A stretch of DNA of 64,000 nucleotides, taken from Changchengzhania lutea (lineage in GTDB: Bacteria; Bacteroidota; Bacteroidia; Flavobacteriales; Flavobacteriaceae). The position numbers were made by a program, and so were the translations under genes. Numbering within the stretch: the stretch's first letter is position 1; each line of letters starts with the position of its first letter. The stretch spans positions 2,728,499 to 2,792,498 of the forward strand of contig NZ_CP039456.1 of the NCBI RefSeq assembly GCF_006974145.1, read 5' to 3'. This document shows positions 1-64,000 of the stretch, in pieces. Under the pieces are notes generated by a model, which searched no databases, had not been told where the DNA came from, and saw only the letters and a list, made by a program, of their open reading frames with translations.

Positions 1-1
1 T

Positions 2-124
2 GATTTAACAGAAGAACTAAAAGATTATAAAACCACAAGTATTTTTAATTTAAGCGATTATTTTGAGGAAGCGTTTTATGATACCAAAAAAGTGGTGCAC
101 TTGCCGATAAAATATAGAGGGTGA
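2..124 (+). CDS. 3' end of an unidentified protein (partial)
   Basis: An open frame enters from the left edge and stops at a TGA at 122-124, giving the last 40 residues of a protein whose start is outside the window. The tail is hydrophilic and ends in IKYRG. No domain can be recognised from so short a piece, so no function is assigned. It converges on the TPR gene that follows, with 15 bases between the two stop codons. Confidence 0.6.
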   Translation, partial: DLTEELKDYKTTSIFNLSDYFEEAFYDTKKVVHLPIKYRG

Positions 125-139
125 AAAATTAACAACAAG

Positions 140-1099
140 TTACAGCTTGCTTAAAACTTTAAAACTTTCGTTAAAAACGTAAAATTCATTTTTATACCAA
201 TAGGTGTTGGAGTAGGGTGCAATACCATCTTTAGTAATGGCATTCGTAAGTATAATGCTTTGCGCTTTTTCAAAATTAAGCTTAGCCTTTTCAAGATCAT
301 TAACTTTTTGGAAGGTCATGGCTAACCCCAAAAGGGCATCAAAGTCTTTAGAATCAAATTTTAGAGCAGTGTTAAAATCAGAAATAGCATCATTAAATTT
401 CCCTAAAAGTAGGTGTGAGGCGCCTCTGTAAAAGTAAGCAAACCCATTGTTTTTATTGATTCTTAAGGATTTCGTAAAATCTGATTTTGCTTTTTTGTAA
501 TATTTAATATCCATAAAAAACACACCACGATTATAATAGGCATCATCAGTGGGATCTATTAAAATCACCATCGTATAGTCTGCTAGCGCCAATTTATACT
601 TTTTGAGCGCCCAATGTGTAAAGGCTCTCATTTTGTATGCCTCTGAGGAGTAAGGTTCAATACTAATAACGGTATTAAAATCAGAAATGGCATCGTCATA
701 ATGGCCCAAATCGTACTTGGAACAGCCTAAACTATAAATGGCATCGATAAAGTAGGGATCTAGTTCAATAGCGCTTTTATAATCTTCTTTGGCACCTTCA
801 TAATTTAGAAGGCTATATCTTGAATTTCCTCTATTAAAATACGTGTCCGGATCTGGTTTTGTAAGTATGATTTTAGAATAATCTACAATGGCTCCAGAAT
901 AATCTCCCAAGTCATTTTTTGCAAGCCCTCTGTAAAAATAAGCATCTAATTTATCTGGCTCTTGCTCAATAACTTGATCTAAAAGGCTTATTCTTTCAGA
1001 TAAATCCGCAGTTTTTAAAGCCTGTCTGTATAATTTCCCTGCTTGTGCAATCCCAAGCAAAGGCATGATTATAAATAAGATAATTGTAATTCTTTTCAT
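140..1099 (-). CDS. secreted tetratricopeptide-repeat protein
   Basis: A 319-residue protein made of a signal peptide followed by TPR units. I chose the ATG at 1099 because it begins with lysine-arginine followed by a hydrophobic core that ends in GIAQA, a good signal-peptidase site; an in-frame ATG 18 bases further up would only lengthen the n-region. From about residue 25 to 300 there are seven to eight 34-residue repeats with the usual A/Y/G/A pattern (for example YFYRGLAKNDLGDYSGAI). TPRs mediate protein-protein contacts, here probably in the periplasm or at the outer membrane. No partner domain is present and the neighbours give no clue, so the exact role is unknown. Confidence 0.85.
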   Translation of the reverse strand: MKRITIILFIIMPLLGIAQAGKLYRQALKTADLSERISLLDQVIEQEPDKLDAYFYRGLAKNDLGDYSGAIVDYSKIILTKPDPDTYFNRGNSRYSLLNYEGAKEDYKSAIELDPYFIDAIYSLGCSKYDLGHYDDAISDFNTVISIEPYSSEAYKMRAFTHWALKKYKLALADYTMVILIDPTDDAYYNRGVFFMDIKYYKKAKSDFTKSLRINKNNGFAYFYRGASHLLLGKFNDAISDFNTALKFDSKDFDALLGLAMTFQKVNDLEKAKLNFEKAQSIILTNAITKDGIAPYSNTYWYKNEFYVFNESFKVLSKL

Positions 1100-1184
1100 A
1101 AGCAGGTTATACAACAAATAATATGCCGTTTTTTATAAACTAAAGTTAGCATAAATTTTACAAAGCTAACGGTTGAAAAAGAAA

Positions 1185-2435
1185 TTAATTTTGTTTAGTT
1201 GAAATAATACCTGCTCTTTTTTTTAGCAAGTATTCCTTTTCAAGAAGATTTACCACGGTGTTCAGAGCCAAATCAATATAATAAAGAGCTTTATCAAGAT
1301 TATTTTTATTGAAGTAATAATCTGCCTTGGTTCCATAAAAGAGATAGGCACGTTGTTCAAAATCATCAGCATTAATAGCATTTAAATACGTCTTAGCCAT
1401 AGCAAAATCTTGCATTTGCATACAGACCACAGCCATGGTCAATACGTGAATGGGCATAGGCTGTAATCTATTAAGGCATTGGTACCAATAGTGGATTTTA
1501 TCCCAATCGGTATCCTCAAAACAGTTTGCCCGTAGGTGTTCTGCAGCAATAGCAGCCTCATAATGATAACAAGAAAAATTATTGCATTCAACGGCTTTGT
1601 GCATCATCGTATTCCCTAATTTTATCAATGGAACATACCATTGGCTTCTGTCTTGATGGCGCAAATCCAATAGTTCGTTTTCAGCATTGGTTTTAGTTTC
1701 TAAACGTGCCGCATGAAAACACATTAAGGCACACAGCGCATACACTTCTGATGTGCGCGTATGTGTGTTCTTTAAAAGCATTTGTGTTAAGCGAATGGCT
1801 TCTCCGCATAATTCTTTACGAATTAATTTTTCTTTTTTATTGGAATGAAAGCCTTCATTAAAAATAAGATATAGCACTTCCATAACACTTTCTAAACGCT
1901 CTGGAAGTGCTTTGCCTTGTGGAATCTGGAATTTTAATTTTGAACGCTGAATCGTTTTTCTTGCACGAGCCAATCGCTTTTTTATGGTGCCTTCCTTAGT
2001 AAGTAATGCCGATGAAATTTCTTTGATACTAAACCCAGAAACCGTTTTTAGAGCAAATGATATGCGGTCTCTGGGATCTAGCCTGGGATGGCACGCCGTA
2101 AAAATCATTCGCAGTTGTGCGTCTTCAATTTCGGTATCTAAAAAAAGCTCGTTTATGGCAATGGCGTCCGTTCCTTGATTGATGTTTGGTAGGTGTTTTT
2201 GCTCTGTTTTTAGTTTTCTAAAAATGTCTAAAACCCTGTTTTTTGCAGCTTGGGTCAACCACGCTTCTGGATGGTCAGGCTGTTGTTGTCGCCAACTGAT
2301 GCTGGCTTTAATAAAGGTGTCCTGAACCGCATCCTCAATAATATCAAGATGTTTGAATCCGAAAATGCGAGTTAAAACCGAGACCATCTTCCCGCTATGG
2401 TAGCGAAACAGATGATCTATGGGTTTTGGTTCCAT
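1185..2435 (-). CDS. ECF42-type RNA polymerase sigma factor with C-terminal TPR-like extension
   Basis: A 416-residue alternative sigma factor, about twice the length of a plain ECF factor. The N-terminal 180 residues hold region 2 (DIIEDAVQDTFIKA followed by PEAWLTQAAKNRVLDIFRK) and region 4 (SIKEISSALLTKEGTIKKRLARARK). The remaining 230 residues are a helical, TPR-like extension. This architecture and the gene just upstream for a DGPF/YCII protein are the signature of the ECF42 group (COG4941), whose C-terminal extension is needed for activity and which has no classical anti-sigma factor. The ATG overlaps the stop codon of the DGPF gene by one base (TAATG), so the two are translationally coupled. 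The target promoters and signal are unknown. Confidence 0.88.
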   Translation of the reverse strand: MEPKPIDHLFRYHSGKMVSVLTRIFGFKHLDIIEDAVQDTFIKASISWRQQQPDHPEAWLTQAAKNRVLDIFRKLKTEQKHLPNINQGTDAIAINELFLDTEIEDAQLRMIFTACHPRLDPRDRISFALKTVSGFSIKEISSALLTKEGTIKKRLARARKTIQRSKLKFQIPQGKALPERLESVMEVLYLIFNEGFHSNKKEKLIRKELCGEAIRLTQMLLKNTHTRTSEVYALCALMCFHAARLETKTNAENELLDLRHQDRSQWYVPLIKLGNTMMHKAVECNNFSCYHYEAAIAAEHLRANCFEDTDWDKIHYWYQCLNRLQPMPIHVLTMAVVCMQMQDFAMAKTYLNAINADDFEQRAYLFYGTKADYYFNKNNLDKALYYIDLALNTVVNLLEKEYLLKKRAGIISTKQN

Positions 2436-2782
2436 TAACGGTCGAATACCATAATTTCACGAATCTCAACGGTGCCTCCCAAATCATAGTCAGGAAAATC
2501 TTCTGCAATGGTTTGTACGGCATCAAAATCTTTGGCTTCAACTAAATAGTAACCACCTACAATTTCTTTTACTTCGGCAGATGTTAAATCGGTCACAGTT
2601 CGGTTTTTACCAACAACCCGACGTATTTGAGGAGTTAAGGCATTGCCCCCACGAAGCACTCCTGCTTTTTCCATTTTGTCTCCCCAGGCGAACCATTTGC
2701 CCATCCGGTTTTGAAGTTCTTCAGGAGAAAGTCCCAAATCGGCGTAATCTGCGCCAATAAAAATCATCATAAATTCTTTCAT
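2435..2782 (-). CDS. YCII-related / DGPF-domain protein, ECF42 partner
   Basis: A 115-residue soluble protein of the YCII-related (DGPF, COG3795) family. It begins MKEFMMIF, has the SPEELQ-RMGKW-AW segment at about residues 19-35, and ends with the typical GGTVEIREIMVF strand. The fold is a ferredoxin-like dimer; the biochemical role of the stand-alone DGPF proteins is not established. It is the first gene of a two-gene operon with the ECF42 sigma factor and overlaps it by one base. In studied actinobacteria the DGPF gene is the main target of its ECF42 factor, so autoregulation is likely here, but that is inference. Confidence 0.87.
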   Translation of the reverse strand: MKEFMMIFIGADYADLGLSPEELQNRMGKWFAWGDKMEKAGVLRGGNALTPQIRRVVGKNRTVTDLTSAEVKEIVGGYYLVEAKDFDAVQTIAEDFPDYDLGGTVEIREIMVFDR

Positions 2783-2900
2783 AAGTATATATTTTATGGT
2801 TTATATCTTTAAGACGTTTGCCGAATTATAAAAGGGGACAAGATTTTCAAATTTAATTATTTCTATTTTTATTAAAATCAATAATTTAAATTAATTTTGA

Positions 2901-2908
2901 TAAATTTG
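2901..2908 (+). promoter_or_regulatory. candidate -7 box for the GNAT gene
   Basis: TAAATTTG matches the Bacteroidota housekeeping -7 consensus TAnnTTTG and lies 10 bases before the ATG at 2919. No convincing TTTG -33 element is seen at the right distance, so this is a weak call. Confidence 0.35.
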
Positions 2909-2918
2909 AATAAAATGA

Positions 2919-3605
2919 ATGAGCGATTTTGAACTCACCTTAAAAAATCCAGTTTGGTATGCTTTAGGTGAAACTCATAAAAAGTTTTCAATATCATATC
3001 ATGGAGTCAAATTTTATGATCCTCAAATTTGCACTTTTGGAGCTTTTGAAGATGCCGGTAATACGGTTGAAGCATTGAATGAATACTCACAACGTGTGGA
3101 TCGCTTTTTTCTGGTTTCTCAAAACAAGATTCCAAAATATGATACTAATTTTGTGGTTCTTGACCAAAAAATTGAAGGTGTTCAGATGGTTTTAGATACA
3201 TTAGAAACATGCAAAATTATTGAGACTATAGTGCCTTTAACTCACGAACATATCGATGAAATTTATGATTTAGTTTGGCTAGTAATGCCGGGGTATTATC
3301 AAAAAAGAACCTTTGAAATGGGTGACTATTTTGGTGTTTTTAAAAATGGCAAACTAGTTTCTATTTCTGGGCAACGCATGCAAACTAATAGTTTTATTGA
3401 AGTTAGTGCCGTAGTGACACATCCAGATTATACTAGACTCGGACTAGCAAAACAATTGGTTGTGCACACCACAAATGAGATTTTGAAAACTGGTAAAAAA
3501 GCCATTTTGCATACTACAAAAGGGAATGCAGCAATTAAACTTTACCAGAATCTAGGGTATAAAATTACTCGGGATATGGATTGGTGGTATTTTTGTAGGA
3601 AGTGA
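2919..3605 (+). CDS. GNAT-family N-acetyltransferase
   Basis: A 228-residue protein. The C-terminal half (about residues 100-225) is a GNAT acetyl-CoA-binding domain: the strand SFIEVSAVVTHPDYTRLGLAKQL contains the acetyl-CoA loop in the form R-L-G-L-A, followed by an AIKLYQNLGYKI strand typical of the family's end. The N-terminal ~95 residues are a divergent domain without a clear match, as in FR47-like two-domain GNATs. The acceptor substrate cannot be told. An ATG four bases upstream is out of frame and closes at once, so the start at 2919 is the usable one. It stands alone between divergent and convergent neighbours. Confidence 0.85.
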   Translation: MSDFELTLKNPVWYALGETHKKFSISYHGVKFYDPQICTFGAFEDAGNTVEALNEYSQRVDRFFLVSQNKIPKYDTNFVVLDQKIEGVQMVLDTLETCKIIETIVPLTHEHIDEIYDLVWLVMPGYYQKRTFEMGDYFGVFKNGKLVSISGQRMQTNSFIEVSAVVTHPDYTRLGLAKQLVVHTTNEILKTGKKAILHTTKGNAAIKLYQNLGYKITRDMDWWYFCRK

Positions 3606-3810
3606 TATCTTCATTATATATTTTATTGAAAAAAATTTAGATTCATATTAATCATTTCAGTCCGTTCGATTTTAAGTTCAATCCTCGATAATTCTTTTAT
3701 CTAATATTACTAACAGATAAAATCTGTATTGATATTGTTTATATCCGAAATTAAACAAAATAACGGAAAATTATTACAAAGTCAAGAGACCCAACTATAA
3801 AAAAACAAGA
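3606..3810. other. AT-rich spacer without a gene
   Basis: No coding potential was found on either strand. A loose inverted repeat (TTTTATCT at 3695-3702 against AGATAAAA at 3715-3722) is present but lacks a U-tract, so I do not call it a terminator. Confidence 0.4.
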
Positions 3811-3848
3811 AAAAAGAGGCTGTTTAAAATTTTAAACAGCCTCTTTTT
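3811..3848. terminator. bidirectional rho-independent terminator
   Basis: A perfect 38-base palindrome with a GAGGCTGTTTAAA stem flanked by A5 on the left and T5 on the right. It can end transcription in both directions and serves pruA on the minus strand and the GNAT gene on the plus strand. Confidence 0.85.
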
Positions 3849-3876
3849 GTATTGGATTTCTTTGCTCGATTAAGAG

Positions 3877-3896
3877 ATTCCTGCCTTCGCAGGAAT
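3877..3896. repeat. short hairpin repeat next to pruA
   Basis: ATTCCTGC-CTTC-GCAGGAAT is a perfect 8-bp stem with a 4-base loop, six bases beyond the pruA stop codon. From memory, this sequence is a frequent intergenic hairpin in Flavobacteriaceae; I cannot count copies here. Confidence 0.5.
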
Positions 3897-3902
3897 TTGC
3901 GA

Positions 3903-5528
3903 CTAGCCTAAAAATGGATAACGATAATCCGTAGGCGTAACAAAGGTTTCTTTAATCATTCTAGGGGACACCCAACGTAATAAGTTTTGGGCGCTTCCTG
4001 CTTTGTCGTTTGTTCCAGAAGCTCTGGCACCACCAAATGGTTGTTGACCTACTACGGCACCAGTTGGTTTGTCGTTTATATAGAAGTTTCCAGCACTGTT
4101 TTGTAAGGCTTCAGTGGCTTGGGTAATAGCATATCTATCGGTTGAAAGAATAGCTCCAGTTAAGGCATACTCACTGGTTTCATCAAGAAGTTTTAAAGTT
4201 TCCGCGTAAGCGTCATCCTCATAAACATAAATAGTCATTACAGGGCCAAATAGCTCTGTACACATGGTGGTGTATTTCGGGTTACTGGTCAAAATAACAG
4301 TAGGTTCAATAAAATATCCTTTGCTTTTATCGTAACCACCACCAGCAATTATTTCAGCATCAGCATCGGCTTTTGCGCCATCTATATATTTTGCTAACTT
4401 GTCAAAAGAACCTTCGTGTATCACTGCAGTAACGTAGTTACTCATATCATCCGGTGCACCCATTTTAAAGGATTTCACGTCTTCAATAACAAATTTTTTC
4501 ACATCGTCCCATAAGCTTTTTGGAATATATGCTCGAGATGCGGCACTACATTTCTGACCTTGAAACTCAAAAGCGCCACGAACTATAGCCGTAGCCACTT
4601 GCTTTGCATTTGCCGATTTGTGAGCAATAATAAAATCTTTTCCGCCTGTTTCTCCAACTATTCTCGGGTAGGTTTTATAGTTGTGAATGTTATTTCCTAT
4701 TTGTTTCCAAAGTTCTTTAAAAATATGTGTAGACCCCGTAAAATGCAATCCAGAAAAATCGGGACTTGCAAGCACCGTATTGGTAATCATAACAGGATCT
4801 CCAAAAACGACGTTAATAACGCCAGCAGGAACGCCTGCCTCTTTAAACACGTCCATAATCACTTTTGCAGAATAGATTTGACTATCACTAGGTTTCCAAA
4901 CCACCACATTACCCATAAGTGCCATACATGCCGGTAAATTTCCTGCGATGGCCGTAAAGTTAAAAGGGGTCACCGCATAGGTAAAACCTTCAAGCGGCCG
5001 GTATTCAACACGGTTCCATGCATCGCTCGTACTTTCTGGCTGCTCATGATAGATATCAGTCATGAATTGCACATTAAATCTTAAAAAATCTATAAGCTCA
5101 CAAGCCGCATCAATTTCAGCTTGATGAATCGTTTTGGACTGTGCAATCATGGTGGCTGCATTAATCTTATCTCTGTAAGGGCCAGCAATCAATTCAGCTG
5201 CTTTTAAAAAGATACCAGCACGTTGTTCCCATGGCATTTGCGACCAAGTTTTTCTAGCTTCTAAAGCCGTAGCAATAGCATCATCAACATGGGATTTCTC
5301 TGCTACGTGATAGGTGCCCACGATATGTTTATGATCGTGTGGTGGGGATATCGTTCTAGTGTTGCCAGTAAAAACATCTTGTCCATTGATGTACATGGGT
5401 ACATCTACTTTACTTTTAAACATGCTTTTATAAGCTTTTGCTACCGCTTCACGTTCTGGTGATTTTGGTGCATAACTTTTAACAGGTTCGTTTATTGCTA
5501 TTGGTACATTGAAAAATCCTTTTCCCAT
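3903..5528 (-). CDS. pruA: L-glutamate gamma-semialdehyde (1-pyrroline-5-carboxylate) dehydrogenase
   Basis: A 541-residue NAD-dependent aldehyde dehydrogenase that oxidises glutamate gamma-semialdehyde to glutamate, the second step of proline catabolism. The length and N-terminus match the stand-alone ALDH4-type enzyme of Bacteroidota and eukaryotes rather than the proteobacterial PutA fusion. Catalytic residues are visible: general base Glu293 in VGETGGKDF and nucleophile Cys327 in FQGQKCSAAS. The C-terminal FGGARASGTNDKAG segment is diagnostic for P5C dehydrogenases. No proline dehydrogenase gene is adjacent, so that step is encoded elsewhere. A TAAATTTG -7 box lies about 40 bases upstream, and a strong terminator follows. 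Confidence 0.96.
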   Translation of the reverse strand: MGKGFFNVPIAINEPVKSYAPKSPEREAVAKAYKSMFKSKVDVPMYINGQDVFTGNTRTISPPHDHKHIVGTYHVAEKSHVDDAIATALEARKTWSQMPWEQRAGIFLKAAELIAGPYRDKINAATMIAQSKTIHQAEIDAACELIDFLRFNVQFMTDIYHEQPESTSDAWNRVEYRPLEGFTYAVTPFNFTAIAGNLPACMALMGNVVVWKPSDSQIYSAKVIMDVFKEAGVPAGVINVVFGDPVMITNTVLASPDFSGLHFTGSTHIFKELWKQIGNNIHNYKTYPRIVGETGGKDFIIAHKSANAKQVATAIVRGAFEFQGQKCSAASRAYIPKSLWDDVKKFVIEDVKSFKMGAPDDMSNYVTAVIHEGSFDKLAKYIDGAKADADAEIIAGGGYDKSKGYFIEPTVILTSNPKYTTMCTELFGPVMTIYVYEDDAYAETLKLLDETSEYALTGAILSTDRYAITQATEALQNSAGNFYINDKPTGAVVGQQPFGGARASGTNDKAGSAQNLLRWVSPRMIKETFVTPTDYRYPFLG

Positions 5529-5567
5529 GGGTGTGTGTTTTTTATTAAATTATCAGAAATTGAGTTG

Positions 5568-5575
5568 CAAATTTA
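5568..5575 (-). promoter_or_regulatory. -7 box for pruA
   Basis: On the minus strand the sequence reads TAAATTTG, an exact match to TAnnTTTG, leaving a leader of roughly 35 bases to the pruA ATG. A matching -33 element is not clear. Confidence 0.5.
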
Positions 5576-5675
5576 CGAATTATTAAATGAATTTTCGGTT
5601 TGAACTATCTTCAAATATTTAATAGAATTTGTTTATTTTTTGTAAGTTGCTCTACCATTTTCAGACCATAAGTTT

Positions 5676-6401
5676 ATGTGTACAGTAACCATTATGCCTT
5701 TAGGGAAAAGTGATTTTGTTTTGACCTCTAATAGAGACGAAGCACCAGACCGGGTATCACTAGTTCCAGAATTTTATACGGTTGATACTAGTAAATTATT
5801 GTTTCCAAAAGATGTCCTTTCTGATGGCACATGGATAGGTGTCAGCGATAAGAACAGAGTTATTTGTGTGTTGAATGGTGCTTTTGAATTCCATCAAAGG
5901 AAATTAAATTATAGAAAGAGTCGGGGTGTAGTAGCTAAAGATTTTATGGTTGCTGAAGACCTTGAATCTACAATGAGTACCTACAACTTAGGCGATATTG
6001 AACCCTTTACGATGGTTGTAGTTGATTGGAATACTACACTTAGATTATATGAGTTGGTTTGGGATGGTTTAGAAAAACATGTGTCGCCATTGCCCTTAGA
6101 GCCCAGAATCTGGTCATCTTCAACTTTGTATTCCGGGGCTATGAAAGCCGAACGCTTACGGTGGTTTCAGGATTTTAAGAAGGAAGGTAGACTCGCTGCA
6201 AAGACATTATTGGAATTTCATAAAACGGCAGGTAACGGAAATGATGATTATGGTGTGGTGATGAATCGCGGTTTTGTAAAAACAACAAGCATCACACAAG
6301 TAGAAAAAACGAATGATGTTGTAAATATGCGTTATAAGAACCTTCAAAGTAATGTGTGTACAGAAAACGTATATAACCTGCCGCAAGTCGTAAATGAATA
6401 A
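5676..6401 (+). CDS. NRDE-family (TANGO2-like) protein
   Basis: A 241-residue member of the NRDE family (Pfam NRDE, TANGO2). The protein starts with MCTVTI, and the family signature N-R-D-E occurs in TSNRDEAPDR at about residues 18-27. The conserved N-terminal cysteine at position 2 could be exposed after methionine removal, as in N-terminal nucleophile hydrolases, and NRDE proteins have been proposed to share that fold. Eukaryotic TANGO2 has been linked to haem and lipid handling, but the bacterial role is not settled. The last eight bases overlap the start of the next gene, so the two form an operon. Confidence 0.87.
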   Translation: MCTVTIMPLGKSDFVLTSNRDEAPDRVSLVPEFYTVDTSKLLFPKDVLSDGTWIGVSDKNRVICVLNGAFEFHQRKLNYRKSRGVVAKDFMVAEDLESTMSTYNLGDIEPFTMVVVDWNTTLRLYELVWDGLEKHVSPLPLEPRIWSSSTLYSGAMKAERLRWFQDFKKEGRLAAKTLLEFHKTAGNGNDDYGVVMNRGFVKTTSITQVEKTNDVVNMRYKNLQSNVCTENVYNLPQVVNE

Positions 6402-7386
6402 TTCAGGACTCATCTTGACCTTGGCCTATCCGGAGACCGTTGTTCGGCTTTCTGACGAATGGTTTGCGCCGTTATTAAGATATGTTGGCATTGGTAAAAA
6501 AGATTATGTGCGGGCGGGTCATGCGGCATTAGTACTTATTAGTAAGGAAACTGGCATATTAGAGTACCATGATTTCGGTCGGTATATTACCCCGCAGGGG
6601 ACAGGGCGTGTGAGAGGGAGAGATACTGATAATGAGTTGCATATGTCTTTAGTGGCTGAAATTGAAAAGGATACCATCACCAATTTAGATGCCATTTTAA
6701 ATTTTTTTGCTACACATCCAAAAATAACCCATGGGACAGGGACATTAATGGTTTCCGTTTGTGATACCATCGATTATGAAAAAGCACGGACATACATTGT
6801 TATGACTCTGAATAGGCAGTTTATTCCTTATGCGGTTTTTGGAAAAAATGCATCGAATTGTGCACGGTTTGTAACGGATGTATTGATCGAGTCAACTACA
6901 AATGACACCATCAAAAAACGCTTGATAAAATCAAAATGGTTTACACCGAGTACCGTGGGAAATGTACTTTTAGCAAATACAGAACATGTGGTTTATAAAG
7001 TTTCAGAAACTGGGGCTATTGAAGAATATAAAGGGTCGCAGACAAATGAAAACATACGTTGTTTTTTAGATAGATTAAAACAATTTGAACCCAATTCTAA
7101 GGGTAATTTGGAGCCTATGTCGGTTGAGAAATTGCAAGCACAAGCCCAGTGGTTATCGGGCATTGGCTCTGGTGCATGGTTTGAATTGCATAAAACTGAA
7201 CATAGCAGATGCTATAATTATAAACGGATTTCACCATATGGCAATATTGATGTCGATGCCATTTTTATGGTTGAGGATGATAGCTTCGATTATGATTCAG
7301 AATTTGAATTTATGTATAATTCCAATTGTAAATTCTTTCATGTGAATCAAAGTGAGCGGGTTTATAGATTTGACCGAAAAGTTTAA
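6394..7386 (+). CDS. conserved Bacteroidota protein, DUF6695-like
   Basis: A 330-residue soluble protein. Its opening (GLILTLAYPETVVRLSDEW) and a later H-A-A-L-V-L-I pattern look like the DUF6695 proteins of Flavobacteriaceae, which I recognise from memory only. A cysteine-containing segment KNASNCARFVTDVL at about residues 153-166 resembles the catalytic region of NlpC/P60-like or DUF4105-like cysteine peptidases, with GHAALVLI possibly providing the histidine. That is a hypothesis, not a call. The ATG overlaps the NRDE stop region by eight bases, so the pair is translationally coupled and probably functionally linked. Confidence 0.7.
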   Translation: MNNSGLILTLAYPETVVRLSDEWFAPLLRYVGIGKKDYVRAGHAALVLISKETGILEYHDFGRYITPQGTGRVRGRDTDNELHMSLVAEIEKDTITNLDAILNFFATHPKITHGTGTLMVSVCDTIDYEKARTYIVMTLNRQFIPYAVFGKNASNCARFVTDVLIESTTNDTIKKRLIKSKWFTPSTVGNVLLANTEHVVYKVSETGAIEEYKGSQTNENIRCFLDRLKQFEPNSKGNLEPMSVEKLQAQAQWLSGIGSGAWFELHKTEHSRCYNYKRISPYGNIDVDAIFMVEDDSFDYDSEFEFMYNSNCKFFHVNQSERVYRFDRKV

Positions 7387-7580
7387 TCCATTTATCATTC
7401 AGAGTAGCACTAAAGTGCGACGTAAGAATCTGATTATTGAATAATTTTAATTTAACAGATTGTGATGTCGTCCATCTTCACAATGACCGTGTGATTGGTT
7501 TTTTAAATTGTAATAAAACTTTATATAAGAATTAAAAGAAAGCTGTGTCGCCCTAAAAAGGCATAATTCACAATATCAAA
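7387..7580. other. spacer with a degenerate dispersed repeat
   Basis: No gene is visible. The stretch at about 7398-7432 has the ATTCAGAG...AAGAATCT pattern of degraded flavobacterial intergenic repeats. No clear terminator is seen for either convergent gene. Confidence 0.35.
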
Positions 7581-7967
7581 TTAGTTTATTGCAAATGGTG
7601 CACTCAACTTAAAAGTAGGAATGGTAACCTGAAACTTTTTAGTAGTGGTAAAGTTTACCATACTGTAATACCCTTGCATAGCACCAAAAGGAGAAGTTAA
7701 TAAACAGCCCGACGTGTAGGTGTGGGATTCCCCGGGTTTTAATACGGGTTTTTTACCAATAACACCTTCGCCAGAAACAATTTCAACATTATTTAAAGCA
7801 TCTAGAATTTCCCAGTGACGTGCGTTGAGTTGTACAGAATCTTTGCTTTGATTTTCAATAGTCACCGTGTAGCCAAAGGCATACTGGATTTTATAATTTT
7901 TATAAAACGAACCTTCAAAGGTGGTTTCCACCGAGATTTTAATACCGCTTGTAACTTGTTGAACCAT
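7581..7967 (-). CDS. apaG: ApaG-domain protein (Co2+/Mg2+ efflux-associated)
   Basis: A 128-residue single-domain ApaG protein with an FN3-like beta sandwich. The family signature is clear: YTVTIENQSKDSVQLNARHW at about residues 33-52, then GEGVIGKKPVLKPGE and the PFGAMQGYY motif. ApaG is linked genetically to diadenosine-tetraphosphate metabolism and Co2+/Mg2+ resistance in enterobacteria, but its molecular activity is uncertain; in eukaryotes the domain is attached to F-box proteins. Length equals the family norm. It is a single gene, 104 bases from the plug-protein stop. Confidence 0.95.
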   Translation of the reverse strand: MVQQVTSGIKISVETTFEGSFYKNYKIQYAFGYTVTIENQSKDSVQLNARHWEILDALNNVEIVSGEGVIGKKPVLKPGESHTYTSGCLLTSPFGAMQGYYSMVNFTTTKKFQVTIPTFKLSAPFAIN

Positions 7968-8071
7968 GTTAAATACTGATATACAATGTGTTTGGTGGGC
8001 TAAAATAATAAATAAAAATGGGTTAGTATCTTTTTTTAACCTCTTCTGTTAAAATATTAGCTAAACTACCC

Positions 8072-9322
8072 TTAATTGGAGATGTTCATCGAGTTTCCTT
8101 CCCCTAAACCGATAATGCGGTCGTAACGGGCGCCCAAATCTCTATAGTATAAAAGGACTTTGTAATTGTTTTCGGTTTGATAAAAATTACCACTTATGGC
8201 ACCTTCATCTATAGTCTGATCTGCATTAACTACAACGTATTTATAATTGTAAAAACCTTGTTTTAATAATAACTCGTTAGTATATAGATTGTTATGTTCA
8301 TCATAAGTCATCTTCGTGCTTTCATCAATAACATAGTTATTAAAATTCCCATATATATGAATATCCTTATCCTTTAATACTTCGTTGGGAGCCAAATAGA
8401 AGTGCATCCATACATAATCGGCTTCAATACTTACATCGTCGGCATCAATGGCGGTGATAAGGTAATTGCCGTTAATATCTGGGTTGTATGTGTAGGGTCG
8501 CGTTGCTCTTTCGGTATTTACAAACAGAAAATTATGGTATAAATCCCTTAAATCTATAGACTGAATACCGGTATTGGCAGCACGAACATCTTTATTTTCG
8601 AAAAACAAATACTCATTGCCGCCGTAAAAACTAGACTCCGAGTCGTATTTGTAAATAAGCTGATTGCCAATGGTGTACATGGGCTTTAAATTGTGTATTG
8701 CCGTGTTTAAGTTATTGTTTTGAACAATCAAGGCTTTCACGGTTTGCAACGGATTATTTAACTGCATATTATTGGATGATACCACAATCTCAACACGTTG
8801 CATCTCATTTATAGAGTGCACGTCACGCGCCCGTTTTATGATAACCCCGATATTTGTCTTTTCTTCGTAAATCATGAATTTTCTAGAAAACACAAGTTCG
8901 TCATAGCTGTTATAAATTTGTAACATATAATTGCCCGAAACGCGTAAACCCCGGGTTTGCTTATTGGGAATTGTAAGTTTATAATGCGAGTAAATTTGAT
9001 AGGTGTTTAGTGAGTTTTCATAGTTTCGAATGCGTTGATTATCAAAGCCCTGCATAAACTCAGATTTCACTAAAACCGACGGTGTCCAATCGTAATTATA
9101 ATGTTCGATTTTGTAATAGTAATCATCCTCATTCCCATTAAGGGCATCAAACTCTAAAACCACATATTCTCCTAGCTTTATAACAGGTAATTGAGTTTCG
9201 GGGGTATTCCCTTTAAAATTTATGGTTTTTATATAGTCTGGCGGATGAACTTCCTCAACTTGACCAAATGAGGCCACAGTTATGAGCAGGCAACATAGTA
9301 ATGAGATTAATTTATTCGGCAT
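8072..9322 (-). CDS. type IX secretion system plug protein (DUF5103)
   Basis: A 416-residue secreted protein with a signal peptide (core LISLLCCLLITVASFG, cut before Q21). It matches the DUF5103 / T9SS_plug family: DYIKTINFKGN near the N-terminus, the YYYKIEHYNYDW block at about residues 63-74, and a C-terminal carbohydrate-module-like sandwich with IHIYGNFNNY and GFYNYKYVV. In Flavobacterium johnsoniae the Plug protein closes the periplasmic mouth of the SprA translocon after substrate release. Its presence predicts a type IX secretion system elsewhere in the genome. It is divergent from nqrA, with a shared promoter region between 9323 and 9478. Confidence 0.9.
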   Translation of the reverse strand: MPNKLISLLCCLLITVASFGQVEEVHPPDYIKTINFKGNTPETQLPVIKLGEYVVLEFDALNGNEDDYYYKIEHYNYDWTPSVLVKSEFMQGFDNQRIRNYENSLNTYQIYSHYKLTIPNKQTRGLRVSGNYMLQIYNSYDELVFSRKFMIYEEKTNIGVIIKRARDVHSINEMQRVEIVVSSNNMQLNNPLQTVKALIVQNNNLNTAIHNLKPMYTIGNQLIYKYDSESSFYGGNEYLFFENKDVRAANTGIQSIDLRDLYHNFLFVNTERATRPYTYNPDINGNYLITAIDADDVSIEADYVWMHFYLAPNEVLKDKDIHIYGNFNNYVIDESTKMTYDEHNNLYTNELLLKQGFYNYKYVVVNADQTIDEGAISGNFYQTENNYKVLLYYRDLGARYDRIIGLGEGNSMNISN

Positions 9323-9350
9323 AAAGAGCGCTGTTTTTTGTAAATATAAT

Positions 9351-9358
9351 CAAATTTA
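9351..9358 (-). promoter_or_regulatory. -7 box for the T9SS plug gene
   Basis: The minus strand reads TAAATTTG, an exact TAnnTTTG, 28 bases before the start codon. A -33 TTTG is not evident at 19-21 bases. Confidence 0.45.
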
Positions 9359-9433
9359 ATGCCTAAATTTTATCTTCTATAATAGTGCTCAAATTTCTAC
9401 TTAAAATATTATGATAACTGTTTATTAAATTCG

Positions 9434-9441
9434 TATTTTTG
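9434..9441 (+). promoter_or_regulatory. -7 box of the nqr operon
   Basis: TATTTTTG matches the Bacteroidota -7 consensus and leaves a leader of about 30-35 bases to the nqrA ATG at 9479. It is the only good candidate upstream of the six-gene operon. Confidence 0.5.
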
Positions 9442-9478
9442 CACCGGTTTTTAGACAACTAATTTCAATAAATAAAAT

Positions 9479-10834
9479 ATGTCAAACGACATTCGTATTA
9501 AAAAAGGTCTAGATATTAATCTTAAAGGTGAGGCCGAAAAAACTACCGAAAAGGCAGTTTTGAGCAACTTTTATGTATTAAGACCTGAAGACTTCCATAG
9601 CGTTACCCCAAAATTAATTTCTAAAGTTGGATCTAAAGTAAAAGCAGGTGAGCCTGTGTTTTATGACAAATCTAATGAGAACATCAAGTTTGTTTCCCCG
9701 GTTTCGGGTGAGGTTTTAGAGATTGCTCGTGGCGAAAAACGTAAAATACTTTCTGTAAAAATTCAAGCAGATAAAGAACAATCATTTATTGAGCACGGTA
9801 CATTTAGTGTAGATGGTGCTTCAGCTGATAGTTTAAAAGCACACTTGCAGGCTGCAGGTTGCTGGCCATTTATTAAGCAACGCCCTTATGATGTTATTGC
9901 CAACCCAAATAATACGCCTAAAGCTATTTTTGTTTCGGCTTATGCAAGTGCACCCTTAGCGGCAGATTTAGATTATACTTTAAAAGGTAAAGAGGCTGAA
10001 TTACAAGCGGCATTATCGGCCTTAGTAAAATTAACAGAAGGTCAGGTTCATGTGTCCGTTGGTAAAAATTCCAATTCACCGTTCTCTGGTTTATCAGGAA
10101 TTACTTTACATCAAGTTTCTGGTCCACATCCTTCTGGAAATGTAGGCACTCAAATAAATAAAATTGACCCTATTAATAAAGGTGAAAATGTTTGGACGCT
10201 TAGCGCGCAGGATTTAGTTATTATTGGGGAGTTACTATTGACAGGAAAGTTTAATGCTAATAGAATTGTGGCATTGGTTGGGTCTTCGGTTGAAAAACCA
10301 AGATATTTTGAGACAAAGATAGGAAGTGAAATTGCGACCATGATTTATGATCATGGAGTATCTAAAGACAGCAACGATCGCGTTATTTCTGGTAATGTTT
10401 TAAGTGGCAAAGAAATACAGCCTGATGGAAATTTGGACTATTACAGTAATGTTGTTACCGTGATTCCAGAAGGGGATGATTATGAATTCTTTGGATGGAC
10501 TACACCTGTTTTTAATAAAGTTTCAGTGTCAAGAGCCTTAACCTTTTCGTGGTTATCACCAAATAAAAAGTTTGAATTGGATACCAATACAAATGGTGAA
10601 CATCGTGCGTTTGTTACAACGGGTACTTATGAAGAGGTCTTTCCTTTAGATATTTATCCTATGCAAATTTTGAAAGCCTGCATGTATCAAGATTTAGATG
10701 AAATGGAAGCTTTAGGCATGTATGAAGTAGCTCCAGAAGATTTTGCGCTTACAGAATTCGTGTGTGTTTCGAAACAACCGCACCAAAAAATTATAAGAGA
10801 AGGTTTAGACTTAATGCTAAAAGAGATAGGATAA
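9479..10834 (+). CDS. nqrA: Na+-translocating NADH:quinone reductase subunit A
   Basis: A 451-residue cytoplasmic-side subunit of the Na+-NQR respiratory pump, which oxidises NADH, reduces quinone and exports sodium. It begins with the typical IRIKKGLDINLKGEAEK and contains the barrel-sandwich segment SGEVLEIARGEKRKI (about residues 78-92) and the FFGWTTPVFNKVSVSRA block. The length agrees with Bacteroidota NqrA. It is the first gene of nqrABCDEF. Its TAA overlaps the nqrB ATG by one base. In Vibrio, NqrA contributes to the quinone site at the interface with NqrB. Confidence 0.97.
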   Translation: MSNDIRIKKGLDINLKGEAEKTTEKAVLSNFYVLRPEDFHSVTPKLISKVGSKVKAGEPVFYDKSNENIKFVSPVSGEVLEIARGEKRKILSVKIQADKEQSFIEHGTFSVDGASADSLKAHLQAAGCWPFIKQRPYDVIANPNNTPKAIFVSAYASAPLAADLDYTLKGKEAELQAALSALVKLTEGQVHVSVGKNSNSPFSGLSGITLHQVSGPHPSGNVGTQINKIDPINKGENVWTLSAQDLVIIGELLLTGKFNANRIVALVGSSVEKPRYFETKIGSEIATMIYDHGVSKDSNDRVISGNVLSGKEIQPDGNLDYYSNVVTVIPEGDDYEFFGWTTPVFNKVSVSRALTFSWLSPNKKFELDTNTNGEHRAFVTTGTYEEVFPLDIYPMQILKACMYQDLDEMEALGMYEVAPEDFALTEFVCVSKQPHQKIIREGLDLMLKEIG

Positions 10835-12060
10835 TGGGTTTAAAAGAGAATTTACATAAATTTAAGGAAAAGAATAAGGACAAAAAGTGGTTGCCTGCCT
10901 TTTCTGCACTTCATACGTTTTTATATTTGCCAAATGAGACGACTCATAATGGGACACATATAAAGGCTGCAGATGATTTAAAGCGTACCATGAATACCGT
11001 TATCATGGCGCTTATTCCATGTTTAATATATGGTATGTTTAATGCGGGATATCAGCATTACTTTGCTTTAGGGGAAATTGAATCTGCAAACGGATTTTTA
11101 GGTGCCTCTTTTTGGACCTGGGATAATTTGGTTGTTGGTCTGTGGCAAGTTTTACCATTGGTAGTTGTGTCTTATGGCGTTGGTTTAGCGGTTGAATTTA
11201 TATTCGCCATAATCAAAGGTCACGAAGTAGAAGAAGGTTATTTGGTAACCGGTATGTTGGTACCATTAATTGTTCCTATAGACATTCCACTTTGGATGTT
11301 GGCCGTAGCTGTCATATTTGGTGTCGTTATAGGTAAAGAAGTTTTTGGAGGTACAGGAATGAATATTTTAAACCCTGCCTTAACCATAAGAGCCTTTTTG
11401 TTTTTTGCATATCCAACTTGGATGTCTGGTGATAAGGTTTGGGTGCACGGTGCGGTAGAACGCGATCAAATGATTGCTGCCGGACAAAATTTAGATGCCA
11501 TTTCTGGAGAAACCATTTTAGGAAGTTATGCACAAAGTAATCCAGTAATTTATGATTATTGGGATATGTTCTGGGGACTCATTCCCGGTTCGGTAGGTGA
11601 AACCTCAAAATTCTTAATTATTATAGGCGCTCTATTTTTGATATTTACAAAAGTAGGTAGCTGGAGAATTATTATAAGCACGCTTATTGGAGCCTTAGTA
11701 ATGGGTTTAATTTTTAATGGTGTAGTAGATGCTGGATGGATTGGAGAATCAAGTAAATTCTACGGACTAATGAGTGTTCCATTCTGGCAACACTTAATTA
11801 TAGGTAGTATTTTATTCGGTGCCGTGTATATGGCAACTGATCCAGTGACCGCTTCACAAACAAATAAAGGAAAATGGATCTACGGGTTTTTAATAGGATT
11901 TATATCCATAATGATTCGCGTATTCAATCCGGCATATCCAGAAGGTGTATTCTTAGCAATCTTACTAATGAATGTGTTTGCACCAACTATTGATCACTAC
12001 GTGGTTCAAGGCAATGTAAAACGAAGAATGAAACGAGTAAAAACAAGTTTAATCAGTTAA
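10834..12060 (+). CDS. nqrB: Na+-translocating NADH:quinone reductase subunit B
   Basis: A 408-residue polytopic membrane subunit with about ten helices. I take the ATG at 10834, coupled to the nqrA stop, rather than an alternative start 72 bases upstream inside nqrA. NqrB carries one covalent FMN on a threonine set by ApbE in a D-x-x-S/T-G-A-T context. Here the segment is LDAISGETILG with the candidate threonine at residue 227, so the usual alanine before the threonine is glutamate. The C-terminus has AVYMATDPVTAS, typical for the family. NqrB also holds riboflavin and much of the Na+ path in studied complexes. Confidence 0.97.
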   Translation: MGLKENLHKFKEKNKDKKWLPAFSALHTFLYLPNETTHNGTHIKAADDLKRTMNTVIMALIPCLIYGMFNAGYQHYFALGEIESANGFLGASFWTWDNLVVGLWQVLPLVVVSYGVGLAVEFIFAIIKGHEVEEGYLVTGMLVPLIVPIDIPLWMLAVAVIFGVVIGKEVFGGTGMNILNPALTIRAFLFFAYPTWMSGDKVWVHGAVERDQMIAAGQNLDAISGETILGSYAQSNPVIYDYWDMFWGLIPGSVGETSKFLIIIGALFLIFTKVGSWRIIISTLIGALVMGLIFNGVVDAGWIGESSKFYGLMSVPFWQHLIIGSILFGAVYMATDPVTASQTNKGKWIYGFLIGFISIMIRVFNPAYPEGVFLAILLMNVFAPTIDHYVVQGNVKRRMKRVKTSLIS

Positions 12061-12095
12061 TTTTTATATTGATGAAATTTTTTTTAAGAGTTACT

Positions 12096-12124
12096 GAATG
12101 TATTTCAAATTTTTTGAAGCATTC
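12096..12124 (+). other. hairpin in the nqrB-nqrC spacer
   Basis: GAATG, then TTCAAA, is mirrored by TTTGAA and CATTC around a three-base loop. It lies in the only long gap (115 bases) of the first four nqr genes. There is no pure U-tract after it, so an mRNA processing or stability element is more likely than a terminator. Confidence 0.45.
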
Positions 12125-12175
12125 AAAAACAAAAAATTTAAAACAGATGAAACGTCTAAAGGTTAAAACCGCTTA

Positions 12176-12928
12176 ATGATGGAAAAGAGAACAGATAAAA
12201 ATTCATATACCATATTATTTGCTATCGGAATGGTCTTGGTAGTAGGTGCCTTATTAGCATTTGCAGCCTCGTCATTAGAGCCAAAGATTACTGAAAATAG
12301 GCGTTTAGAAAAACAACAGAATATTCTCTATGCCATGGGTGTTAATGATAATGATGAAAACAGCGCAACATTTGTTTCAACAGAGGATGCGCCAAAACTT
12401 TTTGAGCAATACATCAAACAACAATTGGTTATTGTGGATGGTGAAGTAAAGGAAGATAATAAGGCTTATTTAATTGATGTTAAAAAAGAAAAATCGGCAG
12501 CTAAAGACCCTGATTACTCTAGAAGATTACCATTATTTGTTGGTGAAAAAGATGGTAAAACATTTTATGTAGCACCTATTTACGGAAAAGGTTTATGGGA
12601 TGCCATTTGGGGATATGTAGCTTTAGATAAAGACATGGTTGTACAAGGGGCATATTTTGACCACAAAGGAGAAACCCCTGGTCTTGGTGCCAATATAAAG
12701 CAACGCTATTTTATGGATGATTTTTACGGAGAGCATTTATTAACAGAATCAGGAGTCTTTAAAGGGATCACTGTTGCTAAAGGAAATGCCGATCCAAAAA
12801 ATAACGACAAAAAGGATAATGAAGTAGATGCACTTGCTGGAGCAACCATTACTGGTGACGGAGTTACGGCTATGATCAAAAGTGATTTAAAGTTGTACTT
12901 ACCTTATTTTCAAAATTTAAAAAATTAA
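12176..12928 (+). CDS. nqrC: Na+-translocating NADH:quinone reductase subunit C
   Basis: A 250-residue subunit with one N-terminal transmembrane helix (about residues 11-31) and a periplasmic FMN domain. The flavinylation motif is canonical: DALAGATIT with Thr224 as the FMN-ester residue, very close to Thr225 of the Vibrio enzyme. The GYVALDKD and GETPGLGANI segments of the FMN-binding domain are present. Two consecutive ATG codons open the frame; either may be used. The ApbE transferase needed for modification is encoded 7.5 kb downstream. Confidence 0.97.
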   Translation: MMEKRTDKNSYTILFAIGMVLVVGALLAFAASSLEPKITENRRLEKQQNILYAMGVNDNDENSATFVSTEDAPKLFEQYIKQQLVIVDGEVKEDNKAYLIDVKKEKSAAKDPDYSRRLPLFVGEKDGKTFYVAPIYGKGLWDAIWGYVALDKDMVVQGAYFDHKGETPGLGANIKQRYFMDDFYGEHLLTESGVFKGITVAKGNADPKNNDKKDNEVDALAGATITGDGVTAMIKSDLKLYLPYFQNLKN

Positions 12929-12931
12929 TTT

Positions 12932-13576
12932 ATGGGACTTTTATCAAAAAAAGACACAAAGTTAATCACAGATCCATTAGCAGATAACAATCCTATTACT
13001 ATTCAAGTATTGGGCATTTGTTCGGCGCTGGCCATTACTGCAGAATTGGAAGCATCTATTGTGATGTCTATATCGGTATTATTTGTATTAGGCGTAGGTA
13101 ACGTGGTTATTTCATTAATGCGAAATATCATTCCATCAAAAATTAGAATCATCGTGCAACTTATCGTGGTTGCTACATTGGTTATTATAGTAGATTTAGT
13201 ATTGAAAGCCTTTGCATACGAATTAAGTAAAACACTTTCAGTATTTGTTGGACTTATTATTACAAACTGCATTATTATGGGGCGTTTTGAAGCCTTTGCA
13301 TTAGGTAACGGGCCTTGGCGTTCATTTTTAGATGGTATTGGTAATGCCGCTGGTTATGGTGTTATTTTAATTATAGTTGGCTTTTTTAGAGAGTTGCTAG
13401 GTTCAGGAACACTACTTGGTATTCCAATGCTGGGAGACCCTATTGAGAAGACAGGTTTATACGCTATAGGCTACGAGAATAACGGATTTATGTTATTATC
13501 ACCAATGGCATTGATTGTTGTGGGTATTATTATCTGGGTACAACGTAGTAGAAATAAAGCATTAGTAGAAGACTAA
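12932..13576 (+). CDS. nqrD: Na+-translocating NADH:quinone reductase subunit D
   Basis: A 214-residue membrane subunit with six predicted helices, homologous to NqrE and to RnfE. It shows the family segments NPITIQVLGICSALA near the N-terminus and VGLIITNCIIMGRFEAFA at about residues 107-124, whose cysteine helps bind the intramembrane 2Fe-2S cluster shared with NqrE. The start is three bases after the nqrC stop. Length is normal. Confidence 0.97.
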   Translation: MGLLSKKDTKLITDPLADNNPITIQVLGICSALAITAELEASIVMSISVLFVLGVGNVVISLMRNIIPSKIRIIVQLIVVATLVIIVDLVLKAFAYELSKTLSVFVGLIITNCIIMGRFEAFALGNGPWRSFLDGIGNAAGYGVILIIVGFFRELLGSGTLLGIPMLGDPIEKTGLYAIGYENNGFMLLSPMALIVVGIIIWVQRSRNKALVED

Positions 13577-13615
13577 AATTAGTAAACGGTTAACAGTCGC
13601 AGTATGTATTTACTA

Positions 13616-13643
13616 ACACTGAACACTGAGTACTGAATACTAG
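13616..13643 (+). repeat. four tandem 7-bp units in the nqrD-nqrE spacer
   Basis: ACACTGA, ACACTGA, GTACTGA and ATACTAG follow each other without gaps, ending seven bases before the nqrE ATG. The array is short and its role is unknown; it may be a slippage-prone tract in the leader of nqrE. Confidence 0.55.
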
Positions 13644-13649
13644 AAAAAA

Positions 13650-14372
13650 ATGGAACATATAGAATTATTTTTCAAATCGATATTTATAGATAACATGGTA
13701 TTTGCAACCTTCTTAGGAATGTGTTCATATCTCGCCGTGTCTAAAAAAGTAAGTACAGCTGTTGGTTTAGGAGCAGCAGTAATTTTTGTATTAGCAATTA
13801 CGGTGCCTTTGAACTGGTTGTTAGATCAGTATCTATTACAACCAGGGGCTTTATCTTGGTTGGGTGAAGAATATGCGGCTTACGATTTAAGTTTTTTATC
13901 CTTTATCATGTTTATCGCCACCATTGCAACCATGGTACAACTAGTAGAAATTGTGGTCGAAAAATTTTCGCCATCATTATATAATTCATTGGGGATCTTC
14001 TTGCCACTTATCGCAGTAAACTGTGCGATTTTAGGAGGGTCATTATTTATGCAATCTCGTGAAATCCCTACATTAGGATTAGCGACTGTTTACGGTGTGG
14101 GTTCAGGAATTGGATGGTTTTTAGCTATTTTGGCAATTGCAGCTATTCGCGAAAAAATTAGATATTCAAATGTGCCACCAGCCTTAAGAGGTTTGGGAAT
14201 CACCTTTATTATCACGGGATTAATGGCGATAGGATTTATGAGTTTTGGAGGTATGTTAACTGGTGGGGATGAAGACACTCCAGTAGAAGAAAAAACAGCA
14301 ACTATTGAGTCTGCTGATGATCATACAGAAGACGAAAAAGTGGTAGTGAACAACTTAAAAGATAATGAGTAA
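13650..14372 (+). CDS. nqrE: Na+-translocating NADH:quinone reductase subunit E
   Basis: A 240-residue membrane subunit with six helices. The core matches Nqr[25 protein letters not shown] at the start, whose cysteine is one cluster ligand, and [16 protein letters not shown] at about residues 118-133 with the second. The C-terminus carries an extra ~35-residue acidic tail after [12 protein letters not shown], compared with about 200 residues in Vibrio NqrE; such tails are common in Flavobacteriaceae. A 73-base spacer with a heptanucleotide array separates it from nqrD, and its last eight bases overlap nqrF. Confidence 0.96.
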
Positions 14373-15681
14373 CATGATATTAGCCGCAGGAACATTAGGA
14401 ACAGTAATAGCAACAGTAACGGCATTTTTAATTATAACCTTGTTATTGGTAGCCTTACTATTGGTTGTAAAACAAAAATTGTCACCATCTGGTCCAGTAA
14501 AAATCACTATTAATGGGGAACGTGAAATCGAAGTGTCTTCAGGAGATAGTTTATTATCTACTTTAGGTTCAGAGAAAATTTTCTTGCCATCTGCCTGTGG
14601 TGGTGGTGGAACCTGCATTCAATGTGAATGTCACGTTTTAGAAGGTGGTGGTGAAGCCTTACCTACCGAAACCCCACATTTTACAAGAAAAGAATTGAAA
14701 CAGGGCGCACGTTTAGCATGTCAGGTTAAAGTGAAACAAGACATGAACATTACGATTCCAGAAGAAGTGTTCGGAATTAAAAAATGGGATGCAACGGTAG
14801 TGCGTAATTATAACGTGGCGTCATTTATAAAGGAATTTGTTGTTGAAATTCCAGAAGATATGGGCTATAAAGCTGGTGGATATATCCAGATTGAAATACC
14901 GCCTTGCGAAGTAAAGTTCCAGGATATGGATATTACAGCGCACCCTGAAGAGCACGAGACACCAGATAAATTTCAAGCTGAATGGGACAAATTTAATTTG
15001 TGGCCTTTGGTAATGAAGAATAATGAAACCGTTGAGCGTGCTTATTCTATGGCATCGTATCCTGCTGAAGGACGTGAGATCATGTTGAATGTACGTATTG
15101 CTACACCACCTTGGGATCGTGCCAAAAACGGCTGGATGAATGTGAATCCTGGTATTGCTTCGTCATATATATTCAACCAGAAAGCTGGCGATAAAGTTGT
15201 TATTTCAGGACCTTATGGTGAATTCTTTATCAACGAATCGGACAGTGAAATGCTTTATGTTGGTGGTGGTGCAGGTATGGCACCCATGCGCTCACATTTG
15301 TATCATTTATTCAAAACCTTAAAAACAGGTAGAAAAGTAACCTATTGGTATGGTGGCCGTTCTAAACGTGAATTGTTTTATTTAGATCATTTCCATCAGT
15401 TAGAAAATGATTTCCCAAATTTTAAATTTTACTTGGCGTTATCGGAACCTTTACCAGAGGATAACTGGAAGGTAAAAGAAAACATAGATGCACCTGGTGA
15501 TGGGTTTGTAGGCTTTATTCATAATTGTGTTATTGATAACTACTTAAATCATCATGAGTCACCAGAAGATATCGAGTTATATTTCTGTGGCCCACCTTTA
15601 ATGAATCAAGCCGTTCAAAAAATGGGTGAGGATTTCGGAATTCCAGATGAACATATTCGATTTGATGACTTTGGAGGATAA
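14365..15681 (+). CDS. nqrF: Na+-translocating NADH:quinone reductase subunit F
   Basis: A 438-residue NADH-oxidising subunit: an N-terminal helix (residues 5-30), a 2Fe-2S ferredoxin domain with the cysteine pattern [14 protein letters not shown] ... ACQ (about residues 75-118), then an FAD domain ([11 protein letters not shown]) and an NADH domain ([24 protein letters not shown]). The ATG at 14365 overlaps the nqrE stop by eight bases. Electrons go from NADH to FAD to 2Fe-2S, then to the NqrD/E cluster. The gene closes the operon and is followed by a strong hairpin terminator. Confidence 0.98.
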
Positions 15682-15721
15682 AAATCAATTCTCATACTGA
15701 ACTTATTTCAGTAACTCACAT

Positions 15722-15759
15722 AAACAAAAAACCAACTGATTTCAGTTGATTTTTTGTTT
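15722..15759 (+). terminator. terminator of the nqr operon
   Basis: CAACTGA at 15733-15739 pairs with TCAGTTG at 15742-15748, extended by A- and T-runs on each side. It sits 40 bases past nqrF and, because of the flanking A-run, can also act on the minus-strand gene that follows. A second small hairpin (TACTGAA...TTCAGTA, about 15695-15713) precedes it. Confidence 0.75.
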
Positions 15760-15785
15760 ATATAAAAATCTCCTTTTGAAAAAAA

Positions 15786-16235
15786 TTACGCCAAATGATA
15801 TTTGGGCTTATCCTTTTCAACCTCCAAAAGTTTGGTGTAATCCATGATGTTTTTGACGCCATCTAATTCGCATAATAAGGTAATTACATTTGTTAACCCA
15901 TTAAATAGTACATCCTTATCTGTCGGATTTTTTGGCTTGTTATTTTTATGATGAATTGGTAGGGTGTAACCACATCCTTTTAGAAAAGCAGCCTCAATAG
16001 TCAATAATTCTAAAGGCGAGTACCCATTAAATTTCCGTCCCATGAGTTGGTGCACCCGACCTATATAATTGAGTTGAATAGTCCCATGATGGTCAGATAA
16101 ATGTTTCCAACTATCCGTGTTATTTAGAATATTTCCAACAGCACATTGCTTGCAACATTCGGGATGAAGTTGATTCGAGTGAAACGCCACATATAATTTT
16201 TTAATGGCCTGTTCTAAGCGGATTGAAGTTTTCAT
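15786..16235 (-). CDS. conserved cysteine-containing protein found beside nqr
   Basis: A 149-residue soluble protein, counted from the ATG at 16235 (MKTSIRLEQAIKKLY); an upstream in-frame start would add 15 residues without family support. A compact motif HPECCKQCAVGNIL at about residues 23-36, followed by WKHLSDHHG, offers three cysteines and several histidines that could hold a metal. From memory, flavobacterial homologues have been labelled 'Na+-NQR subunit F' in databases, but it has none of the NqrF domains, so that label is only positional. It converges on nqrF. Function unknown. Confidence 0.75.
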   Translation of the reverse strand: MKTSIRLEQAIKKLYVAFHSNQLHPECCKQCAVGNILNNTDSWKHLSDHHGTIQLNYIGRVHQLMGRKFNGYSPLELLTIEAAFLKGCGYTLPIHHKNNKPKNPTDKDVLFNGLTNVITLLCELDGVKNIMDYTKLLEVEKDKPKYHLA

Positions 16236-16363
16236 ATTTTTTATTCTAAGATACAAAAAAATGAAAAATGATGTTTTCAATATTATCGGTACTAGAACTT
16301 TATAGTTTTTTGCCTACTCTCAACTTCACCATTACATGTCTTAGAAAATTCAAAATTCAATTT

Positions 16364-19300
16364 CTAATTACCTGTGGCTGGTGTTAAAAATTTAGGTGCT
16401 GTGATTGTTTTTTTCGTTCCTAACAAATTCATAAGCTCTTTAACTGCACGTTCTAACTGGGGGTCTTCTCCTTTCTCAAGTGATTTTGCATCTTGTCTCA
16501 CTTTAATATCTGGAGCAATTCCAACATTTTCTCCAATCCATTTGTTATTAACAGGATCGAATACAGCATTGTCTGGTGAGGTTAATGCACCACCATCAAT
16601 TAATGAATAATGGACAGAAGATTTTACCAAGCCGCCCCAAGTAGTCATGCCAATAAGCTTCCCAGCATTTTGTTGTCTAAATACCCATGGGAAAAAATCG
16701 CCACCTGAGCCTGCCATTTCGTTTATGAGCAGTACTTTTGGCCCTAATATACCGGCTGGTAAGCGCATGGGTTGTCCGTTAGGGACTTCATTGGTAATGG
16801 CAGCTCTCAGGCTTCGTGTCATTAAATCGACCATATAATCATCTAACAAGCCTCCGCCGTTAAAGCGTTCATCAATCACAGCGCCTTCCTTATCCTGTTG
16901 TGCAAAATAATAGCGATTGAACGACACAAACCCAGGGCCACCAGTATTGGGCACCCAAATGTACCCTAAGCGACCATTCGATAATTTTTCTACTAATCGG
17001 CGATTGTCTTCAACCCAGGTGCGCTGTCTTAAAGAGTTTTCACTTCGTATAGGTTCTACTATTTCTTTCCAGGCATCTTTAAATTGGGGTTTATCATTAA
17101 TATGTAAAACGGTCTGTCTGTTAATGGTTCCATCTAACAACTCATAAATATCTATATCCGTTTTTACTTCAGTTCCATTTATTCCAACGATATAATACCC
17201 TTGTTTAATATTCAAACCTGGGGCATCCAAAGGACCTGTTAGTCCTGGATTCCAACTCTCAGTTGTATAAATACGATCAATTTTCCAATGACCTTTGTCT
17301 ACCACTAAATCGGCACCGAGTAATCCAATCCTGTTTTCTTCAACATCAGGGAAATCACCACCAAAAACAAAACTATGGCCAACAGATAATTCACCATTAA
17401 CTTGATCTAAAATATAGCTTAAATCTGCTCGATGTTTAATGTATGGGACTAACGGCGCATACCTTTTGTATACCACATTCCAATCACGTCCGTGGATATT
17501 GGAATCATAAAAATAATCGCGTTCGTAACGCCAAGCTTCTTCAAACATTTGCTCCCATTCTGCTACGTAATCAAGTTTCATGGAAAGCTTGATTTTAATG
17601 GGTTTTCCGTCTTTTCCATTGCTGCCAGAGGTACTTATAACGTTCCATCCGTCGGAAACACTAGCCAGCATATGTTTGCCGTTGGTGGTTACTGAAACTT
17701 GATTGGCACCTGATAAAAACTCTTTTAATTTTTCATCTTTTAATTTGAACTTATGTATAATATTTCCGCTGCCGTTAGGAATACGTTCCCCTATAAATGC
17801 AGAGCCACTAGGTCCAGCAATAATATAACGATAACTTCTAACAGGTATTGGTAATGCTATGGTTCGCCTATTTAGACCTTCAAAGTCTATTATCACTTTT
17901 TTGTTTTTATTCGTTTTCTTTTTGTCTTTAGAGTCTTTGTCCTCATCCTCTTTATCGTCGTCGTCGTCGTCGTCGTCTTTCTCGTCTTTTTTGTCTTCAC
18001 CATCATTATTTTCGTCTTCATCCTTAACCTCTTCTTCATCACTCTTTGGTTTGAAAGGCGAATCATCTTTCGCATCTAGATTAATGACATAAGCAGCATA
18101 CTCAGGGGAAGCAGTCATGGCACTCGTATTAGCCCAACCAGAACCCAAAGCGACATCTGTACTCGCGAGAAAGTAGAATTGTTTCATATTTAAATCCCAA
18201 GCGGGGGAGAAGGAATCTGCAAAACTATCTGTGATGGGTTTGGTCACCTTGCTTTCTACAGACCACAAGTACAATTGTCTGAAATTATTAGTACCAGATT
18301 TGGCATAGGCAATCCAATTGGAATCTGGAGACCATGTCATGTCAATGGAACGACGTTCCAAATTATTTCCACCTACATCAATCGTAATTATTTTTTTAGT
18401 GTCTAGGGTTAAAACACGTAATCTCACATCATCATCAACAAAAGCAATGTGTTTACCGTCTGGCGACCATGATGGCGACCATGCCATTTTAGATTCACCA
18501 ATAGAAATACGATTTGGTTTTGATAATCCATCTTGAGAAGAAATCATCAGCGCATAGCCTTTACGATCTTCATCAGAAAACCAAGCGAGTTTATCTCCTT
18601 TTGGAGACCAAACAGGTGCTCTATCTGCAATACCAGAACTCTGAGTGATATTTCTAGCATCACCAAACTCTACAGGGACGGTGAAAATTTCACCTCTCGA
18701 CTCCATGATGGCGCGTTTTCCGTTTGGTGATAATGACGCAGAACGGGAGGATTTGGTTACATCCTCCCATTTGGTCTGTGCCCAGGGGAAATCGCTAACA
18801 ATATTAATCTCTAATTGGGAAGACTGCTTTGTTGACAAATCATAAATGTGTAAGTAACCATCACGCTCGTAGGTTAATGTATTGCCATTACCAGATAGCC
18901 ATTTAATATCAGATCCCTTAAAGGAAGTGATTTGGCTTAAGGCTTTGGTTTCGGTGTGGTATCCCCAAATATTTGATATTAAATCTCTATCGGATAAGAA
19001 ATATATGATGTTACCTAACCAAATAGGCTGAATATCTGTAGTATTGGTATGCGGAATCAGCTCTTCATTTTGGGTTTTCAAATCTAAAATAATTAAAGGT
19101 GTATTTTGACCGCCTCTATAGGCGCGCCATTCGGCATCCCATCTGCTAATTTTATCAATAACTATTTTGTTTTCACCTGGTGAAAAACCTCCATTAAACC
19201 CCCATTGTTTGGTTATCAACTTTGAAGCACCCCCATTGGTTGGCACTGTCCATAGTCGATTATAAGGTCTGGGAGCTGTTTCTCTTGAGCTCGCATATAA

Positions 19301-19660
19301 AATATGTGAGCCATCTTTAGTCCAACCTCTTACATTGGCATCACTGGGATGCCATGTGAGCCTTGTAGGTTCACCTCCATTTGCAGATACTACGTAAACT
19401 GAATTACTCCCAGCTCTGTTGGAATTAAAGGCAATCCATTTTCCATCTGGTGAAAAATATGGGTTAGATTCTACTGCAGCAGTACTTGTAATACGTTTTG
19501 CTTCATTAGAATTTAACTCAGAAACCCAAACATCACCGCCGTAAGTATAGGTGATATGCGTGTCACTAATATCAGGTTGACGAAGTAGTCTGGTTCCTTG
19601 TGCAATGCAAAGACTAGAGACCAATAGAAAAATAATGCTGAGCTTAATAGAATGGTTCAT
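16364..19660 (-). CDS. secreted tricorn-like S41 peptidase
   Basis: A protein of about 1,098 residues, counted from the ATG at 19660, with a signal peptide ending near LCIAQ. The N-terminal ~500 residues are WD40/TolB-type beta-propeller repeats (motifs SPDGKWIAFNS, SPKGDKLAWFS, SPDSNWIAYAK). There follows an acidic insert of about 60 residues rich in Asp and Lys, a second propeller-like stretch, a C1 helical region, a PDZ domain (about 790-880) and the S41 catalytic domain. The nucleophile is the serine in NEMAGSGGDFF, as in tricorn protease. It probably trims peptides in the periplasm. It stands between two small nqr-associated genes but is transcribed against nqr. An alternative upstream ATG adds eight residues. 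Confidence 0.93.
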   Translation of the reverse strand: MNHSIKLSIIFLLVSSLCIAQGTRLLRQPDISDTHITYTYGGDVWVSELNSNEAKRITSTAAVESNPYFSPDGKWIAFNSNRAGSNSVYVVSANGGEPTRLTWHPSDANVRGWTKDGSHILYASSRETAPRPYNRLWTVPTNGGASKLITKQWGFNGGFSPGENKIVIDKISRWDAEWRAYRGGQNTPLIILDLKTQNEELIPHTNTTDIQPIWLGNIIYFLSDRDLISNIWGYHTETKALSQITSFKGSDIKWLSGNGNTLTYERDGYLHIYDLSTKQSSQLEINIVSDFPWAQTKWEDVTKSSRSASLSPNGKRAIMESRGEIFTVPVEFGDARNITQSSGIADRAPVWSPKGDKLAWFSDEDRKGYALMISSQDGLSKPNRISIGESKMAWSPSWSPDGKHIAFVDDDVRLRVLTLDTKKIITIDVGGNNLERRSIDMTWSPDSNWIAYAKSGTNNFRQLYLWSVESKVTKPITDSFADSFSPAWDLNMKQFYFLASTDVALGSGWANTSAMTASPEYAAYVINLDAKDDSPFKPKSDEEEVKDEDENNDGEDKKDEKDDDDDDDDKEDEDKDSKDKKKTNKNKKVIIDFEGLNRRTIALPIPVRSYRYIIAGPSGSAFIGERIPNGSGNIIHKFKLKDEKLKEFLSGANQVSVTTNGKHMLASVSDGWNVISTSGSNGKDGKPIKIKLSMKLDYVAEWEQMFEEAWRYERDYFYDSNIHGRDWNVVYKRYAPLVPYIKHRADLSYILDQVNGELSVGHSFVFGGDFPDVEENRIGLLGADLVVDKGHWKIDRIYTTESWNPGLTGPLDAPGLNIKQGYYIVGINGTEVKTDIDIYELLDGTINRQTVLHINDKPQFKDAWKEIVEPIRSENSLRQRTWVEDNRRLVEKLSNGRLGYIWVPNTGGPGFVSFNRYYFAQQDKEGAVIDERFNGGGLLDDYMVDLMTRSLRAAITNEVPNGQPMRLPAGILGPKVLLINEMAGSGGDFFPWVFRQQNAGKLIGMTTWGGLVKSSVHYSLIDGGALTSPDNAVFDPVNNKWIGENVGIAPDIKVRQDAKSLEKGEDPQLERAVKELMNLLGTKKTITAPKFLTPATGN
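17957..17980 (-). repeat. triplet microsatellite coding for poly-Asp
   Basis: A run of GTC/GAC triplets inside the tricorn-like gene codes for about eight consecutive aspartates. The unit is three bases, so slippage would change length without shifting frame. Confidence 0.7.
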
Positions 19661-19978
19661 ATGATATGGATTAAACAGATTCAACTATAAAATTTTAAAA
19701 GGATTGGTTGGGTTGGGTTCGCACATGTGGCGAAATAGTGCTTACAGGAACTAAAAGTGATTACTCTTTTAGAGATAAGGTTGATTGGATGGTATGTATT
19801 AATTCGTAAACGAATTATGCGCATATACTTACTGTTAATATAGGTCTATGTCATTAATCTGGTAAGTTTGGGATGGTACTCTAAATTATATGTCTTTAAA
19901 ACACTTTTATTACGTAATGTTTAAAGTTAAACATTTTTATTTTTTATAATAGACAATTAATAATATTAAATTTGCATT
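19661..19978. other. divergent spacer between the tricorn-like gene and the next gene
   Basis: 318 bases without coding signal. It holds GGTTGGGTTGGGTT at the left and a small inverted repeat, AATTCG-TAAA-CGAATT (19801-19816), that could be an operator. Both flanking promoters must lie here; only the right one (TAAATTTG at 19967) is recognisable. Confidence 0.4.
19967..19974 (+). promoter_or_regulatory. -7 box almost touching the start codon
   Basis: TAAATTTG ends only four bases before the ATG at 19979. If used, transcription would begin at or a few bases around the A of the ATG, giving a leaderless or near-leaderless message. Confidence 0.4.
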
Positions 19979-20356
19979 ATGGGTAAAGCACTTACGGAAC
20001 AAGAATTACATAACTTGGCCATGAACCACGTTGGTAAGGATTTAGAAAAGCGTGGCTTCGAATTTATAGCCATAAATAGTAAATTGAAAAAGCATCCGCA
20101 ATTTGTTTGTATGGATAAGAATAAACAGTATTATTTTGTGATTGTAAAAGTAGTTATACTACCAGATAATCCAAATAATTTTGATGTCGTTTGGATGGAA
20201 TCTTTTAAAAAACACGCTAGGGAAAATGATGCCATTGTTTTATATGCTGGTGTGGGGTTAGGTAATAAAGAAAATGAAAAACAACCAATTTATTTAGACG
20301 AAGACTATTTATTGGAATATAATGGTATCCAAGTTTTAGAAACTAATTTGAATTAG
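19979..20356 (+). CDS. small conserved protein upstream of apbE
   Basis: A 125-residue soluble alpha/beta protein (LTEQELHNLAMNHVGKDL at the start, YYFVIVKVVILPDNPNNFD at about residues 57-75) with no signal peptide or membrane segment. It lies 40 bases before apbE on the same strand, so the two are probably one transcript. As far as I recall, flavobacterial homologues have been named 'Na+-NQR subunit F' by position; it lacks ferredoxin, FAD and NADH domains, so that name is wrong in substance. A link to NQR assembly or flavinylation is inferred from position only. Confidence 0.78.
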   Translation: MGKALTEQELHNLAMNHVGKDLEKRGFEFIAINSKLKKHPQFVCMDKNKQYYFVIVKVVILPDNPNNFDVVWMESFKKHARENDAIVLYAGVGLGNKENEKQPIYLDEDYLLEYNGIQVLETNLN

Positions 20357-20396
20357 AGCAATAAGCGGGCATTTTTAAAATTGAAGATGAATAATT

Positions 20397-21386
20397 ATGA
20401 ATATAACGAATAGATTTTTAATAGGATTATTCTTTTTAACCATTGCTTTTTCCTGTAAGCCACAACCAAAAAAAAATATAGTTCTTGAAGGCCCTATTTT
20501 TGGAACATCATACAAGGTTATTTACAATTCAGATATAAATTTTCAAAAACAGTTTGATAGTCTGTTTTATGTGATTAATAAATCCTTGTCTACCTATCAG
20601 GTGAATTCAGATATATCTAAACTTAACAGGAATGAAAATGTTGCAGTTGACCATCATTTTATAAAGGTTTTTGAGAGCTCTAAAACAATATATAAAGAAA
20701 CGAATGGCGCTTTCGACCCCACCATTGGGGGCATAGTGAATGCTTGGGATTTTGGTCCGGAAGGAAACATTTCTAATTTAGATAGCCTAAAAATTGACAG
20801 TTTAATGCAGTACGTTGGACTTAATAAAGTGAAATATGTTCAGAATAAAATTGTTAAACCTCTCAACACTTATTTAGATTTTAATGCGATTGCCAAAGGC
20901 TATGCTGTTGATGTTTTAGGCGAGTTTTTAGAATCCCGAAACATAGAAAATTATCTTATAAATATTGGAGGGGAGCTACGTTCCAAAGGGATAAATATCA
21001 TGAGCAATGATTTTTGGAAGGTAGGCGTTGAAGACCCTAATTTTGATGGTTCTCAATCTATAAATAAAATCATTTTATTAAAAGATCAAGCCATGGCGAC
21101 TTCTGGGACGTACAGAAAATTTTATGTAGATGAGGATGGTAATCGTTATGCTCATATTATTGATGCTAAAACAGGCTATCCAAGTCAAACGAATTTACTC
21201 AGTATTTCAGTCATTGCAGAAAATTGCATGCTGGCCGATGCTTATGCCACGGCATTTAAATCGATGGGTCTTGAACAGGTACAATTATTTTTGAAAACAC
21301 ATCCAGAACTAAAAGTATTTCTGATATTTGAGAACGACGAGAAGCTATTAGAGACACGCTCACTTAATGGTTTTCTTGAAAATTAA
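20397..21386 (+). CDS. apbE: FAD:protein FMN transferase, lipoprotein
   Basis: A 329-residue ApbE-family flavin transferase that moves FMN from FAD to a threonine of its target protein. A lipobox (LTIAFSC, Cys20) predicts a lipoprotein anchored in the periplasm, matching where NqrC's flavin domain sits. The core motifs are present: FGTSYKVIY near the start, the AIKGYAVD-type segment FNAIAKGYAVDVL at about residues 162-174, NIGGELRSKG, and YAHIIDAKTGYP with ADAYATAFKSMG for Mg2+/FAD binding. Its natural substrates in this window are NqrB and NqrC. It is preceded by a small gene in the same direction and converges on a methyltransferase 8 bases away. Confidence 0.95.
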   Translation: MNITNRFLIGLFFLTIAFSCKPQPKKNIVLEGPIFGTSYKVIYNSDINFQKQFDSLFYVINKSLSTYQVNSDISKLNRNENVAVDHHFIKVFESSKTIYKETNGAFDPTIGGIVNAWDFGPEGNISNLDSLKIDSLMQYVGLNKVKYVQNKIVKPLNTYLDFNAIAKGYAVDVLGEFLESRNIENYLINIGGELRSKGINIMSNDFWKVGVEDPNFDGSQSINKIILLKDQAMATSGTYRKFYVDEDGNRYAHIIDAKTGYPSQTNLLSISVIAENCMLADAYATAFKSMGLEQVQLFLKTHPELKVFLIFENDEKLLETRSLNGFLEN

Positions 21387-21393
21387 ATCAGAA

Positions 21394-22173
21394 TTATTTA
21401 TAACAAACCGGTATAACTTCGCCCTTGGCTAAACAATATTTTATAATATCTTCTTCAGCAAGATTGGACGTATAGTCTACTTCTTCAACCCTGAAGCCAA
21501 TAGCGCGTAATTTGTCAAAATAATCCAGACCATAAATTCGAACATGATCGTATTGACCAAAAATTTTAGCACGTTCTATTTTGTCCGTAATCGTATTGTC
21601 TTCAAATGTGAGTTGTCTATTTAAATCTTGCGGAATTTGAAAAATACCTATGCCACCTGGTCTCATCACTCGATACAACTCTTGCATCGCTTTGGTATCA
21701 TCTGGAATATGTTCTAAAACGTGATTGCATAAAATCACATCGAAGGTATTGTTTTCAAAAGGAAGATTACAAATATCAGCTTTAACATCAGCTAGTGGTG
21801 AGTTTAGATCTGTTGTGGTATAATTTAAATTCTTTAGGTTTCTAAAGCGTTTGTAAAATGCCTGCTCAGGAGCAAAGTGAAGCACCTTTTTGTCAGAAGA
21901 AAAGAAATCGGTTTCATTTTTTAAATACAACCAAAGCAATCTGTGGCGTTCTAAACTTAAAGTAGACGGTGACAATACATTATCACGCTGATTACCATAT
22001 CCGTATGGCAAAAAGGTTTTGAAGCTTTTACCATCGATAGGATCTGTAAATTTTTTTCCTTTTAAAATTAAACTTAAAATAGGTGTTGCTAAATAACTTA
22101 ACCTTATTAATAAAGGTCTCGGCACTAGGTTTAGTATGATTTTGAAGATTTTTTTCGACACGAATTTCACCAA
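21394..22173 (-). CDS. class I SAM-dependent methyltransferase with a repeat-derived start
   Basis: A 259-residue methyltransferase. Motif I is degenerate (VLHFAPEQAF, about residues 84-93), followed by ADICNLPFENNTFDVILCNHVLEHIPDD and LYRVMRPGGIGIFQIP, which mark the methyltransferase-11 fold. The acceptor is unknown. There is no ATG before the core: the frame must begin at TTG 22173, GTG 22170 or GTG 22161, all inside a repeat that flanks the GxxExxY gene. The native start may have been displaced by that insertion. Without the insertion it would follow map directly, as a likely operon partner. I give the longest start; the true one is uncertain. Confidence 0.85.
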   Translation of the reverse strand: MVKFVSKKIFKIILNLVPRPLLIRLSYLATPILSLILKGKKFTDPIDGKSFKTFLPYGYGNQRDNVLSPSTLSLERHRLLWLYLKNETDFFSSDKKVLHFAPEQAFYKRFRNLKNLNYTTTDLNSPLADVKADICNLPFENNTFDVILCNHVLEHIPDDTKAMQELYRVMRPGGIGIFQIPQDLNRQLTFEDNTITDKIERAKIFGQYDHVRIYGLDYFDKLRAIGFRVEEVDYTSNLAEEDIIKYCLAKGEVIPVCYK

Positions 22174-22183
22174 TTTTCACGAA
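22157..22183 (+). repeat. left inverted repeat of the GxxExxY cassette
   Basis: A 27-base sequence starting GACACGAATTTCACC, matched in inverted orientation by 22602-22628 with three differences. It covers the possible start codons of the methyltransferase. Internally it holds two TTTCAC-type units. Confidence 0.8.
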
Positions 22184-22186
22184 CTA

Positions 22187-22561
22187 TTATAAAACGATTC
22201 TTTTATATTTTAAACTATCTTCACCAAAGTTAATAAGAATGCCAAGTTTTAATTTGGAAACAGCCAAATAATTTAAGGTTTGTTTTACGTTAGCAGAAGT
22301 GAGACATGCGATGGCTTTTATTTCTAAAACTATTTTATTATCAACAATAAAATCTGCTTTGTATTTATGTGGTAATAAGTTTCCTTTATAGTTTATGTCG
22401 AATTTTTTCTCTCTTGAGTAGTTGATATCATTATCTATAAATTCAATTTCTAAAGCATCACTATAAACTATTTCGTTAAATCCTTTTCCTAATTCATTAT
22501 GAACCTCCATACAAATACCAATAATTTTATAAGCTTCTTCTTTGTGATACAGGGTGCTCAT
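22187..22561 (-). CDS. GxxExxY protein (PD-(D/E)XK-like fold)
   Basis: A 124-residue protein of the GxxExxY family (Pfam PDDEXK_3). The name motif is in ELGKGFNEIVYSDAL (G-F-N-E-I-V-Y) at about residues 23-37. The nuclease-like core is visible in KADFIVDNKIVLEIKAI (about residues 68-84), with D and E-x-K in the expected places, and ends with the LNYLAVSKLKLGILINFG segment. The family is abundant and multicopy in Bacteroidota and Planctomycetes; its role is not known, though the fold suggests nucleic-acid cleavage or repair. The gene is bracketed by 27-bp inverted repeats and sits between map and a methyltransferase, so it looks inserted. Confidence 0.92.
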   Translation of the reverse strand: MSTLYHKEEAYKIIGICMEVHNELGKGFNEIVYSDALEIEFIDNDINYSREKKFDINYKGNLLPHKYKADFIVDNKIVLEIKAIACLTSANVKQTLNYLAVSKLKLGILINFGEDSLKYKRIVL

Positions 22562-22601
22562 TAAATAATAGATTTAATTGTGAAAATTTACATGGGTATT
22601 A

Positions 22602-22628
22602 TTAGTGAAAATTAGTGAAATCCGTGTC
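22602..22628 (-). repeat. right inverted repeat of the GxxExxY cassette
   Basis: The reverse complement starts GACACGGATTTCACT and matches the left copy at 24 of 27 positions; the similarity continues into a T-run on the outer side. It lies 26 bases past the map stop codon. Confidence 0.8.
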
Positions 22629-22654
22629 AAAAAAAAATAATTTTATGACAGAGG

Positions 22655-23473
22655 CTATAAAACCAAAGCCTCTTGTCTAAATTCATTTTCCTCATCACTT
22701 TCAATACCTAATGCCTCATAAATATAGGCAAAGGTTGAGAGTAATTCTGGCTTTCCATCAACAAGGGCCACATCATGTTCAAAATGAGCACTTGGTTTGT
22801 TGTCCAGAGTGGTAATAGTCCAACCGTCTTTATGTTGTTTTATACGATGTGTTCCCATATTAATCATAGGCTCTATAGCCACAACCATACCTTCCACAAA
22901 CTTTTTGCCACGTCCGCGTTTTCCATAATTAGGCATTTCTGGGTCTTCGTGCATTTTTCTTCCTAATCCATGGCCAACCAATTCTCTAACCACACCATAA
23001 CCATGATCTTCACAGTATTTTTGAATAGCATACCCAACATCACCAACACGATTGTTTAGCTTGAATTCTCGTATGCCCACATAAAGGGATTCTTTAGTCA
23101 CTTGTAGTAATTTTTCGGTCTCAGGTTCTATCTCACCAACAGCAAAGGTATACGCGTGATCGCCGTAAAAACCATTTTTAAAAGCGCCACAGTCAATAGA
23201 GATAATATCGCCTTCGACTAATGGCTCACTTGTAGGAAAACCGTGCACCACCTGGGTGTTCGGGCTCATGCATAGTGTGTTAGGAAAATCATACAGACCT
23301 AAAAACCCAGGAATAGCGCCTTGGTCCCTAATATATTCTTCAGCAATTTTGTCTAATTGTAAGGTCGTAACACCAGGCTTTATTTCTTTAGCTAAGAGCC
23401 CTAATGTTTTTGACACGATTAAAGCGCTTTCACGCATTAATTCGATTTCTTCTTTTGTTTTTACTATAATCAT
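22655..23473 (-). CDS. map: type I methionine aminopeptidase
   Basis: A 272-residue enzyme that removes N-terminal methionine from new proteins. The dinuclear metal site is complete: DCGAF and FYGDHAYTF provide the two aspartates, ELVGHGLGRKMHEDP the histidine, VVAIEPMIN the first glutamate, and FEHDVAL the last. It has the type I length with no zinc-finger extension, plus the ~20-residue C-terminal tail common in Bacteroidota. A TATCTTTG -7 box lies 16 bases upstream of the ATG. Confidence 0.97.
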   Translation of the reverse strand: MIIVKTKEEIELMRESALIVSKTLGLLAKEIKPGVTTLQLDKIAEEYIRDQGAIPGFLGLYDFPNTLCMSPNTQVVHGFPTSEPLVEGDIISIDCGAFKNGFYGDHAYTFAVGEIEPETEKLLQVTKESLYVGIREFKLNNRVGDVGYAIQKYCEDHGYGVVRELVGHGLGRKMHEDPEMPNYGKRGRGKKFVEGMVVAIEPMINMGTHRIKQHKDGWTITTLDNKPSAHFEHDVALVDGKPELLSTFAYIYEALGIESDEENEFRQEALVL

Positions 23474-23489
23474 CTTATAAAAATAATGG

Positions 23490-23497
23490 CAAAGATA
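23490..23497 (-). promoter_or_regulatory. -7 box for map
   Basis: The minus strand reads TATCTTTG, an exact match to TAnnTTTG, 16 bases upstream of the ATG. The -33 element is not clear. Confidence 0.5.
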
Positions 23498-23567
23498 CTT
23501 AAAATATAATTTTTATTTTTTTTGAAGTAATATGATTTTTGACAGTTTTTTAGAAGACATGGATGCT

Positions 23568-23575
23568 TAATTTTG
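23568..23575 (+). promoter_or_regulatory. -7 box for the CoA-transferase gene
   Basis: TAATTTTG fits TAnnTTTG and lies 19 bases before the ATG at 23595. Confidence 0.4.
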
Positions 23576-23594
23576 TAAATCAAATAGTAAGAAG

Positions 23595-24860
23595 ATGTAC
23601 AAAATTGTCACTGCCGAAGATGCCGTTAAGGAAATTAAATCTAATGATAGAGTGTATGTGCAAGCCGCCGCTGCCGCCCCACAATTATTAATTAAAGCGA
23701 TGTCTGAAAGACATGCTGAATTAAGAAACGTGGAGGTTTGTCATTTACATACCGAAGGGGAAACACCTTATGCTAATCCAGAGCTTGAAAAGAGTTTTCA
23801 TGTCAATTCGTTTTTTATAGGTAAGAATGTGCGGCACACATTAGCAGCAGGAAATGGCTCCTATACCCCTGTGTTTCTTAGTGAATTGCCATTGTTATTT
23901 AAACGAAATATTATACCGTTGGATGTCTCGCTAATCCATGTGTCTGTTCCTGATAAGCATGGGTATTGTTCTTTAGGAGTTTCCGTTGAAGCTACTTTAG
24001 CTGCCATTGAAAACGCTACCATTGTGATTGCACAGGTGAATGAGCAAATGCCAAGAACACATGGCGACGGGATTATTCACCATACTGAAATTGATTTGTT
24101 CGTAGCATGTAATGAGCCAATACCAACGCATGATGTTTGTGTTCCAAGTGTTATAGAAAGCAAAATAGGCGATTATGTTGCCAGTCTTATTGAAGACCGA
24201 AGTACGTTGCAAATGGGAATAGGTAATATACCTAATGCCGTTTTATCTAGACTTACCAATCATAAAAATCTAGGATTGCATACTGAAATGTTTTCCGATG
24301 GTGTCATAGATTTAATTCTGAAAGATGTTATTAATGGAAACTTTAAAGGTGTAAATCCTGGGCGTGCATTAGCTACTTTTTTAATGGGTTCAAAACGTTT
24401 ATATGATTATGTTGATGATAACCCATTTGTTGAATTACGCACTTCTGATTATGTTAATGATGTCTCAATAATTAAACAAAATCCAAAAATGGTAGCCATA
24501 AATTCGGCTATTGAAGTCGATGTTACGGGACAGGTCTGTGCAGATTCTATTGGAAGCAGAATGTATTCTGGAGTTGGTGGGCAAATGGATTATATTAGAG
24601 GCGCATCTTTAAGTGAAGGTGGTAAAGCCATTATTGCATTACCATCTGTAACAAAAAAGGGCATCAGCAGAATTGTACCAACTTTAAAGCCAGGTGCTGG
24701 TGTTGTAACTACTCGGTCACATGTTCATTACGTGATTACAGAATATGGTATTGCCAATTTATACGGAAAAACAATTAAAGACAGGGTGAAAGCCTTGGTC
24801 AATATTGCGCATCCAGATCATAGAGAAGCGATTGATAAAGCCTATTTTGAATTAATTTGA
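23595..24860 (+). CDS. acetyl-CoA hydrolase/transferase family protein
   Basis: A 421-residue class I CoA-transferase of the acetyl-CoA hydrolase / 4-hydroxybutyrate CoA-transferase group. Two homologous halves are visible: the N-terminal half with DVSLIHVSVPDKHGYCSLG and the C-terminal half with LHTEMFSDGVIDL, whose glutamate is the likely catalytic residue, and GVGGQMDYIRGA, the CoA-binding loop. ITEYGIANLYGKT and IAHPDHREAI close the protein as in the family. It moves CoA between acetate or other short acids; the exact pair (succinate, butyrate, 4-hydroxybutyrate) cannot be told. Single gene, convergent on the HAD gene five bases away. Confidence 0.9.
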   Translation: MYKIVTAEDAVKEIKSNDRVYVQAAAAAPQLLIKAMSERHAELRNVEVCHLHTEGETPYANPELEKSFHVNSFFIGKNVRHTLAAGNGSYTPVFLSELPLLFKRNIIPLDVSLIHVSVPDKHGYCSLGVSVEATLAAIENATIVIAQVNEQMPRTHGDGIIHHTEIDLFVACNEPIPTHDVCVPSVIESKIGDYVASLIEDRSTLQMGIGNIPNAVLSRLTNHKNLGLHTEMFSDGVIDLILKDVINGNFKGVNPGRALATFLMGSKRLYDYVDDNPFVELRTSDYVNDVSIIKQNPKMVAINSAIEVDVTGQVCADSIGSRMYSGVGGQMDYIRGASLSEGGKAIIALPSVTKKGISRIVPTLKPGAGVVTTRSHVHYVITEYGIANLYGKTIKDRVKALVNIAHPDHREAIDKAYFELI

Positions 24861-24865
24861 AGATT

Positions 24866-25276
24866 TTATTTAAAGAAACTAAAAAATCCTTTTTTTTGCT
24901 CGGTTACTGGAGGCTTAGTATGAGTTAGAAGTTGATATATTTCTCCCCAACCAATAAACCCGCCTACATTTCTATCGTCTATAAATAGGTCGGCGTGAAT
25001 TTTCCTGCTCATGTTGTTTTCAAAGTTCTCTTCAGGAAAACTACTATTTACGGCATAGAAATGAACACCATTATCTTCACAGAATTTCACAGCTTCTTCT
25101 AACTTAGAACCGTGTCTATAGGTCCATAAAATAAGACGGTGGCCATCTTCTTGAAGTTTCTTTAAAGTTTCAAAAGCAAACATATTGGGCTTACCAATTT
25201 TGGGGTAGGCATCTTCTACGATAGTGCCATCAAAATCAACTGCAAGAATAAGCGTATCATTAAAATTCATTTTCAT
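24866..25276 (-). CDS. BT0820-like HAD hydrolase
   Basis: A 136-residue minimal HAD-superfamily protein without a cap domain. Motif I is AVDFDGTI (about residues 12-19), motif II the threonine in LILWTYRHG, and motif IV the acidic HADLFIDDRNVGG. The compact size and sequence fit the BT0820 group of Bacteroidota, for which small phosphate esters are plausible substrates. It is 46 bases downstream of gpmI on the same strand and may share its transcript. Confidence 0.85.
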   Translation of the reverse strand: MKMNFNDTLILAVDFDGTIVEDAYPKIGKPNMFAFETLKKLQEDGHRLILWTYRHGSKLEEAVKFCEDNGVHFYAVNSSFPEENFENNMSRKIHADLFIDDRNVGGFIGWGEIYQLLTHTKPPVTEQKKGFFSFFK

Positions 25277-25322
25277 AAGACTTGGGGTTCGTACAAAAGT
25301 ACAACAAATTCTATGGCTGCGT

Positions 25323-26840
25323 TTAAACTAACGCATGCTGTGTCATTGCTTTTGGTTGCTCAATGCCCATTAGTTTTAAAATGGTTGGAGCCATATCACC
25401 TAAAATACCATCCTTAATGTGCTTTAAGTCCTTGTCAATTAAAATAATTGGTACTGGATTTGTTGTATGTGCTGTGTTTGGTGATCCATCTGGGTTTATC
25501 ATAGTTTCACAGTTACCATGATCTGCAATTAAGAGTGTGGTATATCCATTTTCTAGAGCGGTAGTGACCACATCTTTTACACACGAATCGACTACTTCGC
25601 AGGCTTTTACCGCAGCTTCCATGACACCCGTATGACCGACCATATCACCATTGGCAAAGTTTAAACACACAAAATCAACGTCGCCTTTTTTTAATTCAGG
25701 CACCAATGCATCACGTAGCTCATAGGCGCTCATCTCAGGTTGTAAATCGTATGTTGCTACTTTTGGAGAATTTCTTAGAATTCTTGTTTCTCCCTTAAAA
25801 GGCGTTTCTTTGCCACCTGAAAAGAAAAATGTAACGTGTGGGTACTTTTCAGTTTCTGCAATTCTGATTTGCGTTTTCTGATGTTTCTCTAAAACTTCAC
25901 CTAAAGTATCTGTTAAATTATCTTTATTGAATATCACATTGATATTGCTATAAGTATCATCATAATTGGTAAGCGTGACGTAACGCAACTCTAGTCTGTG
26001 CATATTCTGCTCATGAAAATCTTTTTGTGTCAGAGCTTCTGTCAATTCGCGCCCACGATCTGTTCTAAAATTAAAAAAGATAACCACATCCCCATCTTTA
26101 ATTTTTGATATAGGTTCACCGTTGTCACCAACCATGATAATAGGTTTTATGAATTCATCGGTAACATCATTATCATAATTTTTCTGCATCGTGTGGGTCA
26201 CGTTGGTTGAAGCTTCTCCAACTCCATTCACTAAAGCATCGTAAGCTAATTTTATGCGTTCCCAGCGTTTATCTCTGTCCATGGCGTAATAGCGCCCTGT
26301 GACGGTTGCTAATTTGCTTTGGGTCTTTTCCAAATGTGTTTCTAATTCTGTTAAAAAGCCGTAGCCAGATTTTGGGTCTACATCGCGACCATCTGTAAAA
26401 GCATGAACGTAGGTGTTGGTCAAGCCAAAATCGTTTGCGGCATCTAGCAAGCCAAATAAATGATTAATATGGGAATGCACACCACCATCACTTAACAATC
26501 CTAAAAAGTGCACATCCTTATTTTGGGATTTCGCATATTCAAATGCCTCAACCAGTACTTTTTCTTTATTTAAGGTTTTGTTTTTAACAGCTAAGTTTAC
26601 TTTAACTAAATCTTGATAAACAATACGGCCTGCACCAAGATTCATATGTCCAACTTCACTATTTCCCATCTGGCCTTCAGGCAATCCAACGTGTAAACCA
26701 TCCGTTCTTAAACTTGCAAAAGGAAAATTTTTGTATAGGGAATCTATAAAAGGAGTGTTGGCTTGATCGACTGCGGAAACTTTAGGATCTGGAGAATTTC
26801 CCCAACCATCAAGAATCATTAAAATGACTTTTTTATTCAT
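25323..26840 (-). CDS. gpmI: 2,3-bisphosphoglycerate-independent phosphoglycerate mutase
   Basis: A 505-residue two-domain glycolytic enzyme of the alkaline-phosphatase superfamily that interconverts 3- and 2-phosphoglycerate. Metal ligands are visible: Asp11 in LMILDGWG and the nucleophile Ser61 in MGNSEVGHMNLGAGR. The phosphotransferase domain (HAFTDGRDVDP, TVTGRYYAMDRDKRWER) and the C-terminal metal sites (NFANGDMVGHTG, LLIADHGNCETM, AHTTNPVP) are complete. The family's normal length is about 510. A TATCTTTG -7 box lies 26 bases upstream. Confidence 0.98.
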   Translation of the reverse strand: MNKKVILMILDGWGNSPDPKVSAVDQANTPFIDSLYKNFPFASLRTDGLHVGLPEGQMGNSEVGHMNLGAGRIVYQDLVKVNLAVKNKTLNKEKVLVEAFEYAKSQNKDVHFLGLLSDGGVHSHINHLFGLLDAANDFGLTNTYVHAFTDGRDVDPKSGYGFLTELETHLEKTQSKLATVTGRYYAMDRDKRWERIKLAYDALVNGVGEASTNVTHTMQKNYDNDVTDEFIKPIIMVGDNGEPISKIKDGDVVIFFNFRTDRGRELTEALTQKDFHEQNMHRLELRYVTLTNYDDTYSNINVIFNKDNLTDTLGEVLEKHQKTQIRIAETEKYPHVTFFFSGGKETPFKGETRILRNSPKVATYDLQPEMSAYELRDALVPELKKGDVDFVCLNFANGDMVGHTGVMEAAVKACEVVDSCVKDVVTTALENGYTTLLIADHGNCETMINPDGSPNTAHTTNPVPIILIDKDLKHIKDGILGDMAPTILKLMGIEQPKAMTQHALV

Positions 26841-26866
26841 GAATTAAGATGCTTTTTTAAACGCTT

Positions 26867-26874
26867 CAAAGATA
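26867..26874 (-). promoter_or_regulatory. -7 box for gpmI
   Basis: The minus strand reads TATCTTTG, an exact TAnnTTTG, 26 bases before the ATG. Confidence 0.5.
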
Positions 26875-27089
26875 AAGAAGTTATGGAAGAAAAACTTAAT
26901 AATGCGTTCTAAAATAAGATGGTATGGATGGTTTTCTAGAGTTATTAAGACTGCTACAACTAGTTAACTATTTGTGAATTAAACGTTAAAAATGTGTTAT
27001 AATCGATTTTTTTTGTAACAAATTTAAAATAATGTCGTCTCTTTAGTATATCAAAAAACGAATCAATAATCAAATTAAAATCTTTCATC

Positions 27090-27491
27090 ATGAAAAAAAC
27101 AATCATTATTTCCGCCATCGCATTATGCTTTTCAATTGTAAGTGTAAATGCAAACTCTGTAACTGAAACAAAAACTTTAGACGAATACAGCGTTGTTCTT
27201 CCTTTTAAAGTAAATGCTTTTTGCGTATCTATTGCTAAAGGGGACATTGACACTGTAAAAAAACTTATAGATAGAGGAGAAGACATCAACGAAAAATCTA
27301 ACGGTATGACACCGGTCATGTACGCAGCAAAATTTAATAGAGTTGAGATTTTAAAACTTTTAATTTCTAAAGGAGCAAACTTAAAAGCCCGTTCGGATAA
27401 AGGTATGACGGCTTTAAAATATGCCGAAATACATAAAGCGGTAGATGCTTATGCTATTATAAAAGAAGCTACGAAAAGAAAAAAAAAATAA
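27090..27491 (+). CDS. secreted ankyrin-repeat protein
   Basis: A 133-residue protein with a signal peptide (KKTIIISAIALCFSIVSVNA) and about two and a half ankyrin repeats: FCVSIAKGDIDTVKKLIDRGEDIN, GMTPVMYAAKFNRVEILKLLISKGANLK and GMTALKYAEIHKAVDAYAII. Two consensus TP/TA-LxxAA helices are clear. Small secreted ankyrin proteins of this type are common in Flavobacteriaceae and bind other proteins, but partners are unknown. The gene is monocistronic and ends at a strong palindromic terminator. Confidence 0.9.
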   Translation: MKKTIIISAIALCFSIVSVNANSVTETKTLDEYSVVLPFKVNAFCVSIAKGDIDTVKKLIDRGEDINEKSNGMTPVMYAAKFNRVEILKLLISKGANLKARSDKGMTALKYAEIHKAVDAYAIIKEATKRKKK

Positions 27492-27520
27492 TTTAATAAT
27501 TATTTGGAGTTAGTCGCTCA

Positions 27521-27550
27521 CAAAAAAGCCTCGTGATCACGAGGCTTTTT
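27521..27550. terminator. bidirectional terminator
   Basis: A perfect 30-base palindrome, A6-GCCTCGTGATCACGAGGC-T6, between the convergent ankyrin and M48 genes. It works in both directions. Confidence 0.92.
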
Positions 27551-27552
27551 TG

Positions 27553-28320
27553 TTATTGGTTTCTATATTTTTCAATAGCTTCTTGAATCTTTTCCATTCT
27601 ATTATCAGGATCAGGATGAGAACTTTGAAATTCGGGTACTCTATTAGGGCCAGCAGCATCCTTTAATATTTGCATCACGCCAATCATTTCTTCTGGATTG
27701 TAACCAGCTTTCATCATAAATAATACACCAAGGTCGTCACTTTCCAATTCGTCACCTCGTCCATTTTTTAAAAGGGTTTGTTGCCCAATACCACCAACAA
27801 GACCACCCATGTCTGCACCAACAGAGGCGCCGGTACTTACTTTTTGCCAAAACTCACTTTCAGCTATGCGTTCTGCAGAATGCCTTCCAATCACATGCCC
27901 AATTTCATGGCCTAAAACTCCAGCTAATTGATCTTCATTTTCAAGTTTTGAGAATAATGCTTGCGTTATAAATATTTGACCGCCAGGAAGTGCGAAAGCG
28001 TTTATGGCATTTTCATCTGCTAGTAAATGAAACTCATAATTATAAGGTGTTTCCCTAGCGATGCTGTTATTTACTAGTTTATTGCCAACATTGTCAACCA
28101 GCGCTTGATACTGATTATTAGGATGCAATCCACCGTGCTGTTGCGCCATCTCGTCTCTATTGTCTAAGCCTATGGCGATTTCTTGATCCGAGGTCATATT
28201 AATAACTTGTGTGCGACCTGTATACGGATTGGTTTCCTTACTATTGCAACGTTGCACAAATGCAAAGGCAACAATCGCTAAACCTATGAACAATCGAATT
28301 TTAAAATTTTTACTTCTCAT
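27553..28320 (-). CDS. M48-family metalloprotease, probable lipoprotein
   Basis: A 255-residue zinc protease. The HEIGH motif is at residues 138-142 with the third ligand in RGDELESDDLG about 45 residues later, as in the M48C (YggG/LoiP/BepA-like) group. The N-terminus has a hydrophobic stretch ending at a cysteine (FVQRC, Cys25), a weak lipobox, so membrane anchoring is likely. The FALPGGQIFIT segment upstream of the active site is typical. The protein should act in envelope quality control. Its 5' side is followed by a MITE-like element within 20 bases, which may carry or disturb its promoter. Confidence 0.92.
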   Translation of the reverse strand: MRSKNFKIRLFIGLAIVAFAFVQRCNSKETNPYTGRTQVINMTSDQEIAIGLDNRDEMAQQHGGLHPNNQYQALVDNVGNKLVNNSIARETPYNYEFHLLADENAINAFALPGGQIFITQALFSKLENEDQLAGVLGHEIGHVIGRHSAERIAESEFWQKVSTGASVGADMGGLVGGIGQQTLLKNGRGDELESDDLGVLFMMKAGYNPEEMIGVMQILKDAAGPNRVPEFQSSHPDPDNRMEKIQEAIEKYRNQ

Positions 28321-28338
28321 AGCTGTGATTTTGATTCT

Positions 28339-28499
28339 GAACTCATCTTAACTTTTTGTTTTTAACCGAAAATGAGATAGAATTTGTCCAGATGAGGCGC
28401 TTTTTGAAAAGCATAGCATGGCTACGGATAAAAAAAGTAACAAAATATGGGCAAATTTTAGCCATTTTTTTAGGTAATAGAAAAAGTCAAGATGAGTTC
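28339..28499 (+). mobile_element. MITE-like element, copy 1
   Basis: A 161-bp element bounded by near-perfect terminal inverted repeats, GAACTCATCTTRACTTTTT on the left and its complement on the right, differing at one position. It is flanked on both sides by TCT, a 3-bp target duplication. The reverse complement of 44299-44458 matches it over the full length at about 90%. There is no open frame of note inside. It lies between the start of the M48 gene and a GNAT gene. Confidence 0.8.
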
Positions 28500-28647
28500 T
28501 CTGTCAAAAGTATAAAAGTTAATGCTAGATTATTAATGCATTTCATTTAATTTGTAGCCTAATAACATTTGCATTAACAATTGCATTTGAGAGTTTATTA
28601 AATATTAAATATTGAGGATTGTAATAGTTAAATAATAACGCATCATT

Positions 28648-29073
28648 ATGGCTTTTTTGTTTAAAATTATTGAAAGCGAAAATATTGATCTTGTAATACC
28701 ACTGGTTCAAAAATTGAATGGACATCAGGTTTCAGATGCTATTCTAAAACAGCGTTTTTATGAAATGATTGAACAAAATTATGAGTGTGCCGGTATTTAT
28801 AGTGATGAAAATTTAATTGGTATTTGTGGTCTTTGGTACTGTACACGACATTATTCAGGTAAAAGTGTTGAAGTAGATCATGTTTATATTGACGATGCTT
28901 ATAGAGGGCAAGGTTTAGGAAAGCAATTTTTTAACTGGATTTACGAATATACCAAAGGCAAAGGCTACGAAAGTATGGAGCTAAATACCTATGTGAGTAA
29001 TTATGCATCGCACAAGTTTTACTATAATGAAGGCTTTAATATTTTAGGCTATCATTTTTTTAAAAAGTTGTAG
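28648..29073 (+). CDS. GNAT-family N-acetyltransferase
   Basis: A 141-residue single-domain GNAT. The acetyl-CoA loop is canonical, VEVDHVYIDDAYRGQGLGKQFF (R-G-Q-G-L-G), and the final strand NYASHKFYYNEGF is the typical substrate-side segment. The acceptor is unknown. The upstream region contains the MITE-like element, whose right end is about 150 bases before the ATG; the gene is followed directly by the promoter of tRNA-Gly. Confidence 0.9.
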   Translation: MAFLFKIIESENIDLVIPLVQKLNGHQVSDAILKQRFYEMIEQNYECAGIYSDENLIGICGLWYCTRHYSGKSVEVDHVYIDDAYRGQGLGKQFFNWIYEYTKGKGYESMELNTYVSNYASHKFYYNEGFNILGYHFFKKL

Positions 29074-29075
29074 AA

Positions 29076-29111
29076 TTTGTTGCTACGGAGAAAAGAGATT
29101 TAATATATTTG
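29076..29111 (+). promoter_or_regulatory. promoter of tRNA-Gly
   Basis: TTTGTTG at 29076-29082 is followed after 21 bases by TATATTTG at 29104-29111, an exact -7 box, ten bases before the tRNA 5' end. This is the best-formed full promoter in the window. Confidence 0.75.
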
Positions 29112-29121
29112 CGCCATAATT

Positions 29122-29194
29122 GCGGGAGTAGCTCAGTTGGTAGAGCGTCAGCCTTCCAAGCTGAATGTCGCCAGTTCGAACCTGGTCTCCCGCT
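29122..29194 (+). tRNA. tRNA-Gly(TCC)
   Basis: The cloverleaf is complete: acceptor GCGGGAG/CTCCCGC with discriminator T, D-arm with AGCTCAGTTGGTAGAGC, anticodon stem TCAGC/GCTGA around loop CTTCCAA (anticodon TCC), and T-arm with GTTCGAACC. CCA is not encoded. It reads GGA and GGG codons. Confidence 0.97.
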
Positions 29195-29200
29195 CTAAAA

Positions 29201-29227
29201 GCTTCACAATTCTGTGAGGCTCTTTTT
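29201..29227. terminator. terminator after tRNA-Gly, shared with pepE
   Basis: GCTTCACA (29201-29208) pairs with TGTGAGGC (29213-29220) with one G-T pair, followed by TCTTTTT. On the other strand the stem is followed by TTTT, so it can also end pepE, whose stop codon overlaps it. Confidence 0.8.
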
Positions 29228-29933
29228 AATGCATCTCGTTTAATTCGGTGCCAGATTCAACTTCATAAGGCGCTTTGTTACATTCAAAAATACGCGCTGT
29301 TAAGACCCCTTTTAATACAATTGATTCGCCTTCAACCTGTAGCCAACTGCCTTCTCTTAAACCAATAACCGGTTCTGTGTTAAAATTATGGAATTCTTTA
29401 ATTCTAGTTTCCCGTGTTTCACCCATATGCGTGCTGTTGGTATCGGGATCTAAATAGTGTGGATTTATATTAAATGGGACTAAGCCAAGAGCCTTAAAAC
29501 TTGGTGGATAAACTACGGGCATATCATTTGTAGTCTTAACAGTAAGACCACAAATATTACTTCCGGCACTTGTTCCTAAATAAGGCGTCCCACTATTTAT
29601 ACTTGACTTTAAGGCATTGAGAAGATCATTTTTATAAAGTTGGTTGATTAAAACAAAGGTATTGCCCCCACCTACAAAAATAGCTTCGGCATTTTCAATG
29701 GCTTGTTTCGGATTATCATAGGTATGAATGCCTTCTACCTTTTTATTGATTTTAACAAAAGCTTTACGTGCCACATCAGTATAATCATCATATGACATGC
29801 CGCTGGGTCTTGCATAAGGAATGAACAGCACAGTTTGGGCGTCTTTTAAATGTCGCGCTAAATCTTCTAAAATATAACTTAAATAATCGCCACCGTGCAC
29901 TGTGGATGTGCTAGCAATGATAATGTTTCGCAT
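29226..29933 (-). CDS. pepE: dipeptidase E (S51 family)
   Basis: A 235-residue peptidase that cleaves Asp-X dipeptides. The class I amidotransferase-like fold carries the nucleophile Ser122 in LGTSAGSNICG, and the AIFVGGGNTFVLINQLY segment upstream forms the oxyanion region. The histidine and glutamate of the triad lie in the NINPHYLDPD and GLREGSWLQVEG neighbourhood. Length equals the enterobacterial enzyme (229). It is cytoplasmic and monocistronic. Confidence 0.94.
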   Translation of the reverse strand: MRNIIIASTSTVHGGDYLSYILEDLARHLKDAQTVLFIPYARPSGMSYDDYTDVARKAFVKINKKVEGIHTYDNPKQAIENAEAIFVGGGNTFVLINQLYKNDLLNALKSSINSGTPYLGTSAGSNICGLTVKTTNDMPVVYPPSFKALGLVPFNINPHYLDPDTNSTHMGETRETRIKEFHNFNTEPVIGLREGSWLQVEGESIVLKGVLTARIFECNKAPYEVESGTELNEMH

Positions 29934-30045
29934 GGGTACGTTTTTTAACTTGAATTATCACAAATATAGCTTTTATAGAAACTTTATTAATGTTTAGGTG
30001 CCAAATTAAGTTTTAAAATCTTAATTTACAGTAAAAAATTTAGCG

Positions 30046-30846
30046 ATGAAAAAAGTAATGACCTATTTAGTGTTTTGCATGAGTTTGATGCTCACTGCTC
30101 AAAATTTTAACCGTGTCGAGGTACAAGGTAAAATCATTGTAGAAAGCAACGATGTAGTTGGAATTACTGTTTATAACACGTCTTCGAATACCGGAACAAT
30201 CACAAATGAAAATGGAGAATTTGTACTCGCTGTAAGGGAGAATGATAATATTGAAGTGAGTGCGCTTCAGTTTCAGAATATCAGTTTTAGAGTGAATAAG
30301 GATATCATGCAATCTAAGACCATGAAGGTTTTTTTAATTGAGGAAATTAATAAACTCGATGAAGTTATTGTTTTAACCAAGGGCTTATCTGGAAATATTA
30401 ATGTGGATATGGACGCCATAAAAACGTTTAATCCAAAATTAGATGCCTTGTATTTCGGTATAGAAAAAAGAGATGAATTTGAATTTGAAAAAGATTTAAA
30501 AACCAAAGTTGAAAATATTGGTATCGATAGGCAGCATAAGCCTATGGTTAATGGCTTGAACATTGTTAATGTGGTCGATCAATTATTGTTACCGCTATTT
30601 AGGTCTGGAGCTAAAAATAAAAAAGAGGTTGAAGTGCCAGATGTCCCTATAGAATCTGTGAAGTATTACTTTGGTTCAGATTTTTTAGTGACCAATTTTG
30701 ATATTCCCAAACATCGGGTAGAAGAATTTATCAGGTATGTGGAGTCTGATGATTTTGATTATACCTTATTAAATTACGGAAAGGAAATGGAATTCTTGGA
30801 ATTACTAAATCAAAAAAGCAAGACTTTTCTAAATAAAAATGATTAA
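30046..30846 (+). CDS. secreted protein with carboxypeptidase-like regulatory domain (1)
   Basis: A 266-residue protein with a signal peptide (KKVMTYLVFCMSLMLTAQ). Residues about 25-100 form a carboxypeptidase-D regulatory-like beta sandwich: VQGKIIVESNDVVGITVYNTSS, then GTITNENGEFVLAVRENDNIEVSALQF. A helical C-terminal half without recognised domain follows, containing the I-E-E-I-N-K-L-D-E-V-I-V linker usual before TonB plugs. There is no beta-barrel, so it is not a TonB receptor. It is followed by a paralogue of the same layout; the pair is likely co-expressed and acts in the periplasm or at the outer membrane. Confidence 0.83.
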   Translation: MKKVMTYLVFCMSLMLTAQNFNRVEVQGKIIVESNDVVGITVYNTSSNTGTITNENGEFVLAVRENDNIEVSALQFQNISFRVNKDIMQSKTMKVFLIEEINKLDEVIVLTKGLSGNINVDMDAIKTFNPKLDALYFGIEKRDEFEFEKDLKTKVENIGIDRQHKPMVNGLNIVNVVDQLLLPLFRSGAKNKKEVEVPDVPIESVKYYFGSDFLVTNFDIPKHRVEEFIRYVESDDFDYTLLNYGKEMEFLELLNQKSKTFLNKND

Positions 30847-30949
30847 ATAAATCTGCTTATCAACTCTCAGGTTTAACAAAATTTTAGTGCCTTTTTGCAT
30901 TTTCTTTAAGACTTTAAATACGTCCTTTAAAAAATAAAAAGGAACCTGT

Positions 30950-31756
30950 TTGAAGCAAAAACTACTTATTTTAATCATGTCATTATATTCAATAGTTTCA
31001 TTAGCTCAAAATAAAGAACCAATTGATAATGAAAACACTTTATTTCAATCTATTAACATATCAGGTCATATTCAAAGTAATGGCGATATTGAAAATGTTC
31101 ATGTAATCAATAAAACTGCTCAAATTTTCACTGTAAGCAATGGTAAAGGCTTTTTCGAAATATCCGGGAAAATAAGTGACACTTTGGTCTTTTCATCCGT
31201 TCAGTATCAATTAAAAGAAATCATTATTGACAGCCGTATTTACCAATCTGGTATTTGTAATGTGAGCTTACAAGATAAAGTTAATGAGCTTGATGAAGTT
31301 ATTGTTGGTAAAATACTTACGGGCAATTTAATGTCCGATATTAAGAATACCGAAGGCGATCCTCCCATTAATTTTTACGATGTTGGTATTCCTGGTTATG
31401 CGGGTAAGATTGCAACCCAAAGTGAAAGGCGCCTAAATGAAGCTACTACCGGAGCGGGAATTATCCCTCTAAATCCAATAATAAATGCTATTACAGGACG
31501 GACTAAAATGTTGAAAAACCATATAGAAATTGAGAGAAGGGAAGCTTTAATGCAGAATATAAAAGCTAGATTATCAAACGATTTTTTTGCTTCAAATCCA
31601 ATGGATGAAGACTTAAGGATGGATTTTTTCTATTTCTGTGCGGATGATGAAAATTTTATCAAACATTGTAAAAGCCAAACGGATTTTAAAATATTGATTT
31701 TCCTGAGGCAAAAGTATAGACAGTACATAAAAAATTTGACATCAACCGAAGATTAA
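30950..31756 (+). CDS. secreted protein with carboxypeptidase-like regulatory domain (2)
   Basis: A 268-residue paralogue of the preceding protein: signal peptide KQKLLILIMSLYSIVSLAQ, regulatory sandwich at about residues 35-105 (SGHIQSNGDIENVHVIN, TVSNGKGFFEISGKISDTLVFS), the N-E-L-D-E-V-I-V linker, then a helical C-terminus with RTKMLKNHIEIERREALMQNI. The start is TTG at 30950, preceded by AAAAAGGAACC; the next ATG would remove the basic n-region of the signal peptide, so TTG is preferred. Identity with its neighbour is low but the layout is the same. Confidence 0.8.
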   Translation: MKQKLLILIMSLYSIVSLAQNKEPIDNENTLFQSINISGHIQSNGDIENVHVINKTAQIFTVSNGKGFFEISGKISDTLVFSSVQYQLKEIIIDSRIYQSGICNVSLQDKVNELDEVIVGKILTGNLMSDIKNTEGDPPINFYDVGIPGYAGKIATQSERRLNEATTGAGIIPLNPIINAITGRTKMLKNHIEIERREALMQNIKARLSNDFFASNPMDEDLRMDFFYFCADDENFIKHCKSQTDFKILIFLRQKYRQYIKNLTSTED

Positions 31757-31821
31757 CATTTCGGAACACTTTTTGAAATACCAAAACAATTACTTTAGCA
31801 GCTTAATAGTTTATCATCGTT

Positions 31822-32325
31822 ATGAAATTTTTAAAATTCTTATTCATTCTAATTATATTACCGCTTTTTGCATTTAACACGGCACACAAGTATTATATAA
31901 GCGTTTCACAAATAAATCATATTCCTGAAAAAAAATCGATTCAGATCACCTCTAGGATTTTTATTGATGATTTTGAAAATCTTTTACGCGAACGGTATGA
32001 CGATGCTATTGTTCTTGATGATAAAAACGAACTAACCTCTACAAATGATTATATAGAAAGGTATTTGAAAGAAAAAATCGTTGTTAAAATAAACGGCGAA
32101 ACAGTTCATCTCAAATACATTGGTAAAGAATATGATGTGGATATTGTAAGATGTTATTTAGAAGTCGAAAATGTTGAAACTATCAAATCCTTCGAGGTTT
32201 CCAATGAACTATTATTCGATTTATTCGAGGAACAACAAAACATTGTTAAGACAAAAATAAACGGAAAGCAGAAAAGCTTTTTACTCACCCAACAAAATCA
32301 TAAGGCTTTGTTAAAATTTAATTAA
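31822..32325 (+). CDS. DUF6702-like secreted protein
   Basis: A 167-residue protein with a signal peptide (KFLKFLFILIILPLFAFNTA) followed by HKYYISVSQINHIPEKKSIQITSRIF, the conserved opening of the flavobacterial DUF6702 proteins as I recall them. Alternating strands suggest a small beta sandwich. Its place directly ahead of the M1 peptidase is a common arrangement in the family Flavobacteriaceae, suggesting a linked role in surface peptide handling; this is inference from context. Confidence 0.78.
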   Translation: MKFLKFLFILIILPLFAFNTAHKYYISVSQINHIPEKKSIQITSRIFIDDFENLLRERYDDAIVLDDKNELTSTNDYIERYLKEKIVVKINGETVHLKYIGKEYDVDIVRCYLEVENVETIKSFEVSNELLFDLFEEQQNIVKTKINGKQKSFLLTQQNHKALLKFN

Positions 32326-32436
32326 AACAAAGTTAAGTGGCTACTTAAATCCTTATTTTCGAGTGCTTTTAAAAAACACACTCTTTTGTGTTTAACTCAA
32401 AGCAGCTTTAATTCAAAAAAAAACATTGCACATAAC

Positions 32437-34731
32437 ATGAAAAAATTTATTTATTACTTTTTGTCTGTAGTCTTTATTTCTTCTAGCCTTTTCGCACAAG
32501 AAGAAGCTAGTCAGATGCCAAAAACAGGACACAGCAACACCAACAAATTCAAGCAACTTTACGATGAATTTGCCACCCCAAATATGTTTAGAACGGGTTC
32601 TGGGGCACCTGGTCCAGCCTATTATCAACAACAGGCCGATTATAAAATGGATATTGAAATTGATGATGTCAACGCCAAATTGTACGGTAATGAAACCATA
32701 ACCTATACAAACAATTCACCAGACGTGCTAACCTATTTGTGGCTTCAATTGGATCAGAATATGCGATCGAGGGAATCTAAAACACCACTTATCGAAGGTA
32801 GTGGTTTTAGACCAGCGACAACGCCGGCTAGATTTACAAAAGCCTATATAAGTGAACGTTTTGATGGCGGTTTTAATATAGAAGAAGTGAAGGACATGAG
32901 CGGTAAGCCACTTGAGCACATGATTAACAGGACCATGATGCGAATTGAATTGCCAAAGGCTTTAAATTCTGGAGAAAAATTTTCTTTTAAAATTAAATGG
33001 TGGTACAACATAAACGATCACGTTAAAGATGGCGGTCGTTCAGGCTACGAATATTTTAAGGAGAATGACAATAAAATATATGTGATGGCGCAGTTCTATC
33101 CACGTATGGCCGTTTATAATGACGTTGAAGGTTGGCAGAATTCACAATTCTGGGGACGTGATGAGTTTGCATTACCATTTGGAAATTTCGATGTAAATAT
33201 TACAGTGCCAGCCGATCATATTTTAGACGGAACAGGGAGACTGACTAATAGAAGTGACGTGTTTACTAAGGATATGATGAAGCGTTTTGAACAAGCAAAA
33301 AAGTCTTATGATGAACCAGTAATGATTGTTACTCAAGCTGAGGCTGAGGTTACAGAAAAAACAAAACGTACCGATAAGAAAACATGGAAGCTCTCTGCTA
33401 AAAACGTTCGTGATTTTGGTTTTGCCACTTCTAGAAAGTTCCTATGGGATATGATGGCTGTCAAAATTGGAGATAGAGATGTGATGGCTGTATCCTTATA
33501 TTCAAAGGAAGGCAATCCGCTTTGGGGAGACTGGTCGACAAAAACAGTAGCCAGTACCTTAATATCCTACTCAAGAATGACTTTTGATTACCCATATCAT
33601 AAAGCCATTTCTGTACATGCACCCATGGGTATGGAATATCCTATGATATGTTATAACTTTGGAAGACCAAGACCTGACGGCACGTATAGTGACCGTGTTA
33701 AGTATGGTATGATGGGCGTTATCATTCATGAAGTTGGGCATAACTTTTTCCCAATGATTGTGAATAGTGATGAGCGTCAATGGACGTGGATGGATGAAGG
33801 ATTAAATACTTTTGTGCAGTATGTAGCGGAACAGGATTTTGGTGAGAAATACCCAAAAGCCTTATCACCGCAACATGATGCCTTTCCATCAGATCGTGGT
33901 CCTGCAAGAATGATTGTGCCTTACATGAGTGGGAATCAAGATTTTATTGCGCCTATTATGACCAAAGGATTGAATACGTATCAATTTGGAAACAATGCGT
34001 ATGGGAAACCTGCAACCGCATTGAATATTCTAAGGGAAACGGTGATGGGGCGCGATTTATTTGACTACTCTTTTAGAGAATATGCACACAGATGGATGTT
34101 TAAACACCCAACACCAGAGGATTTCTTTAGAACCATGGAAGATGCTTCAGCTATCGATTTAGATTGGTATTGGAGAGGTTGGTTCTATACCACAGATTGG
34201 ACCGATATTGGTGTGAAAGAGGTTAAAAAATATTACTTATCGTCTACGCCTAATGCTTACGGCAAGAGAATTTCAGATCGCTATAATATCGATTCAAAAG
34301 ACCTAGTTTATTTAGTTGAAGAGGGTAGTGAGGATTATAACGACGGGATGAAAGACAAATCACCTACTGAAGCGTCTCCTACATTAAAAGAATATCTTAT
34401 GGATAACTTTACACCAGAACAACGTAAGGCAATCGTAGAACCAAAGTATTTTTATAGCGTAACGTTTGAAAAACCAGGTGGCTTAGTAATGCCTATTATC
34501 GTGGAATTTACCTATGCTGATGGTACTAAGAAAAAAGAAACCTATCCTGCTCAAATTTGGAGACTTAATGACAATGAAGTAAGCAAAACGATTGCATCTC
34601 AAAAAGAGATTGTAAGTATTGTGGTTGATCCAGATTTAGAAACCGCAGATGTCGATACCTCCAACAACTCATGGCCAAAAGAGGTTAAACAAAGTGAGTT
34701 TGACGAATTTAAAAATAAAGTAAAAGGGTAA
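32437..34731 (+). CDS. secreted M1-family zinc metallopeptidase
   Basis: A 764-residue protein, counted from the ATG at 32437, which opens a good signal peptide (KKFIYYFLSVVFISSSLFAQ); an earlier in-frame start would add 17 non-conserved residues. The gluzincin site is HEVGH at residues 431-435, with the third zinc ligand in WMDEGLNTF about 18 residues on. The N-terminal sandwich domain (YKMDIEIDDVNAKLYGNETITYTNNS) is typical. It is an aminopeptidase-type enzyme acting outside the inner membrane. A hairpin terminator lies 16 bases past the stop codon. Confidence 0.92.
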   Translation: MKKFIYYFLSVVFISSSLFAQEEASQMPKTGHSNTNKFKQLYDEFATPNMFRTGSGAPGPAYYQQQADYKMDIEIDDVNAKLYGNETITYTNNSPDVLTYLWLQLDQNMRSRESKTPLIEGSGFRPATTPARFTKAYISERFDGGFNIEEVKDMSGKPLEHMINRTMMRIELPKALNSGEKFSFKIKWWYNINDHVKDGGRSGYEYFKENDNKIYVMAQFYPRMAVYNDVEGWQNSQFWGRDEFALPFGNFDVNITVPADHILDGTGRLTNRSDVFTKDMMKRFEQAKKSYDEPVMIVTQAEAEVTEKTKRTDKKTWKLSAKNVRDFGFATSRKFLWDMMAVKIGDRDVMAVSLYSKEGNPLWGDWSTKTVASTLISYSRMTFDYPYHKAISVHAPMGMEYPMICYNFGRPRPDGTYSDRVKYGMMGVIIHEVGHNFFPMIVNSDERQWTWMDEGLNTFVQYVAEQDFGEKYPKALSPQHDAFPSDRGPARMIVPYMSGNQDFIAPIMTKGLNTYQFGNNAYGKPATALNILRETVMGRDLFDYSFREYAHRWMFKHPTPEDFFRTMEDASAIDLDWYWRGWFYTTDWTDIGVKEVKKYYLSSTPNAYGKRISDRYNIDSKDLVYLVEEGSEDYNDGMKDKSPTEASPTLKEYLMDNFTPEQRKAIVEPKYFYSVTFEKPGGLVMPIIVEFTYADGTKKKETYPAQIWRLNDNEVSKTIASQKEIVSIVVDPDLETADVDTSNNSWPKEVKQSEFDEFKNKVKG

Positions 34732-34746
34732 TTATTGACCTAGTGT

Positions 34747-34779
34747 AAAAAGCCGATTTGAAAGAGTCGGCTTTTTTTA
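34747..34779 (+). terminator. terminator after the M1 peptidase gene
   Basis: AGCCGA at 34751-34756 pairs with TCGGCT at 34767-34772, with A4 before and T7 after. Confidence 0.88.
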
Positions 34780-34839
34780 TGCACCTAAGAGAATACAATA
34801 AACAGGCAATAATTTCTTTATTGGTATCAAACAACTTAC

Positions 34840-34847
34840 TATATTTG
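34840..34847 (+). promoter_or_regulatory. -7 box immediately before tatA
   Basis: TATATTTG ends four bases before the GTG start codon at 34852. If this is the promoter, the message is leaderless or nearly so. Confidence 0.4.
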
Positions 34848-34851
34848 TACT

Positions 34852-35139
34852 GTGATACAGTTGGCAACATTTTTATTCATTAGTGGCGCAGAAATTGCGT
34901 TTGTTCTATTCATCGTTATTATGGTTTTTGGTGCGGATAAGCTACCAGAAATTGCAAGAGGGCTAGGTAAGGGCATGCGTACCCTTAAAGATGCCACCAA
35001 CGATATAAAACATGAAATCACCAAAACGGCAGACAGCCATGGTATTGATACCAGCATCACTAAAGATGTTAAGGATGAACTCAATAAAGTAAAAGATGAG
35101 TTAAAAGATTTCACAGGATCTGTAAAAAGAGATCTTTAG
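34852..35139 (+). CDS. tatA: Sec-independent translocase subunit TatA/E
   Basis: A 95-residue protein with the TatA layout: a short N-terminal membrane helix (ISGAEIAFVLFIVIMVF, about residues 10-26), the FGADKLPEIARGLGKGMRTLKDA hinge and amphipathic helix, and a charged C-terminal tail. The helix starts with S-G-A-E-I, the conserved glutamate being typical. TatA forms the pore that exports folded proteins together with TatC, which is not in the window. The start is GTG at 34852; no ATG precedes the conserved part. It overlaps the O-methyltransferase gene by four bases tail to tail. Confidence 0.93.
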   Translation: MIQLATFLFISGAEIAFVLFIVIMVFGADKLPEIARGLGKGMRTLKDATNDIKHEITKTADSHGIDTSITKDVKDELNKVKDELKDFTGSVKRDL

Positions 35140-35777
35140 AGCTTTCTGCTTAAAGTCAATCCATCTCTAATAGGTAAAATAACCGTCTCAATACGTTCAT
35201 CACCTTTTAATAAGGCGTTGTATGCCTTCAAAGCTTTTGTAGCGATATCATCGGGTTGCACAGGTTCAATAACTTTTCCACTCCAAAGCACATTGTCAGA
35301 TAATATCAATCCGTCTTTATTAAGCTTATTAATAACCACATTAAAATAATTTACATAATTTTCTTTGTCGGCATCAATAAAAATCAAGTCGTAACTTTTA
35401 TCAATCTCAGGTATAATGTCAAGGGCATTGCCTAAATGTTGAAAAATTTGGCTTCCATATTCAGATTTGTCAAAATATCTCCGCTGAAAATAAACCAATT
35501 CTTCATTAATATCAATAGTGTGCAATTCACCAGTAGGCTGCATACCCTCGGCTAAACATAGCGCCGAATATCCAGTATAGGTGCCAATTTCAAGAATGTT
35601 TACAGGCTTTACTAATTTAGAAATCATACTTAAAATTCGACCTTGATAATGACCGCTTAACATGCGCGGTTGCAATATTTTTTGGTATGTTTCTCTATGA
35701 AGTTGCTGTAACAATTCTGGCTCATTTTCAGAATATTGTATAATATAATCGTCTAATTCTTCCGGTAAAAAATTCAT
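35136..35777 (-). CDS. class I SAM-dependent O-methyltransferase
   Basis: A 213-residue CCoAOMT/catechol-type O-methyltransferase. Motif I is ILEIGTYTGYSALCLAEG (about residues 61-78), followed by LHTIDINEELVYFQRRYF and YDLIFIDADKENYVNYF, whose aspartates bind the divalent metal, and LILSDNVLWSGKV. The family methylates vicinal hydroxyls. It is the last gene of the kynurenine cluster; its ATG overlaps the ACMSD stop by one base. Methylation of a hydroxylated aromatic such as 3-hydroxyanthranilate or 3-hydroxykynurenine is possible, but family members near other operons are common, so the link is not proven. Confidence 0.9.
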   Translation of the reverse strand: MNFLPEELDDYIIQYSENEPELLQQLHRETYQKILQPRMLSGHYQGRILSMISKLVKPVNILEIGTYTGYSALCLAEGMQPTGELHTIDINEELVYFQRRYFDKSEYGSQIFQHLGNALDIIPEIDKSYDLIFIDADKENYVNYFNVVINKLNKDGLILSDNVLWSGKVIEPVQPDDIATKALKAYNALLKGDERIETVILPIRDGLTLSRKL

Positions 35778-36859
35778 TATCCTAAAATTCTTTTCACTAA
35801 TTTTTCTTTGGCATTTTTATCATCTCCACATAACCATTGAATCACGTTGTCTTCCCAAATGGCATCATAATCTGTTTGGTCAATAATGTTACGTTCCAAA
35901 GCGAGATCTAATATCTTGCCAGGGTAAGAGGATTGCTTAATACTTTCCATTTCACCCAAAGGATATGGGTCATCCAATCCCATAATAACCTGTTTAGAAC
36001 CTTGGTTTTCTACGAGCAATTTTAGAGATCCAGTGTCATGGACCAAGGTGTCAAAAAAGATATTTTTGTGGCCAACGGCCTCACGCGGGTGGTGTTTGCC
36101 TTCAAATAGATCTGGCCTACCGTCAAAGCCTTGTATACGTCGGCCTAAATTAATCTGTGCGAGCTGACCGCCATGTGCAAAACAGGTTCGCATATTTGGA
36201 AACTTATCTTGATAACCGTTTAATGTCAAAAAATGATAGGCATCCGCACATTGTGCCAACATCCAAATTAAATGAAACCGCCATGATATATTCTCTAGTT
36301 TAATAAATTTTTCACCGTCATAGGGATGAATTTCAACTGCCAAATTATATTTGTTGGCGAGTTCAAAAATGGGCTCATTTTCTTCATCAAAAATACAACG
36401 CCAAGTGCCTATAGTGTCCATATAATGCGTTGGCAAACACAGTAATTGCATGCCATGTTCTTCCACGCAACGTTCAATTTCCCAACAGGCACTTCTTACA
36501 AAACCAGGATGGACAACAAAACCACAAGTAAATTTACTCGGGTTACTATGCTGAATACCGGCATTAAAATCATTTTGGAAGCGAAGCGCTTGCTTCATCT
36601 CTTCCACACGTAATCCATTACCATAAAGTTGGGATAGATTTAAAACCACGGCATGATCAATATCAAAGCGCTCCATCCATTCTAATTTCTCATGTAAAAA
36701 GAAACTCGAATCGGTTATGGGTCTGTTCCAATCTTTTTGAAGCATAAACTTACGATCCTTATCTACCCAGAAAATGCCTTTTTCGTGCATAAAATCGGGT
36801 ATTTCCTCAGGATAAGGAAGGAGGTGTGAATGACCGTTTATACGTAATTTATGTTTCAT
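35777..36859 (-). CDS. 2-amino-3-carboxymuconate-6-semialdehyde decarboxylase (ACMSD)
   Basis: A 360-residue amidohydrolase-superfamily decarboxylase. Metal-site residues are visible: His10 and His12 in INGHSHLLP, the histidine of VEIHPYDG, that of CFAHGGQLAQ and the aspartate of MGLDDPYPLGE. ACMSD removes CO2 from the product of 3-hydroxyanthranilate dioxygenase and so diverts carbon from quinolinate/NAD formation to catabolism. It begins within the last 11 bases of the thioesterase gene and ends overlapping the O-methyltransferase start, so expression is tightly coupled with the rest of the cluster. Confidence 0.93.
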   Translation of the reverse strand: MKHKLRINGHSHLLPYPEEIPDFMHEKGIFWVDKDRKFMLQKDWNRPITDSSFFLHEKLEWMERFDIDHAVVLNLSQLYGNGLRVEEMKQALRFQNDFNAGIQHSNPSKFTCGFVVHPGFVRSACWEIERCVEEHGMQLLCLPTHYMDTIGTWRCIFDEENEPIFELANKYNLAVEIHPYDGEKFIKLENISWRFHLIWMLAQCADAYHFLTLNGYQDKFPNMRTCFAHGGQLAQINLGRRIQGFDGRPDLFEGKHHPREAVGHKNIFFDTLVHDTGSLKLLVENQGSKQVIMGLDDPYPLGEMESIKQSSYPGKILDLALERNIIDQTDYDAIWEDNVIQWLCGDDKNAKEKLVKRILG

Positions 36860-37268
36860 TTCTATAATTGGAGTTTAGGCAAATCATGGTGGCTTGCATG
36901 GTTGCGAATATAATATCTTGCTTATCATTTGTGACTATACCTTCACAAAACACAAGGGTTTTACCGGTTTTAATAACATGGCCTTTTGCTATAATATGAT
37001 GTGTTTGTGCTGCCCTGATAAAATTGGTTTTGAATTCTACAGTAAGAACATCAGAGCCTTCTGGCATGGTGCTTAACGCTGCATAACCACAGGCCACGTC
37101 GGTAATACTGGTTATTACTCCAGCATGAAAAAAACCGTGCTGTTGCGTTAATGTACCATTTAAATGACATGCAATTTTAGCCTCACCTTTTTTAACTGAA
37201 ATGAGTTGAGCACCAAGGGTTTTCATAAAACCTTGTTTAGAAAAACTTTCTTTCACTTGTTCAATCAT
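36849..37268 (-). CDS. PaaI-like hotdog thioesterase
   Basis: A 139-residue hotdog-fold protein, counted from the ATG at 37268. The frame stays open upstream into the dioxygenase gene, but that part is shadow. The LTQQHGFFHAGVITSITDVACGYAA segment (about residues 39-63) is the signature of PaaI/YbgC-type acyl-CoA thioesterases, with the H-x-G motif followed by an acidic residue. It lies seven bases after the dioxygenase gene and overlaps ACMSD. Thioesterases are not part of the textbook pathway, so it may rescue CoA from dead-end thioesters formed during ring breakdown. This is inference. Confidence 0.88.
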   Translation of the reverse strand: MIEQVKESFSKQGFMKTLGAQLISVKKGEAKIACHLNGTLTQQHGFFHAGVITSITDVACGYAALSTMPEGSDVLTVEFKTNFIRAAQTHHIIAKGHVIKTGKTLVFCEGIVTNDKQDIIFATMQATMICLNSNYRNET

Positions 37269-37275
37269 AATAAGT

Positions 37276-37809
37276 TTAATCAATCTTAACTTTGGTTGGA
37301 GGCTCCATAACGGCACCACAATTTGGGCAACTGCGCTTGACACTATCCTTGTAATAGTTGTCAAATATTTTAGGCATATCGGTTTCAATATTATCCAATG
37401 TAAAATCTTCTCCGTATAATTTGGTGTGGCACTTTTCACAGAACCATAATAAGGCATCTTTAGTGCCTGCTTCTCTGGGATATTCAATAACCAAACCTAC
37501 TGTATTTGCGCCACGCTGGGGGGAATGCGGTACTTTTGGGGGCAACAGAAAAATCTCACCTTCTTTAATATGAATATCTTTAGGCGTCCCATCTTCAATC
37601 ACTTTCAACACGATGTCCCCTTCAACCTGATAGAAAAATTCGGGAGTCTCGTTATAATGATAATCCTTTCTACTATTAGGACCGCCAACAACCATCACAA
37701 TAAAATCGCCATCTTTCCAAACCACTTTGTTGCCAACCGGGGGCTTTAAAAGATGTCTGTTTTCTTCAATCCAAGCTTTAAAATTAATAGGAGATACTAG
37801 TTTACTCAT
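37276..37809 (-). CDS. nbaC: 3-hydroxyanthranilate 3,4-dioxygenase
   Basis: A 177-residue cupin enzyme that opens the ring of 3-hydroxyanthranilate to 2-amino-3-carboxymuconate semialdehyde. Active-site iron ligands fall at His51, Glu57 and His95, the same numbers as in the Cupriavidus enzyme. The bacterial-type second, rubredoxin-like iron site is intact: CEKC (124-127) and CPNC (161-164). Length and sites leave little doubt. It sits between the SDR gene and the thioesterase in the kynurenine cluster. Confidence 0.97.
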   Translation of the reverse strand: MSKLVSPINFKAWIEENRHLLKPPVGNKVVWKDGDFIVMVVGGPNSRKDYHYNETPEFFYQVEGDIVLKVIEDGTPKDIHIKEGEIFLLPPKVPHSPQRGANTVGLVIEYPREAGTKDALLWFCEKCHTKLYGEDFTLDNIETDMPKIFDNYYKDSVKRSCPNCGAVMEPPTKVKID

Positions 37810-37881
37810 GATATTTTAATTTTGGGCGTGCCCCTTGGGGTCAGGCTTTCCGCTATCCTTCACGCAAAGTTTTTTATAAAG

Positions 37882-38664
37882 TTACAAAGATTTTGTTCTT
37901 CCACCATCAACGGGCAAATTAATTCCGTTAATATAACTCGCACATTCACTCGCTAAAAACGTAATGGCATTGGCCAATTCTTCTGGTTCTGCAAAGCGTT
38001 TAGCGGGTACCGATTGTTTCATGGCATCGGCTGCTTCATCAATAGTTTTTCCAGATTTAGCCGACTTGTTTTTTATGATTTCCGATAAACGTTCCGTTCC
38101 TGTCGCTCCGGGAAGCACATTGTTTACGGTGATGCCAAAAGCCCCTAATTCGTTCGCGAGGGTTTTACTCCAATTAGCAACGGCTCCTCTTATGGTGTTG
38201 CTCACGCCTAAGCCATCTAAAGGTTGCTTTACCGAAGTGGAAACCACATTGATAATGCGGCCATAACCTTCAACTTTCATATATGGAATCACCGACTGTG
38301 CCAAAACATGATTGCATTTTAAATGTTGCGTAAACGCATTATCAAATTCTTCTAAACTGGCTGTTACAATGGCGCCTCCTCTAGGACCGCCCGTATTGTT
38401 TACCAGAATATGAAATCCGTGGTGCTCATCAATATATTTAAGGACCTTTTCCTGTAAATCCCTGGGGTTTGAAAAATCGGCCACTATAAAATCATGGGTA
38501 TCAGGACCTGGTAAGGCTTCCAAAACAGCTTTTAGTTTTTCCCTATTTCTCGCTACTAAGGTCACGCGAACACCTTCGGCAGCTAAGGCAAAGGCTGTGG
38601 CTTTTCCAATGCCTTGTGTGCTACCACATACTAAAGCGTATTTATTATTTAAGTTTAAATTCAT
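37882..38664 (-). CDS. short-chain dehydrogenase-like protein with altered active site
   Basis: A 260-residue SDR-fold protein. The nucleotide-binding motif is CGSTQGIGKAT (about residues 13-23), with NNTGGPRGG in place of NNAG and the C-terminal INLPVDGGRTKS as usual. The catalytic serine is in INVVSTSVKQP, but the expected Y-x-x-x-K is S-N-T-I-R, so both the tyrosine and the lysine are replaced. It may have lost reductase activity or use another mechanism. Its position in the cluster suggests a step on a 2-aminomuconate or hydroxymuconate intermediate, which is unproven. Confidence 0.9.
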   Translation of the reverse strand: MNLNLNNKYALVCGSTQGIGKATAFALAAEGVRVTLVARNREKLKAVLEALPGPDTHDFIVADFSNPRDLQEKVLKYIDEHHGFHILVNNTGGPRGGAIVTASLEEFDNAFTQHLKCNHVLAQSVIPYMKVEGYGRIINVVSTSVKQPLDGLGVSNTIRGAVANWSKTLANELGAFGITVNNVLPGATGTERLSEIIKNKSAKSGKTIDEAADAMKQSVPAKRFAEPEELANAITFLASECASYINGINLPVDGGRTKSL

Positions 38665-38745
38665 ATTTTTCAGATTAAAGAAAAAAGAAAAAGGAGCAAA
38701 GACGATTTGGTCATGTCTATTTTCTTTTTTTATAAGTTCATTTTG

Positions 38746-40185
38746 TTAGTATTTAATACACACATTTTTAGCTTCTGTAAAAAACCGTAAGGCTTCAAAA
38801 CCACCCTCTCTGCCAACACCCGAGGCTTTTACACCTCCAAAAGGGGTTCTTAGATCGCGTAGCATCCAGGTGTTAACCCAAATAATGCCTGCCTGTAATT
38901 GGTTGCTCATGCGCATGGTTCGCTTTAAATCATTGGTCCATAATGTCGCCGATAAACCATACTTTACTTTATTGGCCATGTGCAGCACGTCATCTTCACT
39001 GTTAAAAGGCATGATGGTCACAACAGGTCCAAAGACTTCTTCTTGATTAATACGGCAATCATCTGTTGAAACCTCAATGACTGTTGGCTCTAGATAATAA
39101 CCGTTTTCGAAATCTTTAACGGTGATTTTGTTTCCACCGCATAAAATAATGCCGTTTTCTTCTTTGGCTATGTTTATATAGTGCATCACTTTTTCTAGGT
39201 GTGATTTTGAAACGAGCGCGCCAATATCTGTTGTATCATCAGAGGGGTGCCCTACTTGTAATTGTTTTATTTTTTCAACAAAATCGGTTTTAAATTTTTC
39301 ATAGATGGAAGCTTCTACAAATATTCGACTCCCACATAAGCAAATCTGACCTTGGTTGGCAAACGAAGAGCGCACGGTTGTGTTTAACATATCATCATAA
39401 TCACAATCGGCAAATATGATGTTTGGGTTTTTTCCGCCTAATTCCAGAGACAATTTTTTAAACATGGGTGCTGCTACTTTAGCAATATGCTCCCCTGTTG
39501 CTGTGCCACCCGTAAAACTAATGGCTTTAATATCTGGATGCTCAATAATGGCTTGCCCTGTTTTGGTTCCCAATCCGTGAACGATATTTAAAACGCCTTT
39601 TGGTAAACCGGCTTCGTTGCAAATGTCTCCCAATAAGTAGGCGGTCATGGGTGTGATTTCACTGGGTTTGGCAACCACACAGTTTCCTGCAGCTATTGCC
39701 GGGGCTATTTTCCAAGTGAATAAATACAAGGGAAGATTCCATGGGGAAATGCAACCCACCACACCAATAGGTTGCCGCAGGGTGTAATTGATGGCATTTT
39801 GTCCTACACTTTCATGACTTTCACTAGCAAATTGGGTAATGGCATTTCCAAAAAAGCGAAAGTTACTAGCTGCTCTTGGTATATCGACCGATTTGGCTAA
39901 ACGGATTGGTTTACCATTATCCTTGCTTTCTGCTTCTGCTAATCGTTGTAAATTGACTTCTATTAATTCTGAAATTTTAATTAGGATTCTACTGCGTTCA
40001 TCCAAGGTGGTTTGAGACCAAATTGGAAATGCATCCTTCGCAGCCTTATATGCAGTTTCTACATCCGCTTTGGATGAATTTGGTAGTTGCCCGTAGACTT
40101 CACCATTTGATGGACAATAGTTTTCTAACCATTCATTCGAGATTGGATTTTGAAACTGTCCGTTTATGTAGTTTTGAATTTTCAT
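38746..40185 (-). CDS. amnC: 2-aminomuconate (2-hydroxymuconate) semialdehyde dehydrogenase
   Basis: A 479-residue NAD-dependent aldehyde dehydrogenase. The general base is in KLSLELGGKNPNIIF and the nucleophile cysteine in FANQGQICLCGSRIF; SWNLP-type SPWNLPLYLFTWKIAPA and the C-terminal PFGGVKASGVGREGG are typical of the ALDH8A1/2-aminomuconate group. Substrate is assigned from context: ACMSD next door makes 2-aminomuconate-6-semialdehyde, and the RidA-type deaminase upstream would take the product. Benzaldehyde- or betaine-type activity is less likely. Spacing to the RidA gene is 48 bases. Confidence 0.92.
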   Translation of the reverse strand: MKIQNYINGQFQNPISNEWLENYCPSNGEVYGQLPNSSKADVETAYKAAKDAFPIWSQTTLDERSRILIKISELIEVNLQRLAEAESKDNGKPIRLAKSVDIPRAASNFRFFGNAITQFASESHESVGQNAINYTLRQPIGVVGCISPWNLPLYLFTWKIAPAIAAGNCVVAKPSEITPMTAYLLGDICNEAGLPKGVLNIVHGLGTKTGQAIIEHPDIKAISFTGGTATGEHIAKVAAPMFKKLSLELGGKNPNIIFADCDYDDMLNTTVRSSFANQGQICLCGSRIFVEASIYEKFKTDFVEKIKQLQVGHPSDDTTDIGALVSKSHLEKVMHYINIAKEENGIILCGGNKITVKDFENGYYLEPTVIEVSTDDCRINQEEVFGPVVTIMPFNSEDDVLHMANKVKYGLSATLWTNDLKRTMRMSNQLQAGIIWVNTWMLRDLRTPFGGVKASGVGREGGFEALRFFTEAKNVCIKY

Positions 40186-40233
40186 TTTACTATGAATCTC
40201 ACATCTTAGTTAGAGAGATGATTTTAAAAAAGT

Positions 40234-40635
40234 TTATAACTTTTTATAAGCCATCACCTTAATCTCAACCACCAAATCTGGATGAGGTAATTGGTGCACT
40301 GCTACTGTTGTTCTGGTGGGACCTGTTTCTTTATCAAAAAATTCTGCATAAGCTTTGTTATAGCCAGCAAAATCATTCATGTTAACTAAAAACGTGGTGA
40401 CGTCAACCACATCTTTTATAGAAGCTCCTGTATTTTTTAAATTGTTATCAATATTTTTTAAAACTTCGCGTGTTTGCGATTCAATATTCAAACGTTTCGT
40501 TCCCATTTCGTCAATAATATCAACACCTGCAATGGTATTGTCTGCACGTCTAGAACTGGTTCCTGATACGAATATAAAATCGCCCACACGTTTGGTGTGC
40601 GGGTAGGCGCCCCTTGGTGTTACTTTATCACTCAT
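40234..40635 (-). CDS. RidA-family 2-aminomuconate deaminase
   Basis: A 133-residue RidA/YjgF-fold protein, counted from the ATG at 40635. An earlier in-frame start would add nine residues derived from an intergenic repeat. The core is [40 protein letters not shown] and [25 protein letters not shown], with the conserved arginine of RTTV. AmnD/NbaF deaminases of 2-aminomuconate belong to this superfamily, and the neighbours (dehydrogenase, ACMSD, dioxygenase) make that role likely here: 2-aminomuconate to 4-oxalocrotonate plus ammonia. Confidence 0.88.
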
Positions 40636-40648
40636 ACTAAAAGCCCAT

Positions 40649-40671
40649 CCTAACCTTCCCAAAGGGAAGGG
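40649..40671. repeat. palindromic intergenic repeat R1
   Basis: CCTAACCTTCCC-AAA-GGGAAGGG has a seven-pair stem. It lies just upstream of the RidA start and is in opposite orientation to R2, 60 bases away. Confidence 0.7.
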
Positions 40672-40729
40672 ATTCTTACTCGGGCGGATAAGAATTTGTT
40701 GTTGTTATTCATTTTAAAGCGTAACATTT

Positions 40730-40752
40730 CCCTTCCTATGGAAGGGTTAGGG
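40730..40752. repeat. palindromic intergenic repeat R2
   Basis: CCCTTCC-TAT-GGAAGGG followed by TTAGGG. Same family as R1 and as the repeat at the end of kynU. It sits between kmo and the RidA gene. Confidence 0.7.
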
Positions 40753-40760
40753 AAGGCTTC

Positions 40761-42161
40761 TTATTTCAATCCCGCAATTCTATCATCTTCAAGAATAGCT
40801 TCGGTTTTTTGTTTTACTTTTTCTAAAATTAATTTTAAGTTATCTGATGCGCTAATCTCTTTATCTGTCAGCATGTTTAAAATAGCTTTATCTTGAGCGC
40901 GTCCTTTTAACATGGCTTCTCTATAACCTATATGCTCATTAAACGTTACCAGTGAGTATTTAGAAGCATAGTCTTCTGGAAACGCTTTTTCTAAAGCCAT
41001 TTCCAATTTACGCTTTTCTTGGAATATAGGATTAGCCACATGGTCTTTCATTTCATGAAAATTATCTATGGCTAAATCTGCAATGGCATCGGTATCTTTT
41101 TTACGTTTTTTTTCATACTCCATAAAAACAGTTTCCCAATGGCCTTTGTGCTTATCTAAAACGGCATCAAATTCTACCACATCTTCAAAGGACGCATTCA
41201 TGCCTTGACCATAAAAAGGAACAATGGCGTGGGCAGCATCACCCATTAAGAGCGTATGGCCTTTATAATGCCATGGCGAACATTTTACTGTGCCTAAAGG
41301 TGCCGTAGGATTTTCAAAAAAATCGTTGACCAAATTAGGCATTAGTGCCAATGCATCTGGAAAGGCTTCGCTAAAGAATTCAAGAACGACTTCTTCGTTT
41401 GTTAGGTTGTTAAAATTGTACTTGCCTTCATCATAACTGAGGAATAAGGTGACCGTAAAACTGCCGTCTAAATTTGGTAGAGCAATGAGCATAAAATGAC
41501 CACGAGGCCAAATATGTAAGGCATTTTTATAGGTTTTATAATCACCATTATCTTTTGGTAAAATGGTGAGTTCCTTATAGCCGTGGGTTAAATAGTTCTG
41601 GGAAAAACTAAATAGAAATTTTTTACTTAAATAATAACTTTTTCGCATGACAGAACCGGCACCGTCTGTTGCTATAATAATATCGGCATCCTCAACGAAT
41701 TCATCTTTGGTTTTGTGATCTTGAAATAGTGCTGTTGTTTTTTCGAAATCAACCGACTTACATTTTTTATTGAAATACAGATTGACGTTTGCATGCTTTT
41801 CGGCTTCATCCAAGAGCAATGCATTTAAACCGCCACGTGAAATGGAATTGATATATTCATGCGCTCGTCCACTATAATTGGATTGGAAGGTGTTGCCTTT
41901 TTTATCATGAATCATCCTGCCGTGCATAGGGATGCAAAGCGCTTTAACTTGCTCTTCTAAACCTACTAATGTCATGGCTTTATTTCCGCGATCTGAAAAG
42001 GCAAGATTAATGGATCGTCCAGCACTAATGTCCACTGTTCTTAAATCTGGACGCATCTCATAAACCGATACGTTATAGCCGCGCTGCCCCAATCTTAAAG
42101 CCAGCAAGCTCCCACAGAGTCCTGCACCTATGATGAGTATGTTTTGTTTTTTTTCTTTCAT
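40761..42161 (-). CDS. kmo: kynurenine 3-monooxygenase
   Basis: A 466-residue FAD hydroxylase that makes 3-hydroxykynurenine from kynurenine with NADPH and O2. FAD motifs are complete: IIGAGLCGSLLALRLGQRGY at residues 9-28, DADIIIATDGAGSVMRK, and MGDAAHAIVPFYGQGMNASFEDV. The PRGHFMLIALPNLDGSFT segment is specific for KMO. The C-terminal region is helical and amphipathic, as in other KMOs. It follows kynU after a 259-base spacer holding a dispersed repeat. Confidence 0.96.
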   Translation of the reverse strand: MKEKKQNILIIGAGLCGSLLALRLGQRGYNVSVYEMRPDLRTVDISAGRSINLAFSDRGNKAMTLVGLEEQVKALCIPMHGRMIHDKKGNTFQSNYSGRAHEYINSISRGGLNALLLDEAEKHANVNLYFNKKCKSVDFEKTTALFQDHKTKDEFVEDADIIIATDGAGSVMRKSYYLSKKFLFSFSQNYLTHGYKELTILPKDNGDYKTYKNALHIWPRGHFMLIALPNLDGSFTVTLFLSYDEGKYNFNNLTNEEVVLEFFSEAFPDALALMPNLVNDFFENPTAPLGTVKCSPWHYKGHTLLMGDAAHAIVPFYGQGMNASFEDVVEFDAVLDKHKGHWETVFMEYEKKRKKDTDAIADLAIDNFHEMKDHVANPIFQEKRKLEMALEKAFPEDYASKYSLVTFNEHIGYREAMLKGRAQDKAILNMLTDKEISASDNLKLILEKVKQKTEAILEDDRIAGLK

Positions 42162-42170
42162 TTTTGTCTT

Positions 42171-42187
42171 CCTGAACTTGTTTCAGG
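42171..42187. repeat. short hairpin repeat upstream of kmo
   Basis: CCTGAACTTGTTTCAGG is a small hairpin of a type frequent in flavobacterial intergenic DNA. A related form (ACTGAACTTATTTCAGT) is present after nqrF near 15695. Confidence 0.5.
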
Positions 42188-42198
42188 ATCTTATTATT

Positions 42199-42390
42199 GT
42201 TCATTTTGTCTTGATACAAAACGAACCAAAAAATCATATTGAAATGAGGAATTTTTCTCCTGTTATCTCAGAAGAATACCAAAAATCAAATCTAAATTTT
42301 TTCCAAGGCTTCAAAAATTTTTAACAATTTGATTTTTATATTCTGCATTTCAATGTTCAATTCTGTGAATTGATTTGGGACTTGACTTTC
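42199..42390. repeat. dispersed intergenic repeat, copy A
   Basis: It begins TGTTCATTTTGTCTTGATAC and ends near GGGACTTGACTTT. The same start, an internal TACAAAAC/GATCATAT/GAGGAA series and the same end recur at 47189-47412. No coding potential. It fills the kynU-kmo spacer. Confidence 0.55.
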
Positions 42391-42420
42391 TGCTAAAGTC
42401 TGTTAATTCCATCTTGCATA

Positions 42421-43776
42421 CTATTTTTCACGTTTAAAAATCCGCCTCAGTTCCCTCTCCTTCGGAGAGAGAGGGTTAGGGAGAGAAAATATTCCTTTCA
42501 GTTTCTCAACCAATCTAAAAACATCTTCAAATGAATTATAAAGTGGTACTGGCGCACAACGAATAACGTCTGGTTCCCTCCAATCACTTATCACACCAGC
42601 TTGGGTTAATGTGTCATGTAATGTTTTGTTTGCATTTTTTACCTGAATGGATATTTGACAACCACGTTCATCCGGGTTTTCTGGCGTAATAATTTTTATC
42701 ACATGTTCTCCAAGTTGCTTCAATAGGAATTCAAAATAACCTGTTAATTTTTTAGATTTATCAATCAAATTATCGAACCCGACTTCATTAAATATATCCA
42801 ACGAAGCCTTTATTGCTGCCATAGATAAAATGGGTGGATTACTCAATTGCCAACCTTCTGCACCCGGTAATTGGTCGAATTCATCACGCATTTTAAAACG
42901 TGTTTCCTTGTTATGGCTCCACCAACCTGTAAATCGATTTAAATCTTTTTTATAAGCATGTCGCTCATGCACAAAACAACCTGCTAAACTGCCTGGGCCG
43001 GAATTTAAATATTTGTACGTACACCAAACAGCAAAATCTACACCTGAATCGTGTAAATTAAGCGCTACGTTACCAGCACCGTGAGCACAGTCAAAACCAA
43101 CAGTGCACCCAAAATCGTGTCCCAATGTTGTGATACGTTTTAAGTCGAAAAACTGTCCCGTGTAATAATTAACACCACCAATCATAATAAGTGCTATTTC
43201 ATGCCCATGTTCTTCAAGGATGGTTTCTAAGTCTTCATATTGTAAAAGTGTCTCGTCTTTTTTAGGCTTCCAGAGTATTAAACCCGCTTTGTCATCATAG
43301 CCATGATGTCGTAATTGTGATTCTACCGCATATTTATCTGAAGGGAAGGCATCGCTTTCAATAAGAATTTTATAACGCGTTTTTGTGGGTTTGTAAAAGG
43401 AAACCATCATTAAGTGAAGGTTTGCCGTTAGAGTGTTCATAACAACCACTTCCATGGGTTTTGCGCCAACAATTTTCGACATGCTTTCAGTAAGGAATTC
43501 GTGGTAGTTTAACCATGGTGTTTCTCCTTCTGTATGCCCTTCTACTCCTAAATTAGCCCAGTCGTCAAGTTCTTGATTAACATAGGCTTTCGTTGCTTTA
43601 GGTTGTAGCCCTAAAGAATTTCCAGTCATGTAGATGAGTGTGTTACCTGCTGCATCCTTAGGAATGTGAAATTGATTTCTATAATGATTTAAAGCATCTT
43701 CATGGTCCAATTGCTGTGCATATTTAAGACCTAATTGATGGATAGACAATGTGTTTTGGTTTTGTGTTTCTAACAA
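42421..43776 (-). CDS. kynU: kynureninase
   Basis: A 451-residue PLP enzyme that cleaves kynurenine or 3-hydroxykynurenine to (3-hydroxy)anthranilate and alanine. The PLP lysine is Lys255 in WCTYKYLNSGPG, with FDCAHGAGN shortly before, and NPPILSMAAIKASLDIF further on. The conserved enzyme ends around KLKGIF at about residue 428. The last ~22 residues (NPLSPKERE and following) are read from a GGGTTAGGG-type palindromic repeat that has entered the 3' end. It is the first gene of the kynurenine cluster and is divergent from the CDGSH gene. Confidence 0.96.
   Translation of the reverse strand: MLETQNQNTLSIHQLGLKYAQQLDHEDALNHYRNQFHIPKDAAGNTLIYMTGNSLGLQPKATKAYVNQELDDWANLGVEGHTEGETPWLNYHEFLTESMSKIVGAKPMEVVVMNTLTANLHLMMVSFYKPTKTRYKILIESDAFPSDKYAVESQLRHHGYDDKAGLILWKPKKDETLLQYEDLETILEEHGHEIALIMIGGVNYYTGQFFDLKRITTLGHDFGCTVGFDCAHGAGNVALNLHDSGVDFAVWCTYKYLNSGPGSLAGCFVHERHAYKKDLNRFTGWWSHNKETRFKMRDEFDQLPGAEGWQLSNPPILSMAAIKASLDIFNEVGFDNLIDKSKKLTGYFEFLLKQLGEHVIKIITPENPDERGCQISIQVKNANKTLHDTLTQAGVISDWREPDVIRCAPVPLYNSFEDVFRLVEKLKGIFSLPNPLSPKERELRRIFKREK
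42453..42481. repeat. palindromic repeat R3 inside kynU
   Basis: CCCTCTCC-TTC-GGAGAG... followed by GGGTTAGGG. Same family as R1 and R2, but it lies inside the reading frame of kynU and is translated. Confidence 0.8.
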
Positions 43777-43868
43777 AAATAAGCATTATAATCTTAGAAA
43801 TAAAGCTGCTGTTTTACATCTTGATAGCCTATGTTTTTTTTTGTATATTTATTAAAAAACTTAGGGAT

Positions 43869-44288
43869 ATGGGTAAAACAAAAGAATTTTCTAACGGCGA
43901 GATTACAGTGGTTTGGAAACCAGAGTCTTGTATACATTCTGCAAATTGCGTCAATGGTTTGCCAAAAGTATTTCAACCTGGTGAACGCCCATGGATAAAA
44001 ATTGATAATGCGACAACGGAAGCGTTAATTAGCCAAGTAAAGGAATGTCCGTCTGGGGCATTGAGTTCTTATAAGAATGGTGACACTGAAAAGACATCTG
44101 AAACTTCAGAAATAAAAGTTCAAGTATTGGGGAATGGCCCCTTATTAGTTTCAGGAACCTTAGAAGTGACACTTAAGGACGGGGCAACAGAAACTAAAAC
44201 TAAATCAACAGCATTTTGCAGATGTGGTGCATCCCACACCAAGCCTTACTGTGATGGCTCTCATGTGAAAGAAAACTTTAAGGGATAG
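43869..44288 (+). CDS. YjdI-type 4Fe-4S mono-cluster plus CDGSH iron-sulfur protein
   Basis: A 139-residue fusion. Residues about 5-65 are a YjdI/Fer4_19 domain (VVWKPESCIHSANCVNGLPKVF ... VKECPSGALS); residues about 75-139 are a CDGSH domain binding a 2Fe-2S cluster through FCRCGASHTKPYCDGSH. I start at ATG 43869; a longer frame upstream encodes a hydrophobic stretch overlapping the kynU promoter region and is not conserved in type. The likely role is electron transfer or cluster handling. It is divergent from kynU and followed ten bases later by the second MITE-like element. Confidence 0.92.
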   Translation: MGKTKEFSNGEITVVWKPESCIHSANCVNGLPKVFQPGERPWIKIDNATTEALISQVKECPSGALSSYKNGDTEKTSETSEIKVQVLGNGPLLVSGTLEVTLKDGATETKTKSTAFCRCGASHTKPYCDGSHVKENFKG

Positions 44289-44298
44289 TTTATGAATT

Positions 44299-44458
44299 GA
44301 ACTCATCTTGACTTTTTCTGTTTCCTAAAAAACGGCTAAAATTCGCTCATATTTCGTTACTTTTTTTATTCGTAGCGATGCTATGCCTTTCAAAAAGTAT
44401 CTCATCTGTACAAATTTTATCTCGTTTTCGGTTAAAAACAAAAAGTCAAGATGAGTTC
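44299..44458 (-). mobile_element. MITE-like element, copy 2
   Basis: A 160-bp element, inverted relative to copy 1 at 28339-28499, with about 16 differences and one indel over its length. Ends are GAACTC...GAGTTC with 19-base inverted repeats. It is flanked by ATT on both sides, a 3-bp target duplication different from the TCT of copy 1. It follows the CDGSH gene stop by ten bases. Confidence 0.8.
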
Positions 44459-44760
44459 ATTGAAAAAGCTTCTTAACTGAAATAATTAAAAAGCTTTAGG
44501 AATATAATAGACGCGTGACGCGGAAGATTATATTATATATACGTTTGTAGTTCGTATTTTGATTTTCTACCTACACAAAATATATGTGATTATACAGTGT
44601 TTTACCAGTGACAAATATTTGTCTGATTATTGACTGACCTGTTTTGGTCTTGTATGTCCCCTTGAGGGGACTCTAGGGGTGTTTTTTGTCTATTGTCATC
44701 AAATTTGTGCTTACTGGTATGATAACGAATGACCAATAAATATATTCTTCATTATGAATG
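44459..44760. other. AT-rich spacer with repeats
   Basis: No gene. AAGCTT and AAGCTTT near 44466-44497 form a loose hairpin, and a GGGG-type palindromic repeat (R4) lies at 44657-44687. The rest has no recognisable signal. Confidence 0.4.
44657..44687. repeat. palindromic repeat R4
   Basis: TCCCCTTGAGGGGACTCTAG followed by GGGTGTTTT. It is almost identical to R5 at 47463-47493, three kilobases away, and shares the form of R1-R3. Confidence 0.7.
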
Positions 44761-45435
44761 TCATTCCAAAACAACTTCAATATTAGTAAAATTGAGGTTC
44801 CAGTTGGCGTTTTCCTTTTTATGTTCGGTCGCTATTTTTATACCATTAAACATTTTGTAATTTTCGAAAGTTGTTGCCATGGTGGGTTCTGTAGCATTGA
44901 CTTTTCTATATATCCACTCTTGAATTAGAAAGGTATCGTCATAAAATAAATCATAAGCATCGCCTGGAGTATAGCCGCCATCATTGGAATAGGTTAGTGT
45001 AATCTTATTCAAATTGGTTTTACTTATTGGTGACTCAGCTTTGACTGGCTCGGTTATGGTTGTACCCGTATCCCAAACAAGTTGATACGGTACTAACAAC
45101 CAAAATTTGTCGTTTATAAACCCCTGATCTGCTTGCATATTGGTAGAATCAATTTGAGTTCTAATGTAGCTAATCGTGTCATTCTTGTTTATTAAGATTA
45201 CCTCGTTGGTTTTTGGTTTCCAAATCCATCGTCTTTCAAAATACACGCTATCTCTATCTACGTTGAAGGTGAATTTAATTTCAGAAACTTTATCCCAAAG
45301 TTTAAAACCATGCGCATTTGCAATTTTTTCAGCTATAGTTAATGGCTTCGAGTTCGTTTCAGAAATTGTTTTTGTATCATTTTTACAGGAAAATATGGCA
45401 ACTGCAATACAGAGAACAAATATTAATTTTTTCAT
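44761..45435 (-). CDS. DUF6503-like lipoprotein
   Basis: A 224-residue lipoprotein: basic n-region, hydrophobic core and lipobox ending at Cys17 (AVAIFSC). The mature part starts with IAEKIANAHGFKLWDKVSEIKFTF and continues in alternating strands (FERRWIWKPKTNEVIL, LFYDDTFLIQEWIYR, MFNGIKIATEHK). This pattern resembles the LolA/outer-membrane-lipoprotein-carrier type half barrel and, from memory, the DUF6503 family of Flavobacteriaceae. Function unknown. It is divergent from the methyltransferase gene. Confidence 0.78.
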   Translation of the reverse strand: MKKLIFVLCIAVAIFSCKNDTKTISETNSKPLTIAEKIANAHGFKLWDKVSEIKFTFNVDRDSVYFERRWIWKPKTNEVILINKNDTISYIRTQIDSTNMQADQGFINDKFWLLVPYQLVWDTGTTITEPVKAESPISKTNLNKITLTYSNDGGYTPGDAYDLFYDDTFLIQEWIYRKVNATEPTMATTFENYKMFNGIKIATEHKKENANWNLNFTNIEVVLE

Positions 45436-45503
45436 AATTGAATTTTTTCAAAGATATATAAGATTGCTGAACTTGTTATATATTAGAACTTTAAACTTTT
45501 GTT

Positions 45504-46304
45504 ATGAAAACGAACACCGAGTATTTCAAGGTAAACAAAGTCACATGGAATGAGAAAGTTGAGGTTCATGCGCAGAGTGACCTATACGATTTAGAAGCTT
45601 TTAAAAACGGAAAATCTTCCTTAATGCCTTATGAATTGGAGGCTTTGGGCGATGTAGAAGGAAAATCCTTACTTCACTTGCAATGTCATTTTGGTCAAGA
45701 TACCCTGAGTTGGAGTAGGATGGGAGCCAAATGTACGGGGGTAGATTTAAGTGATGCCGGTATAAAACTGGCGGAAAGCTTAAATAATGAGTTGCACTTA
45801 GATGCCAAATTTGTTTGCTGTAATGTTTTAGAGACTTCTGAATTTGTAACAGATACTTTTGATATTGTTTTCACCAGTTATGGCGTTATTGGTTGGTTAC
45901 CCGACTTAAAACCTTGGGGAAAAATGATTGCAGAAAAACTAAATGTGGGTGGCACATTTTTTATGGCTGAATTCCATCCGATAGTTTGGATGTTTGATTA
46001 TACGGAAGGTAAATCAGAAATGACATATGGATATTTGCAGAAGGGCGTAATTTATGAAGAATATGAAGGCACCTACGCTGATGAATCGTCAAACATGGTA
46101 AGTAAAGAATACGGCTGGAACCACGGTTTAGGGGAAGTTGTTTCTGCTTTAACAGAAGCTGGATTGCGTATAGACTATTTAAAAGAGTATGATGAAAGTC
46201 CGTACGATGTGTTACCAGATTTGATAAAAACCGAAACGGGGATGTATGTAACAAAAGATAAATTATATCCTTTAATTTTTACTTTAAAGGCTACTAAGTT
46301 ATAG
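45504..46304 (+). CDS. class I SAM-dependent methyltransferase
   Basis: A 266-residue methyltransferase-domain protein. Motif I is SLLHLQCHFGQDTLSWSRMGA (about residues 54-74), in which the usual GxGxG is replaced by Q-C-H-F-G, followed by CTGVDLSDAGIKLA, FDIVFTSYGVIGWLPDL and FFMAEFHP. This variant motif is typical of a Bacteroidota group annotated only as methyltransferase. The substrate is unknown. Single gene between a lipoprotein and msrA. Confidence 0.88.
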   Translation: MKTNTEYFKVNKVTWNEKVEVHAQSDLYDLEAFKNGKSSLMPYELEALGDVEGKSLLHLQCHFGQDTLSWSRMGAKCTGVDLSDAGIKLAESLNNELHLDAKFVCCNVLETSEFVTDTFDIVFTSYGVIGWLPDLKPWGKMIAEKLNVGGTFFMAEFHPIVWMFDYTEGKSEMTYGYLQKGVIYEEYEGTYADESSNMVSKEYGWNHGLGEVVSALTEAGLRIDYLKEYDESPYDVLPDLIKTETGMYVTKDKLYPLIFTLKATKL

Positions 46305-46326
46305 TGACTATGGTTTCCTTTATATT

Positions 46327-46983
46327 CTAATGACTATCCTTAAGTAATTCTGGAAATTTCGCTTTAAATTTATTTAAGCGTGGTATAGAAACATTTCTGA
46401 TATAACCATTATTCGGGTGTAAGCGTTCGTAGTTTTGATGGTAGTCTTCAGCAACCCAAAACTTTTGAAACGGATAAACTTCTGCAGCAACTGTTTTATT
46501 CAATTTTTTTTCTAGTGCCGCTTTTTTGGATTCAATAATGTCTTTTTGTTCGTCATTTTGATAAAAAATAATAGATCGGTATTGAGAGCCATTATCGGGA
46601 CCTTGGCCATTAAGTTGCGTTGGATTTTGCGAACCAAAGTAAACATCAACCAGAGTAGCGAAACTGACTATATTGGGATCGTAAATAATTTCTACAGCCT
46701 CAGCATGTCCTGTTCTTCCCGTATTACTAGCTTCATAAGTTGGGTTTTTGGTATGTCCGCCAGAATAACCACTAACCGATTCTTCAACCCCTTTTACGCT
46801 TTCATAAACGGCTTCCACACACCAAAAGCAACCGCTTGCAAAATAAGCTCGGGCTTTACCGTTGACAATAGGAACCTCGACGGGAGCTTTTGTTAGGAGG
46901 CTGTTTTGTTCTTCATTGGTTTGAGCAGCATTTTTACAGTTATAGAATAACGCCAATAGCAATAAGGGAAATATTTTTTTCAT
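46327..46983 (-). CDS. msrA: peptide-methionine (S)-S-oxide reductase, lipoprotein form
   Basis: A 218-residue MsrA, counted from the ATG at 46983; an upstream start adds only 14 basic residues. A lipobox ending at Cys16 (LLLALFYNC) anchors it in the envelope, so it repairs oxidised methionines outside the cytoplasm. The catalytic motif is GCFWCVEAVYE with Cys52, followed by GYSGGHTKNPTYEAS and GHAEAVEIIYDP. The resolving cysteine seen in E. coli-type enzymes near the C-terminus is not present, so regeneration may use a different thiol. Confidence 0.95.
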   Translation of the reverse strand: MKKIFPLLLLALFYNCKNAAQTNEEQNSLLTKAPVEVPIVNGKARAYFASGCFWCVEAVYESVKGVEESVSGYSGGHTKNPTYEASNTGRTGHAEAVEIIYDPNIVSFATLVDVYFGSQNPTQLNGQGPDNGSQYRSIIFYQNDEQKDIIESKKAALEKKLNKTVAAEVYPFQKFWVAEDYHQNYERLHPNNGYIRNVSIPRLNKFKAKFPELLKDSH

Positions 46984-47049
46984 AAGAATTCTTTTTTTCT
47001 TTTTAAATAGACACGCGTTGTGCATTTTGAATTTTTATACTAAAAGGAT

Positions 47050-47134
47050 GTCAGTTCGAGTGAAATTCTACAAGAATTTTGTATCGAGAACAGTTTTTAA
47101 CACGTAAACTTTTATTCTCGATACAAATTCACTC
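47050..47134. repeat. inverted-repeat unit with TTGTATCGAGAA arms
   Basis: GAGTGAA (47059-47065) and TTGTATCGAGAA (47079-47090) are mirrored by TTCTCGATACAA (47115-47126) and TTCACTC (47128-47134). The arms are perfect and the centre is AT-rich. The form is that of a small palindromic intergenic unit, known to me from other flavobacterial genomes. Confidence 0.65.
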
Positions 47135-47188
47135 AAAATGCACAATGGGTAATAGTCGCATAAAAGTACGAAACCTTAATTTATTTAT

Positions 47189-47412
47189 GTTCATTTTGCC
47201 TTGATGCACTATTTCGCTTTTTTAGGAATACCTAGTAGACATTTCAAGCTAAATACAAAACAAAAAGATCATATCAATCTGAGGAAATTGTTAAAGCACC
47301 ATTCGCTCTCGGAATTACGCGCCTAAAGCTGCGCTTTGCGACTCCGTTCCTTCACTCTTTATTTCTTCATATTGATGATTCCGACCGTGTAGGAAGTTGG
47401 GACTTGACTTTT
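47189..47412. repeat. dispersed intergenic repeat, copy B
   Basis: It begins TGTTCATTTTGCCTTGATGC and ends TTGGGACTTGACTTTT, as in copy A at 42199-42390, with an internal insertion. The middle holds GC-rich CGCGCCTAAAGCTGCGC, which can form a hairpin. Confidence 0.5.
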
Positions 47413-47462
47413 GTTGAGGTTTTGTTTTTTTTTTAAAATTGTGTTTTGTTATCGTTAGGTTA

Positions 47463-47493
47463 TCCCCTAGAGGGGATTATAGGGGTGTTTTTT
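47463..47493. repeat. palindromic repeat R5
   Basis: TCCCCTAGAGGGGATTATAG followed by GGGTGTTTT; differs from R4 at only three positions over the shared core. Confidence 0.7.
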
Positions 47494-47554
47494 TTAATTT
47501 ATTATATTGGTATGTTTGAACTTCAAACTGAAGAGTGTTACTGCGGACTGTCCC

Positions 47555-47647
47555 GCGTTAGGGATTGCAGTGGAAATCCTTTTGCTTTTTTGCAAAAGAT
47601 TGTAGCGGAAAGCCCGACCCTTCCGATAGCTATCGGGAGGGTAACGC
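47555..47647 (+). ncRNA. structured RNA candidate, Flavo-1-like
   Basis: A closed three-stem structure can be drawn. P1 is GCGTTA (47555-47560) with TAACGC (47642-47647). P2 is GGG (47561-47563) with CCC (47613-47615), an internal loop, then CCTTTTGC with GCAAAAG. P3 is CCGATAG/CTATCGG (47623-47636). The P2 internal loop has two facing copies of GATTGYAGYGGAAA (47563-47576 and 47598-47611). The form resembles the flavobacterial Flavo-1 motif as far as I recall, so the name is tentative. The strand is chosen because the motif reads in this direction; it is followed by a hairpin terminator. Confidence 0.5.
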
Positions 47648-47663
47648 CCAAATTATTAGGCAT

Positions 47664-47692
47664 AAAAAAAGCCTTCAAATTACTTGAAGGCT
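47664..47692. terminator. bidirectional terminator
   Basis: GCCTTCAA (47671-47678) pairs with TTGAAGGC (47684-47691), with A7 on the left and TTTT on the right. On the minus strand the stem is followed by T7, ending the coiled-coil gene; on the plus strand it would end the RNA candidate. Confidence 0.85.
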
Positions 47693-47717
47693 TTTAAAAG
47701 TATATTTTAAAAATGGA

Positions 47718-48497
47718 CTAGAGTTTAGAAAACATCTTTTCCATTTTAGCTTTTTGTTCTTCAGCAAGGGCTGCATCCACTAAGATACGGCCACTATGTT
47801 CATCTGTAATTACTTTTTTGCGAGAAGCAATTTCAACTTGAACTTGAGGGGGAATGGTGAAAAAAGAACCTCCAGAAGCACCTCTTTCAATCGGCACCAC
47901 GGCTAAACCATTCTTTACGTTTCTTCTAATTCTAGCGTAAGCTGCAACTAAACGATCTTCAATCTGGGTTTTGTATGCTTCAGATTTTTCTAATAATGCT
48001 TTTTCTTCCTTTTCAGTTTCGGCTAAAATAGCATCAAGCTCACTCTTTTTATGTTTCAGGTGTGATTGTCTTTCTTTTAAACGCTCTTTCGTTTCGTTGA
48101 TGACTTCCTTTTTCTGTTCAATTTGAACTTTGAATTCCTTAATATGCTTGTCGGCCAGTTCGATTTCTAATTCTTGAAATTCAACTTCTTTAGTTAATGA
48201 GTTAAACTCCCTGTTATTTCTAACATTCTTTTGTTGCTCACTATATTTCTTGATTAAAGATTTAGATTCTTCGATAAGATTCTTTTTAGAAGTAATATCG
48301 TTATCAATAACTTCTAAATTTGAGACTAATTTTTCTAATCTGATGTTTAGTCCAGCAACTTCATCTTCTAAATCACGAACTTCTAATGGAAGTTCTCCAC
48401 GAACATTTCTTATTTCATCTATACGAGAATCTATAAGTTGTAAATCGTACAACGCTCTTAAACGCTCTTCAACAGTTACTTCTTTCTTTTTAGCCAT
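47718..48497 (-). CDS. coiled-coil protein of the C4-zinc-ribbon family, without the cysteines
   Basis: A 259-residue protein. Residues about 5-190 are one long coiled coil (DLEDEVAGLNIRLEKLVSNLEVID, ELADKHIKEFKVQIEQKKEVINETKERL). The C-terminal ~60 residues align in pattern with the zf-RING_7 (COG1579) ribbon, but the places where CxxC pairs are expected read G-A-S-G-G-S and D-E-H-S-G-R, so no zinc can be bound by cysteines. The family is thought to bind nucleic acid or act as an adaptor. It lies three bases after the Nif3-like gene and is probably co-transcribed with it. Confidence 0.88.
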   Translation of the reverse strand: MAKKKEVTVEERLRALYDLQLIDSRIDEIRNVRGELPLEVRDLEDEVAGLNIRLEKLVSNLEVIDNDITSKKNLIEESKSLIKKYSEQQKNVRNNREFNSLTKEVEFQELEIELADKHIKEFKVQIEQKKEVINETKERLKERQSHLKHKKSELDAILAETEKEEKALLEKSEAYKTQIEDRLVAAYARIRRNVKNGLAVVPIERGASGGSFFTIPPQVQVEIASRKKVITDEHSGRILVDAALAEEQKAKMEKMFSKL

Positions 48498-48500
48498 ACT

Positions 48501-49595
48501 TTAAAAATACTTAATGGGATTGGTATTTGTCCTTGATAAAATGATGGCAAAATTAGTAATTTTTTTTGTAAGATACGCTACTAAAAGGTTTTTTGTGAAC
48601 TGCTCACTTTCATAATGTCCTATGTCTGCCAAAAGTATGGCGTTTTCGGCAGTAAAGAAGTCATGATATTTTAAATCGGCTGTAATAAATGCATCAGCTC
48701 CAGCGGCTTTTGCTGCTTCAATAGCAAAACTTCCCGATCCTCCTAATACAGCTACTTTTTTAATGGGTTTATTTATGAAATTTGAATGGCGAATGCCTTC
48801 CGTTTTCATTTTGTTTTTAACATGTTTTAAAAAATCAGATTCCTCTAAAGCTGTTTTCAGCTCGCCTATCATGCCCATGCCAATATGTTGATTTTTGTTT
48901 TCTATGGTCACGACCTCATAAGCGACTTCTTCATAGGAATGCGTTTTAAATAAGGTCTGCAATATTTCAGGTTCCAAATGCTTGGGGAAAGTGACAGAGA
49001 CTTGTGTTTCCTGCTCATGATGAATATGACCTTTTTCACCCTTTGTGGGGTTGGAGTTATCATTCCCTTTAAATGTACCTATGCCGTTAACATTAAAACT
49101 ACAATCGGAATAATGCCCTATACTTCCAGCACCAGCGTGAAATAATGCGGTTCGTAATTGTTCTGCTTCTTCTTTAGGGACGTAGGTGGTAAGTTTTTTG
49201 ATGGTGCCGCTTTGCGGAATTAAAATTCGTTTATTTGTTAATTCTAATTGGTTACAAATCATATTATTTACACCTTCCATAGCATTGTCCAATGCCGTAT
49301 GCATACTATAAATCGCAATATTATTTTTAATGGCTTTTATGACCACACGTTCCACATAGTTTTTTCCAGTCAATTTTTTTAGACCTTTAAAAATGATAGG
49401 ATGGAAGCTAACAATAAGATTGCAATGGGTTTCTATGGCTTCATCAACTACTGCTTCAAGGGTATCCAATGTGACTAATATGCCAGTGATATTTTCGTTT
49501 TTATCACCAACCAATAGGCCTACGTTATCAAAGTCTTCGGCGTATGCCAAAGGGGCAAATGTTTCTAAATGGTTAATAACATCTTGAACAATCAT
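48501..49595 (-). CDS. Nif3-like dinuclear metal centre protein
   Basis: A 364-residue NIF3/YqfO-type protein that forms a hexameric toroid. Metal ligands are visible in VSFHPIIFKGLKKLTG, SMHTALDNA and the C-terminal LADIGHYESEQF. The YqfO-type PII-like insert is present between the two halves (about residues 125-235, including ETQVSVTFPKHLEPEILQTLF). It is sometimes annotated as GTP cyclohydrolase I type 2, but the activity is not firmly established. It is the first gene of a pair with the coiled-coil protein, a conserved order in Flavobacteriaceae. It is divergent from lpxK. Confidence 0.93.
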   Translation of the reverse strand: MIVQDVINHLETFAPLAYAEDFDNVGLLVGDKNENITGILVTLDTLEAVVDEAIETHCNLIVSFHPIIFKGLKKLTGKNYVERVVIKAIKNNIAIYSMHTALDNAMEGVNNMICNQLELTNKRILIPQSGTIKKLTTYVPKEEAEQLRTALFHAGAGSIGHYSDCSFNVNGIGTFKGNDNSNPTKGEKGHIHHEQETQVSVTFPKHLEPEILQTLFKTHSYEEVAYEVVTIENKNQHIGMGMIGELKTALEESDFLKHVKNKMKTEGIRHSNFINKPIKKVAVLGGSGSFAIEAAKAAGADAFITADLKYHDFFTAENAILLADIGHYESEQFTKNLLVAYLTKKITNFAIILSRTNTNPIKYF

Positions 49596-49648
49596 AATAT
49601 TTTCATCATTTGATTATTAAACAAATATAAAATATTTACTTTGCTATA

Positions 49649-50656
49649 ATGAAATTAATAAGATACATCGCTTTTCCGTTTGTTCCTGTATATTATTTGG
49701 TGACTTGGTTGCGAAACAGATTGTATGATCTAGGCATAAAAAAATCTAAATCGTATAACTTTCCTGTGATTTGTGTTGGAAATTTAAGCGTTGGTGGCAC
49801 AGGTAAAACCCCGATGATTGAATATTTAATTGCGCTTTTAAAAAACGATTATAATGTGGCTACCTTAAGTAGAGGCTACAAACGTAAAACGACAGGTTTC
49901 CAACTAGGTAATCATGAATCATCGGCAGAAAGCCTTGGCGATGAACCGTATCAATTTTATAGCAAATTTGGAAGTGCTATTTCTGTAGCAGTGGATGCCG
50001 ATAGGACCCATGGCATAAATGAATTACGACATTTGGAGAATGTTCCAGAAATCATTTTGTTGGATGATGCCTTTCAGCATAGAAAAGTAAAGACAGGATT
50101 AAATGTATTGCTAACTACTTTTGAGAATCTGTATGTTAATGACTTCGTGTTGCCAACGGGCAATTTAAGAGAACCACAAAGTGGTGCAAAACGGGCTGAT
50201 ATTATTATAGTTACTAAGTGCCCTCACGTAGTATCTGAAAATAAGAAAGCGGAAATAATTAAGTTGATAAATCCATTACCGTACCAATCCGTTTTCTTTA
50301 GCAGTATTAAATATGGCAATCAAATTATCTCTGAAAGTTCTATAAAACCTTTAGAGCAAATCAACGATTTTACATTAGTTACAGGTATCGCCAATGCAGA
50401 GCCCTTAGTGAATTATTTGAAAACAAAAAAGCTGCATTTTGAGCATTTGAATTATAAGGATCATCATGAATTTTCAGATCAAGATATTAAGATTTTAGAA
50501 GAAAAGGCTTTAATTCTCACTACCGAAAAAGACTTTGTGCGTTTAAAAAAGTACGTAAAGTTAAAAGACAAGTTGTACTACTTGCCCATAGTAGTTGAAT
50601 TAAATGATCCCTTAAAATTCAAGCAACAAATAATGGCTTTTTTAACTCGTTTTTAA
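49649..50656 (+). CDS. lpxK: tetraacyldisaccharide 4'-kinase
   Basis: A 335-residue inner-membrane-associated P-loop kinase that phosphorylates the 4' position of the lipid A precursor. The N-terminal hydrophobic segment (IAFPFVPVYYLVTWLRNRLY) is followed by the Walker A loop CVGNLSVGGTGKTPMIEYL (about residues 42-60), SRGYKRKT, LLDDAFQH and LTTEKDFVRLK. Length equals the family. Its stop overlaps the stop codon of the hybrid kinase gene by four bases, tail to tail, and no terminator separates them. Confidence 0.96.
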   Translation: MKLIRYIAFPFVPVYYLVTWLRNRLYDLGIKKSKSYNFPVICVGNLSVGGTGKTPMIEYLIALLKNDYNVATLSRGYKRKTTGFQLGNHESSAESLGDEPYQFYSKFGSAISVAVDADRTHGINELRHLENVPEIILLDDAFQHRKVKTGLNVLLTTFENLYVNDFVLPTGNLREPQSGAKRADIIIVTKCPHVVSENKKAEIIKLINPLPYQSVFFSSIKYGNQIISESSIKPLEQINDFTLVTGIANAEPLVNYLKTKKLHFEHLNYKDHHEFSDQDIKILEEKALILTTEKDFVRLKKYVKLKDKLYYLPIVVELNDPLKFKQQIMAFLTRF

Positions 50657-52887
50657 GCCGTTGCTGAAGAATCCTGTTTTGAAGATAGTGCATTGTAAAG
50701 TTTCTTTTCAAACTCTTCTTGTTTAAACGGCTTAGGGATAATATCTGTAAACCCAGCCTCATCAAACTCGTGCATTTTATCTTCTATAGTCACTGCAGTC
50801 AAGGCGAAAATGGTTAATTCCTTGTCAAAGGTTCTTACTATTTTGGTAGCTTCAATACCACTAATTCCTGGCATGTGAATATCCATCAAAACAATGTCAT
50901 AATTACTTGTTTTAATCATGTCAACAGCTTCTTCACCGTTGTCCACAATGTCACATTTAAGATTCATTTTAGTCAGAATCTTTTTAGTTATCATTTGATT
51001 TATTTTATTGTCTTCAACCACAAGGATTTTCACGTTGCTAATATCTAATTTTTTATCATCTGAAAAATAAGTAGGTTTCTTCTCTTTAACCTCTTCCATA
51101 GGACTGTACTCTAAGGGGATTTCAAAATAAAAGGTGGTTCCTTTCTCAAGTTCACTTCTTAAATAGATTTTTCCTTTTAGAATTTCAATTAATCCCTTTA
51201 CAATAGATAAGCCTAAACCAGTACCGCCGTACTTTCTATTGATTTGTATAGACCCTTGAGAGAAGCTTTCAAACATATTATCTTGCTTTTCCTGACTAAT
51301 CCCAATCCCATTATCTTCTACTTCAAAGCGAAGTGTGTAATTTTTGTCTTTTTGCTCAATTTTATAAACTCTAATCCAGATATCACCATTTTTAGTGAAC
51401 TTGATTGAATTTCCAATCAGATTGATTAAAATCTGAGAAATTTTCAGCTGATCTGCTATGAAATTTTCAGGCAAATCTTTATCATACTCAAAATGAATAG
51501 TAATACTATTGTTTAATGCTGAATTATTTAAAGCTAAAACAATATTATTTATTTTCTTTTTAAGGTTGAACGATTCTGGATCAATATCAACCTTATTGGC
51601 TTCAATTTTATTTATTTGAAGAATATCGTTAATAAAGGTTAGTAAATAGTCTCCTGAAAATTTCAGTGATTTTAAATGCTGGATTTGTTCAGGTTTAGGG
51701 TTTTCATCCAAGAGCATGTTACTTAACCCAGTTACTGCGTAAAGCGGGGTACGTAACTCATGCGTAACCGTTGATAAAAAATTCGCCTTTGTTTTTGAGG
51801 CTAATTCTGCTTTCTCTTTTGCAATAATCAGTTCCCCATTCTTTTTTTGGAGCATGTTATTGGTCTTTAATCGGATGTTGTTATTCTTGTAAAGGGACAA
51901 TGTCAATAAAGATAGAATGGTAATTAGTGCTACGCTTAAAATTGAAATCAAAGCACTTAAATCCTTATCATCTTTAGCCTGTTCCAGTTTTTCAACAACT
52001 TCTTTGTTCTTTTCAATTTCATCATTAAGCAAATATTGTATTTCTTCATCTTTTGATGCGTTTGCTCGTTTCAAGAGTTGTAAGGAATCAGAGAGACGCA
52101 TGTGTGCTTTAAGATACTTAGTAGCTTGTTCGTAGTTGCCTAAATCCTCGTTTATCTGACTTAGAATTAAATACCCTTCATTAAGGATGCTTCTGTATTT
52201 GTTTCTTTTCGCAATGATAACCCCTTCTGTGGCAAAATCTAATCCTTTTTGGCTGTCTCCCAATTTATTATAAACAACACCATGGTTAATAAGGGCATGA
52301 CTTTCCGTTTTTTGTATGCCATGTCTTTTTGCTAGGGCAATGGCTCGCTCAATGGTTATTCTGGCTTTACGGTAGTTTTTTATACTCATGTATGTCTTAC
52401 CTTCAAAAAGTAAGGCTTCAGCCAATTGATCATTTAGTTCTTCCTGTTCAAATAATGATTTTGCAGAAATAAAATAATCTAAGGCCTGGTAATAATTCTT
52501 TTTGCTAATATAAACTTCTCCTAACGTTTTGAAGGAACTCCCCAAATTGGCATCATCCTTATTAAATCGCTGGACTTCAATGGCTTTATTGAGCGATTTT
52601 ATCGCATTATCCGGTTCTTCGATGATGAGTTGCAACTGACCTTTTATGGCATAGATCAAACCCATACTTTTTTTGTTATCTAATTTTTTAGCTAAGGATA
52701 GCGCTTCATCTAGATTTTTTTGGGCTTGGTAGTAATTATAATTCTCAAGCTCCTTTTGAGATTGCGAAATTCGATAATTGATGGTGTTTTGCAGTATTTC
52801 TGGATCTTCATCAATGGAATTTTGAGAGGATATACCAAAACTTAGTAGCAAAGCTATAATATATATGTGGTTTTTTGTTTGGGGCAT
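50653..52887 (-). CDS. TPR hybrid sensor histidine kinase/response regulator
   Basis: A 744-residue protein, counted from the ATG at 52887. In order: a signal peptide (HIYIIALLLSFGISS), periplasmic TPR repeats (about residues 35-280), a transmembrane helix (about 312-333), a HisKA domain with the phosphorylated histidine in STVTHELRTPLYA (His376), an HATPase with VEDNGIGISQEKQDN and GTGLGLSIVKGL, and a receiver domain with VVEDNKINQ and phosphorylated Asp in VLMDIHMPG. No DNA-binding output is attached, so signalling must continue to another partner. It is 27 bases after gap, probably one transcript with lipA and gap. Confidence 0.95.
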   Translation of the reverse strand: MPQTKNHIYIIALLLSFGISSQNSIDEDPEILQNTINYRISQSQKELENYNYYQAQKNLDEALSLAKKLDNKKSMGLIYAIKGQLQLIIEEPDNAIKSLNKAIEVQRFNKDDANLGSSFKTLGEVYISKKNYYQALDYFISAKSLFEQEELNDQLAEALLFEGKTYMSIKNYRKARITIERAIALAKRHGIQKTESHALINHGVVYNKLGDSQKGLDFATEGVIIAKRNKYRSILNEGYLILSQINEDLGNYEQATKYLKAHMRLSDSLQLLKRANASKDEEIQYLLNDEIEKNKEVVEKLEQAKDDKDLSALISILSVALITILSLLTLSLYKNNNIRLKTNNMLQKKNGELIIAKEKAELASKTKANFLSTVTHELRTPLYAVTGLSNMLLDENPKPEQIQHLKSLKFSGDYLLTFINDILQINKIEANKVDIDPESFNLKKKINNIVLALNNSALNNSITIHFEYDKDLPENFIADQLKISQILINLIGNSIKFTKNGDIWIRVYKIEQKDKNYTLRFEVEDNGIGISQEKQDNMFESFSQGSIQINRKYGGTGLGLSIVKGLIEILKGKIYLRSELEKGTTFYFEIPLEYSPMEEVKEKKPTYFSDDKKLDISNVKILVVEDNKINQMITKKILTKMNLKCDIVDNGEEAVDMIKTSNYDIVLMDIHMPGISGIEATKIVRTFDKELTIFALTAVTIEDKMHEFDEAGFTDIIPKPFKQEEFEKKLYNALSSKQDSSATA

Positions 52888-52914
52888 TTTAATCAAAATT
52901 ATAGTCAAATATAA

Positions 52915-53931
52915 TTATTTTATCGACAAAATACATTTTTTTTCCGATAAATTGCATATTAAGTCAATTATTCGTTGTGAATATCCAGTTTCATTATCGT
53001 ACCATCCTATAATTTTTACCATGTTTCCTATGACTGATGTCATCTGTGAATCAAAAATGCACGAATGTGTATTTCCTACTATATCAATGGAAACGATAGG
53101 GTCTTCTGTATACTCCAATATAGACTTATAATGCTGTTTTGAAGCTTCCTTAAATGTACTATTAATGTCCTGAATAGTAACAGTTCGTTTTACATTTAAA
53201 GTAATATCTGTTAAAGAACCATTAATTACAGGCACTCTAATACCGCAACCACCAATAACATTTGATAATTCAGGGAAAATTTTAGTTAAAGCTTTAGCTG
53301 CTCCCGTAGTGGTAGGTACAATAGATTGGCTTGCAGCTCTTGCGCGGCGTAAATCGCGATGCGGTTGGTCATGTAAACTCTGATCTGTAGTGTACGAATG
53401 AACCGTGGTTATGTACGCTTGATTAATACCACAGAGCTTATTGATGATATTAATCATGGGTGCCGCATTATTTGTAGTGCACGAGGCATTTGAAACCATG
53501 GTTTCGGTACCATCAAGCAGATGATCATTAACTCCCATGACAATGGTTTTGATATTATCATCTACTGCAGGAACACTAAGTATCATACATTTAGCACCAT
53601 TGTTAATATGATTATTTAAATCGTTAACAGATTTGAATTTACCAGAGGCTTCAATAACAAAATCTACATTATAAGGAGCCCAATTAATAGTTGAGGGATG
53701 CTTATGGTTTAATAGGGGTATCTTTTTAGCATTAACCACTATGGAATTTTCATTGAAACCGATTTCACCATCAAACAGACCGTGAACGCTATCATATTTT
53801 AATAAATGACTTAAGGTTCGGGCGTCTGCTAAATCATTAATGGCGACCACTTCAATATGGTTGTACGCTTGCAAAAGCCTGAATACCCGTCGGCCTATTC
53901 TACCAAAGCCATTAATGGCAACGCGAATCAT
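52915..53931 (-). CDS. gap: type I glyceraldehyde-3-phosphate dehydrogenase
   Basis: A 338-residue phosphorylating GAPDH. NAD binding is shown by INGFGRIGRRVFRLL and by AINDLAD, whose aspartate favours NAD over NADP. The catalytic cysteine is in VSNASCTTNNAAP and the histidine in TTVHSYTTDQSLHD. The IPTSTGAAKA-type loop VPTTTGAAKALTK is present. It lies two bases after lipA and just before a hybrid kinase, not in a glycolytic operon, so it may be a second isoform besides a main GAPDH encoded elsewhere; that cannot be decided here. Confidence 0.95.
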   Translation of the reverse strand: MIRVAINGFGRIGRRVFRLLQAYNHIEVVAINDLADARTLSHLLKYDSVHGLFDGEIGFNENSIVVNAKKIPLLNHKHPSTINWAPYNVDFVIEASGKFKSVNDLNNHINNGAKCMILSVPAVDDNIKTIVMGVNDHLLDGTETMVSNASCTTNNAAPMINIINKLCGINQAYITTVHSYTTDQSLHDQPHRDLRRARAASQSIVPTTTGAAKALTKIFPELSNVIGGCGIRVPVINGSLTDITLNVKRTVTIQDINSTFKEASKQHYKSILEYTEDPIVSIDIVGNTHSCIFDSQMTSVIGNMVKIIGWYDNETGYSQRIIDLICNLSEKKCILSIK

Positions 53932-53933
53932 AA

Positions 53934-54812
53934 TTAATCAATATGTTTTTTTGCCTTGTAGGAAGAACGTACCAAAGCACTACTTTCAACATGCCTAAAG
54001 CCTAGGTCTAACCCAATGGTTTCGTATTCTTTAAACTGATCAGGGTTTATAAAGGTTTTAACAGGTAAATGTTTTTTACTGGGTTGAAGGTATTGGCCAA
54101 TAGTAACCACGTCTACATCGTTCGCTTTTAGATCGTGCAAGGTTTCAATAACTTCTTCACGTGTTTCGCCTAAACCAAGCATAATTCCAGACTTGGTTCT
54201 GCGCTGGCCTTGTTGTTTTAAATATTTAAGAACCCCTAAACTACGATCATATTTAGCTTGAATGCGTACTTCACGAGTCAATCGTCTCACGGTTTCAATA
54301 TTATGAGAGACCACTTCTGGTGCCACTTGAATAATTCTATCAATATGATGTTCTACCCCCTGAAAATCAGGAATTAAGGTTTCTAAAGTTGTTTCTGGAT
54401 TCATCCGGCGCACAGCCTTAACGGTTTCTGCCCATATGATGCTCCCCATATCTTTTAAATCATCTCTATCAACACTGGTTAAAACAGCGTGTTCTATTTG
54501 CATAATTTTTATAGATCGTGCTACTTTTTCAGGCTCGTCCCAATCAACGGTTTCTGGCCGACCTGTTTTTACACCACAAAAGCCACAAGAACGTGTGCAC
54601 ACATTTCCTAAAATCATAAACGTTGCTGTGCCCTCTCCCCAACATTCGCCCATATTCGGGCAGCTACCAGACGTGCAAATCGTATTTAGCTTGTATTTAT
54701 CAACAAGACTGCGTAATTCGGTATACTTTTTACCAGTTGGAAGCTTTACGCGAAGCCACTTGGGTTTGGGTTGGCGTTCAGGTAAAATATTTGAAATGGT
54801 TTCCGTGTTCAT
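53934..54812 (-). CDS. lipA: lipoyl synthase
   Basis: A 292-residue radical-SAM enzyme that inserts sulfur into octanoyl groups of the E2 and H proteins. Both iron-sulfur sites are present: the auxiliary cluster in [12 protein letters not shown], the radical-SAM CxxxCxxC in CTRSCGFC, and the C-terminal RSSY motif whose serine binds the auxiliary cluster. Length is normal. An exact TATCTTTG -7 box lies 18 bases upstream, so it probably starts the lipA-gap-kinase transcript. Confidence 0.98.
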
Positions 54813-54830
54813 GCCTTAAAAATATGGTTG

Positions 54831-54838
54831 CAAAGATA
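54831..54838 (-). promoter_or_regulatory. -7 box for lipA
   Basis: The minus strand reads TATCTTTG, an exact TAnnTTTG, in the 46-base gap between the Nramp-like gene and lipA. Confidence 0.5.
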
Positions 54839-54858
54839 CAAAGTATTCTTTTAATAGA

Positions 54859-56103
54859 TTACAAAATACTCAGGTACCAGATGCTAAAACCGATTAAAAA
54901 AGCAACCCCTAAACAGCTTAACACATGCAGCCATTTTGAAGGTCTCCAATCTGCGGGAGTATGCTTGCTAGAAATGAGTTTATAGTTGATTATGGAATAA
55001 AATGGTGCCGTGATAAATGAGAGGATAGTGGCGATTTTTATTAACAATCCCATTTCGGATGCCAAAAATACAAAGATGAAAATGGTACCTAATACGAGTA
55101 GTACAATCCAAAAGCCATAATTTAATGGTACGCTTTTATTAAAAAGCAATTGTGTTGTCTTTTCCATAGCTCTTGGCGAAGCATCGAGCGTGGTAAGTGT
55201 CGTACTAAACATAGTGGTAAATACGGCAATACCGATAATGATATAGGACCAATTTCCTAAGCTTGCCGTATACATATGTATCAATTGTGATGAAAATTGA
55301 CCAGCCGAAGCACTGAAGGTTTTACCACTATTGAACATCACCAATGCCCCTAACAAAAGAAAACCTATGCCTATGAAAATAGTACTGACATAGCCAATAT
55401 TAAAATCGAATAAAGCAGATTTAGGGTTATATTTATTGGTGTCTTTGTTTTTTTCAATAGCCCAAAGTGAGTGCCATACCGAGATATCTAATGGGGCTGG
55501 CATCCAACCCATAAAGGCGATTAAAAATGCGATTTCTACTGAATTACTCGGGAGTATTTGTTTAAATGAAACGGGTTCTGTCGTATTACATAATGCTATT
55601 GAAACAGCCACAACGGTGCTTATTGTCAGTGTGATAATGATCACTTTCATTAAGTTGTCCAGCAACTTGTATTTACCAATCATCAACATCGTTAAGCAAA
55701 TAAAAAGAATGATAAGCGTCCATATTTCAATACTTGAAATTAATTTGCTTCCAATATAAAAAGGCCCAAAGTCGCCAAATAAGGTTGAGGCTAAACCTGC
55801 AGTCACAATGGTAACAGCAGTTTGAATGGTAAACATCGTGGCAAAGGAGAGCACGTAATAAGCTACTAAAACGCTTCTGCCTAATTTGTGATATCCTTCC
55901 AATAAGCTCTCTCCAGTAGCAGTGGCATAGCGCGGGCCAAATTGAAAAAATGGATATTTGAAAATATTAACGAGCAGTAACGCCCATAGTAGACCTAGGC
56001 CAAAATCGGCACCTGCTCTGGTTGATTGCACTAAATGGGACACGCCAATCGCGGCACCTGCAAATAATAAACCTGGACCTAGATTTTTTATCTTAGAAAT
56101 CAT
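54859..56103 (-). CDS. Nramp-related metal transporter lacking the DPGN motif
   Basis: A 414-residue polytopic membrane protein with about eleven helices, counted from the ATG at 56103; a TTG further up would overlap the sigma gene by 35 bases. The N-terminus LGPGLLFAGAAIGVSHLVQS aligns with Nramp helix 1, but the metal-binding D-P-G-N is replaced by I-G-V-S. The helix-6 region reads MGWMPAPLDISVWHS. So it belongs to the Nramp-like superfamily but its ion is not predictable as Mn2+/Fe2+. The start overlaps the ECF sigma gene by 11 bases. Confidence 0.87.
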   Translation of the reverse strand: MISKIKNLGPGLLFAGAAIGVSHLVQSTRAGADFGLGLLWALLLVNIFKYPFFQFGPRYATATGESLLEGYHKLGRSVLVAYYVLSFATMFTIQTAVTIVTAGLASTLFGDFGPFYIGSKLISSIEIWTLIILFICLTMLMIGKYKLLDNLMKVIIITLTISTVVAVSIALCNTTEPVSFKQILPSNSVEIAFLIAFMGWMPAPLDISVWHSLWAIEKNKDTNKYNPKSALFDFNIGYVSTIFIGIGFLLLGALVMFNSGKTFSASAGQFSSQLIHMYTASLGNWSYIIIGIAVFTTMFSTTLTTLDASPRAMEKTTQLLFNKSVPLNYGFWIVLLVLGTIFIFVFLASEMGLLIKIATILSFITAPFYSIINYKLISSKHTPADWRPSKWLHVLSCLGVAFLIGFSIWYLSIL

Positions 56104-56647
56104 TTTTTTCCTGGATAATTTCGGCAAGAAGTTTTTTAGCGCGCAAAAGTTTGACTTTTACGTTATTCATCGGCTCGTTAAGTTCTTCAGAAATCTCTTT
56201 GTAACTCAATTCTTGAAAGTAACGCAAATTGATAACCTCTTGATAATGTGGCTTTAAGAGTTTTATATCTCTTAATAATTTAGCCAAATGCTGTTCCGTA
56301 ATTAACTTATCTTCAGCCGAAGGCGATTCATCTAAAATTTGATATGCCTTTTTGTGATTTTCAGAAATGTTTTGAGTAATTGAATGCTTTTCTTTCCGAA
56401 GTAAATCAATATGAATGTTTTTAGAAATAGCAATCAGCCAGGTTTTGAACGCATATTTTTCATCAAAGGACTGAATTTTATCAAAGGCTTTAGAGAAGGT
56501 TTGAATGGTAATATCTTCAGCATCATTTTCGTTCTGAATCCGCTTTAATTGAAAACCATAAACATAATCCCAGTACGAATTTAATAAATGATTAAATGCC
56601 TTTTGGTCATTTGCTTTAGCACGCTTAATGGCTTCTTCTATTTCCAA
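56093..56647 (-). CDS. ECF-type RNA polymerase sigma factor
   Basis: A 184-residue sigma-70 family ECF factor. Region 2 is at about residues 20-85 (NDAEDITIQTFSKAFDKIQSF, FKTWLIAISKNIHIDLLRK) and region 4 at about 120-178 (LKPHYQEVINLRYFQELSYKEISEELNEPMNNVKVKLLRAKKLL). No anti-sigma gene is adjacent. It overlaps the glycosyltransferase gene by ten bases upstream and the transporter by eleven downstream, so it is locked into one transcript with both. In Bacteroidota such orphan ECFs often respond to envelope state; the signal here is unknown. Confidence 0.94.
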   Translation of the reverse strand: MEIEEAIKRAKANDQKAFNHLLNSYWDYVYGFQLKRIQNENDAEDITIQTFSKAFDKIQSFDEKYAFKTWLIAISKNIHIDLLRKEKHSITQNISENHKKAYQILDESPSAEDKLITEQHLAKLLRDIKLLKPHYQEVINLRYFQELSYKEISEELNEPMNNVKVKLLRAKKLLAEIIQEKNDF

Positions 56648-57750
56648 TGATTGGGTTTTGAGATGAGATTCTTTATAAAGATAGTTAATTGCGCAACAAT
56701 TAGGAATATTTCTAATATAGGAAGTAAAATTAAAACATCTGTCTCACCTAATTTTTTAGAGGAACACCCGACGATAATATATTGTATTAGCAACATGAAA
56801 AGAATCAAGGCAATTACGGCCAGGGTTTTAAAAGAAATGAGCAACAGTAAAACAGCAAGTATCCAAAACAATATTTTTGAAATGTAGATTAACGCAAGTA
56901 AAAATTTATGAATGCCTTTGTAATATTTGGCTGTAGAAACATGCCGCCTCTTTTGTGTAAACCAACTTTTATATGTGGTTTTAGGTAAGGATTCTGTAAA
57001 ACTATTCGGTGAAAAACAGATGGTAGTATTGGTGCTGTTGGCTACTTGATTTATAAATAAATCATCATCACCAGACCGCACTTTCATGTGCGTGATGAAA
57101 CCGTTAGCATCAAAAAATTCTTTTTTGGTATATGCTAGATTTCTGCCAACACCCATATAGGGAATCCCGATTTTCGCAAATGAAAAATACTGAATAGCTG
57201 TAATTAGGGTTTCATAACGAATGAGTTTGTTAAGAAAGGAATTCTTGACTTTTGCATAGGTCCCATATCCTAATACAATGGATTTGTGCGTATCAAAATG
57301 AGCGGTCATCTCTTTTAACCATTGATTTGAAACAGGTTTGCAATCGGCGTCTGTAAAAATTAAGGTGTCATGAGATGAGGCTTTTATACCAAGGGTTAGT
57401 GCGTATTTTTTATTACCCCAGAACGCTTCATTACTGATAACATCAACCACTTTGATATTTTGATGAGATGCTTTAAATTCATTTATAACCTTCAGGGTTT
57501 TATCTTTTGAAGCATCATTAATTAAAACAATCTCAAAATTTTGATAGTCTTGGGAGATTATAGATGGTAAAAAAACCTGAAGATTTTCGGCTTCATTTTT
57601 AGCGCAGATAATTATGGAAACAGGTAAATTTTTTGAAGGCTGTTCGTGCACTTTTAAAAAAGCAAACCTTCCGAAGATAAAAATATAGTAAAAAACTTGA
57701 ATAGAAACTACAACAATAAAGGTGTAGAACAAAAGGTCAAGAACCGCCAT
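56638..57750 (-). CDS. family 2 glycosyltransferase, membrane-bound
   Basis: A 370-residue processive-type GT2 with one N-terminal helix and three to four C-terminal helices. The catalytic domain has PVSIIICAKNEAENLQVFLPS, VLINDASKDKT, the metal-binding FTDADCKP, and the RSGDDDLFIN and QKRRHVSTAKYY segments, corresponding to the ED and Q-x-x-R-W motifs. It resembles poly-N-acetylglucosamine or hyaluronan synthase-like enzymes in outline, but the sugar is unknown. It lies six bases after the small Cys-rich protein. Confidence 0.92.
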   Translation of the reverse strand: MAVLDLLFYTFIVVVSIQVFYYIFIFGRFAFLKVHEQPSKNLPVSIIICAKNEAENLQVFLPSIISQDYQNFEIVLINDASKDKTLKVINEFKASHQNIKVVDVISNEAFWGNKKYALTLGIKASSHDTLIFTDADCKPVSNQWLKEMTAHFDTHKSIVLGYGTYAKVKNSFLNKLIRYETLITAIQYFSFAKIGIPYMGVGRNLAYTKKEFFDANGFITHMKVRSGDDDLFINQVANSTNTTICFSPNSFTESLPKTTYKSWFTQKRRHVSTAKYYKGIHKFLLALIYISKILFWILAVLLLLISFKTLAVIALILFMLLIQYIIVGCSSKKLGETDVLILLPILEIFLIVAQLTIFIKNLISKPNHWK

Positions 57751-57756
57751 GTAGTG

Positions 57757-57960
57757 CTATGAATGTTCAGGTTCATTACAATTAGAAAACTCTTCAGGTG
57801 GTTTTCCGCAAAACCCACAAGCATCTCCGTTTTTATTTAACATAGGATTTTGACTCGCACAGGTACCAGCAAATTTACCGTCTTTTTTTGCCCAAATTTT
57901 GATTGCAATGCCAGCAATACCGATACCTAATAGAATAAATGTGATTAATAAGAGTTTCAT
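57757..57960 (-). CDS. small Cys-rich membrane protein resembling NqrM
   Basis: A 67-residue protein with one N-terminal membrane helix (residues 3-20) and a hydrophilic tail holding four cysteines at 34, 48, 51 and 61 (GTCASQ, ACGFCG, NCNEP). Flavobacterial homologues are usually called 'membrane or secreted protein'. The layout (short helix, basic stretch, first cysteine around residue 33, then a Cys cluster) is like that of NqrM (DUF539), the factor needed to deliver iron to the NqrD/E cluster. Sequence similarity is weak, so this is a hypothesis. The gene heads a transcript with a glycosyltransferase, an ECF sigma factor and a metal transporter. Confidence 0.75.
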   Translation of the reverse strand: MKLLLITFILLGIGIAGIAIKIWAKKDGKFAGTCASQNPMLNKNGDACGFCGKPPEEFSNCNEPEHS

Positions 57961-58031
57961 GCCCAGAAATTTTATACAAAGATAATCTTTTTCCTTAAAA
58001 ATTTAGGAAAAACAGTAAGACCCTTTAAAAT

Positions 58032-58070
58032 GAAAAAGCACCTACTTTATAAAAAAGTAAGCGCTTTTGT
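58032..58070. terminator. imperfect hairpin after the anti-sigma gene
   Basis: AAAAGC and TACTT are mirrored by AAGTA and GCTTTT around an A-rich loop, with T-runs outside. It lies between the anti-sigma stop and the small Cys-rich gene; weaker than the other terminators in the window. Confidence 0.5.
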
Positions 58071-58087
58071 GTATTGAAATATATTAT

Positions 58088-58876
58088 TTATTGCAGGTTA
58101 ATAGCAGCTACAGTGTTTTCTAGAGAAGCTGTTGTATTTCCTCCTTTTGGTTCTATGGTAATATTTAAAGCCAAAGCATTTTCAGTATATGGAATGGCCC
58201 TTAGCTGTCTATCAGATTCACTTAGGATGCCTAAACTTACCATTTTACCTTGTAAATCTGCCCAAATTTGGTAACATTGTTCTTCAGGTAATTGTGGTAA
58301 GGAAACCACATCAATCAACGATGTTTTTTCAATAGGGTTTATATAGGCAACTGTTTTTAAGTCTTTTGCACGGCTATTACCTTGCATGATGTACTTATAG
58401 GTTTCGGGATTGTTAAGCTGCTGAAATTGATACATCACATCGTCTAATTTTTTATTATTAGACTCAATATCATCACGCAAATCAAAAATTTCTTCTACAA
58501 CAATTTGATTTTCTTGTGCCAGTTTTTGATTTTGAGTATAAAATAAATAGGATGTGCCAGCAAAAATTAAAGTAGCAATACTTGCGGCAATACTATATTT
58601 ATACCAAGACTTATATTTCTTAGATTTCTTTAAAGATATTACGGGAGCATCGTCTAATTCGTCTAAAATATTATTCAAAACGTGTTTAGGTGCTTCAACA
58701 GCATTACTTTTTGCAACAACCTCTAAGTTGTATTGCAGCGTATTATAGGCGTTTTGTACTTCTGGATATTTAGCAATATTGGTTTCAACTAATGTAGTTT
58801 CGCCAAAATTAGTCTCACCTATTAGATATTTTTCTAAAAGACCAGAGCTTAAAAAAGCATTTATCTTCTCTTTCAT
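58088..58876 (-). CDS. anti-sigma factor, RskA-type
   Basis: A 262-residue membrane protein. The N-terminal ~80 residues are the cytoplasmic sigma-binding part (LLEKYLIGETNFGETTLVE, helical), then one membrane helix (YSIAASIATLIFAGTSYLFYTQ, about residues 91-112), a periplasmic coiled coil (ENQIVVEEIFDLRDDIESNNKKLDD) and the RskA C-terminal sandwich (VAYINPIEKTSLIDV, EEQCYQIWADLQGKMVSLG). It should hold the sigma factor encoded 12 bases upstream until a signal leads to its release or proteolysis. Confidence 0.93.
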   Translation of the reverse strand: MKEKINAFLSSGLLEKYLIGETNFGETTLVETNIAKYPEVQNAYNTLQYNLEVVAKSNAVEAPKHVLNNILDELDDAPVISLKKSKKYKSWYKYSIAASIATLIFAGTSYLFYTQNQKLAQENQIVVEEIFDLRDDIESNNKKLDDVMYQFQQLNNPETYKYIMQGNSRAKDLKTVAYINPIEKTSLIDVVSLPQLPEEQCYQIWADLQGKMVSLGILSESDRQLRAIPYTENALALNITIEPKGGNTTASLENTVAAINLQ

Positions 58877-58888
58877 GACGTTATTTAG

Positions 58889-59419
58889 TTAAGGATTATA
58901 AATTTTTTTCAATTCACGTAACCCAATTTTTAATCTTGATTTTATAGTTCCCAACGGAATGTCTAATTCTTCACTTGCTTCTTGCTGCGTCATCCCTTCA
59001 AAGAAAAGCGCATTAATTACAATTTGATATTTCTCATCTAAACTTCCTAAATGTTTTTGAATGTCTAGAACATCTTGGTTTAAAGAGTTGGTTGTTATCT
59101 TATATACGGATGAAGTATCGATTTGGACTTCTTTCTCAGTTTTGTTTTTTAAAGATCTAACTTTATCGATGGCCGTGTTATATGCAATTCTATACAACCA
59201 TGTGAATAATTTAGCTTTTGAACTATCGTATTTTTTTGCGTAACGCCATATTTTTACAAAGGTTTCTTGAAGCACATCTTGGGCGACCTCCTCGTCTGTT
59301 ATAATTTTTTGGATGACACCATAAAGCGAGTCTGCATAGTTGTCATATAAAAGCGTAATGGCTTTTTTATCGCCATGGGCTAGAAGGGTAACTATTTCTT
59401 TTTCAATGGGTGCTATCAA
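58889..59419 (-). CDS. ECF-type RNA polymerase sigma factor with adjacent anti-sigma
   Basis: A 176-residue ECF factor of the SigK/ECF19-like kind. Region 2: YDNYADSLYGVIQKIITDEEVAQDVLQETFVKIWRYAKKYD, with FTWLYRIAYNTAIDKVR; region 4: LDEKYQIVINALFFEGMTQQEASEELDIPLGTIKSRLKIGLRELKKIY. It is followed after 12 bases by its RskA-type anti-sigma. Members of this pair type in other bacteria respond to redox or envelope stress; the local targets are not visible. Confidence 0.95.
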   Translation of the reverse strand: MIAPIEKEIVTLLAHGDKKAITLLYDNYADSLYGVIQKIITDEEVAQDVLQETFVKIWRYAKKYDSSKAKLFTWLYRIAYNTAIDKVRSLKNKTEKEVQIDTSSVYKITTNSLNQDVLDIQKHLGSLDEKYQIVINALFFEGMTQQEASEELDIPLGTIKSRLKIGLRELKKIYNP

Positions 59420-59488
59420 AATCTGTTCGTTTTTGCCAAGACCTCAAATGGTCAAGCTTAAGTTTCAAAGTTAGAGATTTCTTTTAGA

Positions 59489-60502
59489 TTATAGAATATT
59501 TACTTCAGCTTCAATAAAAATACCGAAAATAATATCAACCGTTTTTTGAATCAATTTTGAGAGCTCAAGGATTTCTGATCCTTTTGCACCTCCATAATTA
59601 ACCAGTACCAAGGCTTGCTTTTTATGAACGCCGCATGCTCCAAAACGTTTCCCTTTAAAACCTGCTTTTTCAATAAGCCATCCTGCCGGAATTTTTATTT
59701 CATTTTCAGATATAGTATAACTAGGAATATCGGAAAAATTAGTAATCAATGATTCGTATTTGGCTTTTGAAACCACCGGATTTTTAAAAAAACTACCACT
59801 ATTTCCAATATCTTTGGGATTTGGTAATTTACTCTCTCTAATGCTAATCACAGCTTTTGAAACCTCTTGAATAGTAGGTTCTGTGATATGCATAACGCCA
59901 AGTTGATTACTAATAGTGCCGTAGTTTATATGTAATTTGTGATTCTGTTTTGAGAGCTTAAAAGTTACACTCGTTACTATATATTTCCCTTTGCCCTCAT
60001 TTTTAAATATAGAATCTCTATAGCCAAATTTGCAATCATTTTTTGAGAAGGTATCAATGGACATTGTTTCCAAAGAGATGGCTTCGCATGATACAAATGA
60101 ATCTTTTAATTCAACGCCATAAGCGCCAATATTTTGAATAGGTGCGGTACCGACATTACCAGGAATTAATGATAAGTTTTCTACACCTCCAAGATTATGT
60201 TCTAAACAAAACAGTACAAATTCATGCCAATTTTCGCCTGCATTCGCTTTTACGATAGCAAAACGGTCATCTTCAGAAATAACTGAAATGCCTTTGATAT
60301 TAACATGTATCACAAGCGATTCTTGATCTTTAGTAAGTAACATGTTACTACCACCACCAAGAATAAGTTTTTCGGGATAGCCTTCTAAATTCAAAACGGC
60401 TTTCAAATCTTGAATAGAATTTACCGATACAAAATGGTTTGCTATAGCATCAATACTAAATGTATTATATGATTTTAAAGATTTATTTTCAACTATATGC
60501 AC
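59489..60502 (-). CDS. murB: UDP-N-acetylenolpyruvoylglucosamine reductase
   Basis: A 337-residue cytoplasmic FAD enzyme of peptidoglycan precursor synthesis. It is the E. coli-like (type I) length. FAD-binding LILGGGSNMLLTKD (about residues 46-59), LIPGNVGTAPIQNIGAYGVEL, the catalytic-serine segment DIGNSGSFFKNP and the C-terminal glutamate in FIEAEVNIL are all present. The start is GTG at 60502, overlapping the aminotransferase stop by one base (TAGTG), so the two are coupled. Confidence 0.97.
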   Translation of the reverse strand: MHIVENKSLKSYNTFSIDAIANHFVSVNSIQDLKAVLNLEGYPEKLILGGGSNMLLTKDQESLVIHVNIKGISVISEDDRFAIVKANAGENWHEFVLFCLEHNLGGVENLSLIPGNVGTAPIQNIGAYGVELKDSFVSCEAISLETMSIDTFSKNDCKFGYRDSIFKNEGKGKYIVTSVTFKLSKQNHKLHINYGTISNQLGVMHITEPTIQEVSKAVISIRESKLPNPKDIGNSGSFFKNPVVSKAKYESLITNFSDIPSYTISENEIKIPAGWLIEKAGFKGKRFGACGVHKKQALVLVNYGGAKGSEILELSKLIQKTVDIIFGIFIEAEVNIL

Positions 60503-61692
60503 TAGTTTTTATATACTTTAAGAGCTTCTTTTAAAATATGAACAGCTCTAACCAAACTTTCTTTTTTAAGTACGTAAGCAATTCTAATTTGGTTTAAACC
60601 TACTCCAGGTGTGGAATAAAACCCACCTGCCGGTGCCACCATTATCGTTTCGTTATCTATACTAAAGTCTTCAAGTAACCATTGCGCAAAGTCATCAGAA
60701 TTAGTGATAGGTAGTTCTGCTATGCAATAAAACGCTCCTTTTGGTTTAGCGACTTTAACACCTTCTATTTTTTGCAGTTCCTCAATAAGGGTGTTTCTTC
60801 GCTCAACATACTCTGAAATAACATCATCAAAATAACTCTGTGGCGTTTCAAGCGCCGCTTCACTAGCAATTTGTGCTAAGGTTGGCGGACTTAATCTGGC
60901 TTGTGCGAATTTAAGAGCCGTATTGATAACACTTTTATTTTTTGAAACCAAACAGCCTATTCTGGCACCACACATGCTATAGCGTTTTGAAACGGAGTCT
61001 ATCATAATCGCATGATTTTCCAGTCCTGCTTCTTCCATTATAGAATAGTGCCTGTTACCATCGTATGTAAACTCACGGTATACTTCATCTGCAATTAAAA
61101 ACAAATCATGTTTTTTTACGATGGCTGCAAGTTTTTCAATTTCTGCTTTAGAATATAAGTAGCCGGTAGGGTTACCTGGATTACAGATTAATATGGCTTT
61201 GGTTTTTGGAGTAATAAGTTTTTCGAATTCTTCAATAGGAGGTAAGGCAAAGTTATCCTCAATTTTTGAAATTACCGGTACGATATTTACACCAGAAGCT
61301 GTTGAGAAGCCGTTATAATTAGCATAAAATGGTTCAGGGATTATAATTTCGTCATCCGCATCCATAATACTTCCAAAAGCAAAAAGGAGCGCTTCACTAC
61401 CTCCAGTAGTAACTATAATATCATCATGGGTAACTTGAACATTATTCTTTTTATAATACGCTGCTATTTTCATTCTATAGGACTCTGACCCTTCAGAACG
61501 TGTATAGGCCAAAATTTCTAATGAAAACTCTTTTATAGCATTTAGAGCTATTTCTGGCGTCTTAATATCGGGTTGACCGATGTTTAAGTGATAAACTGTT
61601 TTGCCTTGTTTGTACGCCTTTTCAGCATAAGGAACCAATTTTCTGATAGGCGATTGAGGCATCAGGTGCCCTTTTTTTGAAATAGTTGGCAT
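60502..61692 (-). CDS. class I/II PLP-dependent aminotransferase
   Basis: A 396-residue fold-type I aminotransferase of the AspC/AlaT-like group. PLP lysine is in MIDSVSKRYSMCGARIGC; other marks are VYHLNIGQPDIKTP near the start, ILICNPGNPTGYLYSKAEIEKL (about residues 167-188) and LIADEVYREFTYDG. Aspartate, aromatic amino acids or alanine are all possible substrates; sequence alone does not decide. It is the first gene of a pair with murB, an order often seen in Flavobacteriaceae. Confidence 0.92.
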   Translation of the reverse strand: MPTISKKGHLMPQSPIRKLVPYAEKAYKQGKTVYHLNIGQPDIKTPEIALNAIKEFSLEILAYTRSEGSESYRMKIAAYYKKNNVQVTHDDIIVTTGGSEALLFAFGSIMDADDEIIIPEPFYANYNGFSTASGVNIVPVISKIEDNFALPPIEEFEKLITPKTKAILICNPGNPTGYLYSKAEIEKLAAIVKKHDLFLIADEVYREFTYDGNRHYSIMEEAGLENHAIMIDSVSKRYSMCGARIGCLVSKNKSVINTALKFAQARLSPPTLAQIASEAALETPQSYFDDVISEYVERRNTLIEELQKIEGVKVAKPKGAFYCIAELPITNSDDFAQWLLEDFSIDNETIMVAPAGGFYSTPGVGLNQIRIAYVLKKESLVRAVHILKEALKVYKN

Positions 61693-61809
61693 TTATTAGA
61701 ATTTAAGATGCAAAGTTGAGAAAATTATCTTAAAGTTTTTTTAAAAAATGGGTCTAAATCCAGAACCTATTTTAAAGATGCGTAAATTGATAAGACTCTA
61801 AGACATTCT

Positions 61810-63162
61810 ATGATAATGAAAAAACTTATTGTTGGTATAATTCTTCTTTTTTTTGTGACCAATTTATTGTTCTCACAAGGAAATTTTGTTATTCAAAATA
61901 AAAAAACGACTAGCAAAATTAAATTTAAACTCATTAATAATTTAATTATTTTACCTGTAGAGGTTAATGGGGTTACTTTATCATTCTTATTAGATACCGG
62001 TGTGAGCAAGCCTATTCTATTTAATTTTTTAAATATTACGGACACACTAAAAATTAAGAATAGTGAAACGATTTATCTACAAGGCTTAGGAAAGGGTGAG
62101 GCTGTAGAAGCCTTAAGGTCCAGTAATAATATTTTTAAAATTGGTGATGCTATTAATTTGAACCAGGAACTCTATGCTATTTACGATAATAATTTAAGTT
62201 TCGCGCCTAGATTGGGAGTTCCTGTTCATGGCATCATAGGATTTGATGTTTTTAAAAATATGGTTGTTCACATTAATTATGTTAAACAACATATTAAACT
62301 CACAGAATCTGACAAATATGAGTACAGGAATTGTAAAAATTGTGAATCTCTTAGTTTGGAATTTTATAATAATAAACCTTATGTTAATGCCACGGTTCAG
62401 ATTGAAAAAAAGACGATTCCCATTAAACTTCTCATCGATTCCGGAGGGAGCGATTCCTTATGGTTATTTGAAAATGATTCCTTAGGAATTGGTTCTAGTG
62501 ATAAACATTTCTATGATTTTCTAGGTCACGGACTTAGCGGGAGTATTTATGGCAAGCGTTCAAAAGTTCAAGCTTTTTCACTTAAGAGTTTTGTTTTGCA
62601 TGATGCCAACGTTGCTTATCCAGATTCATTGTCAATCACATTAGCTAAAAGGTTTAAAGGTCGAAATGGAAGTTTAGCTGGTAATATTTTAAAACGATTT
62701 CATGTGGTTTTCGACTATAGGCGAGCAAAAATAACGTTAAAGAAAAATAGCAAGTTCAATGAGAAATTTCGTTATAATAAAAGTGGTATTGAACTTTCGC
62801 ATGATGGTTTTAGATTGATAAAAGAGCGAGATGATGGTGAGATCAATCTTAGTGCAATACCATCAGTTAGAAGTGATAATGTGCCCAACAGTAATAAAAT
62901 TGTTCTCGATGCACGTTATAAAATTGTTCTAAAACCAGCTTATGCAATTGTGGAGCTAAGGGAAAATTCACCAGCGCAGATATCTGGTTTGACTATTGGA
63001 GACATTATTTTGGAAGTCAATGGTGTTTCAACTCATAAAATGAGTCTACAGCAAGTTATGGATTTATTTTATGGGGAGATAGGAAAGCATATGAAACTTA
63101 AAGTGGATAGAGATGGACTAATCCTAGGCTTTGATTTCTACTTGGAAGATTTATTCAAATAA
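61810..63162 (+). CDS. secreted two-domain retropepsin-like protease with PDZ domain
   Basis: A 450-residue protein with a signal peptide (KKLIVGIILLFFVTNLLFSQ). Two clan AA aspartic-protease lobes are fused in one chain: the first with active site FLLDTGVSK (about residue 61) and the second with KLLIDSGGSD (about residue 210). Each has the D-T/S-G triad, so both aspartates of a dimer are available within one polypeptide. A C-terminal PDZ domain (about residues 375-440, RENSPAQISGLTIGDIILEVNG) can bind peptide tails. It probably acts in the periplasm. The start codon may be the ATG six bases later. Confidence 0.9.
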   Translation: MIMKKLIVGIILLFFVTNLLFSQGNFVIQNKKTTSKIKFKLINNLIILPVEVNGVTLSFLLDTGVSKPILFNFLNITDTLKIKNSETIYLQGLGKGEAVEALRSSNNIFKIGDAINLNQELYAIYDNNLSFAPRLGVPVHGIIGFDVFKNMVVHINYVKQHIKLTESDKYEYRNCKNCESLSLEFYNNKPYVNATVQIEKKTIPIKLLIDSGGSDSLWLFENDSLGIGSSDKHFYDFLGHGLSGSIYGKRSKVQAFSLKSFVLHDANVAYPDSLSITLAKRFKGRNGSLAGNILKRFHVVFDYRRAKITLKKNSKFNEKFRYNKSGIELSHDGFRLIKERDDGEINLSAIPSVRSDNVPNSNKIVLDARYKIVLKPAYAIVELRENSPAQISGLTIGDIILEVNGVSTHKMSLQQVMDLFYGEIGKHMKLKVDRDGLILGFDFYLEDLFK

Positions 63163-63194
63163 AAAAGCCTAAATACATGGGTATTTAGGCTTTA
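63162..63194. terminator. bidirectional terminator
   Basis: GCCTAAATAC (63167-63176) pairs perfectly with GTATTTAGGC (63181-63190), A-run before and T-rich after. It serves the protease gene and, on the other strand, the DUF1573 gene. Confidence 0.9.
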
Positions 63195-63216
63195 AAATTT
63201 TTTTAAGATATAGCTT

Positions 63217-63642
63217 TTATTGCTGTACGATACTTTTTTCCTTTTTATCAAGTACACTGGTTTTTGCGGAATCTACAACTAGACCTTTAATTTTTAAGGC
63301 AACCGTAGGCGTTTCTGCATTAGAAATGACCGTAATGGTTTTTCTAATGGGATTTACTCTATTAGTATCATACTTCACTTCAATCTCTCCAGTGGCGCCA
63401 GGTAAAATAGCACCTTCAGGTTTTTTAGGAATCGTACATCCGCAACTTGAAGTCACTTTAGATATAATTAAAGGAGCATCACCAGTATTTGTGAACTCAA
63501 AAACTCTCACACCATTAGAACCTTTCTCGATAGTTCCATAATCAATAGTATCAGATTTAAACTCTATTTTTGCTACTTTATCTTGAGCGTTAATAGAAAA
63601 ACTGATAAGCCCGATAAATAAAATTGTAATTAATTGTTTCAT
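63217..63642 (-). CDS. DUF1573-domain secreted protein
   Basis: A 141-residue protein, counted from the ATG at 63642, where a signal peptide begins (KQLITILFIGLISFSINAQ); an upstream start would put 18 polar residues before it. The mature part is one ASPM/SPD-2/Hydin-like Ig domain of the DUF1573 type, with TIDYGTIEKGSNGVRVFEFTN, the conserved SKVTSSCGCTIP (two cysteines) and LPGATGEIEVKYDT. Such domains occur in secreted proteins of Bacteroidota and may aid binding or assembly at the cell surface. Monocistronic. Confidence 0.92.
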   Translation of the reverse strand: MKQLITILFIGLISFSINAQDKVAKIEFKSDTIDYGTIEKGSNGVRVFEFTNTGDAPLIISKVTSSCGCTIPKKPEGAILPGATGEIEVKYDTNRVNPIRKTITVISNAETPTVALKIKGLVVDSAKTSVLDKKEKSIVQQ

Positions 63643-63823
63643 TACTTTTAATTTTAAATTCATATCAAACATACTTACTATTTCTACAATCTGCAAAAAA
63701 ATTAGACGTACTGCAAGTATGTTAACATATTCAACTTATTTATAAGTACATACGGTTTTCTTAATTTTAATTATAAAAACATAGGTTTTCATAATTAAAT
63801 CTTAATATCTATGCGCCTCATGG

Positions 63824-63855
63824 CTTTCACAGATTAAGAAATATAAGTACTTTTG
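63824..63855 (+). promoter_or_regulatory. promoter of valS
   Basis: TTTC at 63824-63827, 20 bases, then TACTTTTG at 63848-63855, an exact TAnnTTTG, followed by a 30-base leader to the ATG. Confidence 0.6.
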
Positions 63856-63885
63856 CACATCAATATTCAAAAACTATTCCAAAGT

Positions 63886-64000
63886 ATGCAAGTTCCATCA
63901 AAATATGATGCAAGTCAAGTAGAAGGTAAATGGTATGATTACTGGATGAAACACAATTATTTCCATTCAGAACCAGACCAAAGAGAACCTTATACGATTG
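63886..64000 (+). CDS. valS: valyl-tRNA synthetase, 5' end (partial)
   Basis: The first 38 residues of a class I aminoacyl-tRNA synthetase run off the right edge. The opening QVPSKYDASQVEGKWYDYW, then EPDQREPYTI, is the conserved N-terminus of ValRS just before its HIGH motif. Editing and anticodon domains lie outside the window. A good promoter stands 30 bases upstream. Confidence 0.93.
   Translation, partial: MQVPSKYDASQVEGKWYDYWMKHNYFHSEPDQREPYTI

Follow-up and report, generated by a model that had tools for sequence, protein, structure and literature searches.

The 64,000-nucleotide stretch of the Changchengzhania lutea chromosome analyzed here (the window) encodes a 67-amino-acid protein with one helix and four cysteines (P0001; 57757..57960, minus strand, ATG start) that is very probably a divergent homologue and functional counterpart of NqrM; as a Bacteroidota NqrM-type maturation factor, it would supply iron to NqrD/NqrE during assembly of Na+-NQR. 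A maturation factor for the iron site of NQR has been described for Proteobacteria. This protein, NqrM (DUF539, PF04400), is to our knowledge present only in bacteria with Na+-NQR, and its gene is usually found after apbE within the nqr locus; it is said by Kostyrko et al. to have four conserved cysteines, the first near residue 33, with Cys33 reportedly essential in Vibrio. Judging from the accessible parts of the sources, NqrM has been proposed to deliver iron to NqrD/E (PMC12174285, PMC6209661), and Bacteroidota is regarded as the phylum in which NQR itself arose (PMC12174285). In the accessible parts of the literature searched, which covered few subscription journals, no named maturation factor was found for the NQR of Bacteroidota; term searches of the available text found no NqrM, ApbE, or maturation in papers on Prevotella NQR and found NqrM in the reference list only in a review of NQR as a drug target. 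If the assignment is correct, an unnamed protein family gains a function, the NQR assembly pathway can be tested in the phylum where the enzyme supposedly arose, and production of Bacteroidota NQR in E. coli gains a component that it would lack.

The original prediction started from a full Na+-NQR and ApbE in the window with no NqrM gene beside them, and both halves of this statement were confirmed. By Pfam, the nqr genes occupy 9479-15681 on the plus strand: nqrA (9479..10834; NQRA_N, NQRA_2nd, and NQRA_SLBB), nqrB (10762..12060; PF03116, in an open reading frame that overlaps nqrA, so that its start codon is putative), nqrC (12176..12928; FMN_bind), nqrD (12932..13576) and nqrE (13650..14372; both Rnf-Nqr), and nqrF (14365..15681; Fer2, FAD-binding, and NAD-binding domains), with nqrC, nqrD, and nqrE assigned from gene order together with domain. 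The flavin transferase gene apbE follows on the same strand (20397..21386). The gene for the 67-amino-acid protein lies outside this operon, approximately 36 kb from apbE. A search of the 4.13-Mb single-contig genome with PF04400 gave no match at E ≤ 10, and none of 247 Bacteroidota genomes had a match over the cut-off; sub-threshold matches (E ≤ 10) were scattered in 109 of the 247, and by coordinates none of them coincides with a site of the 67-amino-acid family.

The protein consists of a hydrophobic helix, a lysine-rich segment, the motif GTCASQNP, a CGFC motif, and a final cysteine, which places its cysteines at positions 34, 48, 51, and 61. Searching genome contigs turned up at least 475 confirmed relatives; 80 of these were taken, nearly all from Flavobacteriaceae and 72 to 87% identical to the 67-amino-acid protein, and all 80 keep the four cysteines at identical positions. 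Given this level of identity and the invariance of the cysteines, the open reading frame is a real, constrained gene, and the predicted NqrM-like plan of an N-terminal helix with a first cysteine at residue 34 holds across its relatives. An AlphaFold2 model places the helix at residues 2 to 26, with a mean pLDDT of 86 to 87 over residues 1 to 20; beyond the helix the model is of low confidence, and the overall mean is 64.4. From its hydrophobicity, the helix is predicted to insert in the membrane. A Pfam and NCBIfam scan of the protein and of all 19 members of a wider family gave nothing near a cut-off; PF04400 (cut-off, 22 bits) matched neither the 67-amino-acid protein nor any of 18 relatives at E values up to 10, and a search of plasmids with the protein gave no match.

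We propose that the N-terminal helix anchors the protein in the inner membrane and that the four-cysteine tail probably faces the cytoplasm, as suggested by the lysines that follow the helix. The cysteines would most likely bind iron at the membrane surface, and the tail would hand this iron to the NqrD/NqrE pair while Na+-NQR is being assembled, as proposed for NqrM. By analogy with NqrM, the protein would be needed for NQR maturation, and delivery of iron would run through Cys34.

The sequence relationship to NqrM was examined with profiles of the wide family (A2; the 67-amino-acid protein and 18 relatives of 61 to 80 amino acids) and of 12 true NqrM proteins of 66 to 82 amino acids taken from named plasmid records (A4), 9 of which are annotated as NqrM, 1 as a hypothetical protein, and 2 not at all; as a positive control, PF04400 matches all 12, the first at E 7.9e-23. 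The profile-profile comparison bore out the predicted kinship: hhalign of A2 against A4 gave a probability of 94.7% with E 5.8e-8 and a score of 43.0 over 54 columns, and Flavobacteriaceae sequences alone gave 85.6% with E 5.6e-6. This score was well above those of 38 decoys joining overlapping windows from NqrB-E helices to the real NqrM tail (none above 20.9), a control limited by the fact that most of these windows are internal helices of larger proteins, and of 60 NqrM profiles with columns shuffled within the helix and within the tail (none above 27.1). When the tail alone was shuffled, none of 60 profiles reached 43.0, the highest scoring 42.7 and the mean being 36; much of the signal is therefore carried by the helix and a smaller part by the tail. 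In these controls, whose alignment omitted the Bacteroidales sequences L306, L291, and L308, tail shuffles reached the real score against NqrM in 15 of 60 trials with the CCGGG family described below (A3), whose tail thus contributes nothing to that score, in 4 of 60 with a profile of the Bacteroidales four-cysteine type, and in 1 of 60 with a joint profile of the latter and the 67-amino-acid family.

Hidden Markov model searches of 11,061 small open reading frames from the collected loci, a set enriched in these families, point the same way from both directions. With a model of NqrM only, rows of NqrM loci take the first 12 places, and by eye all but 2 of the next 94 rows (E < 1, many repeating one gene) are the Bacteroidota proteins considered here; the joint model finds all 12 NqrM proteins at E 1.2e-6 to 4.2e-4, and a model of A2 only finds them more weakly, at E 1.8e-5 to 0.084. 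In a joint alignment of 14 hand-chosen sequences, the only invariant columns are those of C34, C48, C51, and C61. The middle pair is spaced CxxC in alphaproteobacterial and CxC in gammaproteobacterial NqrM; within Bacteroidota, it is CxxC in the 67-amino-acid family and mostly CxC in Bacteroidales.

The family thus resembles NqrM in size, in its single N-terminal helix, in the position of the first cysteine (about 33 to 34), in having four cysteines in the same order (C...CxxC or CxC...C), in going with nqr, and in lying beside apbE in many genomes. It differs in its tail, which reads GTCASxNP...CxxCG against GSCGGL...C in NqrM, in that no member of the wide family (0 of 19) matches the Pfam NqrM model, and in the location of the gene, which by coordinates is away from nqr in the window, as it is in most of the Flavobacteriaceae genomes in the phylum sample. 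As the family misses the Pfam cut-off, we regard it as a divergent, homologous NqrM-like branch and not as a member of PF04400 as currently drawn. RseC, an accessory protein of the NQR-related Rsx complex, likewise carries a four-cysteine motif; it is described as having two helices and another cysteine spacing (PMC11729352).

Three genome samples were searched with the family profiles and the NqrA domain PF24836. Among the 247 Bacteroidota genomes of the phylum sample, which like those of the other samples are not independent of one another, the family (profile A1) was found in 40, nqrA in 49, and both in 39 (Fisher 7e-35); in other words, nqrA was present in 39 of 40 family-positive and 10 of 207 family-negative genomes. 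The single family match among the 198 nqrA-negative genomes (G149) looks spurious: it covers 29 residues, its 31-residue frame contains two stops, and a wider profile fails to recover it in the stretch read. The 10 nqrA genomes without the four-cysteine form are 8 genomes of family f16, which have a CCGGG protein instead, and 2 of family f11, which have a cysteine-poor homologue. In the family sample (159 genomes, one from each of 159 genera), the family (profile A2) was found in 156, nqrA in 157, and both in 155; two genomes, 80% and 66% complete (G302 and G325), have nqrA only, and one (G021) has neither. In the one genome with the family gene and no nqrA match (G378, 99% complete), the surroundings of the gene are the usual ones, and synteny with the window breaks approximately 26 kb past the gene, before the nqr position (L252, L348, and L349); the missing nqrA reflects either gene loss or an assembly gap. 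Within one genus, that of G021, the family gene and nqr occur together in 16 of 160 species, and the remaining 144 have neither (Fisher 2.5e-22). The family is therefore not common in genomes without nqr, as the original prediction demanded of an NqrM-type protein: its carriers also have nqr in 39 of 40 cases in the phylum sample, 155 of 156 across the family, and 16 of 16 in the genus.

By coordinates, the family gene is within 15 kb of nqrA in 12 of the 39 phylum-sample genomes with both, and in all 12 loci it adjoins apbE, the two genes converging in 11 and sharing a strand in the twelfth; in six more genomes, that of the window included, it is approximately 40 to 60 kb from nqrA. In the genus sample, the gene is 6 to 7 kb from nqrA in 5 of the 16 carriers, and in 8 of the other 11 the two genes are on different contigs. 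Three of the five linked members were read (L264 to L266), and in each the gene adjoins apbE; the encoded proteins have the ending GTCSSNNP-CxICGAKP, which departs from the form common in Flavobacteriaceae. In these three loci and in L133 (all genus g2), nqrA-F lie compactly together with apbE and the NqrM-like gene in a single block whose sequences are divergent, and the divergent protein ends in L264 to L266 suggest that the block moved as a unit. Two further arrangements were observed at nqr loci: in family f8 (L160 to L164), nqrA-E are present with no nqrF match within the 13- to 18-kb stretches read, and on an Enterobacter hormaechei plasmid (L182:1-453), nqrM directly follows nqrF with no apbE between them.

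The idea that Bacteroidota use this family as their NqrM is supported by its distribution and homology, but not as a single form throughout the phylum: the eight f16 nqr genomes carry the CCGGG protein, and only some one in three Bacteroidales nqr genomes yielded the four-cysteine form. The f16 protein is short, with one helix followed by CCGGGxC and a further cysteine or cysteines, and is present in all eight of these genomes (L123 to L130). In seven, its gene comes shortly after apbE and has the same orientation; in the eighth (L129), it is about 1.1 kb after nqrF, and no apbE match is found there. A profile of the eight proteins (A3) matched strongly in those eight of the 247 genomes, with three marginal matches elsewhere; weak A2 matches in three f16 genomes (G009, G066, and G124) were short or contained stops and were set aside. 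Against NqrM, A3 gave 90.9% with E 1.2e-6 in hhalign; against A2, it gave 66.6% over the helix only, so that its link to the 67-amino-acid family rests on the helix and on location.

The order sample comprised 168 genomes from the order of G226, a Bacteroides-like genome whose NqrE is 93% identical to that of B. finegoldii; on this basis we take the order to be Bacteroidales. nqrA was found in 138 of them, a match to the wide profile in 114, and both in 109. Matches were read and typed in 112 of the 114 (G609 and G612 were left without a type), using a pattern rule that was made after the sequences had been viewed and that replaced an earlier rule under which many were unassigned; seven loci that repeat genes under other loci were omitted from the type listing. 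Under this rule, the four-cysteine type is present in 45 genomes, all with nqr (45 of 138 against 0 of 30 without nqr; p 5e-5), and the cysteine-poor type alone in 67 (64 with nqr and 3 without; p 1.5e-4). Six genomes carry both types, which stand in tandem at L253 and L258; family f11 has the cysteine-poor type only in the matches read. The wide profile gave no match in 29 of the 138 nqr genomes. At L242 and L245, four-cysteine genes that the genome search had missed adjoin apbE, and the sensitivity of such a short profile is therefore limited; nqr stretches from 21 of the 29 genomes, some of them fragments, yielded no convincing candidate in 19.

The cysteine-poor homologue (FPxTHxGxN...KGIxC) holds the place of the four-cysteine type beside apbE in L257, L261, and L263; it was seen also in L187, L188, and L248 to L250 and is the sole form seen in two Bacteroides-like genomes. 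We consider it conceivable, if rather doubtful, that NqrM arose long ago in Bacteroidota and has since split into four or more tail types: GTCASxNP/CxxC, KxCxSxDP/CxC, CCGGGxC, and cysteine-poor (FPxTHxGxN...C). On this reading, and if NQR is active in Bacteroides-like genomes, where the cysteine-poor type stands alone, that type would mature the enzyme without the first cysteine reportedly essential in Vibrio, and iron loading with it must then use other ligands or another factor.

Co-occurrence with nqr and location near it would look the same if the 67-amino-acid protein were a small subunit with a structural or accessory role in mature NQR and not a transient maturation factor. The sequence relationship to NqrM speaks against this, NqrM being needed for assembly and not known to be a subunit of purified NQR, and we consider a subunit role improbable. 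We give slightly less credence still to the idea that the protein serves another iron or redox enzyme inherited along with NQR or is a cysteine-rich membrane protein of the FeoB-associated type. FeoB-associated proteins, too, are short, with one N-terminal helix and a cysteine cluster, and their model (PF12669) weakly matches all eight CCGGG members (best E 0.062) and 1 of 19 wide-family members (E 0.099); however, these matches are far below the cut-off for both families, and the 67-amino-acid family is tied to nqr: its gene tracks nqr within a single genus (16 of 160 species) and, in the phylum sample, is located at the nqr locus in 12 of 39 genomes.

The original prediction also had the gene transcribed with a metal-transporter gene, a point that stands only for the gene order in the window. 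The 67-amino-acid gene is followed on the minus strand, in tight packing, by a glycosyltransferase-like gene named from its sequence (56638..57750), an ECF sigma factor gene (56093..56647; Pfam), and an Nramp-like metal transporter gene (54859..56127; Pfam). Across 78 loci with enough flanking sequence, the glycosyltransferase-like gene is a same-strand neighbor in 76 and the sigma factor gene in 77, whereas Nramp is near the gene in only 45; the Nramp neighbor is incidental, and the metal-transporter link was rejected. The tight and conserved neighborhood could otherwise be taken to mean that the protein belongs to an envelope or sigma-factor cluster, or to metal transport with Nramp. We hold this to be the least probable account, given the Nramp counts and the fact that in other families the gene sits elsewhere, next to apbE or, in eight loci, among other neighbors, and still goes with nqr; the glycosyltransferase-like neighbor is probably unrelated in function to the 67-amino-acid gene. 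An NqrM-type role remains our preferred reading of the protein. The cluster itself is conserved in Flavobacteriaceae and spans 53934-59419 in the window, its gene names being read from the sequences except that of the second sigma factor: upstream are a sigma-factor-like gene (69 of 74 loci) and an anti-sigma-like gene (64 of 74), followed by the NqrM-like gene, the glycosyltransferase-like gene, the ECF sigma factor gene, and a lipA-like gene (73 of 78).
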